A stretch of DNA of 42,015 nt. Origin: an uncultured Alphaproteobacteria bacterium (GTDB lineage Bacteria; Pseudomonadota; Alphaproteobacteria; UBA7985; CAJQQZ01). The position numbers and the translations under genes are program-made. Of this stretch, positions 1 to 42,015 are shown in pieces (within the stretch, counting starts at the first letter, position 1; each line of letters begins with the position of its first letter). Under the pieces are notes generated by a model. It did no database searches and was not told the origin of the DNA. It was given only the letters and a program-made list of their open reading frames with translations. The DNA is taken from positions 1-42,015 of the forward strand of contig CAJQQZ010000072.1 in the NCBI GenBank assembly GCA_905480575.1. The letters run 5' to 3'.

Positions 1-261
1 CTTTCAAATAGATGTCCACGGTGTATATCCTCAAACCCTCCCGACAAAACGAAAGGGATAAAGTGGACGACTTTTACGCCGCCCGCGACAACACAATGCC
101 GCCGCTACCGTGGACTAATTTTGCACCGCCGCACACAGCACCCTTTGCCAACGGTTACTTCGCGTCTGCTAAAGATATAAAATCTTTATAAATCAATTAG
201 ATATCCGAACGCAAGCCACCGACGCGGTCGCGTGGACAAACCAAACCAGCTGTAAAGGGGT
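1..261. other. Left-edge non-coding stretch
   Basis: This stretch holds no convincing gene. It follows the stop codon of the minus-strand CoA-transferase, so it would be that gene's 3' side. One plus-strand frame is open from the window edge to about position 180, but its translation is rich in Arg, Pro and Thr and resembles no protein I know. I see no T-run terminator, tRNA or repeat. Confidence 0.5.
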
Positions 262-1410
262 TTATTCAGCGGCCTTCTGACGAGCGGCAAATTCCTCACG
301 AATTTCCGGGCCGTGAGAATCAAGTGCAGGCGGCGCTGAACGCATTTCTGTGGTTTCTAGATCAAAGCGAATTGGACTACCAAATGTCTTCGTTTTCAAA
401 CCGTTGGGCAGTTCCATATCCTGGACCCAACCAGCGTGCTCGACTTGCGGATGGGCCAAGGCTTGCTCATAAGAGTTGATTGGGCCAATAGGCAGGCCTG
501 CGTCGCCCAAAGCTTGAATCCACTCCGCTGTGGAGCGTTTGGCGAATTCCACTTCCAACGTTTCAGCCAGCTTGGTTTGATTCTTCGCACGCAGCGTTGT
601 TGTTGCGTAGTCTGGATCTTCGAACAGATCCATCCGACCCGTCACCTCGCAAACAGACTGGAAAAGCTTGTTGTTTCCTGCGGCCATGACGAAAGAACCA
701 TCGCTGGCTTTAAAGGCCTGATAAGGCGCGTTGCGTGGGTGACGATTGCCCATCAAGGGTGACATGGTACCCGTTCCAAAGAAGGTCGACGTTTGCAGAG
801 CAGCGATGCCCATAGACGCTCCCATCATGGAGCAATCGATGTGTGCGCCTTTGCCAGTCTCGGCCACTTCACGTAAAGCCGCAGAGATAGCAAAAGCCCC
901 ATAGAGGCCGGTGGCGAAATCGGAGATTGGAACACCGCACTTCACTTCATTTTCATCGCCCGTCACTGACATGATGCCTGAGGCCGCCTGGATAATCAGG
1001 TCAAAACCGGCCTGTTTGGAATAAGGACCATCCGCACCAAAAGCGGAAATCGAACAATAAAGCAGTTTAGGGTTCCGCGCTTTCATCGCCTCATAACCAA
1101 GGCCTAAACGTTCCATCGCACCCGGACGGTTGTTCTCAATCACCACATCGGCCTCAGAGCAAATCTGCAATGCCAATTCCAGATCCTCGGGGTTTTTGAG
1201 GTTCATGACAATGGATTTCTTATTGCGGTTAACAGAGGCGAAGTTCTCACTATAACCATCGTTCACCGGCGGCCACTGACGCATATCATCACCGCCAGGT
1301 TTTTCAATCTTGACGACCTCAGCCCCCATGTCACTCAACAGCATGCCACAGAACGGGCCGGAAGCGATATTAGTGAATTCGACGACTTTAATACCTGTGA
1401 GCGGCAACAT
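262..1410 (-). CDS. Class III (CaiB/BaiF) CoA-transferase
   Basis: A 382-residue protein with the full architecture of the CaiB/BaiF (Frc-like) family, which moves CoA between carboxylic acids. The N-terminus has the family opening GIKVVEFTNIASGP, followed by DMGAEVVKIEKP. The central NRNKKSIVMNLK and ENNRPGAMERLGLGY motifs are present. The probable catalytic aspartate is about D164 in PISDFATGLYG. A good GGAG ribosome-binding site lies just before the ATG. It is downstream of, and on the same strand as, two small unknown genes, so operon membership is uncertain. Family members act on carnitine, succinate, oxalate, mesaconate and others, and the substrate cannot be read here. CoA activation would suit the betaine and carnitine theme of the window, but that is inference. 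Confidence 0.88.
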   Translation of the reverse strand: MLPLTGIKVVEFTNIASGPFCGMLLSDMGAEVVKIEKPGGDDMRQWPPVNDGYSENFASVNRNKKSIVMNLKNPEDLELALQICSEADVVIENNRPGAMERLGLGYEAMKARNPKLLYCSISAFGADGPYSKQAGFDLIIQAASGIMSVTGDENEVKCGVPISDFATGLYGAFAISAALREVAETGKGAHIDCSMMGASMGIAALQTSTFFGTGTMSPLMGNRHPRNAPYQAFKASDGSFVMAAGNNKLFQSVCEVTGRMDLFEDPDYATTTLRAKNQTKLAETLEVEFAKRSTAEWIQALGDAGLPIGPINSYEQALAHPQVEHAGWVQDMELPNGLKTKTFGSPIRFDLETTEMRSAPPALDSHGPEIREEFAARQKAAE

Positions 1411-1521
1411 AAGAACTCCATAGATCTTCAGGCGGCAAGAAACCGCTGATTTACAACGCTTTTATGCTGATTCTAGCAATGAGGGGAAGAAAGAATTATG
1501 TGATTTTCGACGGTGGTAAGA

Positions 1522-2040
1522 TCATTCCTCAGGAATGGCAGTTTCCTTTGGTTCGGCAGCAAAGAGAACCGGTGCAATGTACGTCTTGGGCTCGCCCGTC
1601 GAAATCAAATCTGGATAGAATTGCAACTTTGGGATCGGTGTTATCGATTCTAGAGAATACCAGGCGGCTAAACCATGTTTAGGCGCTTGTTCAGCGAAAC
1701 AACTCATCGTGATTGTAGTGTTGTTCAAAATTGTCGTGTATTTCGTCCGCCCTGCCTGGCAATCCAGCGACAGATCCTTAACCTCTAACGTCAGCGACGG
1801 TTTATGCCTATAGCAGTCATAAGCGTCATCCCAAGTCACCAGATCTTCAAAACAAACTTCTTTAGTGTCCTGGTTGCCGAAGAGCGCCAGCTTGGTCTCA
1901 ACCAAGGCGTATGCCTTTTCTATCGCTTCATCGATGTCCTGTTCAGAGGGCGCATTGTAATAACTAACCGCTGAAAAGCCCGCAACCACAACGGCAAACA
2001 AGCCAAGTGGCTTTGCATGCTTGGTTACGTTTTGCCACAA
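1522..2040 (-). CDS. Membrane-anchored protein of unknown function (paralogue A)
   Basis: A 172-residue protein whose family I do not recognise. Residues about 12-28 form one hydrophobic segment, which could be a signal anchor, and the rest would then face the periplasm. It is clearly a paralogue of the next gene upstream. Both have an acidic segment ending in DxAY after the anchor, a CF near residue 63, a DCY/NCY motif, a second Cys in LSLDC/LSCKA, a fourth in SCFAEQA/QCFSKEA followed by a conserved HGL, and a shared tail PVLFAAEP/PVIFGIEP. The four matched cysteines suggest two disulfides in an exported domain. No enzymatic motif is visible. Confidence 0.7.
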   Translation of the reverse strand: MWQNVTKHAKPLGLFAVVVAGFSAVSYYNAPSEQDIDEAIEKAYALVETKLALFGNQDTKEVCFEDLVTWDDAYDCYRHKPSLTLEVKDLSLDCQAGRTKYTTILNNTTITMSCFAEQAPKHGLAAWYSLESITPIPKLQFYPDLISTGEPKTYIAPVLFAAEPKETAIPEE

Positions 2041-2185
2041 ACCATCCGTTTTCTCCTCTGACCTGCCTGAACATTAGGGCATTAGACGTTCGACAGGAAA
2101 CATAATCCTCCGTTAAAACTCCTTGATTGCACCAATCGCCAATATCCAGGGAGCGGGAGACTACAAGTATCGGGAACATGAGCCT

Positions 2186-2749
2186 TTATTCCATTGGCAC
2201 AATATCATCCAAGGGCTCGATACCGAAGATCACCGGCTGCAAGAAATTGCCATCTTCATCGACATCACTATCAAGGCCAATCAGGCCGTATTTTTTCCTT
2301 GAGATTTCCGAAAAACTGGTGAGTTCATAGGAAGACGGCAAGCCATGAGCCTTGGCTTCCTTAGAGAAACACTGGACAGAGACCACAGCTGACTTTTCGT
2401 TGCCCGTGAAACGGGGTCTCTTTGCCTTGCAAGACAAATCAACGCCTTCAATCTGAAAGTTGAACGTCGGTCGCTCAAGATAACAGTTCAGGATGTCATC
2501 TCGCCTTTGAGGGCTGACAAAACATATGTCAGAGAAATCGTTGCTGTAACTCATATAAGCAAGATCAATGGTCGTCGTGGCGTAGGCGTCGTTTATAGCT
2601 GCTTCAACTTCAAAGGGCTCTGGTTCGAACTCTGGCTCTGCAAATAATGCTATGAGCCCATAGATTGCAGCTCCGGCAGCTAAGACGATCGCAAACTTGA
2701 TGAAATCAGGCAGTTCTTGCAATCTATTCTTTTTCGGTTCACCAACCAT
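2186..2749 (-). CDS. Membrane-anchored protein of unknown function (paralogue B)
   Basis: A 187-residue protein, paralogous to its downstream neighbour at 1522-2040. A short cytoplasmic basic segment (KKNRLQ) precedes one transmembrane segment at about residues 19-37, then a very acidic EPEFEPEPFEVE linker. The C-terminal domain carries the same four cysteines and the KAHGL and PVIFGIEP motifs as the paralogue. Identity between the two looks low outside these motifs, so the duplication is probably old. It lies on the same strand about 115 bases after the broken AraC regulator gene. Function is unknown; an envelope role is an inference from the anchor. Confidence 0.7.
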   Translation of the reverse strand: MVGEPKKNRLQELPDFIKFAIVLAAGAAIYGLIALFAEPEFEPEPFEVEAAINDAYATTTIDLAYMSYSNDFSDICFVSPQRRDDILNCYLERPTFNFQIEGVDLSCKAKRPRFTGNEKSAVVSVQCFSKEAKAHGLPSSYELTSFSEISRKKYGLIGLDSDVDEDGNFLQPVIFGIEPLDDIVPME

Positions 2750-2865
2750 TTCATCAATCCTCTGCTATGTCATTTGATAAAAGCACGGGGCTATTTCCAA
2801 CCCTTGTGATCCTAGCTCAATTTCTTTGTACTTCTCTTTATCATCTCGCAACAGGCTGTCGATGG

Positions 2866-3903
2866 TTAGACGCCAACATAAGACGGAAAGGATCGAAATT
2901 GAAAAGGTACTCTGCCCTCTATTCGATCCTGACTAGGGGGCAAGCCAAAGCGTTGTTTGTAGGCGCGTGAAAACTGGACAGCTGAACCAAAACCGCATGC
3001 CGCCGCTACCTCTGTGATTTGCATTTCTGTTTGGGTGACCAGCCCCCTGGCCCGATCAAGGCGAACATCAACGTAATATCGCAAAGGTGATACGCCAGTG
3101 TAACGCTGGAACAACCGTTCTAACTGTCGCTGAGACAGGTTCAGCTCACTTGATAAGATTGGCAGCCGCAAAGGCTGCTCAAGATTGCGTTCCATAAGCA
3201 GGATTGCTTCACGTAAGCGCTCTGGCACTCCCTGGCCAACGGGCTCATTTTTAGAAGGCAACTGTCCTTCATCACCAGACCGCAGCACGGAGTGGAAAAT
3301 ATAGCGACCGGCAGCGTTGGCCAGATCAATACCCTACTGTAGGCGAATGATCTCAAGAGCCATGTCAGCAGCTGCGACACCACCGCAACAAGTCAGTCGA
3401 TCTCGATCAATAACAAACAACGATTCATCCATTCCCGTCTTGGGAAACAGCTCTCTAAAAGCTGCGATGTGTTCGTAGTGAGTGGCCGCCTTGTAGCCCT
3501 CCATCAATCCGGCATAGGCCAAGACGAAGGCTCCAGTATCCAGTCCGCACAGCGTTGCCCCCATTCTTGCTTGCCGTCGCAACCACCCTTGCAGCTCAGC
3601 TGACTGAAAACCCTCCGGGTTCCACGATGCATTCACCACGACGAAGTCGTAAACTGTATCATCGTATTGAAAACCCTCTGCACCCCCGATTGAAAGACCG
3701 TTTGAGGCCATGACGGCTCCCTCATTCAAGGCAAGCAACGGCCAGGAATAAATGGAATGCCCTCTCAAATAATTTGCTGCACGAAAGGGATCTACAAAGG
3801 CGTGGAAAGCCATTGAATTGAACCCTGGAAGCAGAAACATTGCGATCCGGCAGCCTCCTTCACTTGGGATTGTTGCTACTTTCTGGACAGGACTCATAGC
3901 CAT
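2866..3903 (-). pseudogene. GlxA-type AraC regulator interrupted by in-frame amber
   Basis: A DJ-1/PfpI-like N-terminal domain plus a C-terminal AraC DNA-binding domain, the layout of GbdR/CdhR-type regulators of betaine and carnitine catabolism. One reading frame spans the whole gene, but codon 190 is TAG (3334-3336, complement). It falls between ALEIIRLQ and GIDLANAAGRYIFHS, a stretch that is normally continuous linker in this family. No frameshift is needed: both halves are in the same frame and well conserved, including CGLDTGAFVLA and the HTH segment LSQRQLERLFQRYTGVSP. The start at 3903 (MAMSPVQ) lies just after the NicO stop. A second Met at 3897 is possible. The gene may be recently inactivated, suppressed, or carry a sequencing error. 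The lower half alone (2866-3288) could still encode a DNA-binding fragment. Confidence 0.85.
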
Positions 3904-3907
3904 CTTA

Positions 3908-4873
3908 TCAAATACCAAGAGGAGACCTAGTTGCAAATGTCCCCATTAACAAAACCCAGCCTACAGACACCAACAGCAATCCGCCAACAACTGACATAGC
4001 TGGCGACAGCCAGGACCAGGCAGAGGAAAACCGATGATCGACCCAGCGCGACGCGAAATTGCGGCTCAAAATGGTCAACAGAGCCAGCGATGTGATCGCC
4101 AAAGCTGTGCCAATGGACATAGCGAAAACCGCAACCGCACCGACCAAGGCCAAACCCAATGATTTTGCCAACACCAAAACCAAAACGGCACCGGTGCAAG
4201 GCCGCAGCCCAATGGAAAGCACAATCCCAATCGATGCCTTGAGGCTGGTTCCTTGTGCGAGTTGCTCTGGCCCAACACCATGGTTATGTCCGCAGTCAGG
4301 GCCATGCTGGTGGTCATGTTCGTGATCATGCCCACAAGTTTCTTTTCCCTTTACCAACGCGAAAGATTTGACCGCACGCCAAATCAGCCACAACCCCATG
4401 AGGGCAACCAAGATGTAAGATAGGCGCTCTGACCACAAGAGCGTCGACCTCGTTTCCTTAGCAACAAAACCCGCCACAAAGAGGAGACCATAAACAAGAG
4501 CAATGGCGACAACACCCTGGCAGAGCGCCGCAATGACAGAGAGCGTCATTCCCCGCTTCACCTCTTGAGGGTTGGCCAGTAAATAGGTCGTCATAATGAC
4601 TTTGCCATGTCCCGGGCCAGCCGCATGAAAAAATCCATAAAGGAAGGACGCGGTGATGAGGGCCCAGGCGGCAGTGATGCCAAAGCCGCCAGACAGGCTT
4701 CCCAATGAACCAGAAATTGACCTCTGCCAGTCTTTCTGCTGACCGTAAATCCAAACGGTCAGATCCATCCAAACACTTGATTTAGCGGAAAAGGAGATAA
4801 CCAAAAGTGGGACCGCAAGAATTAGCAAAGCCACGGCCGCCAGCGTCAACCCGCCACGAAGACTTAGAGGCAT
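3908..4873 (-). CDS. NicO/RcnA-family nickel/cobalt transporter
   Basis: A 321-residue polytopic inner-membrane protein of the NicO family, which moves Ni2+ or Co2+. The diagnostic motif FFHAAGPGHGKVIMTTYLLA is near residue 83, and a second one, GLRPCTGAVLVLVLAKSLG, follows a His-rich cytoplasmic-type loop (residues about 180-200, HDHEHDHQHGPDCGHNHG). About six to seven hydrophobic segments can be counted. Its start overlaps the end of the DUF1007 gene by 10 bases, so the two are translationally coupled. This pairing is common in Proteobacteria. The His-rich loop resembles RcnA efflux proteins, but import cannot be excluded. Cobalt supply for corrinoid-dependent MttB enzymes nearby is a possible link, not shown. 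Confidence 0.88.
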   Translation of the reverse strand: MPLSLRGGLTLAAVALLILAVPLLVISFSAKSSVWMDLTVWIYGQQKDWQRSISGSLGSLSGGFGITAAWALITASFLYGFFHAAGPGHGKVIMTTYLLANPQEVKRGMTLSVIAALCQGVVAIALVYGLLFVAGFVAKETRSTLLWSERLSYILVALMGLWLIWRAVKSFALVKGKETCGHDHEHDHQHGPDCGHNHGVGPEQLAQGTSLKASIGIVLSIGLRPCTGAVLVLVLAKSLGLALVGAVAVFAMSIGTALAITSLALLTILSRNFASRWVDHRFSSAWSWLSPAMSVVGGLLLVSVGWVLLMGTFATRSPLGI

Positions 4874-5511
4874 GATATCTCCACACGCTCGGCGAAGAGT
4901 GCCCCTAATCCGTCCTCTGCGGTTTCACCTCGATCAAGAGACTGAGCGTAGGCTACTTGAGCCTCATCGGGATTGGGTTTTTGCAGGTCAGCGACACAGC
5001 CATTGGGTGCGTTTTCCAATGATACAGCAAGGCTATCTTGGCTGTGCAATATCTCGATATAATAGAGAGGGTCGTAGGCTGAATAAGTTAGCTTGTCACC
5101 TTGTAAATCCAGCGGCTCCGTCAATATCAATTCGAAAGTAAAGTTAAATCGAATTCCAACCAGTTCACCTTTCACAGGAACTGCTTTTTCGATTGTAACC
5201 TCGTCGGCAGGTTCGAAAGTCGTAAGGTAAGAGAATTCACTCAGATTGCCCACGATTGTAGCGGCCAGTTCATTAAGCGAGGCTTCTGAGACATTACCTT
5301 CAGCGTCCCGCTCCATTCCCTCCATGGTAAAAGCCGTGGAATACTCATCCAAAAGCCAATCCATTTTTATTTTCTCTAAACGCCCTCGGTCATTAAAAAT
5401 TAGGGCAGTTTTGATATCAATCCATTCATGAGGATGTGCCTGAGCAGGCTTGCTAAAAAACTCAAAACTCCCGACAAAAAACAGGAGCAACAACCAACGA
5501 AGATACAACAT
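4864..5511 (-). CDS. DUF1007 family periplasmic protein
   Basis: A DUF1007 (COG3683) protein of 215 residues from the chosen start. A hydrophobic signal peptide (LYLRWLLLLFFVGS) ends near PAQA and is followed by HPHEWIDI, the His-containing start of the mature protein typical of this family. I chose the ATG at 5511 because a GGAAAGG ribosome-binding site precedes it. In-frame ATGs at 5535 and 5580 would only add residues ahead of the signal peptide. DUF1007 proteins are usually encoded beside NicO transporters and are thought to act as their periplasmic metal-binding partners. The N-terminal HPH would be a plausible metal ligand once the signal peptide is removed. The gene is divergent from the Rieske operon, with about 130 bases between the starts. 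Confidence 0.85.
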   Translation of the reverse strand: MLYLRWLLLLFFVGSFEFFSKPAQAHPHEWIDIKTALIFNDRGRLEKIKMDWLLDEYSTAFTMEGMERDAEGNVSEASLNELAATIVGNLSEFSYLTTFEPADEVTIEKAVPVKGELVGIRFNFTFELILTEPLDLQGDKLTYSAYDPLYYIEILHSQDSLAVSLENAPNGCVADLQKPNPDEAQVAYAQSLDRGETAEDGLGALFAERVEISCL

Positions 5512-5645
5512 ATTACCTTTCCAACTCCGCGCCATTTTAGATTCGTATACCAAAGAGGCGAAAAATAGGGCGAAAAACATTAAGCCTTTTCTGGCAATCC
5601 TGTTACCTATTGTAAAGTAGTTTCACTTGTCGCCGGGATATTCTG

Positions 5646-6788
5646 ATGACCGCAAAACTCTCCTCTGCTGAACTCGCCCGCATCCACAAAGGCTTTGACC
5701 CCAACCCAGCAAGATCCTACTCGCTGTCCGCTGAGGCCTACATCAGCCAAGATTGGTATGACATTGAGCTAGAAGCCATCACCAAAAAAACCTGGCGTTG
5801 GGTGTGCCATGAGGAGAAGCTGCTAGAGGTCGGTGACTATGTCACGGTAAACGTCGGTGACCAGCCTATCCTGATTGTACGTGACAAGCGTGAGGAATTG
5901 CGTGCTTTCTACAACGTTTGCAAACACCGCGCCCATGAATTGCTCAGCGGCGAAGGACGAACTGGTGTCATCACTTGCCCTTATCACGCTTGGGCTTACG
6001 ACCTGACAGGCCAACTTCGCAAGGCTCCTGAAACCGAGAACCTTGAAGAATTTTCCACATCAGAGATCTGCCTTGATCAGGTCAAGGTCGAAGCCTTCTG
6101 TGGCTTCGTTTATGTCAATCTTGATGCCAAGGCTGAGCCACTACACGTCATTTCAGGAGACTTAGGCAAAGAAATCACGCATTGGGCCCCCGACATCAAG
6201 GATCTGACCTTCGCACATCGTTTGACCTACGACATCAAGTCCAACTGGAAGAATGTCGTCGACAACTTCCTCGAGTGTTACCACTGCCCAACTGCACATA
6301 AAGATTTCTGTACGTTGGTCGACATGGACACCTACAAAGTAACAACGCACGGCATCTATTCCAGCCATATGGCCGAAGCCGGAAAGACCGCTAACACAGC
6401 CTACTCCGTTGAAGATGCAACCGTTACCGACCATGCCGTTTGGTGGCTTTGGCCAACGACTTGCATCATGCGCTACCCCGGTCGCGGTAACATGATCATC
6501 TTAAACATTATTCCTGTTGGCCCTAATCGGACGCTCGAGACTTACGATTTCTTCCTAGAGGAAAGCACACCTAATGAGGCGGAGCTTGAGTCTGTCAAAT
6601 ACCTCGATGAAGTCTTGCAGGTAGAAGACATCGGGCTAGTTGAATCTGTTCAACGAGGCATGAACACCCCAGCCTTTCAACAAGGGCGCATCGTCCACGA
6701 TCCAGAGGGCTCCGGGAAATCGGAACACGCAGTGCACCACTTCCATGGCCTGGTCTTGGATGCTTACGCAAAAATGGTGGAAATCTAA
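5646..6788 (+). CDS. Rieske oxygenase alpha subunit, quaternary-amine type
   Basis: A 380-residue aromatic-ring-hydroxylating-type oxygenase alpha subunit. The Rieske [2Fe-2S] ligands are C92/H94 (CKHRAH) and C111/H114 (CPYH). The mononuclear iron site is in NFLECYHCPTAH with H213 and H218. The residue bridging the Rieske and iron sites is Glu210, where naphthalene-dioxygenase-type enzymes have Asp. Glu here is known for carnitine monooxygenase CntA and is seen in the choline/glycine-betaine/stachydrine oxygenase group, which supports a quaternary-ammonium substrate. No ferredoxin-reductase subunit gene is present in the window, so the partner is encoded elsewhere. It is the first gene of a five-gene plus-strand cluster, and its stop overlaps the next start by one base. 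Exact substrate is unknown. Confidence 0.9.
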   Translation: MTAKLSSAELARIHKGFDPNPARSYSLSAEAYISQDWYDIELEAITKKTWRWVCHEEKLLEVGDYVTVNVGDQPILIVRDKREELRAFYNVCKHRAHELLSGEGRTGVITCPYHAWAYDLTGQLRKAPETENLEEFSTSEICLDQVKVEAFCGFVYVNLDAKAEPLHVISGDLGKEITHWAPDIKDLTFAHRLTYDIKSNWKNVVDNFLECYHCPTAHKDFCTLVDMDTYKVTTHGIYSSHMAEAGKTANTAYSVEDATVTDHAVWWLWPTTCIMRYPGRGNMIILNIIPVGPNRTLETYDFFLEESTPNEAELESVKYLDEVLQVEDIGLVESVQRGMNTPAFQQGRIVHDPEGSGKSEHAVHHFHGLVLDAYAKMVEI

Positions 6789-7552
6789 TGGGAATACTTG
6801 AGGGTAAAACAGCTTTTGTAACGGGTGGTACAGGCGGCATTGGTTCGGCCATTTGTCGGCGGTTCATAAAAGAGGGCGCCGACGTTGTTGCGGCTGATCT
6901 TTCAGAAAATGGAACAGCCACGCGCTTCATTAAATATGATGTGACCAGCGAAGACGTTGCCAAAGGCACCTTCGAGGAATTGGCCAAAGGCTGGAACAAG
7001 CTGGACATTCTTGTTAATGCCGCCGGTATCGAGATCGAGAAAACCATCGAAGAGACGAGCCTGGAAGAATGGAATCAATCCTTTGCCGTCAATGTGACCG
7101 GCACCTTCTTGACATCCAAATATGCACTTCCGCTGCTTCGCAAATCAGCGGGAGCATCAATCATCAACTTTGGCTCCTACGATGGTTTCATCGCTGATCC
7201 GGGTCTCGCGGTTTACTGCGCCACCAAAGGTGCTGTCCACGCCCTGACTAAGGCCATGGCTTGCGATCACGGCCCAGAAGGCATTCGTGTCAATGCAATC
7301 TGCCCTGGCTACGTTGATACGCCGATGCTGCAATCCTTCTTTACGGGTGAAGGCTCCGGCGGTGATGGTAAGTCTCTTAACGATCTGCAACAGGCTGTTC
7401 GCGACGTTCACCCTATGCGCACATATGGCACTCCCGATGACATCGCCAATCTCGTTAATTGGCTCGCTTCCGATGAAGCGCGTTATGCATCTGGCCAGCT
7501 TTGGGTTATTGATGGGGGTCTATCCGCCCAAGTCCAACAGATGAAACTCTAG
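6788..7552 (+). CDS. SDR-family oxidoreductase (first of two paralogues)
   Basis: A 254-residue classical short-chain dehydrogenase/reductase. It has the TGGTGGIG nucleotide-binding glycine motif near the N-terminus, NAAGI in place of NNAG, catalytic Ser in NFGSYDG and the YxxxK pair in VYCATK, followed by the NAICPGYVDTPM loop. An Asp after the second strand (ADLSEN) favours NAD over NADP. The ATG overlaps the Rieske stop (TAATG), so the two are coupled. Shared motifs with the SDR at 8668 (IEIEKT/VQIEKT, ADPGLA, CDHGP/VDHGP) show the pair are paralogues. It would oxidise or reduce an alcohol/carbonyl intermediate made by the oxygenase or dehydrogenase; which one is not shown. Confidence 0.88.
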   Translation: MGILEGKTAFVTGGTGGIGSAICRRFIKEGADVVAADLSENGTATRFIKYDVTSEDVAKGTFEELAKGWNKLDILVNAAGIEIEKTIEETSLEEWNQSFAVNVTGTFLTSKYALPLLRKSAGASIINFGSYDGFIADPGLAVYCATKGAVHALTKAMACDHGPEGIRVNAICPGYVDTPMLQSFFTGEGSGGDGKSLNDLQQAVRDVHPMRTYGTPDDIANLVNWLASDEARYASGQLWVIDGGLSAQVQQMKL

Positions 7553-7563
7553 GAGAAGCAAAC

Positions 7564-8499
7564 ATGGCAAAACCAGTAATTATTACTTGCGCAGTAACCG
7601 GTGGCATCCACACACCAACCATGTCCCCTCACCTGCCAATCACGCCGCAGGAAATCGCGACAGCCTCTATTGAGGCGGCAGAAGCCGGGGCTTCTATCAT
7701 CCACCTCCATGCCCGCGATCCGGAGACTGGTAAACCAGACCCACGCCCTGAGACTTTCATGGAGTTTCTACCGGTCATCAAGCAGTCAACAGACGCCGTC
7801 GTCAACGTCTCCACCGGTGGTGGGCTCGGCATGACGATTGACGAGCGTCTGGCGGCGGCGACTACTGCCAGTCCAGAGATGGCGTCGCTCAACATGGGCT
7901 CGATCAACTTTGGCCTCTTTCCCTTGCTCGACAAATACTCAGATGCAGACTGGAAGCATGATTGGGAAAAACCCTTCCTGGAGATGACCAAGGATTTTAT
8001 CTTCCCCAATACCTTTGCTTCCATCGAGTACGTCCTAAAGAACCTCGGAGAAGAACACGGTACTAAGTTTGAGTTCGAATGCTACGACCTTGGCCACCTC
8101 TACAACCTGGCCTACTTCGTCGACAAAGGTCTGATCAAGCCACCATTCTTTATCCAGATGATCTTCGGCATCATGGGCGGCATGGGCGCAGATCCTGACA
8201 ATCTACAGCATGTTCACAACACGGCGCAGAAGCTCTTTGGTGACGATTATGAATGGTCCGTTCTAGCCGCTGGTCGTCATCAAATGCCTTTTGCAACCCA
8301 GTCGGCGATCCTCGGTGGCAACATTCGTGTGGGACTAGAAGACTCTCTCTACATAGGGCCAAAGAAACTTGCGACATCCAACGCTGAGCAAGTTCTCAAA
8401 ATCAGATCAATTATAGAAAACCTCGGCCTGACCGTGGCAACGCCTGATGAAGCAAGAGAACGCCTCGCTCTCAAGGGCGGTGATATGGTGAAGTTTTGA
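7564..8499 (+). CDS. BKACE family beta-keto acid cleavage enzyme (DUF849)
   Basis: A 311-residue member of the BKACE (DUF849) family. These zinc enzymes condense a beta-keto acid with acetyl-CoA and split it to acetoacetate and a new CoA ester. Seen here are the N-terminal TGGIHTPTMSPHLPITPQEI segment, the zinc-binding HLHARDPETG motif, the NVSTGGG loop and AAGRHQ followed by GLEDSLY, which hold the expected Arg and Glu active-site residues. An AGGAGAAG ribosome-binding site precedes the ATG. In carnitine degradation the homologous enzyme cleaves dehydrocarnitine to betainyl-CoA and acetoacetate. The carnitine-dehydrogenase-like gene two genes downstream makes that reaction the leading guess. 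No betainyl-CoA thioesterase is visible in this window. Confidence 0.9.
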   Translation: MAKPVIITCAVTGGIHTPTMSPHLPITPQEIATASIEAAEAGASIIHLHARDPETGKPDPRPETFMEFLPVIKQSTDAVVNVSTGGGLGMTIDERLAAATTASPEMASLNMGSINFGLFPLLDKYSDADWKHDWEKPFLEMTKDFIFPNTFASIEYVLKNLGEEHGTKFEFECYDLGHLYNLAYFVDKGLIKPPFFIQMIFGIMGGMGADPDNLQHVHNTAQKLFGDDYEWSVLAAGRHQMPFATQSAILGGNIRVGLEDSLYIGPKKLATSNAEQVLKIRSIIENLGLTVATPDEARERLALKGGDMVKF

Positions 8500-8518
8500 T
8501 GCTGGGCCTTACACTCAG

Positions 8519-8644
8519 TTTGTCACCCCAGAATTTCCGTAGGAAATATCAGGGATCTTCGCATCAATTAAAACAAGTCATTCCAGTGAAACAGAGACCC
8601 CTGATATTTTCTTCGCTTTGCTTCGAAAATTCTGGGGTGACAAA
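8519..8644. repeat. Dispersed palindromic repeat, copy 1
   Basis: A long intergenic inverted repeat between the BKACE gene and the second SDR. The outer arms (8519-8536 and 8627-8644) are perfectly complementary over 18 bases and read TTTGTCACCCCAGAATTT from the left. An inner pair, GGAAATATCAGGG against CCCTGATATTTTC, extends the hairpin. It shares its ends and the internal ATATCAGGGATCT block with copies near 10371 and 11204. When transcribed it would form a strong structure within the operon and could separate expression of the genes on each side. Confidence 0.88.
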
Positions 8645-8667
8645 ATAAAGATAAAGGTTTGCAAGTC

Positions 8668-9423
8668 GTGACAAGACTAGAAAACAAAACCGCCGTTGTC
8701 ACGGGAGGTCGTCAAGGCATCGGCCGAGCTATCGTCGATGCTTTTGTTCGTGAAGGTGCCAAGGTTCTGACTTGTGGGCGAGGTTCTAGGCCTGGCGACT
8801 TACCATCAGATGTCATTTGGCAGCAAACGGACGTAGCCAAGAAATCTGATATCGAAGATCTCTTATCGATGGCCAGAGCTAAGTTGGGCGCAATCTCTAT
8901 CCTCGTCAACAACGCCGGTGTCCAAATCGAGAAAACCGTTCTCGACACAACGGACGAAGACTGGGACATCTTGATGGGCGCCAATGCAAAAGGCCTCTTC
9001 ATGGCTTGTCGTACCTTCATCCCGAACATGAGCCTTGGCGGTTCGATCATTAACATCGGTTCCATTTCTGGCAACACAGCTGATCCTGGATTAGCGCTCT
9101 ACAACGCCTCAAAAGCTTTCGTGCATGGCCTGACTAAATCCATCGCTGTCGATCATGGTCCAGCCATTCGTTGCAACGCCATCTGTCCTGGTTGGATCAT
9201 GACAGGCATGGCGGACGCTGCTTTTGAGATGGCCAACAATCCAGACGCCGCCAAACTCGATGCTGTGGCCAGGCACCCTGCAGGCCGATTTGGCCAACCT
9301 TCTGACATTGCAGCGATGGCGGTTTGGCTGGCCTCTGACGAAGCGACTTTTGCGACCGGCCAGCTCTTTACAATCGATGGCGGCATGACCGCAGCCTCTC
9401 CCCTCAATCCAGGACTATTTTGA
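8668..9423 (+). CDS. SDR-family oxidoreductase (second paralogue)
   Basis: A 251-residue classical SDR with TGGRQGIG cofactor motif, NNAGVQIEKT, catalytic Ser in NIGSISG and YNASK, and the NAICPGWIMTGM loop. I chose the GTG at 8668 because an AAAGG lies 10 bases upstream; the TTG at 8659 is too close to that site. A CGR pair after the second strand suggests NADP preference, unlike the first SDR, but this is tentative. Its stop overlaps the next gene's ATG (TGATG). A palindromic repeat separates it from BKACE, so the cluster may have been joined from two parts. It is homologous to the SDR at 6788; the two might act on opposite stereoisomers or successive intermediates. Confidence 0.85.
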   Translation: MTRLENKTAVVTGGRQGIGRAIVDAFVREGAKVLTCGRGSRPGDLPSDVIWQQTDVAKKSDIEDLLSMARAKLGAISILVNNAGVQIEKTVLDTTDEDWDILMGANAKGLFMACRTFIPNMSLGGSIINIGSISGNTADPGLALYNASKAFVHGLTKSIAVDHGPAIRCNAICPGWIMTGMADAAFEMANNPDAAKLDAVARHPAGRFGQPSDIAAMAVWLASDEATFATGQLFTIDGGMTAASPLNPGLF

Positions 9424-10358
9424 TGAGCAAAGTTGAAAACACAGCCGTGCTTGGCGCTGGTGTCATTGGTGCCAGCTGGACCGCACTCTTTTTAGCAGCT
9501 GGTTGTCGTGTCGACGTGTTTGATTTGGCAGAGAACGCCGAGAAATCTGTGCGTGATTACGTTGAGCGTGCCTGGCCGACGCTGACCGAACTGGGTCTGG
9601 CAGAGAATGGCGATCCCGACAACATTCGCTTCTTCTCTGATGCCGCTTCAGCCGTGAAAGAAGCTGAATTCATTCAGGAGAACGTGCCAGAACGACTACC
9701 GATCAAACACGCGCTCTACCAGGAGATCGAACCTCACTTGGCGCCCGAAGCCATTGTTGCCTCTTCTGCCTCCGGTTTGATGGTCAGTGAGATGCAGCTG
9801 GGCTGGAAAGATCCTTCTCGGTTCCTGCTCGCGCACCCGTTCAACCCGCCTCATCTGATCCCGCTTGTTGAACTGCTAACCAACGACAAGACAGCAGACG
9901 GCGTTATGGAAGCCGCTGAGGCCTTCTTCAAACAAGTCGGCAAAGTCACCATTCGCGTCAACAAAGAAGTCCCAGCCCACGTGGCCAACCGCCTACAAGC
10001 CGCGCTCTGGCGAGAAGCCATTCATCTAGTGGAAGACGGTGTTGCCTCCGTTGAGGACGTCGACACCGCCGTATGGGCCGGACCAGGCCTGCGCTGGGCC
10101 GCCATGGGTCCGCATATGCTCTTTCATCTAGGCGCTGGCGAAGGTGGCATGGAGGAGTTCTGTAACCGCTACGGCGACAGTTTTCATCGCTGGTGGGATG
10201 ATCTGGGGGACGTTAAATTAAACCCGGAACTGGCAACCAAACTTATGAAAGGTGTCCAGGAAGAAAGTGGTGGTAAAACGCCCTTGGAAGGGTCCAGAGA
10301 CCGTGATGCCCTAATAGTGGCTATGTTAAAGGGGACGAAGGACATGCGTTCCATTTAG
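9423..10358 (+). CDS. 3-hydroxyacyl-CoA-type dehydrogenase, carnitine-dehydrogenase-like
   Basis: A 311-residue NAD-dependent beta-hydroxy-acid dehydrogenase. GAGVIG at residues 11-16 is the Rossmann motif. QENVPERLPIKH, the SSASGLM segment, LAHPFNPPHLIPLVE with the catalytic His, and the C-terminal VWAGPGLRWAAMGP motif match the L-carnitine 3-dehydrogenase/lambda-crystallin branch better than true fatty-acid enzymes. The ATG at 9423 overlaps the SDR stop. Oxidation of a beta-hydroxy acid here would give a beta-keto acid, the substrate class of the BKACE enzyme upstream. That functional link is strong by family knowledge, but carnitine itself as substrate is inferred. Confidence 0.88.
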   Translation: MSKVENTAVLGAGVIGASWTALFLAAGCRVDVFDLAENAEKSVRDYVERAWPTLTELGLAENGDPDNIRFFSDAASAVKEAEFIQENVPERLPIKHALYQEIEPHLAPEAIVASSASGLMVSEMQLGWKDPSRFLLAHPFNPPHLIPLVELLTNDKTADGVMEAAEAFFKQVGKVTIRVNKEVPAHVANRLQAALWREAIHLVEDGVASVEDVDTAVWAGPGLRWAAMGPHMLFHLGAGEGGMEEFCNRYGDSFHRWWDDLGDVKLNPELATKLMKGVQEESGGKTPLEGSRDRDALIVAMLKGTKDMRSI

Positions 10359-10370
10359 AACCCCACAAAC

Positions 10371-10484
10371 TTGTCATCCCAGAATTTTCATCTAGTGGAA
10401 ATATCAGGGATCTTTTGTCCAACAAGGCGAATAAAGCCTGTTGGAGATCCCTGCTCTACGCTACGCTTCGGCTAGAATGACAGT
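10371..10484. repeat. Dispersed palindromic repeat, copy 2
   Basis: The second copy of the intergenic element, lying between convergent genes. It opens with TTGTCATCCCAGAATTTTC and contains GGAAATATCAGGGATCTT, nearly the same as copy 1 in the same orientation. Inner arms CCAACAAGGC/GCCTGTTGG and AGGGATCT/AGATCCCT fold it into a hairpin, and it closes with CGGCTAGAATGACAG. It could act as a two-way transcription terminator here. Confidence 0.85.
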
Positions 10485-10496
10485 TGGGGGACTGTC

Positions 10497-11135
10497 TTAA
10501 AAACTCTGGCGATAAGTCGCCAGCTTCACGCCGAAACCAATGAAAACAACACCAGTCACGCCTTTCAACCATCTCTGGAAGATCGGGTTCTTCGCGCCTT
10601 TTGCAAGAACTGCAAAGAGCAAAATCATCGATCCAAACCATACCGCATTAATCATCGAATGAATGAAAACAAGGAAGAATGCCGACAATGCTGCGCCACT
10701 CACCGACTCAATGAACTGTGGAAAAACCGCGAGGTAAAACATCGAAACCTTCGGGTTAAGTGCATTTGTCAAAAATCCCTCGACGTAGGCATTTACCAAG
10801 TTTCTCTTCCGCTTCGCTGGCGATATTTCAGGCGTTACACCAATGCCTTGATAAGCAGCCCAAAGAGCCTTCACACCGACCCAACAAAGATAGGCAGCAC
10901 CCAGATATTTTACGATGGAAAAAGCCCAAGCTGACTGGACTAATAGAATAGAAATACCAAGAATGGAAAGCGCACCATGGAGGTAAAAGGCCGAAACGAA
11001 CCCCAACAAATTTGCTAACCCTGCCGTCTTCCCGGAGGTCGGCACAGTCTTCGCAATCAACACACCGTTTGGTCCCGGTGACATAACCAACAATGCGGCG
11101 ACAATTGTGAAGGTCAGAATTTGTGAGAGTTCCAA
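10497..11135 (-). CDS. LysE/RhtB-family amino-acid exporter
   Basis: A 212-residue polytopic membrane protein of the LysE/RhtB family, which exports amino acids or their derivatives. The signature MSPGPNGVLIAKT follows the first membrane segment, with five to six hydrophobic segments in total and the NALNPKVSMFYLAVFPQF motif near residue 135. I chose a TTG start at 11135 (ahead of ELSQILTF) because GGAAAGAAG lies just upstream and the length then fits the family. The longer open frame to 11231 would add a Cys-rich tail that does not belong. Palindromic repeats lie on both sides, so it is probably its own unit. The substrate is unknown. Confidence 0.85.
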   Translation of the reverse strand: MELSQILTFTIVAALLVMSPGPNGVLIAKTVPTSGKTAGLANLLGFVSAFYLHGALSILGISILLVQSAWAFSIVKYLGAAYLCWVGVKALWAAYQGIGVTPEISPAKRKRNLVNAYVEGFLTNALNPKVSMFYLAVFPQFIESVSGAALSAFFLVFIHSMINAVWFGSMILLFAVLAKGAKNPIFQRWLKGVTGVVFIGFGVKLATYRQSF

Positions 11136-11203
11136 TTTGTTCTTCTTTCCATTGCAGGCACAGCAGGCTTGAACCGACGGTAAGATAGGTCCGCTTACCC
11201 CAA

Positions 11204-11315
11204 TTGTCATCCCAGTATTTTTGTGAAACAAAAATATCGAGGATCTCTGTCAACGAGCGTAGCAGCTTGGCACAAAGATCCCGCTCTCGGCTTTGCATCG
11301 GCTGGGATGACAAAG
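11204..11315. repeat. Dispersed palindromic repeat, copy 3
   Basis: The third copy, between the TPP enzyme stop and the exporter start. The outer arms TTGTCATCCCAG (11204-11215) and CTGGGATGACAA (11302-11313) are perfectly complementary. Inside are AAAATATCGAGGATCT and AAGATCCCGCTCTCGGCTTTGC, parallel to the inner parts of copies 1 and 2 but diverged. It would separate transcription of the 11322-17967 operon from the exporter gene. Confidence 0.86.
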
Positions 11316-11321
11316 AGAAGG

Positions 11322-12989
11322 TCAATCCTTCTTAAACAAGTCCTTCCGCAAGGTGTTCAACGAGTTTGGATCGATCTTCACGTGGATCACAGCTGGCCTT
11401 TTTAAGGCAATCGCCTCGCTTAGAGCTGCTCCCAATTCCCCAGGCTGATCAACGGCAAAACCCTTTGCTCCAGATAACTCAGCAACCTTGTCATAGGCAG
11501 GGCTCTCGATTTCCGCACCCAACAAACGGCCGCCGAAGAACTCCTGCTGATAAGCTTTCTCAGCTCCCCAGGCACCGTTGTCTAGGATCACCGCCACGAC
11601 GGGCAGGTTGTAGCGAACAGCCGTCGTAATCTCTGTCATGGTGAAGCCAAACCCACCGTCTCCCATAATGGACACAACGGGTCGACCAGGTGCCGACGCC
11701 GCAGCGCCAATCGCTGCAGCATAGCCAAAGCCCACCAAACCGAAGTCCAGCGGCGTAATCAAACCGGGTGTTTGGTAGTGGGCCAAACGGTCGGCCGACT
11801 GAAGGCAAGCATTGCCAGTGTCGATGGTTACCACGGCGTTTTCAGGCAGAGCTTCACGGATTTCGGCCAGTGCACGGCGTGGATGCATCGGGCTGGTATC
11901 ATTGTCAGCTTCGGCCTGACGTTCAACCAGCAGATGATCTCTGTCTTGTTCAAACTGTTTGAGCCAAGAGGTCCAGCCTTCTGGCACTGTTTTCTGACGT
12001 TTTGCTTCGGCGGTGATGGCTTCTGCTGTTTCCTTTGCGTCTGCTTGTAAACCGAGAGTCGCAGGAAAATAGCGCCCAACTGCAGCACCTTCCAAATCGA
12101 CGTGGACAATCTCAGCGGTCGCCGAAATATAATCATGAGAAAAGAATGTGGAGTTGAACGCCAAGCGTGCGCCCAACACCAGCAAAAAGTCGGCGTTCTT
12201 GGTCAAGCCGGACGCAACCGTGTTTCCTCTAGGGCCACCCTGGCCAGCGTACAATGGATGCCCATGAGGCATGACGTCTGCGTGGCCCGTAGATGCAACA
12301 ACAGGCACGTTCAGGGTTTCAACCATCTCTTTCAAAGAAGCCGCGCCGTCCGACCATTTGAAGCCACCACCGGCAACGACAACCGGTTGCTTGGCCTTGG
12401 CAAGTTTCTCAATAATTTCGGAAACAGCCGCCGCTGGTGGAGGCCCCGCTTTCGCGCTTCTGACCGGGCCAGGCCTCGGCGTATCAACAGCCGCTGCCAT
12501 CAAATCACGTGGCACGTGAAGCACAACTGGTCCCCGCCTGCCGGACATAGCAAGCCGGATAGCATCTTGGAGCATTTCTGCCAGCCGTGATGGGTCGGTC
12601 ACCATCACCGACTTTTTTGAGATCGGAGCAAAAAGCGCGACCTGGTCAATCTCCTGGAAAGTATCTTTGCCGAGATCTGGTCTGGAAATAGCGCCAGCAA
12701 TGGCCACCAATGGAGAATAGGCCAAATGAGCTTCTGCCACAGCTGTCGCTAAATTGACAACACCTGGACCAGCCTGCGCACCGAGCACGATGCCTGGGCC
12801 ACCGGTCATCCGCGCATAGGCATCCGCCATATGACCTGCCGCACGCTCATCGCGTGCCCCAACATAAGCGATTTCCTTGTGCTCAAACATGGCGTCGTAG
12901 AGTTCAAGCATTGAGCCACCCAGCAAGCCAAACACTGTTTTGACACCCTGATCACGCAACACTTGGTAGACGGCTTCGCCGCCATTCAT
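11322..12989 (-). CDS. Thiamine-diphosphate enzyme, acetolactate-synthase-like
   Basis: A 555-residue three-domain TPP enzyme. The N-terminal domain has VFGLLGGSMLELYDAM and the activating Glu in GARDERAAGHMADAYAR. The C-terminal cofactor site is GDGGFGF followed 20-odd residues later by ILDNGAWG. I chose the ATG at 12989; a TTG at 13001 is the only longer option and overlaps the upstream stop. It resembles acetolactate synthase large subunits, but no small regulatory subunit is nearby and the catabolic setting makes branched-chain biosynthesis unlikely. It more probably decarboxylates or ligates a 2-keto-acid or aldehyde made by the pathway; the related families include sulfoacetaldehyde acetyltransferase and 2-hydroxyacyl-CoA lyase. 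Reaction unknown. Confidence 0.82.
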   Translation of the reverse strand: MNGGEAVYQVLRDQGVKTVFGLLGGSMLELYDAMFEHKEIAYVGARDERAAGHMADAYARMTGGPGIVLGAQAGPGVVNLATAVAEAHLAYSPLVAIAGAISRPDLGKDTFQEIDQVALFAPISKKSVMVTDPSRLAEMLQDAIRLAMSGRRGPVVLHVPRDLMAAAVDTPRPGPVRSAKAGPPPAAAVSEIIEKLAKAKQPVVVAGGGFKWSDGAASLKEMVETLNVPVVASTGHADVMPHGHPLYAGQGGPRGNTVASGLTKNADFLLVLGARLAFNSTFFSHDYISATAEIVHVDLEGAAVGRYFPATLGLQADAKETAEAITAEAKRQKTVPEGWTSWLKQFEQDRDHLLVERQAEADNDTSPMHPRRALAEIREALPENAVVTIDTGNACLQSADRLAHYQTPGLITPLDFGLVGFGYAAAIGAAASAPGRPVVSIMGDGGFGFTMTEITTAVRYNLPVVAVILDNGAWGAEKAYQQEFFGGRLLGAEIESPAYDKVAELSGAKGFAVDQPGELGAALSEAIALKRPAVIHVKIDPNSLNTLRKDLFKKD

Positions 12990-12997
12990 TTTGTTCG

Positions 12998-14947
12998 TCA
13001 AATCTTCCGTCCCAATTCTAAACCTTCAAGGACTGCTTCTTCAGCTGTCCGAGGGACAATGGCGTCCCCTATTGTGTGTACTTCCAAGCCCAGACCGCTC
13101 AATTCATGCTCTAGACTGTCCTCAGGAACGTGTCCCATGGATAAGACCAGGCTATCGATGTTCTCAAGGATGATCGGCTCTTCGGACAAAGTGTCTTGGA
13201 AATAGATCGTGTCACCATTGGCACCAAACAATCTGGCGTGAGTCTTGATTTTCACACCCAGCTTATGCAGGCGGCCAACATAGTGGTTCCTTGTGTAGAG
13301 CTGTAGTGTTTCACCAGCCAGTGCGGCGTTAACACAAAGCGTCACTGAACAGCCGTCTATCGCCAGTTGCTCCGCCAAGCCCAAACCAATCCAGTCCGCG
13401 CGCCAGTCTGCGATCACCACTGATGAGCCAACATTCGCGCGACCTTCTAACAACTCCCAGGCTGTGAAAACGCTCGGCTGATCCAGTCCTTCCAGGGGTG
13501 GAACAAAGGGCTTTGCGCCCGTGGCAAGGATCAGACTATCGGGAGAGAAGTTCTCAACAAAAGCCCGGTCTACTACCTGCCCTGTGACGATGGTAACGCC
13601 CGCTGCGACCATCTCTTTTTCGAGGTTTTCGATGATGCCACCGAATTCCGCTCTGCCCGGCAAACGTTGCGCCAATTTTGCTTGCCCACCGAGTTGTTTT
13701 TCTGCCTCGAACAAGGTAACCTGATGCCCGCGGGCTGAAGCGACCGCAGCCGCCTTCATGCCAGCGGGACCACCGCCCACAACCGCTATTTTCTTTGCTG
13801 AAGTCGTAGGGATGACTTGTGTGAACTCAAGCTCCCGACCGCTTTCGGGATGTTGAATACAGGAGATGCCGAGGCCTTTATGAGCTCGACCTATACAGGC
13901 CTGATTGCAACCGATACAGGCGCGGATGTCGTCCAAACGTCCCGATTGAGCCTTTATGCCCATTTGGGGGTCACAAATCATCGCTCGGTTCATTCCGCAG
14001 AGATCAGCCTCGCCATTGGTTATCACTTGCTCAGCGATTTGCGGCTGATTAATCCGTCCAGTAACAATAACAGGCACCGAGGTCGCCGCTTTAATTGTAG
14101 CAGCGAAGGGAGCCACGTAAGCGTGCTCGACCCCCATCGGAGGCGTTATGTGGACCGATGCCCCTAAACTGGCTGACGTACCGGCAACGACTGAAAAGTA
14201 ATCCAGCTCACTGTCGAGAGCGGAGGTTATCTCAACCACCTCTTCGCCAGATAAACCCAGGCTATCCATCTCAGTGGCTGAAATTCTCAACCCTACGACC
14301 TTGCCTGGAGCCGAGGTTCGAATTGCTTTCACTGTTTCTCGAACGAAGTTCAATCGACGCTGGAAATCCCCGCCCCAATGATCATCGCGGAGGTTCACCA
14401 AGGGATTCAGAAACTGAGCTGGCAAATAGCCATGGCTGCCCACAACTTCGAATCCGTCAAACCCAGCCTCAGCCAGGATTGCCGCCGTATCACCGTAGCC
14501 TTTGATGATATCTCTGATCAGTGCATCAGACATTGGCTTGGGCATGATGTGGAAACGTTCATTGGGCACTGCTGAAGGTGCATAAGCCACGGGCAACATC
14601 CCACCCTTGGCCGACAAAATCTCTCGTCCAGGATGAAACAACTGAGCAAAGTTCCTGGCACCATGGGCCTGACAGGTATCAATCAGGCGCTTGTAGTGAG
14701 GGATGACATCACGGTTCTGAGCTTTGAGAAGATTGGCCGAAAAGCCAGCGGTTTCATGAACGGCAACAATCTCCGAAACAATCAACCCCGCGCCGCCTTT
14801 GGCCCGCGCCTCATGGTAAGCGATCAAGCGATCACCCGGCACGTCGTCACAAAGGTAGGTGTGGTGACCCGGCGAGACGATCCTGTTTTTGACCAAACAA
14901 GACCCGACTTCGATCTCCGAAAAAAGATTGGGCAACAAAGCGCTCAT
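12998..14947 (-). CDS. DgcA/TMADH-like FMN-FeS-FAD amine demethylase
   Basis: A 649-residue fusion of an old-yellow-enzyme barrel and a pyridine-nucleotide disulfide-reductase-like domain. It carries the substrate-cavity and FMN motifs of the trimethylamine dehydrogenase/DgcA/stachydrine demethylase family (NFAQLFHPGRE, GFDGFEVVGSHGYLPAQFLNP, HWGG). A [4Fe-4S] cluster motif follows: CIGCNQACIG with another Cys in SCIQHP. The second half starts with IAVVGGGPAGMKAA. 2,4-dienoyl-CoA reductases share this layout, but the MttB-family gene overlapping its start (one base, TGATG) favours a methylated-amine substrate. DgcA removes a methyl group from dimethylglycine, releasing formaldehyde; whether this protein does the same is inference. 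Confidence 0.85.
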   Translation of the reverse strand: MSALLPNLFSEIEVGSCLVKNRIVSPGHHTYLCDDVPGDRLIAYHEARAKGGAGLIVSEIVAVHETAGFSANLLKAQNRDVIPHYKRLIDTCQAHGARNFAQLFHPGREILSAKGGMLPVAYAPSAVPNERFHIMPKPMSDALIRDIIKGYGDTAAILAEAGFDGFEVVGSHGYLPAQFLNPLVNLRDDHWGGDFQRRLNFVRETVKAIRTSAPGKVVGLRISATEMDSLGLSGEEVVEITSALDSELDYFSVVAGTSASLGASVHITPPMGVEHAYVAPFAATIKAATSVPVIVTGRINQPQIAEQVITNGEADLCGMNRAMICDPQMGIKAQSGRLDDIRACIGCNQACIGRAHKGLGISCIQHPESGRELEFTQVIPTTSAKKIAVVGGGPAGMKAAAVASARGHQVTLFEAEKQLGGQAKLAQRLPGRAEFGGIIENLEKEMVAAGVTIVTGQVVDRAFVENFSPDSLILATGAKPFVPPLEGLDQPSVFTAWELLEGRANVGSSVVIADWRADWIGLGLAEQLAIDGCSVTLCVNAALAGETLQLYTRNHYVGRLHKLGVKIKTHARLFGANGDTIYFQDTLSEEPIILENIDSLVLSMGHVPEDSLEHELSGLGLEVHTIGDAIVPRTAEEAVLEGLELGRKI

Positions 14948-16491
14948 CAAGACCGGCCAATGTCACTGCGAGAGAGTAAAATATCGTAGCGTTTACGAAG
15001 GGCAAAGTCCTGTTCATCCGACAAGTGAACTGGGTAATATGAGGCCAGCAGTTCCTTGGTTTTCTCGGTCGCTCGCTCTCGAATTGTCGAACCTCCTTGT
15101 TCTTCCCAATCAGTCGGTGTTTGACGATCACCGACAAGCGGATAGACGTAGTCAGACTTCATTCTCGCTAAAGTTTGATCATGTCCGAGGTAGTGACCGT
15201 CACCCAGACAAGCCTCTGCTATAACTTCAGCGGCAATCGATTGTGGATCTGCCTCTACGCCCCTGACTGAGCGAAGAATGTTGCCGAGCATGTCGTTATC
15301 GATCAGGTACGATTCCAGAGAACATCCCAACAATGAGGCCTGCATGCCACAAGCTTGCGTAATAAGGTTAGAGCCAGCATGCGCCGCCAAAGATACGGCG
15401 AGATTTTTCTCAGAGCCATGCTGCGCGTCAGCGAGTTTGGCATCTGTGATTCCCGCTATCGAAGATGTCGGTAGATTGAAATGTCGCCCCATCTGCGCAG
15501 CTGCTGCCATCAATACTGCCTGTTCTCCGCCACCACCACACATGGCTCCGGTCCTAAGATCAGCCACCAAGGGCTTTGGTGCAAAAATCAGTTGGCTATT
15601 GGGATCAACAAGCCAGGCAAAGACGAGACCAGCGAGTGTTTCGGCAACTGCCTGTACAAGGGAGCCTGCAACCGACGCTGGACTGGTGGCACCAGCTTGG
15701 CCAGCGGAGATAATCTGAACCGGGAAACCAGCCAAAACGGCGGCCTCCAAGGTTTCGCAAGCTTCCTCTGCAAAGCGCATTGGTGGCACAACATGACAAA
15801 CCATAACCGTTAAAAAAGGTTTGGCTCTAAACGCTTCTTCACTGCCTGCCAGGTAGTAGCAAAGCTCAGCTATCTTGCTGACATGGGATGGATCAGAAGC
15901 TGAAATTGAGACGTGCTTGGACGTGCCTGCCAAACAAGCATAGGCCGTGTTGATGTCCATAGACAAGGGATCTGGTGCATCTCGCGCAACCATCGAACGA
16001 CTGAAATGATGGACATATTCTAGAGAGTCCACTACCCGCGCTGCATTGTAGAGGTCCAGTGCCGTGGCCCCTCGATATTGCCCTGTATAAATATCGCGAA
16101 TGTCAGGCGAGGCACCACCGGAACTCATGTGAACTCTGGCTCCAGAAAGATCCAGTTCTAGACCAGGCTTGCGTCCCCAAAGAACGACGTCCCTTCGAAC
16201 CTCTATCAGAGTTTCACGAACCAACTCTCGCGGAAAGGTTAAACGCCCCCCCTTAGTATAAACTCCGCCTCTAGCTGTCACTTTCTCGATCATGGACGGG
16301 ATCGCCTGGCTGAAGCCTAGCGTTTCCATCAGGTGTAGAACCGCTTCTTCTACGTTCGTAACCTCTTGGTCAGACAGCGGCTTATAACGGCCACCAACCA
16401 CACCGGGCCAGACAGCGGGCTTGTCGTCTGAGGTGTCGGCAGCACGACTGCGCCCGCCTCTCCTGCCTCTTGGTTCTGCTTGATCGCTCAT
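14947..16491 (-). CDS. MttB-family methyltransferase (non-pyrrolysine), copy 1
   Basis: A 514-residue protein of the trimethylamine methyltransferase (MttB/COG5598) superfamily. The Arg/Gly-rich N-terminal tail (PRGRRGGRSRAA) is followed by the TIM-barrel enzyme fold with FSRSMVARD, VCHVVPPMRF, ISAGQAGATSPAS and the C-terminal DGHYLGHDQTLARMKSDYVYP motif. The gene is open from end to end with no amber codon, so it is a non-pyrrolysine member, like the characterised glycine-betaine (MtgB) and carnitine (MtcB) methyltransferases. Those pass the methyl group to a corrinoid protein, and no MttC-like gene is seen here. It overlaps the DgcA-like gene and follows the FAD dehydrogenase by 9 bases. 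A quaternary or tertiary amine substrate is likely but unproven. Confidence 0.88.
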   Translation of the reverse strand: MSDQAEPRGRRGGRSRAADTSDDKPAVWPGVVGGRYKPLSDQEVTNVEEAVLHLMETLGFSQAIPSMIEKVTARGGVYTKGGRLTFPRELVRETLIEVRRDVVLWGRKPGLELDLSGARVHMSSGGASPDIRDIYTGQYRGATALDLYNAARVVDSLEYVHHFSRSMVARDAPDPLSMDINTAYACLAGTSKHVSISASDPSHVSKIAELCYYLAGSEEAFRAKPFLTVMVCHVVPPMRFAEEACETLEAAVLAGFPVQIISAGQAGATSPASVAGSLVQAVAETLAGLVFAWLVDPNSQLIFAPKPLVADLRTGAMCGGGGEQAVLMAAAAQMGRHFNLPTSSIAGITDAKLADAQHGSEKNLAVSLAAHAGSNLITQACGMQASLLGCSLESYLIDNDMLGNILRSVRGVEADPQSIAAEVIAEACLGDGHYLGHDQTLARMKSDYVYPLVGDRQTPTDWEEQGGSTIRERATEKTKELLASYYPVHLSDEQDFALRKRYDILLSRSDIGRS

Positions 16492-16500
16492 CTGCTTAAC

Positions 16501-17967
16501 CTAACAATGGCTCCCGGCGAGCCGTCCAAAGACAGAGCCTGAAATCAAGCCGGTGCCGCCGGGATAGTTAAAGAAGAAGATGCCACCGACCAGCTCACCA
16601 GCAGCGTAAAGACCAGGGATAGGCTGCATATCAACATCAACAACTTGACCAGAATCAGGATCTATCCTGAGGCCGCCAAAGGTGAAAGTAATACCGCAGC
16701 CAACTTGATAGGCTTCAAATGGGCCCTCTTCGATTGTATTGGCCCAGTTGGATTTAGGAACGGCAAGGCCACTAGTGCTCCGACCGTCTTTGACATTAGG
16801 ATCAAAAGGAATGTCTTGGCGGACGGCAGCATTGTATGCCTTCATTTCATCCAAAAAGCCTTGAGGTTCTACACCTTCCATTTTTTGCGCGAGTTCTTCC
16901 AAAGTATCCGCTGAAACTTTTGTCACGCGTTTAATGCGATACTCGTCACGTAAAATGGACGTCACTTTTTGATCGAAAACCTGCCAAGCGAATTGATCGG
17001 GCTGTTCCAGAATAACCCGCCCATACTTAGCGTAAGTATAGTTTCGGAAATCAGCCCCCTCATCCACAAAGCGTTTGCCATGAGCATTGACCATGACTCC
17101 CCAGGGGTAGGAGTGCTTTTGAAAGTTATCACCAATTGTCAAATCACCGAATTCAGGCGCATTGTAATCCCAACCAACGGCGTGACAGCCGGACCAGTTG
17201 CCATAGGTCGAAGCCCCGACGTCAGTAGCCAACCTGTGGCCGTCACCTGTGTTAAAACGAGAGCCCCGGACCTTCGCCATCTCCCACCCTTGTCCCAGAT
17301 AGCGTGTGCGCCATTCGGTATTGGCCTGAAAACCACCGGATGCTAACACAACGGAACCAGCCGATATCTCCTCAATCTGACCGCCAGATTTGACCTTTAC
17401 GCCCATGACAGTATGCCCGTCGAACAATAGCTCTGTAACACGTGCACCATAACGGACTTCAATCCCGTTTTCCTTGGCGATCTCAGTGTGAGCGTCAACC
17501 AGCCCAGGGCCACCACCCCATGCTTCCAGTGTGAGGCCGCCCCAGAACTTGAACTTGCCATCGACTTTGAAGGCTTGGCGGCCGTAGATCGGCATAAAGC
17601 GAATGCCCTTCTCTCTCAGCCAATGCATGGTCGCATTGGACGAAGTAACCAAACGTTCGCAAAGCTGAGGATCGGTGCGGTATCGTGTGACGCGGAACAT
17701 ATCGTCAAAGAATTGATCTTGGGTGTAGGTTCCAAAATCGGTGATCGCGATCTGGTCTTCGGGAAGGTCAGGACAAAGCGCGCGAATGTCATCAACGCCC
17801 TCATAAGCGAAACGGATTGCACCTGCTGTGAAACGGGAGTTGCCGCCGTTTTCATCTTCTGGTGCCCGTTCAAGGACTAGAACCGACTTCCCACGTTCCC
17901 GCGCTGCATGTGCTGCACAGAATGCTGCGTTTCCAGCACCGACAACGATAACATCCCATTTAGTCAT
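16501..17967 (-). CDS. TcuA-like FAD-dependent dehydrogenase
   Basis: A 488-residue flavoprotein of the fumarate reductase/succinate dehydrogenase flavoprotein superfamily, closest in appearance to tricarballylate dehydrogenase TcuA. It starts with WDVIVVGAGNAAFCAAHAARE, the FAD-binding glycine motif, then NGGNSRFTAGAIRFAY. VVLASGGFQANTEWR and the C-terminal GLYAAGELVGGIFFFNYPGGTG complete the FAD site. I chose the ATG at 17967, preceded by AAAAGG; the longer frame runs into the operator. It is the first gene of the minus-strand operon and faces the GntR gene with about 70 bases between. The substrate could be a polycarboxylate or a demethylation product; I cannot tell which. Confidence 0.85.
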   Translation of the reverse strand: MTKWDVIVVGAGNAAFCAAHAARERGKSVLVLERAPEDENGGNSRFTAGAIRFAYEGVDDIRALCPDLPEDQIAITDFGTYTQDQFFDDMFRVTRYRTDPQLCERLVTSSNATMHWLREKGIRFMPIYGRQAFKVDGKFKFWGGLTLEAWGGGPGLVDAHTEIAKENGIEVRYGARVTELLFDGHTVMGVKVKSGGQIEEISAGSVVLASGGFQANTEWRTRYLGQGWEMAKVRGSRFNTGDGHRLATDVGASTYGNWSGCHAVGWDYNAPEFGDLTIGDNFQKHSYPWGVMVNAHGKRFVDEGADFRNYTYAKYGRVILEQPDQFAWQVFDQKVTSILRDEYRIKRVTKVSADTLEELAQKMEGVEPQGFLDEMKAYNAAVRQDIPFDPNVKDGRSTSGLAVPKSNWANTIEEGPFEAYQVGCGITFTFGGLRIDPDSGQVVDVDMQPIPGLYAAGELVGGIFFFNYPGGTGLISGSVFGRLAGSHC

Positions 17968-18037
17968 CTTTGGCCTTTTGAATTGTGTTTCGTATGCAAT
18001 TGTATACAATCATTCAAAACAATCAAGGGATGCTTCA
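17968..18037. promoter_or_regulatory. Divergent promoter region with GntR-type palindromic operator
   Basis: The 70-base gap between the minus-strand FAD dehydrogenase operon and the plus-strand GntR operon contains ATTGTATACAAT (17999-18010), a perfect 12-base palindrome. It overlaps a second near-palindrome, GTATGCAATTGTATAC. FadR-subfamily GntR proteins often bind TTGTATACAA-like sites, so this is very likely the operator through which the adjacent regulator controls both operons. A clean -10/-35 pair is not obvious to me. Confidence 0.75.
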
Positions 18038-18745
18038 TTGGTAGAAAAAATCGTTAACCTTAGATCAATTGGTGCATCCAAGGGCGAGCGCAAGACACCG
18101 AAAACACACGGCTCCCGCGCTGACGAAGTACGTGAAAACCTGATCCAAGCCATCCGTTCGGGTCGATACAGCCCTGGAGAGCGTATTCGTGAAACGGAAG
18201 TTGCTGACTGGCTTTCTGTCTCGCGGACCCCAGTCAGAGAAGCCTTTCGCCGCCTAGAGACCGAAGGCTTGTTGATCTTTGAATCCTGGCGGGGTGCCAT
18301 TATTGCAGACCTCAATCGGCAACAAATCTCTGAACTCTATGCTATGCGAGAAATTCTCGAAGGAGCCGCCGCCAAACTAGCTGCGCGTCATATTGACGAC
18401 GCAGAAATCGACCTGCTGGAAGTTTTGTTGGAGAAATCTGATGGCGAAAATGATCCGGGTAAACTAGCGGAACTCAATCGCCAGTTTCACGGTGCCATTC
18501 ATGATTCAGCACACAACCGCTATTTATCGCAAACGCTGGAACAGCTGCGTAACTCCCTAGCGCTTTTAAAAGGAACAACCTATTCTGTTCCTGGAAGGGC
18601 AGATGAGGTTACTGCCGAACACCAAGCGATTGTAGCGGCTATCAGAGCCCGGAAACCGGACGCTGCCGAAACCGCCGCACGCGAACATATCGCCGCTGCG
18701 CAAAAGGCAAGATTGCGCTTGCTCATGGAGGAAGGACTATCGTGA
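18038..18745 (+). CDS. GntR-family (FadR/FCD subfamily) regulator
   Basis: A 235-residue transcription factor. The N-terminal winged helix covers SRADEVRENLIQAIRSGRY, GERIRETEVADWLSVSRTPVREAFRRLE and GLLIF. The C-terminal all-helical FCD ligand domain has MREILEGAAAKLAARH and the metal/ligand-binding Asp and His pattern (LNRQFHGAIHDSAHN, EHQAIVAAI, AREHI). I chose a TTG start at 18038, seven bases after AAGGGA; the longer frame runs back through the operator and the opposing gene. The ALDH gene's GTG overlaps its stop. It probably represses both this operon and the opposite one, and is released by a carboxylate metabolite. Confidence 0.88.
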   Translation: MVEKIVNLRSIGASKGERKTPKTHGSRADEVRENLIQAIRSGRYSPGERIRETEVADWLSVSRTPVREAFRRLETEGLLIFESWRGAIIADLNRQQISELYAMREILEGAAAKLAARHIDDAEIDLLEVLLEKSDGENDPGKLAELNRQFHGAIHDSAHNRYLSQTLEQLRNSLALLKGTTYSVPGRADEVTAEHQAIVAAIRARKPDAAETAAREHIAAAQKARLRLLMEEGLS

Positions 18746-20214
18746 CTTCGATCAAAGAAGCGCTCGAACAAATTGGCGAACTGCCAACTCATATGTGGAT
18801 TGCAGGGCAGAAAGTCTCCATTGGTTCTAGGCAAACCATCGAGTGCCGAGATCCGGGATCTGGTCAGCTCCTTTCGACGCTTCCGGCTGGCAGCAAAGAC
18901 GATGTTGCTCATGCAGTTTCCGTCGCAAAGGCCGCGCTCAAAGGCCCTTGGGCAGACCTGTTGCCAAAAGAACGCGGGCGACTACTTTGGAAGGCAGGCG
19001 AGGCTCTTCATGCACAGGCCGCCCAATACGCCTTGGTGGAGACACTTGATTCAGGCAAACCTTTGCAGGACGCAAAGGTGTCCGTCCAACGCGCCGCGGA
19101 CTACTTCATGTATTATGCCGGAATGGTCGACAAGCTTGAAGGAACATCCGTACCACTCGGCCCGAACAAAGTAGCCTATACCGAGAAAGTACCTGTTGGG
19201 GTCACGGGCCATATTGTCCCTTGGAACGTCCCTCTCTCGATGGTGACGCGTGGCATTGCACCAGCCTTGGCATGCGGCAACACAGCAGTTGTAAAGCCAG
19301 CGGAGGACACACCGCTCGCCGCCGTTATGCTGATCGAATTGTTGGAAGAAGTTGGTGTACCGGTCGGTGTGGTAAATGTCGTCACCGGCTTTGGTAGCGA
19401 AGCTGGTCAGGCACTGGCGGAACACCCCGATGTCCGTCACATCACTTTCACAGGCTCGGTTGCCACCGGTAAGAAAATCATGCACGCCGCTGCGGATCAT
19501 TTGGCTTCGGTAACTTTGGAGCTTGGTGGCAAGTCCCCTCACCTCATCTTAGGTGACGCCGACCTCGACCGCGCCACACCAGACATCCTGGCAGCTGTCT
19601 ACAAAAACGCTGGCCAGATTTGCTCATCTGGCACCAGGCTCATTGTCGAGAAGGCTATCCATAACGAACTCGTGGATCGACTGGCTGAGAAGTCCGAAGC
19701 GATGCAGATCGGTCACGGCCTCAGTAACCCTGATATGGGCCCACTCATTTCGAACCGGCAACTGCAAACTGTCGTTGGGTTTGCTGACCGTGCTAAAGGC
19801 CGCGGGATCGACTTCGCATGCGGTGGCAATCCAGCTCGAGTTGCAAGCAACCAGGGCGGATACTACTTTGAACCAACCGTCGCCAACAACATCGATCCCG
19901 ATGATGAATTGGCGCAAAAAGAAGTCTTCGGGCCTGTTCTTTCGGTCATCCCTGTTGCTTCCGTAGATGAGGCTATTGAAGTGGCCAACAACACGGACTA
20001 CGGCCTGGCCGCTGGTATCCACACTAAAGACATCACCGCCGCCATGCGGTTCGCCAAGTCCGTTGAGGCTGGGCAGGTCTACATCAATGGCTACCACAGC
20101 TCAGGCGATACGGTTCCATTCGGCGGCTTCCGCGACAGTGGCATTGGCCGTGAAAAAGGGCTAGCAGGTTTGGATGCCTACTCTGAAACCCGTGCCGTCA
20201 CTATCACGTTGTAG
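18742..20214 (+). CDS. NAD(P)-dependent aldehyde dehydrogenase
   Basis: A 490-residue aldehyde dehydrogenase of the classical superfamily. The cofactor region has VPWNVPLSMVTRGIAPALA and FTGSVATGKKI. Catalytic residues are Glu260 (LELGGKSP) and Cys294 (NAGQICSSGTR), with KEVFGPVLSV and PFGGFRDSGIGREKG near the end. The start is GTG, overlapping the GntR stop by four bases. Betaine-aldehyde and gamma-aminobutyraldehyde dehydrogenases belong to this branch, and the amine setting fits such a substrate. It would turn an aldehyde from amine oxidation or from the TPP enzyme into an acid. Substrate unproven. Confidence 0.9.
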   Translation: MTSIKEALEQIGELPTHMWIAGQKVSIGSRQTIECRDPGSGQLLSTLPAGSKDDVAHAVSVAKAALKGPWADLLPKERGRLLWKAGEALHAQAAQYALVETLDSGKPLQDAKVSVQRAADYFMYYAGMVDKLEGTSVPLGPNKVAYTEKVPVGVTGHIVPWNVPLSMVTRGIAPALACGNTAVVKPAEDTPLAAVMLIELLEEVGVPVGVVNVVTGFGSEAGQALAEHPDVRHITFTGSVATGKKIMHAAADHLASVTLELGGKSPHLILGDADLDRATPDILAAVYKNAGQICSSGTRLIVEKAIHNELVDRLAEKSEAMQIGHGLSNPDMGPLISNRQLQTVVGFADRAKGRGIDFACGGNPARVASNQGGYYFEPTVANNIDPDDELAQKEVFGPVLSVIPVASVDEAIEVANNTDYGLAAGIHTKDITAAMRFAKSVEAGQVYINGYHSSGDTVPFGGFRDSGIGREKGLAGLDAYSETRAVTITL

Positions 20215-20220
20215 ACAAGA

Positions 20221-21531
20221 ATGAAGTCGCTAGCCCAAAAACTGATCTCTCAGTCTGCAGTCGAAGCTGAACGCATGATCGCGATTGTACGCATGACTGG
20301 CAGCGGGCTCCTTTGTTTTGCGCTCATCTTTCTACTGCTTTTGATGGCCTCAGAAGGCACGCACGTTCGTTCCTTCGAACTCTCTTTTGCTCTCGCAACG
20401 GCCGTCGCCTATTTCACTTTGGGCGTGACGTCATATTATTGTGCTCAAGAAGAACGCTATCGCCCCTGGATGAGCTGGGCCTTAGCTTGGGGGGAGGTCT
20501 TCTTGATTTCCCTAAACATTTATTCCGACGTTCATGAACCCAATACCAGTTCGCTTTTTGCTTTGGCGAGCCCCGTCACAATTCTGGTCGCCATTGTTAT
20601 GGTTGTTCAGGTGCTGCGTTACGACGTGAAGCTCTTATTATGGACACAAGGCAGTCTGCTGGCCATTATTGCATTGATTGTCTTTCACGATCCTCAATTG
20701 AACGACACAGTTCCACCTGAAAGCGTGACGGAACTACTATTCTTGTACAAGCCTCCCCCAAACGTCATGCGCCTGGTGATGTTTGGTATTTTGTTGATGA
20801 TCATTGTGTTGTCGGTGAGACGCTCCCGAAGACTGATGGAGAAAGTGGCTCTGGAAACTGAGCAAATAGAAAACCAGAAGAGGTTTTTGCCCGCTGAGTT
20901 GATCGATCATTTAGGGGGCAACGACATGCTGGGCGTGATGGAAACACGCGAAGAAGAACTGACGATCATGTTTATAGATGTGCGCGGCTTCACCAAGTTA
21001 AGTGAAGCCATTGGCCCTTCGGCAACAGCTGCATTTCTTTCCAACTATCGGTCCATGGTTATGAATGCGGTGAAAGATGGAGGTGGCATTGTTGACAAAT
21101 TCATCGGTGATGGCGCGCTCGTTGTCTTTGGCTTAGACTCACCAATTGAGAAGGGTGCGCAGTCCGCAATGGCCGCAGGACTATCGCTCCTGAATTCAGT
21201 TGAACAATGGAATAGCCACAAGAGTCAAAACAATTGGGAATTAAAAATAGCCGTCGCGATACATACCGGGCGATTGATGGTCGGTACCATTGGAGACGAG
21301 CGACGACTTGAGTTCACTGTTACTGGAAGTACGGTCAACCTGGCGTCCCGTCTTGAAGGTTTTGCTAAAGAAAACAATTTGCCCTTGGTTGTTTCTCAAT
21401 CAACTTATCAACACTTATCGAGTAACTTTCCAGAACTTTTGTTTGTCGAAGACAAACGGTTTCGTGGCTTCAATGAAGCTATCTCTGTCTATGGTTTGCT
21501 CAATCGAAACAAAGAAACAAGAGAAGAATGA
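20221..21531 (+). CDS. Membrane-bound class III adenylate/guanylate cyclase
   Basis: A 436-residue protein with about six N-terminal transmembrane segments (residues roughly 20-200), a short coiled linker, and a C-terminal class III nucleotide cyclase domain (about 245-420). Metal-binding aspartates are D253 (FIDVRGFTKLSE) and D297 (KFIGDG). The transition-state pair is N373 and R377 (TVNLASR). K293 is present as a purine-specifying residue, but the partner position, usually Asp in IGDTVN, is Ser370 (TGSTVN). It should make cAMP, yet this substitution leaves specificity open. The ATG is six bases after the ALDH stop, and its own stop overlaps the FrhB-like start. A signalling enzyme inside a catabolic operon is unusual. 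Confidence 0.9.
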   Translation: MKSLAQKLISQSAVEAERMIAIVRMTGSGLLCFALIFLLLLMASEGTHVRSFELSFALATAVAYFTLGVTSYYCAQEERYRPWMSWALAWGEVFLISLNIYSDVHEPNTSSLFALASPVTILVAIVMVVQVLRYDVKLLLWTQGSLLAIIALIVFHDPQLNDTVPPESVTELLFLYKPPPNVMRLVMFGILLMIIVLSVRRSRRLMEKVALETEQIENQKRFLPAELIDHLGGNDMLGVMETREEELTIMFIDVRGFTKLSEAIGPSATAAFLSNYRSMVMNAVKDGGGIVDKFIGDGALVVFGLDSPIEKGAQSAMAAGLSLLNSVEQWNSHKSQNNWELKIAVAIHTGRLMVGTIGDERRLEFTVTGSTVNLASRLEGFAKENNLPLVVSQSTYQHLSSNFPELLFVEDKRFRGFNEAISVYGLLNRNKETREE

Positions 21532-22793
21532 TGACACCAGAACAACAACTCTATGCCATCGTCGAACAAGGGCTTTGCACTGGCTGCGGGCTTTGCCAAG
21601 CCGTGGCTGGTAAAGATAAAGTCCAAGTTGTCAAAACCAACACTGGTTTTGAGCGCCCCGTCGTCGTTGGAGATTTGGATCAACAAACCGTTGATCAGAT
21701 CTACGACACTTGCCCTGGTGTGCGGGCGGATGGATTGCCGGAGACGCTTGTCGAAGGTGACACTAAGATCGATAATGTCTGGGGTCCCTGGCGGCGCATG
21801 GTTAGAGCTTGGGCTACCGATCCCTCGGTCCGTCATCAAGGCTCAACAGGCGGTGTAATGTCCGCCCTTGGCACTTATTTATTGAAATCAAAGAAGGTCG
21901 ACTTCGTCCTTCATGTGAAGGCCTCGTCAACCAATCCAACTTTTGGCGAACCGCACCTAAGCTTCTCGGAAGCAGACATTATGGAAGGGGCCGGTTCTCG
22001 TTACGGCCCAACACCTCCGCTCCTCGACATCAAATCTGTTCTAGATCGCGGGCAACCTTTTGCGTTCTTCGCCAAGCCTTGTGATGTCACGGGTTTAAGA
22101 AGCTATGCGCGTCACGATCCGCGAGTAGATGAACTCGTGAAATACACGGTTGCAATGGTTTGCGGCGGCTATGGTGCGCCATCGACCACGGAGGGCTTTT
22201 TGGAACGCATCGGCATCCAAATGAGCGAGCTTACGTCCTTCCGTTACCGCGGCTTTGGTTGCCCTGGTCCGACAAAAGCCGAAACTGCTGAGAAAACCGT
22301 AGAAGCACACTACCTCGATTACTGGGGCGACGATGAATCCATGTGGGGTCTGCCCTTCCGTTGCAAGGTCTGTCCCGATGGTATTGGTGAAAACTGTGAT
22401 ATCGCGGCCTCAGATACTTGGATCGGTGGTTCACCCAATAGGATCGACAGTGAAACCGATCCAGGTGCTAACGGCGTAATCGCCCGGACAAAAGCCGGTG
22501 AAGATCTGTTGTCTGAGGCTGAAACAGATGGCTATTTGACCATCGAGAGAGACATAACGCCTGATGACATGTCAATTTACCAACCCCATCAGATGCGTAA
22601 GAAATATGCTGTATGGGCACGCTACCAGGGCTTGAAGGAAGCAGGGAACCTGGCGCCAACAACCAATCGCTTACGCATTGAGGAGCTTGCCGCAGAGCTT
22701 CCTGATCACGTCAATGATTATCAGCGTACAGGGACCATCGAACGCGTGAAAATTGGCAAATCGACTGAACCAACACCGCAGAAGGCCTCATAA
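21528..22793 (+). CDS. FrhB-like coenzyme F420 hydrogenase/dehydrogenase beta-subunit family protein
   Basis: A 421-residue iron-sulfur flavoprotein of the FrhB/FdhB (COG1035) family. A ferredoxin-like motif CTGCGLCQ (Cys 17, 20, 23) with a later TCPG Cys occupies the N-terminus. The family core follows: STGGVMSALGTYLL, FAKPCDVTGLR, FRYRGFGCPGP, and a second Cys cluster CKVCPDGIGENCDIAASDTW. The start overlaps the cyclase stop (ATGA); Met at 21531 is the alternative. Family members move electrons between F420 or FAD and Fe-S clusters, including in organisms without F420-dependent methanogenesis. In this operon it could feed electrons to a demethylation step or reactivate a corrinoid, which is speculation. 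Confidence 0.85.
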   Translation: MMTPEQQLYAIVEQGLCTGCGLCQAVAGKDKVQVVKTNTGFERPVVVGDLDQQTVDQIYDTCPGVRADGLPETLVEGDTKIDNVWGPWRRMVRAWATDPSVRHQGSTGGVMSALGTYLLKSKKVDFVLHVKASSTNPTFGEPHLSFSEADIMEGAGSRYGPTPPLLDIKSVLDRGQPFAFFAKPCDVTGLRSYARHDPRVDELVKYTVAMVCGGYGAPSTTEGFLERIGIQMSELTSFRYRGFGCPGPTKAETAEKTVEAHYLDYWGDDESMWGLPFRCKVCPDGIGENCDIAASDTWIGGSPNRIDSETDPGANGVIARTKAGEDLLSEAETDGYLTIERDITPDDMSIYQPHQMRKKYAVWARYQGLKEAGNLAPTTNRLRIEELAAELPDHVNDYQRTGTIERVKIGKSTEPTPQKAS

Positions 22794-22805
22794 CGAAGGC
22801 TTCCC

Positions 22806-22837
22806 TGACGCCGCCTCGCTACTCCGGAGTGGCGTCA
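22806..22837. terminator. Possible hairpin between convergent operons
   Basis: TGACGCC (22806-22812) pairs with GGCGTCA (22831-22837) around the small palindrome ACTCCGGAGT, between the FrhB-like stop and the opposing hydrolase gene. It overlaps that gene's last codons and has no T-run, so a terminator role is only possible. Confidence 0.35.
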
Positions 22838-23739
22838 ACAATCGGATGGTGTAAGGTTCCGATACCTTCCACACAAGCAACGATGCGGTCACCCGGCCAC
22901 ATCCATTCCTGCGGGTCGAGACCAGCGCCGACTCCAGCTGGCGTACCCGTCGCAATGATGTCACCAGCCTCCATGGTCATACCTGTCGAGATGTCCGCAA
23001 TCAGTGACGGAATATCAAACAGCATAAACTGTGTGTTTGAACGCTGTTTCTCGACACCGTTCTTCGTCAACCAGAGGTCCAGGTTGTGTGGGTCCGGAAC
23101 CTCATCGGCTGTCACAATGCACGGACCGAAAGGCGCAAAGCTATCCTGACCCTTGGAGAAAATCCACTGCCCCGCACGGCGGTTATCGCGTGCGGATACG
23201 TCGATGATCACAGAATATCCAAAGACGTGACTGAGGGCCTTTTCTTTGGCGATGTGTTTTCCACCTGACCCCATAATGACGGCCAACTCCACCTCCCAAT
23301 CTAGCTGTTGCGTCATCTTGCTGTTGTGCAGGATAGAGTCACCGTCGGCAATGACGGCGGTTGGTGGCTTGGTGAACAAGACTGGTTTCTGTGGCAACTC
23401 ACTAGAGGTGTCGAGTGCACGGGCACTCTCTGCGACATGCTCAGTATAGTTGAGGCCAATGCCCCAGATGTTCTTACGCGGACGCGGGATCGGTGCACAA
23501 AGAATGGCGTTAGACAAAGGGACGGAAGTGCCGATCGGTGGTGTGTCGTCAATATCGTCCATTAGTTCGCTGAGAACCGCTACGCCTGAGCGACCACAAT
23601 CGATCAAACCTAGCATTGTGTCGGGAATATCCTGGCCATAAGCCTCGCCCAGCGCCTCGGCATCAACAATCAAATCGTTATGGATCACACCAAGACGCGC
23701 TTCATCTTCTACCGTTGCTCGGTAAGTTACCAGTTTCAT
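22819..23739 (-). CDS. Fumarylacetoacetate hydrolase family protein, fumarylpyruvate-hydrolase-like
   Basis: A 306-residue FAH-family enzyme. The C-terminal catalytic domain shows GIGLNYTEHV, KPVLFTKPPTAV, the metal-binding DWEVELAVIMG, and later GQDSFAPFGPCIV and MEAGDIIATGTPAGVG. It hydrolyses carbon-carbon bonds of acylpyruvate-type compounds. It is 9 bases downstream of a gentisate-dioxygenase-like gene, so the pair would cleave gentisate and then the ring-opened acylpyruvate to pyruvate plus fumarate or maleate. No maleylpyruvate isomerase is seen beside them. The assignment to the family is firm, the substrate is inferred from the neighbour. Confidence 0.87.
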   Translation of the reverse strand: MKLVTYRATVEDEARLGVIHNDLIVDAEALGEAYGQDIPDTMLGLIDCGRSGVAVLSELMDDIDDTPPIGTSVPLSNAILCAPIPRPRKNIWGIGLNYTEHVAESARALDTSSELPQKPVLFTKPPTAVIADGDSILHNSKMTQQLDWEVELAVIMGSGGKHIAKEKALSHVFGYSVIIDVSARDNRRAGQWIFSKGQDSFAPFGPCIVTADEVPDPHNLDLWLTKNGVEKQRSNTQFMLFDIPSLIADISTGMTMEAGDIIATGTPAGVGAGLDPQEWMWPGDRIVACVEGIGTLHHPIVDATPE

Positions 23740-23748
23740 GTTTTTGTC

Positions 23749-24870
23749 CTATAAGATTGGCTGATTGCCATTGTTGTCGCCGAAGGCCTGCTCTTTATAG
23801 AGATCGAGCGCTCGAATAACAGGGAGGTCTGAAAGGCAGAACAGGCAAGCATCTTCGCGGTCCGAAGCGTTGGCATGCTCATGCCAGGCCCAGGACGGCA
23901 CGCAGAAGATATCTTTTTCCTGCCAGTTATATCGTTTGCCGTTGATGATCGAATGGCCCGAGCCTTTGGCAACGTGATAAAGGTAGCTGCCGGTATGGCG
24001 GTGAGCCTTGGTATGTTCGCCTGGACGCAGCAACTGCATTGACGCACCCATAGTCTTCATTACCGGGCCGTTGTTCACCGGATTGACATATTCCATCAAC
24101 ACGCCGTCAAAAGGTGAACCGTCCGTGCAAGAGGCGTACTTGACGAGTGATTCGTAAGTCGGTTCCCACTCATATTTGAACATGGGGCTGTAGCCCTTGT
24201 CCCAATCGCCACCATTGGGAGTAAGCCCTGCATTTCCCCAGGTTTTAGTCATATCATCAACTGGATAAGCAACAGGCTCTGACAGATCAGGGTGTACTTC
24301 GAAAAAATTGGCTTCCATCGCATTAACGAAAGGAATGTCGAGACCGTCCTGCCAAATGCAAGTTGTGCCGCTAGCATCAACCGCATGCTCATGCCAGGTA
24401 CCATTGGGTGTCAGGACAAAGTCGTTGGCCCCAAGCGTCATCTTATGCCCATCAACAACAGTGTAAGCGCCTTCACCCTCCATGATGAAACGGATGGCAC
24501 TGGCGGAATGGCGGTGCGCGGTTGCGGCTTCACCTGGGTTCATTACTTGCAGGCCTGCATAAATCCACCCGACTGCCGCCGTCACATCGCGGCGGCCGGG
24601 GTTGCTCAAGTAAACGACACGCCGTCCCGCTTTTTCTGGCGTCACTAACGCCAAAGACTTAAGAACGTCTTCACGCAGATCCTTAAACCGCCAAACAACT
24701 GGGACCGACTGAGATTGTGGCTCCCAGGGTTCAATCTTGTTGGCAACCGTCCAAAGCGCACCGGCGTTCTTGCCCTCTAAATCATCGTAATAAGCCAACA
24801 ACTCTGGCGTATCCTCAACATTGGCACGCCCGGCCACATCTTCACGGTGGTTTTCATGATCACTCGACAT
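23749..24870 (-). CDS. Bicupin dioxygenase, gentisate 1,2-dioxygenase-like
   Basis: A 373-residue bicupin protein from the ATG at 24870, which follows an AGGGGAG ribosome-binding site; the longer frame to 24906 lacks such support. The first cupin has HRHSASAIRFIMEGEGAY and NGTWHEHAV. The second has HRHTGSYLYHVAKGSG and VPSWAWHEHAN, then the FCLSDLPVIRALDLYKEQAF tail typical of gentisate dioxygenases. Both cupins keep HxH metal-binding patterns. It should open an aromatic ring between hydroxyl and carboxyl carbons. Gentisate, salicylate and 1-hydroxy-2-naphthoate dioxygenases are similar, so substrate stays open. Confidence 0.82.
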   Translation of the reverse strand: MSSDHENHREDVAGRANVEDTPELLAYYDDLEGKNAGALWTVANKIEPWEPQSQSVPVVWRFKDLREDVLKSLALVTPEKAGRRVVYLSNPGRRDVTAAVGWIYAGLQVMNPGEAATAHRHSASAIRFIMEGEGAYTVVDGHKMTLGANDFVLTPNGTWHEHAVDASGTTCIWQDGLDIPFVNAMEANFFEVHPDLSEPVAYPVDDMTKTWGNAGLTPNGGDWDKGYSPMFKYEWEPTYESLVKYASCTDGSPFDGVLMEYVNPVNNGPVMKTMGASMQLLRPGEHTKAHRHTGSYLYHVAKGSGHSIINGKRYNWQEKDIFCVPSWAWHEHANASDREDACLFCLSDLPVIRALDLYKEQAFGDNNGNQPIL

Positions 24871-24963
24871 GGGCAACTCCCCTAAAGTTTGTTTGCCGTA
24901 AACCATAGATCAAAGAGCTTTGAGTGCAACGAATATCAACAGGTTTCGTAAGACTTGCTTTCC

Positions 24964-25090
24964 GTCACCCTTCTGCTCACCTGCGAGCTTAGGGTTCTCG
25001 GAAAGGCGTGAGCCTTATCCGGGATCTGTTGCCAATCAGGCCCTTTGGAATGAGATCCCGGGTCTCGCTTTACTCGCCCGAGAATGTGAA
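24964..25090. repeat. Dispersed palindromic repeat, diverged copy 4
   Basis: An intergenic element between two minus-strand genes. Its core CCGGGATCT pairs with AGATCCCGG, with an outer GTCACCCTTCTG roughly matched by GAGAATGTGA. The order of ends (TCAYCC outside, GGGATCT/AGATCCC inside, then a CTCGCTTTACTCGCCCGAGAATG block) parallels copies 1-3, although outer-arm pairing is imperfect. I regard it as a degraded or sub-family member. Confidence 0.6.
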
Positions 25091-25113
25091 CTGTTGCCAC
25101 AAAGACAGGAACC

Positions 25114-27588
25114 CTAACTCCGCATGTTGGCGCCGTTGCCGTCGTAGACTGCACCGGTCATGACTTCGGCATCATGCATTTCACCCAGGATTTCGACCTG
25201 GAGCTTGTTGCCCGCCTCGGCATGTTCTGCCGCCACATAGGCCATAGCCATAGACTTGCCGACGTGGTGGGCGTAGCCGCCGGAAGTGATGTAGCCAACG
25301 GCCTCGTCACCGCTCAGCACGGCTTCGTCCAACGTGACATCAATTGGTGTGTCGATAGACAACGTCACAAGCTTGCGCGCTACACCTTCAGCCTTGAACT
25401 TCTCAGTGGCTGCCTTGCCAACGAAGTCTTTCTTCCAATTGATAAAGACATCCATGCCGCTTTCGACAGCGTTGAAGTCAGGGCGGAACTCAAGGCCCCA
25501 GGCACCCCAGCTTTTCTCTAAACGCAGAGACATGAGTGCGCGTGCTCCATACCAGCTGTACCCCAGATCTGCACCGGCTTCTTCGATGGCTTCAGACAAG
25601 CGGATGAGGAATTGTGGACGACAATAGATCTCATAACCCAATTCACCGGAGAAGGAGATACGATGCATAACCACCGGCACACCACCGACAAAAGTCTGGC
25701 GAGTGTCGCGGAACTTGAATGCTTCTGCGCCGACATCTTCGCGCGTGATGCGAGAGAGTAATTCGCGCGACCTAGGACCGGATAGAGCAATACCGTGCCA
25801 ATCACTAGACTGGTTCTCGTGGATTACGCCCTCAGGTAATGTCTGTGCAAAGAAGCGTGAGTGCGCGTCCTGCATGGCACCCGAGCCAAAGAGCATGAAG
25901 TTTTCTTCGCCCAAACAAGCCACCGTCAAATCACCGTAGAGACGCCCTTTTTCCGTCAACATGGGGGTCAGCGTGATGCGGCCTGGCTTTGGGATGTAAC
26001 CAGCCATGGTTTTATTGAGCCAATCTCGAGCCCCTGGACCTTTGATGACATGCTTGGCAAAGTTGGCAATCTCGATGCCACCCACCGCTTCGCGAACGGT
26101 TTTACATTCACGCGCGACATAGTCATGAGAGCGGTTGCGTTCAAAAGTTGGGTCTTCCCAGGCATCTTCTGGTGAGTCTGCAAACCATAACGCATTCTCA
26201 AGACCAAAAGACTGCCCCATACGTGCACCCTTCGCAGTTAGGCGATCATACAGTGCTGTTGTCTGCTGCAAGCGCCCTTTCGGCAGGGTCTCGTTCGGGA
26301 ACGTCATCACAAAACGGCGCTCATAGTTCTCTGTCGACTTAACCGTTCCCCAGTCGGGTGACGTCCAATCACCGAAACGCGCCACATCCATGGCCCAAAC
26401 GTCAATGGACGGTTCGCCATCAATCATCCATTCTGCCATGGTTAAACCAACACCACCGCCTTGGCAGAAACCGGCCATAACACCAACGGCACACCAGTAG
26501 TTTGTCATGCCAGGAACAGGGCCGATCATCGGATTACCATCGGGGCCAAAAGTAAAGGGGCCGTTGATAGCCTGTCTAATCCCAGCCTCAGCAAGAGCAG
26601 GAATACGCTCAAAACCCAACTCTAAGCGGTCCGCAATGTTTTCAAGTTTGGGTTGGAGCAATTCGTGACCAAAGTCCCAAGGCGTCCCCTCGACCTTCCA
26701 GGGCGTACCAACCTGCTCATAAGTACCCAGCAACATGCCGTCGCGTTCCTGGCGGAAATAGATGTTGGCCTCATAGTCGATGCCGCAGGGCAAGCGAGAG
26801 CCAAAGTTGGCAATTTCGTCGATCTTTTCAGTCAACAGATAGTGATGCTCCATTGGTTGAACCGGAATATGCATACCAGCCATATGGCCAACTTCCCGCG
26901 CCCAGAGGCCACCGCAGTTAACGATATGCTCAGCGATAATCGTACCCTTGGCCGTGGTGACTTCCCACTGTCCATCGGGTCGTTGCTTCGTCGCAGTCAC
27001 ACCAGTGTGGGTGAAATATTGTCCACCATAATGACGAGCAGCCTTTGCAAAAGCGTAAGTCGTACCTGAAGGGTCAAGATCGCCGTCTTGATCATCCCAG
27101 AGTGCTGCGTGGTAGTGCTTTGGATTGATCAGCGGGTGACGGTCGGCCAGTTCTTCCAGACTAATGAACTCTTGTTCTAGGCCCATGTAGCGCGCTTTCG
27201 AGCGCTCACGCTTCAAATAGTCATACCAGGTCTTGTTGGACGCCAAGTAGAAACCGCCTGTCATGTGCAGGCCAACCGACTGGCCTGACAACTCTTCAAT
27301 CTCCTTATAAAGACCGATTGTGTAGCTCTGCAGGCGGGAGATGTTCGGATCAGAGGAGATTGTATGGATTTGCCCGGCTGCGTGCCAGGAAGAGCCTGAC
27401 GTCAACTCATCGCGTTCCAACAAGACAACATCTTTCCAGCCGAACTTTGACAGGTGAAAGAGGATCGAACAGCCAACAACACCACCGCCGACAATCACAC
27501 ACTTCGCGTGAGTCGGGAGTTTTTTGCCTTTGCTGGTTGTATCTTTTTGAATGTTCAGCGTCGATTGCGCCATTGTATTATCAATCAT
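25114..27588 (-). CDS. Dimethylglycine/sarcosine-dehydrogenase-like FAD-GcvT protein
   Basis: An 824-residue protein with an N-terminal DAO-type FAD domain and a C-terminal GcvT (T-protein) folate-binding domain, the layout of dimethylglycine and sarcosine dehydrogenases. CVIVGGGVVGCSILFHLS is the FAD motif. His69 in SSWHAAGQ sits where DMGDH links FAD covalently. The later GLYGDLTV-type segments, HGIALSGPRSRELL and SFSGELGYEIYC, belong to the GcvT part. It would demethylate an N-methyl amino acid, passing the methyl carbon to tetrahydrofolate. A GGAG ribosome-binding site precedes the ATG. It follows an MttB-family gene by about 55 bases, probably in one operon. Confidence 0.9.
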   Translation of the reverse strand: MIDNTMAQSTLNIQKDTTSKGKKLPTHAKCVIVGGGVVGCSILFHLSKFGWKDVVLLERDELTSGSSWHAAGQIHTISSDPNISRLQSYTIGLYKEIEELSGQSVGLHMTGGFYLASNKTWYDYLKRERSKARYMGLEQEFISLEELADRHPLINPKHYHAALWDDQDGDLDPSGTTYAFAKAARHYGGQYFTHTGVTATKQRPDGQWEVTTAKGTIIAEHIVNCGGLWAREVGHMAGMHIPVQPMEHHYLLTEKIDEIANFGSRLPCGIDYEANIYFRQERDGMLLGTYEQVGTPWKVEGTPWDFGHELLQPKLENIADRLELGFERIPALAEAGIRQAINGPFTFGPDGNPMIGPVPGMTNYWCAVGVMAGFCQGGGVGLTMAEWMIDGEPSIDVWAMDVARFGDWTSPDWGTVKSTENYERRFVMTFPNETLPKGRLQQTTALYDRLTAKGARMGQSFGLENALWFADSPEDAWEDPTFERNRSHDYVARECKTVREAVGGIEIANFAKHVIKGPGARDWLNKTMAGYIPKPGRITLTPMLTEKGRLYGDLTVACLGEENFMLFGSGAMQDAHSRFFAQTLPEGVIHENQSSDWHGIALSGPRSRELLSRITREDVGAEAFKFRDTRQTFVGGVPVVMHRISFSGELGYEIYCRPQFLIRLSEAIEEAGADLGYSWYGARALMSLRLEKSWGAWGLEFRPDFNAVESGMDVFINWKKDFVGKAATEKFKAEGVARKLVTLSIDTPIDVTLDEAVLSGDEAVGYITSGGYAHHVGKSMAMAYVAAEHAEAGNKLQVEILGEMHDAEVMTGAVYDGNGANMRS

Positions 27589-27643
27589 GTCTTTATTCTC
27601 CAGCGTCTTTCTGGTGTCTTTATTAAGGTTGTTTTAAGGCTAC

Positions 27644-29173
27644 TTAGTACCAGGCATCAGGGAGCTCGGACTTCCTTCTGGCCACAAAATCATTCAACGC
27701 TTCTTTGGTTGCTTCATCCATTGGCGGGGTTTCGTACTCGTTGAGCATGAGGTTCCAGCGCTCGTACGCGCGAACGCGCATGTCTTTCAAGCCTTTCTCT
27801 TCCCAGCTTTCAACGTTTTCTGAATCGCTGAGTTTAGGCTCATAGAAGGCGTTCTGGTAATTCCGCATTGTATGGTCCGACCCCAGGAAGTGCCCACCTG
27901 CCTCAACCTGCAAATAGGCGTCACGGGCCATGGCATTGTCATCCAATTCAAGGCCTGTATCGAGCACTTTTTGATAGGAGCCCAAACGGTCAGCATCCAT
28001 GATCAGTTTCTCATAACCAGTCGACAGTCCACCTTCCAACCAACCAGCAGCGTGAAGTGTGAAGTTGGCGCCCGCTAGCATCGTCGAGTGCATTGAATCC
28101 GCACTCTCATAAGCCGCCTGTGCATCTTCAATTTTTGAAGCAGTCAGTGATCCACCACAGCGTAAGGGTAAATTGAGCCGCCGAGCCATTTGTCCAATGA
28201 CATAGTTGGAAATAACAGGTTCCGGCATACCAAATGTCGGCGCACCAGACTTCAACGACATGGAGGACAGAAAGTTCCCCATGATGAAAGGAGCACCCGG
28301 GCGAATAAGCTGCGCAAAGGCACAACACATCATGGCTTCAACCATGGCCTGGGCCACAGAGGCGGCTGTACTAACCGGGCCCATCGCACCGGTCAGGATA
28401 AAGGGCACAACAACGATCCCCTGCCCGCGCCCGCAATAGACCTGAATGGCTTCTGTCACGACCTTGTCGACGAGCAACGGCGAGTTGGTGTTGACGTTAC
28501 CCATGATAACGACCTTTTCGTCCAAGGTCTCTTTACCGTGCAGGATCTCTGCCATATCGACGGAATCTTGGGCACGGCTCTTTTCTGTGATGGCTCCTAG
28601 ATGTGGCTTATCACTGAGTGTCATGTGAGCGAGGACCATGTCCAGGTGGCGTTTAGAAACAGCGATGTCAGTTGGTTCGCAAATGACAAGACCACCGTGG
28701 TGCAGGTTGGGGTGCATGTAGGCAAGTTTCAACAGGTTCTCGAAATCCTTGAATTCCGCATACCGGCGTCCGCCCTCCAGGTCCCGAACAAACGGTGCTC
28801 CATAAATGGGGGCGAAAACCTGGTTCTTGCCGCCGATGACCACTGACCGCTCTGGGTTTCTGGCGTGCTGGGTAAATTCGCTCGGTGCTTTGGCGCAGAG
28901 TTCTCTGATCCATTGAGCATCGGCTTTGATCAGATCACCATGTTCACCAACTGGTTCAACACCAGCGTTCCGCCAAACCTCTAATGAATTGGGATCATCG
29001 CGAAAAGCAACACCGATGTTCTCGATCATCCAATCGACTTGATCATCCAACCTCTGCAACTGCTCCTCATCCAGAACGTCATAAAAAGGTATGGTTCGTT
29101 TGATGTAAGGGGAAGCAACGACAGAAGATGAGGCTTCTGAGCGCTGTCTGGAAGCGCGAGCACGACGTGCCAT
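27644..29173 (-). CDS. MttB-family methyltransferase (non-pyrrolysine), copy 2
   Basis: A 509-residue MttB superfamily member, diverged from the copy at 14947. It has an Arg/Ser-rich N-terminus (MARRARASRQRSEAS), then FAPIYGAPFVRDLEGGRR, VVVPFILTGAMGPVSTAAS, MGNFLSSMSLKSGAPTFGMP, LRCGGSLTASKIEDAQAA and the C-terminal GGHFLGSDHTMRNYQNAFYEP. No in-frame amber codon, so no pyrrolysine. It is first in an operon with the DMGDH-like gene, so the two probably act on successive N-methylated intermediates, for example betaine then dimethylglycine. That order is inference. No corrinoid protein gene is adjacent. A divergent LysR gene begins 100 bases away. Confidence 0.88.
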   Translation of the reverse strand: MARRARASRQRSEASSSVVASPYIKRTIPFYDVLDEEQLQRLDDQVDWMIENIGVAFRDDPNSLEVWRNAGVEPVGEHGDLIKADAQWIRELCAKAPSEFTQHARNPERSVVIGGKNQVFAPIYGAPFVRDLEGGRRYAEFKDFENLLKLAYMHPNLHHGGLVICEPTDIAVSKRHLDMVLAHMTLSDKPHLGAITEKSRAQDSVDMAEILHGKETLDEKVVIMGNVNTNSPLLVDKVVTEAIQVYCGRGQGIVVVPFILTGAMGPVSTAASVAQAMVEAMMCCAFAQLIRPGAPFIMGNFLSSMSLKSGAPTFGMPEPVISNYVIGQMARRLNLPLRCGGSLTASKIEDAQAAYESADSMHSTMLAGANFTLHAAGWLEGGLSTGYEKLIMDADRLGSYQKVLDTGLELDDNAMARDAYLQVEAGGHFLGSDHTMRNYQNAFYEPKLSDSENVESWEEKGLKDMRVRAYERWNLMLNEYETPPMDEATKEALNDFVARRKSELPDAWY

Positions 29174-29273
29174 AGGTTCGTATCCGGAAAAGGTTTCAAA
29201 CTGATTAGCTTATAACTCAGTTATCTAAATCATTGATCCTTGAAAATTGCTATCCTTTTGATAGACACAGTCT

Positions 29274-30191
29274 ATGCAAAAATTGCTCAAGTCTCTCTCG
29301 TCTCCTCGAAATCTGATCGTTTTCGATTCTGCCGCGCGCCTCGGTTCCTTTACCAAAGCTGCGCAGGAATTGAACATGCAGCAACCTTCCGTTAGTGCCG
29401 CGATCAAGCAGCTGGAAGAAGCCCTGTCTGTGCAATTATTTTATCGCGAACATCGAAAAGTGCAGCTGACGATAGCGGGAGAGAGGCTTTATGCCGGTGT
29501 CAGTCGCTCGCTAGCTGAAATCGAACGCTCGATCGAAGCCGTCCAACAAATTGAACAAGGCAAACAAATCACGATCAATTCCTCCTCTGCCTTCTCCTAC
29601 TATTGGATGATTCCGAGGCTCAGCGAATTTCACCAATTACATCCGACCATCGATCTGCGGATGCAAACCAGCGACAGAGAGCCAGATTTGGATGTCGAGA
29701 ACATCGATCTTGGCATACGAATTGGTGATGGCAATTGGGCAGGTTGTCAGTCCGCAAAGCTGGCAAAGGAGATCATCTACCCTGTCGCCAGCCCGACGGT
29801 CATGGCCCAGGCCGAGGGTCTAAAATCGATCCAAGATCTACAAACACAAGATCTCATCCACCTTGAAGAACCAATCAGAGAACGCCCGACCTGGCAGCAA
29901 TGGTTCAGCTTTCACGGTGTTCCTTACACAGATGCCAGAACAGGGTTGCGACTGAACGATTACGCTCTTGTTTTACAGGCGGCGCTGTCTGGAGAAGGTT
30001 TTGCCTTTGGCTGGGATCACACGGTTAGAAACCTAATCAACCAGAACCTGTTGGTGGCGCGGGAAGACTGGGCCTGGGAAACGGGACGTGGTGTCTATTT
30101 AGTTTGGTCCAAAGACCGGCCCCTTTCGGACCAAGCCAATGCCGTGAGAGATTGGATCATTTCGTCAGCCAAATTCACAGCAAGAACCTAG
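29274..30191 (+). CDS. LysR-family regulator, GcvA-like
   Basis: A 305-residue LysR-type transcription factor. The N-terminal winged helix is plain: FDSAARLGSFTKAAQELNMQQPSVSAAIKQLEEALSVQLF (two overlapping motifs). The effector-binding domain has the GcvA-branch features IDLRMQTSDREPDLDVENIDLGIRIGDGNW. It is divergent from the MttB copy 2 operon with a 100-base gap, the usual arrangement for a LysR protein controlling its neighbour. GcvA-type proteins respond to glycine/purine status or to specific amines; the effector here is unknown. Confidence 0.9.
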   Translation: MQKLLKSLSSPRNLIVFDSAARLGSFTKAAQELNMQQPSVSAAIKQLEEALSVQLFYREHRKVQLTIAGERLYAGVSRSLAEIERSIEAVQQIEQGKQITINSSSAFSYYWMIPRLSEFHQLHPTIDLRMQTSDREPDLDVENIDLGIRIGDGNWAGCQSAKLAKEIIYPVASPTVMAQAEGLKSIQDLQTQDLIHLEEPIRERPTWQQWFSFHGVPYTDARTGLRLNDYALVLQAALSGEGFAFGWDHTVRNLINQNLLVAREDWAWETGRGVYLVWSKDRPLSDQANAVRDWIISSAKFTART

Positions 30192-30205
30192 ATCAGGCCT
30201 CAGGC

Positions 30206-31660
30206 TTAGTCGCCCCAATTGATATCAAAAGATTTGCTTTTAAGGCTTTTGTAATGTGCCCTGATATCGAAATGGTTAACCGGCAAGCCCGCCATTGTAG
30301 CAGTGAAGTCTCCAACGGATGCCAACAGTCCGTAGGCTGCTATCACCTTGTTAACGCGCGCTTCTGTCAAATCTACACTGGCTTTTAGAACCTGCTGCTC
30401 GGCCTCTAATACATCCAGTATAGTTTTCTCACCAACGTCATACTCGGCGCGAACACCCTCAAGAGCAACACGCGAAGCATCCAATTGTGACCGCCGAGCC
30501 GGAATGAGAGCTGAGTTACTCTGATAAGTAAACCAAGACGTCGATGCCGCTTGCTGGGCTCTTTGACGTTGCTCCTGAACCAATGCCAGAGCTTGGTTTA
30601 GATTGTGTTTCGCCTGAGTTACCTGACTGATCACCCGTCCACCCTGATAAAGTGGGACATTCACTTGAGCAATAATTTGCGCTTGTTGCTGCGCAGCACT
30701 CGAAGATTGCAAACCGTCCCACGAAGCCGAATATGACCCTTGCAAATCTGCGCTGGGTAACATTCCCGCTTTTTGGATTGTGATCTGTTGATGGGCGGAC
30801 TTTTCATTGAAGAGAGCTGCGATGATTTGGGGATCGTTGCTCAATGCACGGCCGACCGCTTCGTCTAGGCTCCTTGGCAGGTTAACGGGAATACCGGGTT
30901 CGCTGAGGTGTCCCGCTGTTTGGCCAGACAATTGATAGAGCACCGACCGACTTGTTTCCAAGGCACCAACAGCGGACGCAACATTTGCTCTGGCTCCGGC
31001 TAAGGCAGATTGCGCTAAAGCGACATCCGTTTGTGTGCCCTCGCCTGCATCATATCGGCTTTGCGCCGCATAAAGCTGGTTAGAAATAACGTCGACATCG
31101 TTTTTTGTGAGGCGCAAAAATTCCGTATCTCTCACCAGATTCATATAGGCTTGAACTGTATCGAAGAGAACTGACTGCTCGACGGCCTGCAACTGATACC
31201 ATTGTGCCTGAATGCGCAGCTCAACATCCTGAATACCCGCAAAAATCGCACCGCCGCGATACAAAGGTTGACTAGCGGTCAGCCCAAAACTGACGATGTT
31301 AGTACCATTTTGTCCACCTGCACCAGATCGTACATCCGAGTAACCCAATGTACCCGTGCCTGTCACAGTCGGCAGCGCGGAACCCACAGCCTGGTTATAG
31401 GTTTCGTTCTGGGACAATGATTGCTGTTGTGCTGCCTTAAGCGTCGGGTTGGTATGGTAAGCCGAAGTCAGGAATTGGGTCATTGATTGGGCGTGGGCTG
31501 AAGGCAACATCACGCAACTCAAAGCAACGGCGAGGCAAATTCCAGTTAGGCGGCGGCCCAGTGAAAAACTAGATGGAAATTCAAGTGGAAATCTTAGTCC
31601 CATCAATTTGGGGTTGGTTCCCACAGCTTCTCTCCATCTAACAATACCTAGTGAATTCAT
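30206..31660 (-). CDS. TolC-family outer-membrane channel protein
   Basis: A TolC-family protein of about 484 residues. A hydrophobic signal peptide (LTGICLAVALSCVMLPSAHA) ends at AHAQS, then TQFLTSAYHTNPTLKAAQQQ is the classic start of the mature chain. The duplicated helical repeats are visible (YDAGEGTQTDVALAQSALAGA, YDVGEKTILDVLEAEQQVL). It forms the outer-membrane duct of type I secretion or efflux. The start is uncertain: ATG 31660 was chosen, but TTG 31684 and ATG 31603 are also in frame, and none has a strong ribosome-binding site. No ABC transporter or adaptor gene is next to it. Confidence 0.88.
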   Translation of the reverse strand: MNSLGIVRWREAVGTNPKLMGLRFPLEFPSSFSLGRRLTGICLAVALSCVMLPSAHAQSMTQFLTSAYHTNPTLKAAQQQSLSQNETYNQAVGSALPTVTGTGTLGYSDVRSGAGGQNGTNIVSFGLTASQPLYRGGAIFAGIQDVELRIQAQWYQLQAVEQSVLFDTVQAYMNLVRDTEFLRLTKNDVDVISNQLYAAQSRYDAGEGTQTDVALAQSALAGARANVASAVGALETSRSVLYQLSGQTAGHLSEPGIPVNLPRSLDEAVGRALSNDPQIIAALFNEKSAHQQITIQKAGMLPSADLQGSYSASWDGLQSSSAAQQQAQIIAQVNVPLYQGGRVISQVTQAKHNLNQALALVQEQRQRAQQAASTSWFTYQSNSALIPARRSQLDASRVALEGVRAEYDVGEKTILDVLEAEQQVLKASVDLTEARVNKVIAAYGLLASVGDFTATMAGLPVNHFDIRAHYKSLKSKSFDINWGD

Positions 31661-31789
31661 CCTCGATTCGCCGACCTGTTTCAAGGTTAATCCAATCCGC
31701 CGCCCTAAAATGTTGAGGATAACTTAACCGCGTTGCCCAAATCCTTTAAGCTGGCTCAAATGAACAGGTTCAGCGGGTTTCGGTTCCAC

Positions 31790-33265
31790 CTATTGCCCTT
31801 CGTTAAACCGAGAGATCATCCCATCCCAGACTGGAACCAAGTCCAAAAGACCGTTCCAGAATGACTGATCACGGCGGCGGTCGAAATCTTCCATTGTTGT
31901 CCCCTGTTGTTCCACCCAGGTGTAATAGGCAAGGTTAAAGATACGCTCGCGTTCAAACCGTCCAAGCTCCTGCATGTGATCAATTCCAGCACCGAGAATG
32001 TTTTGACCGAAAGCTTCGGCGGCACCAACTTCATCAAAGTTGTTGGCGAAGTACTTACGCTCAGCGTTTGCCATTTCGGTGTGATACATGTCTGCACCAT
32101 CGGTGGCGACTGTTATCACCACATCGTTTTCGCCCAGATCCATATACTTGGCGTACTTGATCGCGCCCAGAATGTTCGCAATGGACGAAAGGCCCAAATC
32201 ACCCAATCCTGCTATTTGTTCCTGTGTAAGCCCTCGACGACCAGACAGATAGGAACGTCCGGCACCGGTGTTGAAGACGAGGTTCAACCCATCACAAGCA
32301 CTATCAGAGACACCAATCACGAAATCTGAATTCATGACGTTGTGGATCAAGGGTACATGCTTATCGCCAATCCCCTGAATATTGTGCTCACCATAGCCGT
32401 TATAAAGCAACGTCGGGCATTCCAATGCCTCAATCACACCGATCTGAGTACCCAGTGCTTGTTTCAAATGGTCCCCGGCTGCCAAGGTGCCAGCAGACCC
32501 TGTTGCCGCCACGAAAGCACGAGCATTCAAATTGCCACCCACGTTGATATGATCAAAGACACGCTGAAGAGCCGGGCCAGTCACCGAGCGGTGAATGATG
32601 TAATTCCCGTACTCACCAAACTGATTAAGAATCAGGTTTTCAGGGCTTTTGGCGAGGTCATGACAAGCGTCGTAAATCTCCTTCACGTTGCTCTCTGTTC
32701 CTGGGGTTCGGTAGATATCGTTTGGATCAGCGAGCCAACGGTTCAGCCAGTCGAATCGCTCCTTACTCATACCTTCCGGTAACACAGCAACGGACCGGCA
32801 CCCCAAGAGGTTGGCGATCGCGACGCCGCCTCGACAATAATTACCCGTTGAAGGCCAAACCGCACGATGTTTCGTGGCATTAAAAGCACCAGACAGGAGT
32901 CTAGGGATAAGACAGCCATAAGCCGCTAGCACTTTGTGTGTGTTGATCATCGGAAAACGATTGCCGAGAGCGACGACGATCTTCGCTTTGATACCGGTCA
33001 AAGTTTCAGGCAGAACAATGTGCTGTGGTACGTCAACCAAACTGCGGCGATCCTCGCCATTGTGCCAATGCACACGAAACAGGTTTCTCGGATCTTGCGA
33101 ATCAGGATCAGCCTCTGCGATTTCCGTCATTTTCCCCGCAAGATTTGCTGGCGGATCCGCAAGTTCTGAGATTCGAGGCAAGACAAGCCCAACATTGTGT
33201 AAACGCTCAACGTTTCGGTCGTAGGCAGCTTGGTCGACAATTGCGGTTTCCAGTCCTGGGATCAT
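31790..33265 (-). CDS. Fold-type II PLP-dependent enzyme (cysteine/threonine-synthase-like)
   Basis: A 491-residue protein of the tryptophan-synthase-beta fold. The likely PLP lysine is in PMINTHKVLAAYG, and the phosphate/substrate Ser-Gly-Asn loop is WPSTGNYCRGG. FVAATGSAGTLAAGDHLK is the glycine-rich PLP phosphate-binding loop. It is longer than cysteine synthases, with a C-terminal extension of about 120 residues (MQELGRFERERIFNLAYYTWVEQQGT onward, given in part) that I do not recognise. Its reaction is probably a beta-elimination, replacement or lyase step on an amino acid, but I cannot name the substrate. It stands alone between TolC and PobA. Confidence 0.8.
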   Translation of the reverse strand: MIPGLETAIVDQAAYDRNVERLHNVGLVLPRISELADPPANLAGKMTEIAEADPDSQDPRNLFRVHWHNGEDRRSLVDVPQHIVLPETLTGIKAKIVVALGNRFPMINTHKVLAAYGCLIPRLLSGAFNATKHRAVWPSTGNYCRGGVAIANLLGCRSVAVLPEGMSKERFDWLNRWLADPNDIYRTPGTESNVKEIYDACHDLAKSPENLILNQFGEYGNYIIHRSVTGPALQRVFDHINVGGNLNARAFVAATGSAGTLAAGDHLKQALGTQIGVIEALECPTLLYNGYGEHNIQGIGDKHVPLIHNVMNSDFVIGVSDSACDGLNLVFNTGAGRSYLSGRRGLTQEQIAGLGDLGLSSIANILGAIKYAKYMDLGENDVVITVATDGADMYHTEMANAERKYFANNFDEVGAAEAFGQNILGAGIDHMQELGRFERERIFNLAYYTWVEQQGTTMEDFDRRRDQSFWNGLLDLVPVWDGMISRFNEGQ

Positions 33266-33459
33266 TTTGTTTTCTTTCTCAAATCGTGGCTCATAACGCA
33301 GCCTAGCATAAGTTCTGGCCGGGGAACATAGAGCGAGAGCAATCTAGCTCCAGTCTTAGAGGACTGAAAATATTCAAAAGCTCGTAAGCTAATCCGACCC
33401 TTCACGAACCGTCAGGTTTTTCGATGGTGTGAGTTCAAACCATTTGACCTAGCTCTTTG

Positions 33460-34632
33460 CTAAAAGGGGAGCCCAACATAGTTTTCCGCCAATGAAGCCT
33501 GCGCCAGTTTTGAAGACAGCAGGTATTCCAGATCGGTTCTTTGCAGACGATCATCGTAAGGGATATTGTCGGGGAAACGGTGCAGCAGAGTTGTCATCCA
33601 CCAAGAGAAGCGCTGTGCCTTCCAGATCCGAGCCAAGGCCGTCTCAGAATAATTCATCAATCCAGAGTCATCGCTCTTTTGGTAGTGATCGACCATGGCG
33701 TGATAGAGGTAATAGATGTCTGAAGCGGCAGAGTTGAGGCCCCGCGCTCCGGTGGGTGGCACGATATGGGCGGCATCACCCGCCAGAAAGAGATTGCCAT
33801 ACCGCATGGGTTCCGCCACGAAACTGCGCAGTGAGGCGATGCTTTTCTCTAAGGAAGGGCCGGTTGTTAGGCTTTGAGACACATCGCTAGGCAGTCGCTT
33901 TTTAAGCTCGGACCAGAATGCTTCGTCAGACCAGTCCTCAATTGTGTCAGACAGCGGGACCTGAATGTAGTAGCGGCTCAAAACTTGCGAGCGGAGTGAA
34001 CAAAGGGCAAACCCACGCTCATGCTTGGCATAGATCAGCTCTGATGACACAGGTTTGGTTTGCGACAAAACACCGAGCCAGCCAAAGGGATAGACCCGCT
34101 CAAACTCGCGCAGTTTTTCTTTTGGAATCGACTTTCTGCTGACACCATGGAAGCCATCGGCACCAATGATGTAGTCACAATCGACCCGCTTGGCCTTATC
34201 GCCCTCCCGCCAAGTGAGGTAAGGTTGGCTACTTTCAATATCGTGAGGCTGAACGTCTTTGGCATTATGAACCACGTTGCCATCCATGCGGTCAAGCCCT
34301 TCATAGAGGTCACGGGTAAGCTCGGTCTGCCCATAGACGATTACAGAATTACCACCGGTAAGCCCTTTGAGGTCGATCCGGTTACAAATGCCGTCGTGGG
34401 CAATGAAAAAGCCATCGTGGATTTCGCCCTCCTTGTCCATGCGATCACCACATTGCACTTCACGCATAAGCTCGGCAAAACCATGTTCCAGCACACCTGC
34501 TCGAATTCTGCTAAGGACATGCTCACGGCTGTGTTTTTCAAGGACTAGGGTTTCTACGCCCTGTAGATTTAGTAATTGGGCCAAGAGTAAACCCGATGGG
34601 CCACCACCAATTATTCCAACTTGAACTTTCAT
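33460..34632 (-). CDS. pobA: 4-hydroxybenzoate 3-monooxygenase
   Basis: A 390-residue FAD monooxygenase matching PobA throughout, which converts 4-hydroxybenzoate to protocatechuate using NAD(P)H and O2. GIIGGGPSGLLLAQLL is the FAD fingerprint. CDYIIGADGFHGVSR is the DG motif and LFLAGDAAHIVPPTGARGLN the second FAD motif. The substrate site residues Tyr in LIYAKHERGFAL and Ser/Arg in CSLRS are conserved, as is the total length. A GGGAG ribosome-binding site precedes the ATG. It diverges from an AraC-family gene that is probably its activator. The product would feed the LigAB ring-cleavage dioxygenase encoded about 1 kb away. Confidence 0.95.
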   Translation of the reverse strand: MKVQVGIIGGGPSGLLLAQLLNLQGVETLVLEKHSREHVLSRIRAGVLEHGFAELMREVQCGDRMDKEGEIHDGFFIAHDGICNRIDLKGLTGGNSVIVYGQTELTRDLYEGLDRMDGNVVHNAKDVQPHDIESSQPYLTWREGDKAKRVDCDYIIGADGFHGVSRKSIPKEKLREFERVYPFGWLGVLSQTKPVSSELIYAKHERGFALCSLRSQVLSRYYIQVPLSDTIEDWSDEAFWSELKKRLPSDVSQSLTTGPSLEKSIASLRSFVAEPMRYGNLFLAGDAAHIVPPTGARGLNSAASDIYYLYHAMVDHYQKSDDSGLMNYSETALARIWKAQRFSWWMTTLLHRFPDNIPYDDRLQRTDLEYLLSSKLAQASLAENYVGLPF

Positions 34633-34805
34633 TCTAACTCCCGGTTTTCTCGATACTCCAGCCTAGAGACAGTCTGCTGAAATGAGCTAACGGTCTGACC
34701 TGAACTCATAATGAAATCTTTCAGAAGTTAGCTAAAGGAAAAACATGACATAGAGCCAAGCCCTTTTGAATGGACGCATATGCTTGATAATTGTACTAAT
34801 CGAAC
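34633..34805. promoter_or_regulatory. Divergent pobA/AraC-regulator promoter region
   Basis: This 173-base gap holds the promoters of pobA (minus) and the AraC gene (plus). An inverted pair AGCTAAC (34685-34691) and GTTAGCT (34727-34733), 35 bases apart, is a candidate regulator-binding site. I could not pick out confident -35/-10 boxes. Confidence 0.4.
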
Positions 34806-35675
34806 ATGGTCGAGCTGCAAATTCAGAATTTCAACCTCTTTGGCGAGAGCGGGGATTTACCAGACGTGGTCCATTGTGAGACCATTGCCTTTCGTTCCCA
34901 TCTTCATGATTGGCAATTGCCGCGCCATCGTCATGCCCGGCTCCATCAGGTGCTATTAATTGAGGAAGGCGGCGGACAGGCCGAGATCGAAGGGGAACAC
35001 CATGTGCTAGCACCCGCCTCTTTCATCAATCTACCGGCAGGCATCATTCACGGTTTTTCCTTCCATGAATCCACGGTCGGCTGGGTGATCACGATGGGTG
35101 TCGAAGCCCTTGACCAAACATTACAAGACAATGAGGGGTTGAGGCCGGTTCTGTCACGCGCGCACATTGGTCATGACGTTGAGGGCATGAAGGATGTGAT
35201 GGTCGTGCTGTTCAAGGAATTTAGCGGCCGACGCTTTGCCCGCGCTCACGTTCTTCGTTCCCTGACTGGGGTGCTGCTTGGCCTTGTGGCGCAGCGGATT
35301 TTTGAAGGGGATGAGGCTGTTGTTGCGGCACCAGACAGGCCCCTGCAACGCCGGTTCGAAGCCCTGGTGGAGGAAGAATTTCTCGCTCATTGGAATGTTA
35401 GCGATTATGCGCAAAAGCTGGGTCTGTCTCCAACCCACTTAAGCAGAGTAATTAGAACCACTACTGGCCTGCCGGCATCCAGAGTGATTGAAGCCCGCAT
35501 GTTAAGGGAGGCACGACGGCTTCTAGCCTATACGAACCTGACGGTTTCCCAGGTTGCTTACAGACTTGGCTATAACGACCCTGCCTACTTTTCACGGTTC
35601 TTTACCAAAGCCACCGGGCTTTCACCCCGGGCCTTCAGGGCTCAGATCGAAGTCGGCGAAACAACAAGGGAATAA
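34806..35675 (+). CDS. AraC-family regulator of 4-hydroxybenzoate catabolism
   Basis: A 289-residue AraC/XylS-type activator. The N-terminal cupin domain shows the HxH-type segment LPRHRHARLHQVLLIEEGGGQAEI (split here across the ligand pocket) and INLPAGIIHGFSFHES. The C-terminal double helix-turn-helix has YAQKLGLSPTHLSRVIRTTT and VSQVAYRLGYNDPAYFSRFF. It is divergent from pobA with a shared promoter region, the arrangement of PobC/PobR-type activators that respond to 4-hydroxybenzoate. The effector is inferred from context. Confidence 0.88.
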   Translation: MVELQIQNFNLFGESGDLPDVVHCETIAFRSHLHDWQLPRHRHARLHQVLLIEEGGGQAEIEGEHHVLAPASFINLPAGIIHGFSFHESTVGWVITMGVEALDQTLQDNEGLRPVLSRAHIGHDVEGMKDVMVVLFKEFSGRRFARAHVLRSLTGVLLGLVAQRIFEGDEAVVAAPDRPLQRRFEALVEEEFLAHWNVSDYAQKLGLSPTHLSRVIRTTTGLPASRVIEARMLREARRLLAYTNLTVSQVAYRLGYNDPAYFSRFFTKATGLSPRAFRAQIEVGETTRE

Positions 35676-35717
35676 AGGCAGAATTAGAGCCAGCCATTCG
35701 ATGAAGGACAACAGGCC

Positions 35718-36566
35718 CTAGGCCGCACATTCCAGTAACATGGTGCCTGCACCAGTATTGGAGATCGGGATATGATAGTTCTGATGCAGAGCCGTAACTT
35801 TGTCACCTAGCGCTCCCCTCATCATCATCCACATCAAAAACTCAGTTCCTTGGGCACCTGCCTTTTCAACCAACTCGTGGCGAGAGATTTTGGTCAGCTC
35901 TTCCGGTGCTGTGACTATTTTTTCCATACACATCAGATCGAACTCCTTATTGATGAAGCCAGCACGCTCACCATCAAGTTGGTGTGACAGTCCGCCAGTG
36001 CCCAGAATGACGACTTTCACGTCTTCTGGATAGGAAAGGATTGCCTTGCGCAGTGCTTTGCCGAAATCCAAAGCTCTGTTTAAGGTCGGGATCGGGTGTT
36101 GGACAGTGTTTGCGCTGATCGGGACCGTACGTGGCATATCGGGATTGTGTGGTGCCCCCGGCCAAAAAAGCTGCATCGGGACGGTGAAGCCGTGGTCAAC
36201 GGCTAATTCTTGACAGGACGTAATGTCAAACTCATCAGCCACCATGCTTTCAATGATATGCCAGGAAAGCTTTGGGTCACCCGGGAAAGGTGGTAATTGA
36301 GGAATTCCCCACCCTTCGTCCTCATTGACATATTGGTGAGCCGCCCCGATAGCGAAGGTCGGCATTTTATCCAAAAAGAAGCCGAGACCATGATCATTGT
36401 AAATGTTGATAGCCACGTCTGGTTTGTGGTCATTCAACCAATCACGCACCGGCGGGTAACCCTCAAAGAAAGGCTTCCAGTAGGGATCTTCATAGAGTTC
36501 GTTAGCGATAGCGTTACCAACCGCAGGGATATGAGAAGAGGTCAAACCACCAATAATTCTGGCCAT
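35718..36566 (-). CDS. ligB: Protocatechuate 4,5-dioxygenase beta (catalytic) subunit
   Basis: A 282-residue class III extradiol dioxygenase, the catalytic subunit of protocatechuate 4,5-dioxygenase. Iron ligands by family match are His12 (LTSSH), His in IYNDHGLG and Glu in GTEFLMWMMM; the catalytic base His is in GGLSHQLDG. I chose the ATG at 36566, preceded by AGGAG, because the longer frame overlaps ligA with no matching sequence. It sits immediately after the alpha-subunit gene with a two-base gap. It cleaves protocatechuate to 4-carboxy-2-hydroxymuconate semialdehyde. The later genes of this route (ligC, ligI, ligJ, ligK) are not in the window. Confidence 0.93.
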   Translation of the reverse strand: MARIIGGLTSSHIPAVGNAIANELYEDPYWKPFFEGYPPVRDWLNDHKPDVAINIYNDHGLGFFLDKMPTFAIGAAHQYVNEDEGWGIPQLPPFPGDPKLSWHIIESMVADEFDITSCQELAVDHGFTVPMQLFWPGAPHNPDMPRTVPISANTVQHPIPTLNRALDFGKALRKAILSYPEDVKVVILGTGGLSHQLDGERAGFINKEFDLMCMEKIVTAPEELTKISRHELVEKAGAQGTEFLMWMMMRGALGDKVTALHQNYHIPISNTGAGTMLLECAA

Positions 36567-36568
36567 TG

Positions 36569-36928
36569 TCAATCTCCTGCCTTTCTGAGTTTTTCTTTGA
36601 ACGCCTCTTTTGTTATTCCTGTCTGCTGCGCGCCCACGTCTTGAACGTCGAGTTTGAACATGCCTGCAAATTTCGCCAGGTAATAGATATTGCCGCCAGC
36701 TGCGATCATCTCTAACACGTTTTTGTTTCGACAAGCCCGCTTTTGGTCCTCATTCAGTTTGAACTTATCGTAGTAGCTTTCGGGATCAGCCAGATATTCA
36801 TCACGGGCTGAGGCAACATTGAAAGAGTAGCACATCTTGTTCAGCTGATAGCCCTTCATAGCTTGCTCGCCATCGAACAGAGTTGTACCCGGAATTGTAG
36901 TGTGATGATCAAATTCGCTTGCGGTCAT
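36569..36928 (-). CDS. ligA: Protocatechuate 4,5-dioxygenase alpha (small) subunit
   Basis: A 119-residue LigA-type alpha subunit that caps the active site of LigB. Recognised by FDGEQAMKGYQLNKMCYSF followed by DEYLADPESYYDKFKLNEDQ and the ENV-like NVLEMIAAGGNIYYLAKFA segment, all classical for the family. An AGGAAAGAG ribosome-binding site precedes the ATG. It is directly upstream of ligB on the same strand, giving a two-gene operon. A 290-base non-coding gap separates it from the divergent transporter operon. Confidence 0.93.
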   Translation of the reverse strand: MTASEFDHHTTIPGTTLFDGEQAMKGYQLNKMCYSFNVASARDEYLADPESYYDKFKLNEDQKRACRNKNVLEMIAAGGNIYYLAKFAGMFKLDVQDVGAQQTGITKEAFKEKLRKAGD

Positions 36929-37218
36929 AGCTCTTTCCTAAAGTCCTTTAAAACACGAAACTACGATGCCAGAGCAGTGGCGACGGGTGAATGCACTAAG
37001 CGACAATAGTCTTGCACTATTCGAACATGCATCCGCGCCCAAGGCCACGCGTGCATCATTTCCCCCCGACCACATAAGTTAGCCCCCCTCCCGCAAGGAT
37101 CGCGAAAAATAAGGGCTTGTAGGGCCAATCAGCGTCAAATCGCGAGCAAATGCTTGACCTATTCCGCAAAAACACTAACTCTTGTCTCACGCCTAAGATT
37201 CTTGCTGGGGGATAAGCT
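36929..37218. promoter_or_regulatory. Divergent ligAB / ABC-transporter promoter region
   Basis: The largest non-coding gap in the window, 290 bases. It must hold the promoters of ligAB (minus) and the ABC transporter operon (plus). A weak sigma70-like pair, TTGACC (37154-37159) and TAACTC (37176-37181), lies about 40 bases before the transporter start. No riboswitch, small ORF or repeat stands out. Confidence 0.35.
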
Positions 37219-38322
37219 TTGAATTCAAACAAGCCAGAAGATTCCGTTGCCATTGATGTTCAATCGGTAACGAAAATTTTCAAGGGTGAGACGGAAGTCC
37301 TGGCTCTTGACGACGTCTCTGTTCAAGTTCGTGAAAACGAGTTCTTCACTCTCCTTGGCCCGTCTGGCTGTGGTAAAACCACGCTGTTGCGACTCATCGC
37401 TGGATTTGAGCACCCGACGGATGGCCGCATAAAATTGCACGGTTCTGATATTTCCCTTCTCCCACCCAACAAGCGTCCCGTAAACACCGTTTTCCAAAAC
37501 TATGCGCTGTTCCCACATATGACTGTGGCGGGAAACATTGAGTTTGGTTTGGAAATGATGGGCCAGGCAAAAGCCGAGCGTTCTGCAACCGTTGATCGCA
37601 TGCTGGCACTGGTGCAAATGGAGGAACTCAAAAACCGCCGTATCACCGAAATATCTGGCGGTCAGCAACAGCGTGTTGCTCTTGCTCGTGCATTGGCACC
37701 TCATCCCAAGGTTCTGCTTTTGGATGAACCGCTTTCCGCGTTGGATCTCAAGCTCCGCAAGGAGATGCAGATCGAACTAAAACGGCTGCAACACGAAACG
37801 GGTATTACCTTTGTGTTTGTGACACATGATCAAGAAGAAGCTCTGACAATGTCAGATCGCGTCGCCGTTATGAGCGCTGGCAAAATTCTGCAGGTTGGCA
37901 GTCCTCGAGACATCTACGACCATCCAACTGATCGTTTCGTTGCTAACTTCATTGGTGAAAGTAATTTCCTGAATGCGGAACTCACCAAGGTTTCAAAAGG
38001 GAAAGGGATGATCAAATTAGCATCAGGTGCAGAACTAGATGCCTCGCTGCCATCAGACGCACCGGCGGTTGGCCCCGTTTCGATTCTCATTAGGCCTGAG
38101 CATAGCCAGCTAACCAAGCGCTCATCGAAAGCGCCGCTTTCAGGTTCGATAGACAACATTGTTTATTTCGGTACCGACACTCATTTTCACATTACGCTTG
38201 AGACAAGTGAAGCCTTCACGGTGCGGACACAAAACAAGCCTGGTTTTGAAGGCGCATTCCAAATCGGAGATCAAGTCTCACTCACCATCGAACCCGACGC
38301 CGTTCAGGTTCTGAAAGACTAA
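37219..38322 (+). CDS. Polyamine-type ABC transporter ATPase (PotA-like)
   Basis: A 367-residue ABC ATPase of the spermidine/putrescine-opine (PotA) group. Walker [11 protein letters not shown]-loop [12 protein letters not shown], signature [15 protein letters not shown], Walker [13 protein letters not shown] and H-loop [13 protein letters not shown] are intact. A TOBE domain occupies about residues 280-365. The start is TTG with GGGGGA upstream; no ATG lies at a sensible place. It powers import through the two permeases encoded next. The transported compound, a polyamine, opine or quaternary amine, is not decided by the ATPase. Confidence 0.92.
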
Positions 38323-38340
38323 GGCAAGGAGGAGCAAAAA

Positions 38341-39291
38341 ATGACACAGCAAAACAGCTCCCCTTCAATGAAAACGGCCAAAGAAGTCGAAGAATTCGCC
38401 CGTCGGCAAGACACAAAAAACCGCTTGCTCTTGGCTAGCCCGGCGATTTTAATCATCACCCTATTCGCTGCAGGACCCCTTCTTATTGTGGTTCTCTATT
38501 CATTCTTGACCGCTGGAGATTACGGTAATGTCAAATGGATATTCTCGACGGATGGATGGTTTTCCGTATTCATGCAGCGCGATATATTCGATGATACGCT
38601 GCAAATTGCAGATGCACACGTTTCGATATTCTGGCGTTCGATCAAACTCTCGTTGCTAACAACCGTTCTAACGGCCGCCTTTGGCATCCCAACGGCTTAT
38701 TTCATTGCAACCCGCCCCCTCAGCCAGAGAAATCTTTGGCTCTTCTTGATTACCGTACCTTTTTGGACAAACCTCTTGGTTCGCACGATCGCAGTCATGG
38801 AGTTGATCCGCGGAGAAGGCGTCATCAACAACGTTCTGCGTTGGGCCCATATTATCGACGATCCAATCCAAATGATGTTTACAGACTTCGCCATCGCTTT
38901 CGGTATGACCTATGTTTATCTGCCGCTGATGGTCTTGCCGGTCTATGCTTCGATTGAGAAACTAGATTTCCGCCTGGTTGAAGCCGCTTACGACCTTTAC
39001 GCCAATCGATGGAAGTGTTTCTGGAGAGTGATACTACCTATTGTGAAGCCCGGAATGATCGCCGGGTCCATTTTGGTTTTTGTTCCCTCTCTCGGCGCCT
39101 ACATCACACCGCGTGTGCTGGGCGGTGGTAAGAACCTCATGTTTGGCAACCTCATAGAACTGCAATTCGGACAGGGGCGAAATTGGCCATTAGGGGCCGC
39201 TTTATCAATCTCATTGATGGTGCTGGTGATGGTCGCATTGCTCTACTACGTAAAGGTTTCGGGAGGAGATGATAACAATGAGCATCGCTAG
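38341..39291 (+). CDS. Polyamine-type ABC transporter permease (PotB-like)
   Basis: A 316-residue inner-membrane permease with about six transmembrane segments and a long periplasmic loop after the first. The EAA motif that docks the ATPase is EAAYDLYANRWKCFWRVILP. FVPSLGAYITPRVLGGGK is typical of PotB/PotH. A strong AGGAGG precedes the ATG. It overlaps the next permease gene, as expected in a single operon, and pairs with it as a heterodimer. Confidence 0.92.
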   Translation: MTQQNSSPSMKTAKEVEEFARRQDTKNRLLLASPAILIITLFAAGPLLIVVLYSFLTAGDYGNVKWIFSTDGWFSVFMQRDIFDDTLQIADAHVSIFWRSIKLSLLTTVLTAAFGIPTAYFIATRPLSQRNLWLFLITVPFWTNLLVRTIAVMELIRGEGVINNVLRWAHIIDDPIQMMFTDFAIAFGMTYVYLPLMVLPVYASIEKLDFRLVEAAYDLYANRWKCFWRVILPIVKPGMIAGSILVFVPSLGAYITPRVLGGGKNLMFGNLIELQFGQGRNWPLGAALSISLMVLVMVALLYYVKVSGGDDNNEHR

Positions 39292-40096
39292 TCTTCTCCA
39301 AAGACCATTCTCGGTCAAACGTATTCCCGGCTTTGCCACGATTGCGATCATAACTTTCTTCTGCCTCTATGCACCGGTAATTATTCTGGTTGCCTATTCA
39401 TTTAATGCTGGCACTTCTCTGGCGATATGGGAAGGGTTCTCTCTCGTCTGGTACCAACAAGCTATCGCCAACGAAGCCGTGCAAGCCGCCGGGCTACGAT
39501 CGCTTGCTTTGGCATCCATCGCAGCCACGATTGCCACTGTTGCAGCCACGATGGCAGGGCTTGCCACCACGCGCAAAAGGCCGTTTAAAGGTCAAACCGC
39601 TGTTTACACACTCATCAACCAGCCGTTGATGGTTCCTGAGATTGTGACCGCCGTTGCTCTGTTGATTTTCTTCGCAATCATCAAAGTAGCCACTGGCTAT
39701 CAGGGTATGGGTTATCTGATCGTGGCTCACACGGCCTTCTGCATTCCCTTTGCCTATTTACCGATCAGAGCAAGATTGCAAGGCATGGACCTATCGCTCG
39801 AACGCGCTGCGGCCGACCTCTACGCCACACCTTGGTTAACCTTCAAGCGCATCACCTTGCCGATCATGGCCCCGGGGATCATGGCCGGTTTTATGCTGGC
39901 CTTTGTGATTTCCCTGGATGACGTGGTGATTTCTGAATTCGTGAAGACACCCGGCCAAGAGACACTGCCAACATATATGCTGGGGCAACTACGCCGTGTC
40001 GTGACACCCGAAGTCAACGCGATTTCGTCTGTCTTGCTTGCTATCAGCATCCTATTCGTAGCCCTCTTTTTCTTTCTGAACAGCAGGAGGAGCTGA
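39278..40096 (+). CDS. Polyamine-type ABC transporter permease (PotC-like)
   Basis: A 272-residue permease of the PotC/PotI type. About six membrane segments; EAA motif ERAAADLYATPWLTFKRITLP; FVISLDDVVISEFVKTPG near the C-terminus is characteristic. I chose the ATG at 39278, nine bases after GGAGGAG, over the ATG at 39269, which abuts that site. It overlaps the PotB-like gene by 14 bases. Confidence 0.92.
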   Translation: MSIASLLQRPFSVKRIPGFATIAIITFFCLYAPVIILVAYSFNAGTSLAIWEGFSLVWYQQAIANEAVQAAGLRSLALASIAATIATVAATMAGLATTRKRPFKGQTAVYTLINQPLMVPEIVTAVALLIFFAIIKVATGYQGMGYLIVAHTAFCIPFAYLPIRARLQGMDLSLERAAADLYATPWLTFKRITLPIMAPGIMAGFMLAFVISLDDVVISEFVKTPGQETLPTYMLGQLRRVVTPEVNAISSVLLAISILFVALFFFLNSRRS

Positions 40097-40142
40097 GGGA
40101 TTTAAGACCGGCCCGGAGAGGCCATAAACATGGAGAAGTGAA

Positions 40143-41177
40143 ATGAAGACTAAACTCTTATCGGCCGCATGTGGCCTAGCCCTTGTTGCCGGAAGCACGG
40201 CAGCACAGGCGGAAGGTACCCTTAACATCTTCAACTGGGGTAACTACACAAATCCAGACCTCATCACCAAATTCGAAGCTGAAACTGGCATCAAGGTCAC
40301 GATCACTGACTATGATTCCAACGATACAGCATTGGCTAAGATCAAAGCCGGTGGCCACGGATTTGACATCGTCGTTCCAACGCACGGTTACGTTCCGATT
40401 TACATCGGCGAAGGTCTGTTGATGGAAACCCGTCCCGACCAAATGGAAAACTTCAAAAACGTATCCAGCACTTGGGTTGACGTTGAGTGGGATCAAGGTC
40501 GCCGCTATACCGTTCCCTGGCAGTGGGGTTCCACAGGCGTTGTTGTAAACACCAAATACTATAAAGGTGATATCAACACATCCGCCATTTTCATGGACCC
40601 ACCGGACGAGCTGAAAGGCAAAATCAACGTTGTGCCTGAAATGGGTGACGTCATGGGCCTCGCGATCATGTATCATGGTGGTGAGCCGTGTACCGACGAC
40701 AAAACGCTTCTCAAGAAGGTCCGTGACAGCCTGGTTGCAGCCAAAGAACATTGGCTTGGCATGGACTACGGTAACCTTGAGAAGTTCGCGAAAGAAGATC
40801 TTTGGGCCGGTGTGAACTGGAACGGTTCAACATTCCGTATGCGCCTCCAGAACGAAAACATCGCTTATGGCTATCCAAAAGAAGGTTACATCTTGTGGAT
40901 GGATTCAGTCGCGGTTCTTGCTGATGCAAAGAACGTCGACGAAGCCAAAGCATTCCAGAACTTCGTGATGGATCCAGAGAATGCAGCGTTGATCTCAGCC
41001 TTTGCACGTTACTCAAACGGCATCGATGGTTCTGACGCTTTCATGCCTGAAGACATGCAGACAGCGCCTGAAGTTGTTGTGCCAGCTGAGCACGCCAGCA
41101 ATGGTAAGTTCGTGCTTGCTTGTCCTCCAGACGTTCAAGCTCTCTACACACGCATCTGGACTGACCTCCAGAAGTAA
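40143..41177 (+). CDS. Periplasmic polyamine-type solute-binding protein (PotD-like)
   Basis: A 344-residue extracellular binding protein. A signal peptide (LLSAACGLALVAGSTAAQA) ends near residue 23. The mature start EGTLNIFNWGNYTNPDLITKFE is the PotD/PotF opening, and YDSNDTALAKIKAGGHGFDIVVP follows in two parts. It delivers the ligand to the permease pair encoded upstream. Aromatic residues such as W in WDQGRRYTVPWQWGSTG, and D/E in LWAGVNWNGST, probably form the amine-binding box. A GGAG ribosome-binding site precedes the ATG. The substrate may be a polyamine or another amine. Confidence 0.92.
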   Translation: MKTKLLSAACGLALVAGSTAAQAEGTLNIFNWGNYTNPDLITKFEAETGIKVTITDYDSNDTALAKIKAGGHGFDIVVPTHGYVPIYIGEGLLMETRPDQMENFKNVSSTWVDVEWDQGRRYTVPWQWGSTGVVVNTKYYKGDINTSAIFMDPPDELKGKINVVPEMGDVMGLAIMYHGGEPCTDDKTLLKKVRDSLVAAKEHWLGMDYGNLEKFAKEDLWAGVNWNGSTFRMRLQNENIAYGYPKEGYILWMDSVAVLADAKNVDEAKAFQNFVMDPENAALISAFARYSNGIDGSDAFMPEDMQTAPEVVVPAEHASNGKFVLACPPDVQALYTRIWTDLQK

Positions 41178-41185
41178 TCCCGGTT

Positions 41186-41212
41186 GGTTGGCCCGGGTTT
41201 CTCGGGCCAACC
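41186..41212 (+). terminator. Hairpin downstream of the transporter operon
   Basis: A perfect 10-base stem, GGTTGGCCCG (41186-41195) with CGGGCCAACC (41203-41212), and a seven-base loop lie nine bases past the binding-protein stop. ACTTT follows, so the T-run is weak. It may terminate, or reduce, transcription into the hydrolase gene and protect the abundant binding-protein mRNA. Confidence 0.75.
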
Positions 41213-41229
41213 ACTTTGGCCCTTTCCAA

Positions 41230-42015
41230 ATGAATTCATATAAAAACTCCGACCCACGCCCTCCCATTATGGACGGCTCTTCGCCGCCAAAAGAATGGCG
41301 GGTGCCTCGTAACGACTGGGATCAACCGCCATGGAACCGCTGGTCCTTTCAAAACGTTCGCAAGATTTTGCCGACGGAAAATGTTTCGCGTGGAAATGGA
41401 CCAATCACGCCTTTGGAAGAGAATCATCAAGCCATTGGTGGCATTAGTTTCAAAAATGCTGACGGTGAGCAAACATCCGTCGACCAGATGTTGGACGATA
41501 CTTACACCGATGGCTTTCTGATTTGCCACATGGGTAAGGTCGTTCATGAATCTTACTACAACGGCATGACGGCGAGCAGTCAACACCTTGCTCAATCAGT
41601 GTCCAAATCTGTCACCTCAACGGTCACAGGTATCATGATTGGGCGCGGGCTGATGGATCCACAAGCGCCTATCACAACCTACCTACCTGAACTGGAACAA
41701 ACGGCATGGAAAGATGCCAAGCTCCAGCACGTTCTCGACATGGCAAGTGGTGTCAAATTCAGCGAGGAATACACGGACCCGCTTTCTGATATCGGCAAAA
41801 CCGATGTTGCTTCAGGTTGGCGCGAGCCTCCGCCCAGTGTCGACACAAGCGACTGGCCGACTTGCATATGGGATCAAATCCTGGGCCTCAAAGAAACCGA
41901 TGCTGCCCACGGCGCTCGTTTCTACTACCGCTCGATTGAAACCGACGTCATTGCCCATGCGATGCAGCGGGTGACTGCCAAAAGCCTCGCCCAATTGGTG
42001 AGTGATGAAATTTGG
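41230..42015 (+). CDS. Beta-lactamase-family serine hydrolase (cut by window edge)
   Basis: The first 262 codons of a class C beta-lactamase/6-aminohexanoate-dimer-hydrolase-like protein; the 3' end lies beyond the window. The nucleophile motif SxxK is S123-V-S-K126 within AQSVSKSVTSTVTG, and the second motif is Y233-R-S235 (YYRSIETD), as in the nylon-oligomer hydrolase group. VLDMASGVKFSEEYTDP is also typical. There is no signal peptide, so it is probably cytoplasmic. No clear ribosome-binding site precedes the ATG; another ATG at 41269 is possible. Standing after an amine importer, it may hydrolyse an imported amide or ester, which is inference. Confidence 0.85.
   Translation, partial: MNSYKNSDPRPPIMDGSSPPKEWRVPRNDWDQPPWNRWSFQNVRKILPTENVSRGNGPITPLEENHQAIGGISFKNADGEQTSVDQMLDDTYTDGFLICHMGKVVHESYYNGMTASSQHLAQSVSKSVTSTVTGIMIGRGLMDPQAPITTYLPELEQTAWKDAKLQHVLDMASGVKFSEEYTDPLSDIGKTDVASGWREPPPSVDTSDWPTCIWDQILGLKETDAAHGARFYYRSIETDVIAHAMQRVTAKSLAQLVSDEIW

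Follow-up and report, generated by a model that had tools for sequence, protein, structure and literature searches.

A probably ordinary membrane-anchored adenylate cyclase encoded within a catabolic operon of an uncultured alphaproteobacterium

Introduction

What does a class III cyclase do when its gene is lodged inside a catabolic operon, and which nucleotide does it make? The question is raised by a contig of an uncultured alphaproteobacterium, of which a stretch of 42,015 nucleotides (the window) was analyzed. A sequence-only reading of this DNA had proposed that the dose of the cyclase follows that of the catabolic enzymes, that the enzyme carries an unusual serine at a base-selecting position, and that it might sense a pathway compound or membrane state and make cAMP or another cyclic nucleotide to tune the pathway.

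Results

Layout of the locus

The genes and sites at the locus, in coordinates of the window, are as follows:

16501-17967, minus strand: TcuA-like FAD dehydrogenase, divergent; NF006130 above its cut-off; 92% identical in the sister species
18000-18009, no strand: TTGTATACAA, probable operator of GntR in the region that separates the divergent TcuA and GntR operons; no second exact match in the window; conserved in the sister
18038-18745, plus strand: GntR/FCD regulator of the FadR subfamily, opening the operon, with a probable TTG start; PF00392 and PF07729; 95% identical in the sister
18742-20214, plus strand: aldehyde dehydrogenase (ALDH), betaine-aldehyde-dehydrogenase-like; PF00171, E 7e-163; TIGR01804 is the best match but under its cut-off
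20221-21531, plus strand: class III adenylate cyclase, 436 aa, with six-TM-like anchor and catalytic domain; open reading frame; PF00211, E 4e-21; phmmer to CyaB (3r5g), E 1.8e-24
21528-22793 (start 21528 or 21531), plus strand: FrhB/FdhB-like protein; PF04422 and PF04432; start in the sister corresponds to 21531

The cyclase open reading frame is intact. Its ATG at 20221 follows the ALDH stop (20214) after a gap of 6 bp, and its TGA stop (21529-21531) shares a 4-bp ATGA overlap with the FrhB ATG at 21528, both as had been described; the FrhB start kept in the sister genome is the second ATG, at 21531. Since the GntR/FCD regulator gene lies 5' in the same direction, with its stop overlapping the ALDH start, the operon is GntR-ALDH-cyclase-FrhB, read in one direction. 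Because of the common direction and the tight spacing, the cyclase is likely co-expressed with ALDH and FrhB, and a place within the operon with a 4-bp overlap hints at toleration of, or selection for, co-expression in the present lineage. The proposal of a cyclase in a catabolic operon, with a dose tied to the enzymes, is sound as regards position and likely as regards co-expression; the parts that did not survive are the base-selecting serine and a conserved circuit (see below). On the other strand, the TcuA-like gene is followed by MTTB-family, OYE, and TPP genes in its own direction.

Membrane anchor and catalytic domain

Two parts of the cyclase can be delimited:

20293-20823, plus strand: membrane anchor, approximately residues 25-201, probably six TM helices, without Pfam match (hydropathy; low-confidence model)
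20944-21426, plus strand: catalytic domain, residues 242-402, with D253 and D297 (metal), K293 and T366 (base selection), N373 and R377 (transition state)

In a Pfam scan, residues 242-402 matched PF00211 with 75.9 bits (curated cut-off 21.9), and no HAMP domain was found. An alignment with relatives revealed that the two metal aspartates, D253 and D297, and the transition-state residues N373 and R377 are all present. With the full catalytic set in place, the protein is, judged by its sequence, most likely an ordinary membrane-anchored six-TM adenylate cyclase. Hydropathy gives four clear peaks in the anchor (25-43, 111-129, 136-154, and 181-199); further helices at 51-76 and 78-104 appear only in a single-sequence structure prediction, whose pLDDT of 45 made it too poor for a fold search. 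The anchor modeled in this way probably has six TM helices, and it may bind a ligand. The closest solved relative is Pseudomonas aeruginosa CyaB (3r5g; E 1.8e-24, phmmer). The best near-full-length relatives are 31-33% identical, and no relative was found in the genome contig collection by a pattern scan with the cyclase itself as the query.

Nucleotide specificity

The serine that had been placed at the base-selecting position is Ser370, while the analysis points to another residue as the second selector:

21316-21318, plus strand: Thr366, the actual second base-selecting residue, 7 before N373 and opposite Gly of the Cya2 Glu-Gly pair; Thr in 37 of 50 relatives
21328-21330, plus strand: Ser370, the residue named earlier, not a base selector; 40 of 50 relatives have Asp here, but solved cyclases have Pro (1wc1), Ala (2w01), or Arg (3r5g)

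The motif reads E364 F365 T366 V367 T368 G369 S370 T371 V372 N373 L A S R377, with Ser370 directly after the invariant Gly. Substrate choice in Ma1120 is set by K101 together with D157, and position 164 is that of the transition state (PMC4215837). D157 and position 164 are 7 apart, and the residue located 7 before N373 is Thr366, not Ser370. In a HMMER alignment with Cya2 (2w01), for which PMC4215837 gives Glu-Gly as the substrate pair, K293 falls opposite the Glu and T366 opposite the Gly. The register was checked with the Cya2 Tyr that PMC4215837 puts at Ma1120 position 167 (157+10), and this Tyr is indeed found 10 residues past the Gly. We conclude that the serine assignment was made in the wrong register.

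Lys293, said earlier to be kept, is indeed present, in a DKFIGD motif. It is retained in 46 of the 50 relatives and Thr366 in 37, Lys-Thr being the commonest pair; cyclases of this kind are plentiful in the class. Thr occurs at the second selector site in some adenylate and guanylyl cyclases (PMC4215837), while the E488K form of Cya2 indicates that Lys at the first site suffices for adenylate cyclase (PMC5995499). Lys at the first position with Asp or Thr at the second was taken as the mark of an adenylate cyclase, and K293 with T366 is such a pair. The predicted activity is conversion of ATP to cAMP, with no hint of an unusual nucleotide.

The remark that Ser370 replaces the usual Asp was accurate (Asp in 40 relatives, Glu in 6, Pro in 2, and Ser in none of the 50), but the Asp at this position is not base-selecting. 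In solved cyclases the residue is Pro (1wc1), Ala (Cya2, 2w01), or Arg (CyaB, 3r5g), so that Ser370 appears from these comparisons to be an uncommon residue at a site that tolerates variation. An altered specificity, in which Ser370 would make the enzyme produce cGMP or another cyclic nucleotide, would fit the absence of Ser from all relatives; it is nonetheless extremely improbable, given that the position is not the selector and accepts three other residues in known structures, that Lys293 and Thr366 form the commonest pair, and that Lys at the first position alone turns Cya2 into an adenylate cyclase.

Gene order in the sister species and beyond

The comparison within the genus involved two genomes, the sister genome (G001) being 84% complete. 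One sister contig carries OYE, MTTB, TcuA, GntR, ALDH, and FrhB genes (82, 92, 92, 95, 88, and 83% identity, respectively). When the window was compared with G001 by blastn, segments 13746-20224 and 21520-22785 matched at 76% and 75%, and only the cyclase segment had no counterpart. ALDH and FrhB are separated there by 8 bp, with no cyclase in between, and cyclases elsewhere in G001 are at most 34% identical to that of the window. Synteny ends past FrhB: other genes, one of them UDP-sugar-dehydrogenase-like, occupy 7732-11276 of the sister contig (L194), where the window has FAH-family and gentisate-dioxygenase-like genes instead.

No class III cyclase was detected by tblastn or HMM at 80 FrhB loci of other genomes (relatives 35-67% identical, flanks up to 6 kb), nor at 26 further FrhB loci with flanks of ca. 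1.5 kb; as a positive control, the cyclase HMM did detect the window cyclase and control cyclases. ALDH stands directly 5' of FrhB without a cyclase in Shimia and Roseovarius (loci L148 and L150). Conversely, 20 cyclase loci chosen among the best matches had no FrhB in their surroundings, and one of these had an ALDH, ca. 3.5 kb away. The ALDH-cyclase-FrhB order, on whose conservation the proposed circuit had been staked in advance, is unique to the present genome among those searched. Since the cyclase has no counterpart at the sister locus or at the FrhB loci, the arrangement is local, and within the reach of the search a conserved circuit linking the cyclase to catabolism is refuted.

The simplest reading is that the cyclase was gained in the present lineage. 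Alternatively, it could be ancestral in the genus and have been deleted in the sister, perhaps through short repeats at both start codons, a history compatible with the functional explanation that we favor. AAGAATGA does occur at both edges of the cyclase (20217-20224 and 21524-21531), but it is mostly a ribosome-binding site plus start codon, as expected at two gene starts; the cyclase is at no other FrhB locus, and ALDH and FrhB are also adjacent without it in Shimia and Roseovarius. Loss in the sister is unlikely on these grounds, though with two genomes compared, the sister's being 84% complete, it keeps a real chance of being right. The same 8-bp repeat was considered as a mark of insertion and dropped as probably uninformative. 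Foreign origin is not argued from composition: the cyclase GC of 47%, although under that of its neighbors, falls in the range of 46-52% found for seven other cyclases of the genome, and its codon usage is no outlier within the window.

The neighbors of the FrhB-like gene vary by species: TcuA at L097, DAO-GCVT with MTTB at L105, and ALDH at L148 and L150. Its occurrence beside differing oxidative catabolic genes suggests that the FrhB-like protein is a shared electron-transfer partner.

Regulation and cAMP signaling

The perfect palindrome TTGTATACAA lies in the divergent TcuA/GntR intergenic region; it occurs once in the window, against 0.03 occurrences expected from base composition. The segment that contains it is the same in the sister species, with divergence on either side. 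The palindrome fits the FadR-subfamily operator consensus TKGT/ACMA (PMC4494728) and is a probable GntR/FCD operator. A search for TGTGA-N6-TCACA with up to two mismatches, a pattern that does not extend to divergent CRP specificities, found no CRP-like site in the operon promoter (17968-18037), where one had been sought as a check on the tuning proposal; the 16 matches in the whole window are not above chance (20.9 in shuffles). With this predicted operator and no CRP-like promoter site, the operon, including the cyclase, is most likely under its own GntR regulator.

In the 4.03-Mb genome there are genes for 16 class III cyclases and for seven cNMP-binding proteins, at least one of which carries a phosphate-binding cassette, FGELAAIDGGSRSASV, of the kind usual in cAMP receptors. 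With 16 cyclases present, an extra membrane cyclase is ordinary in this genome. The literature yielded nothing on alphaproteobacteria with multiple cyclases, and nothing further on class IIIb or bicarbonate control that bears on the present case.

The cyclase might still be a pathway-coupled sensor that responds to a substrate, a product, or membrane state, its cAMP tuning the operon through a CRP-like protein. The tightly spaced position inside the operon, the ability of six-TM anchors to serve as receptors (PMC4821796), and the CRP-family proteins encoded in the genome are consistent with this. However, the sister retains the same operon without the cyclase, the gene order is not conserved (none of the 80 FrhB loci has a cyclase), CRP-like motifs are at chance level and absent from the promoter, and a dedicated GntR operator is predicted. 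Tuning of the pathway by the cyclase is not supported, and a sensor of this kind is quite improbable.

Discussion

We favor, with a probability of about 0.85, an ordinary class-IIIb-like (Lys-Thr) membrane-anchored adenylate cyclase whose gene lies in this lineage between the ALDH and FrhB genes of a GntR/FCD-controlled catabolic operon. When GntR leaves the shared operator, the cyclase would be transcribed with the operon; the protein would homodimerize and convert ATP to cAMP, which would join the general pool of the 16 class III cyclases and be read by CRP-family receptors. Another reading is that this lineage captured a membrane cyclase between the two operon genes, the contrast of the two sister species being the visible trace, and so newly wired cAMP synthesis to the availability of a single substrate; we regard it as unlikely.

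Six-TM cyclases of class IIIb that lack HAMP, found mainly in alpha-proteobacteria, form a recognized group that was experimentally unstudied when PMC4821796 appeared (cluster 3 therein). The window cyclase resembles them in architecture, with a six-TM-like anchor, a short helical linker, a class III catalytic domain, and no HAMP match, but no close relative of it was detected (31-33% at best). With P. aeruginosa CyaB it has catalytic residues in common, including the Lys and Thr; CyaB differs in the Arg at the Ser370 position, and the comparison is limited to the catalytic domain. Synechocystis guanylyl cyclase Cya2 shares the catalytic domain family (alignment over 245-385), but has Glu-Gly in place of Lys-Thr. 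As in other GntR/FCD (FadR-subfamily) catabolic operons, the regulator gene comes first and an operator-like TTGTATACAA lies in the divergent intergenic region, whereas the additional cyclase gene is a feature of the present lineage.

The main value of the analysis is one of correction: the supposedly unusual residue had been assigned in the wrong register, and conservation of the operon link was not borne out. The two sister species, one having the cyclase and the other lacking it, are a small natural experiment on the spread of cyclase genes in many-cyclase alphaproteobacteria-like genomes. As to the catabolic genes, the window contains two MTTB-family methyltransferase genes without in-frame stops (14947-16491 and 27644-29173), the second adjoining a DAO-GCV_T fusion gene; both methyltransferases probably serve in the demethylation of quaternary amines.
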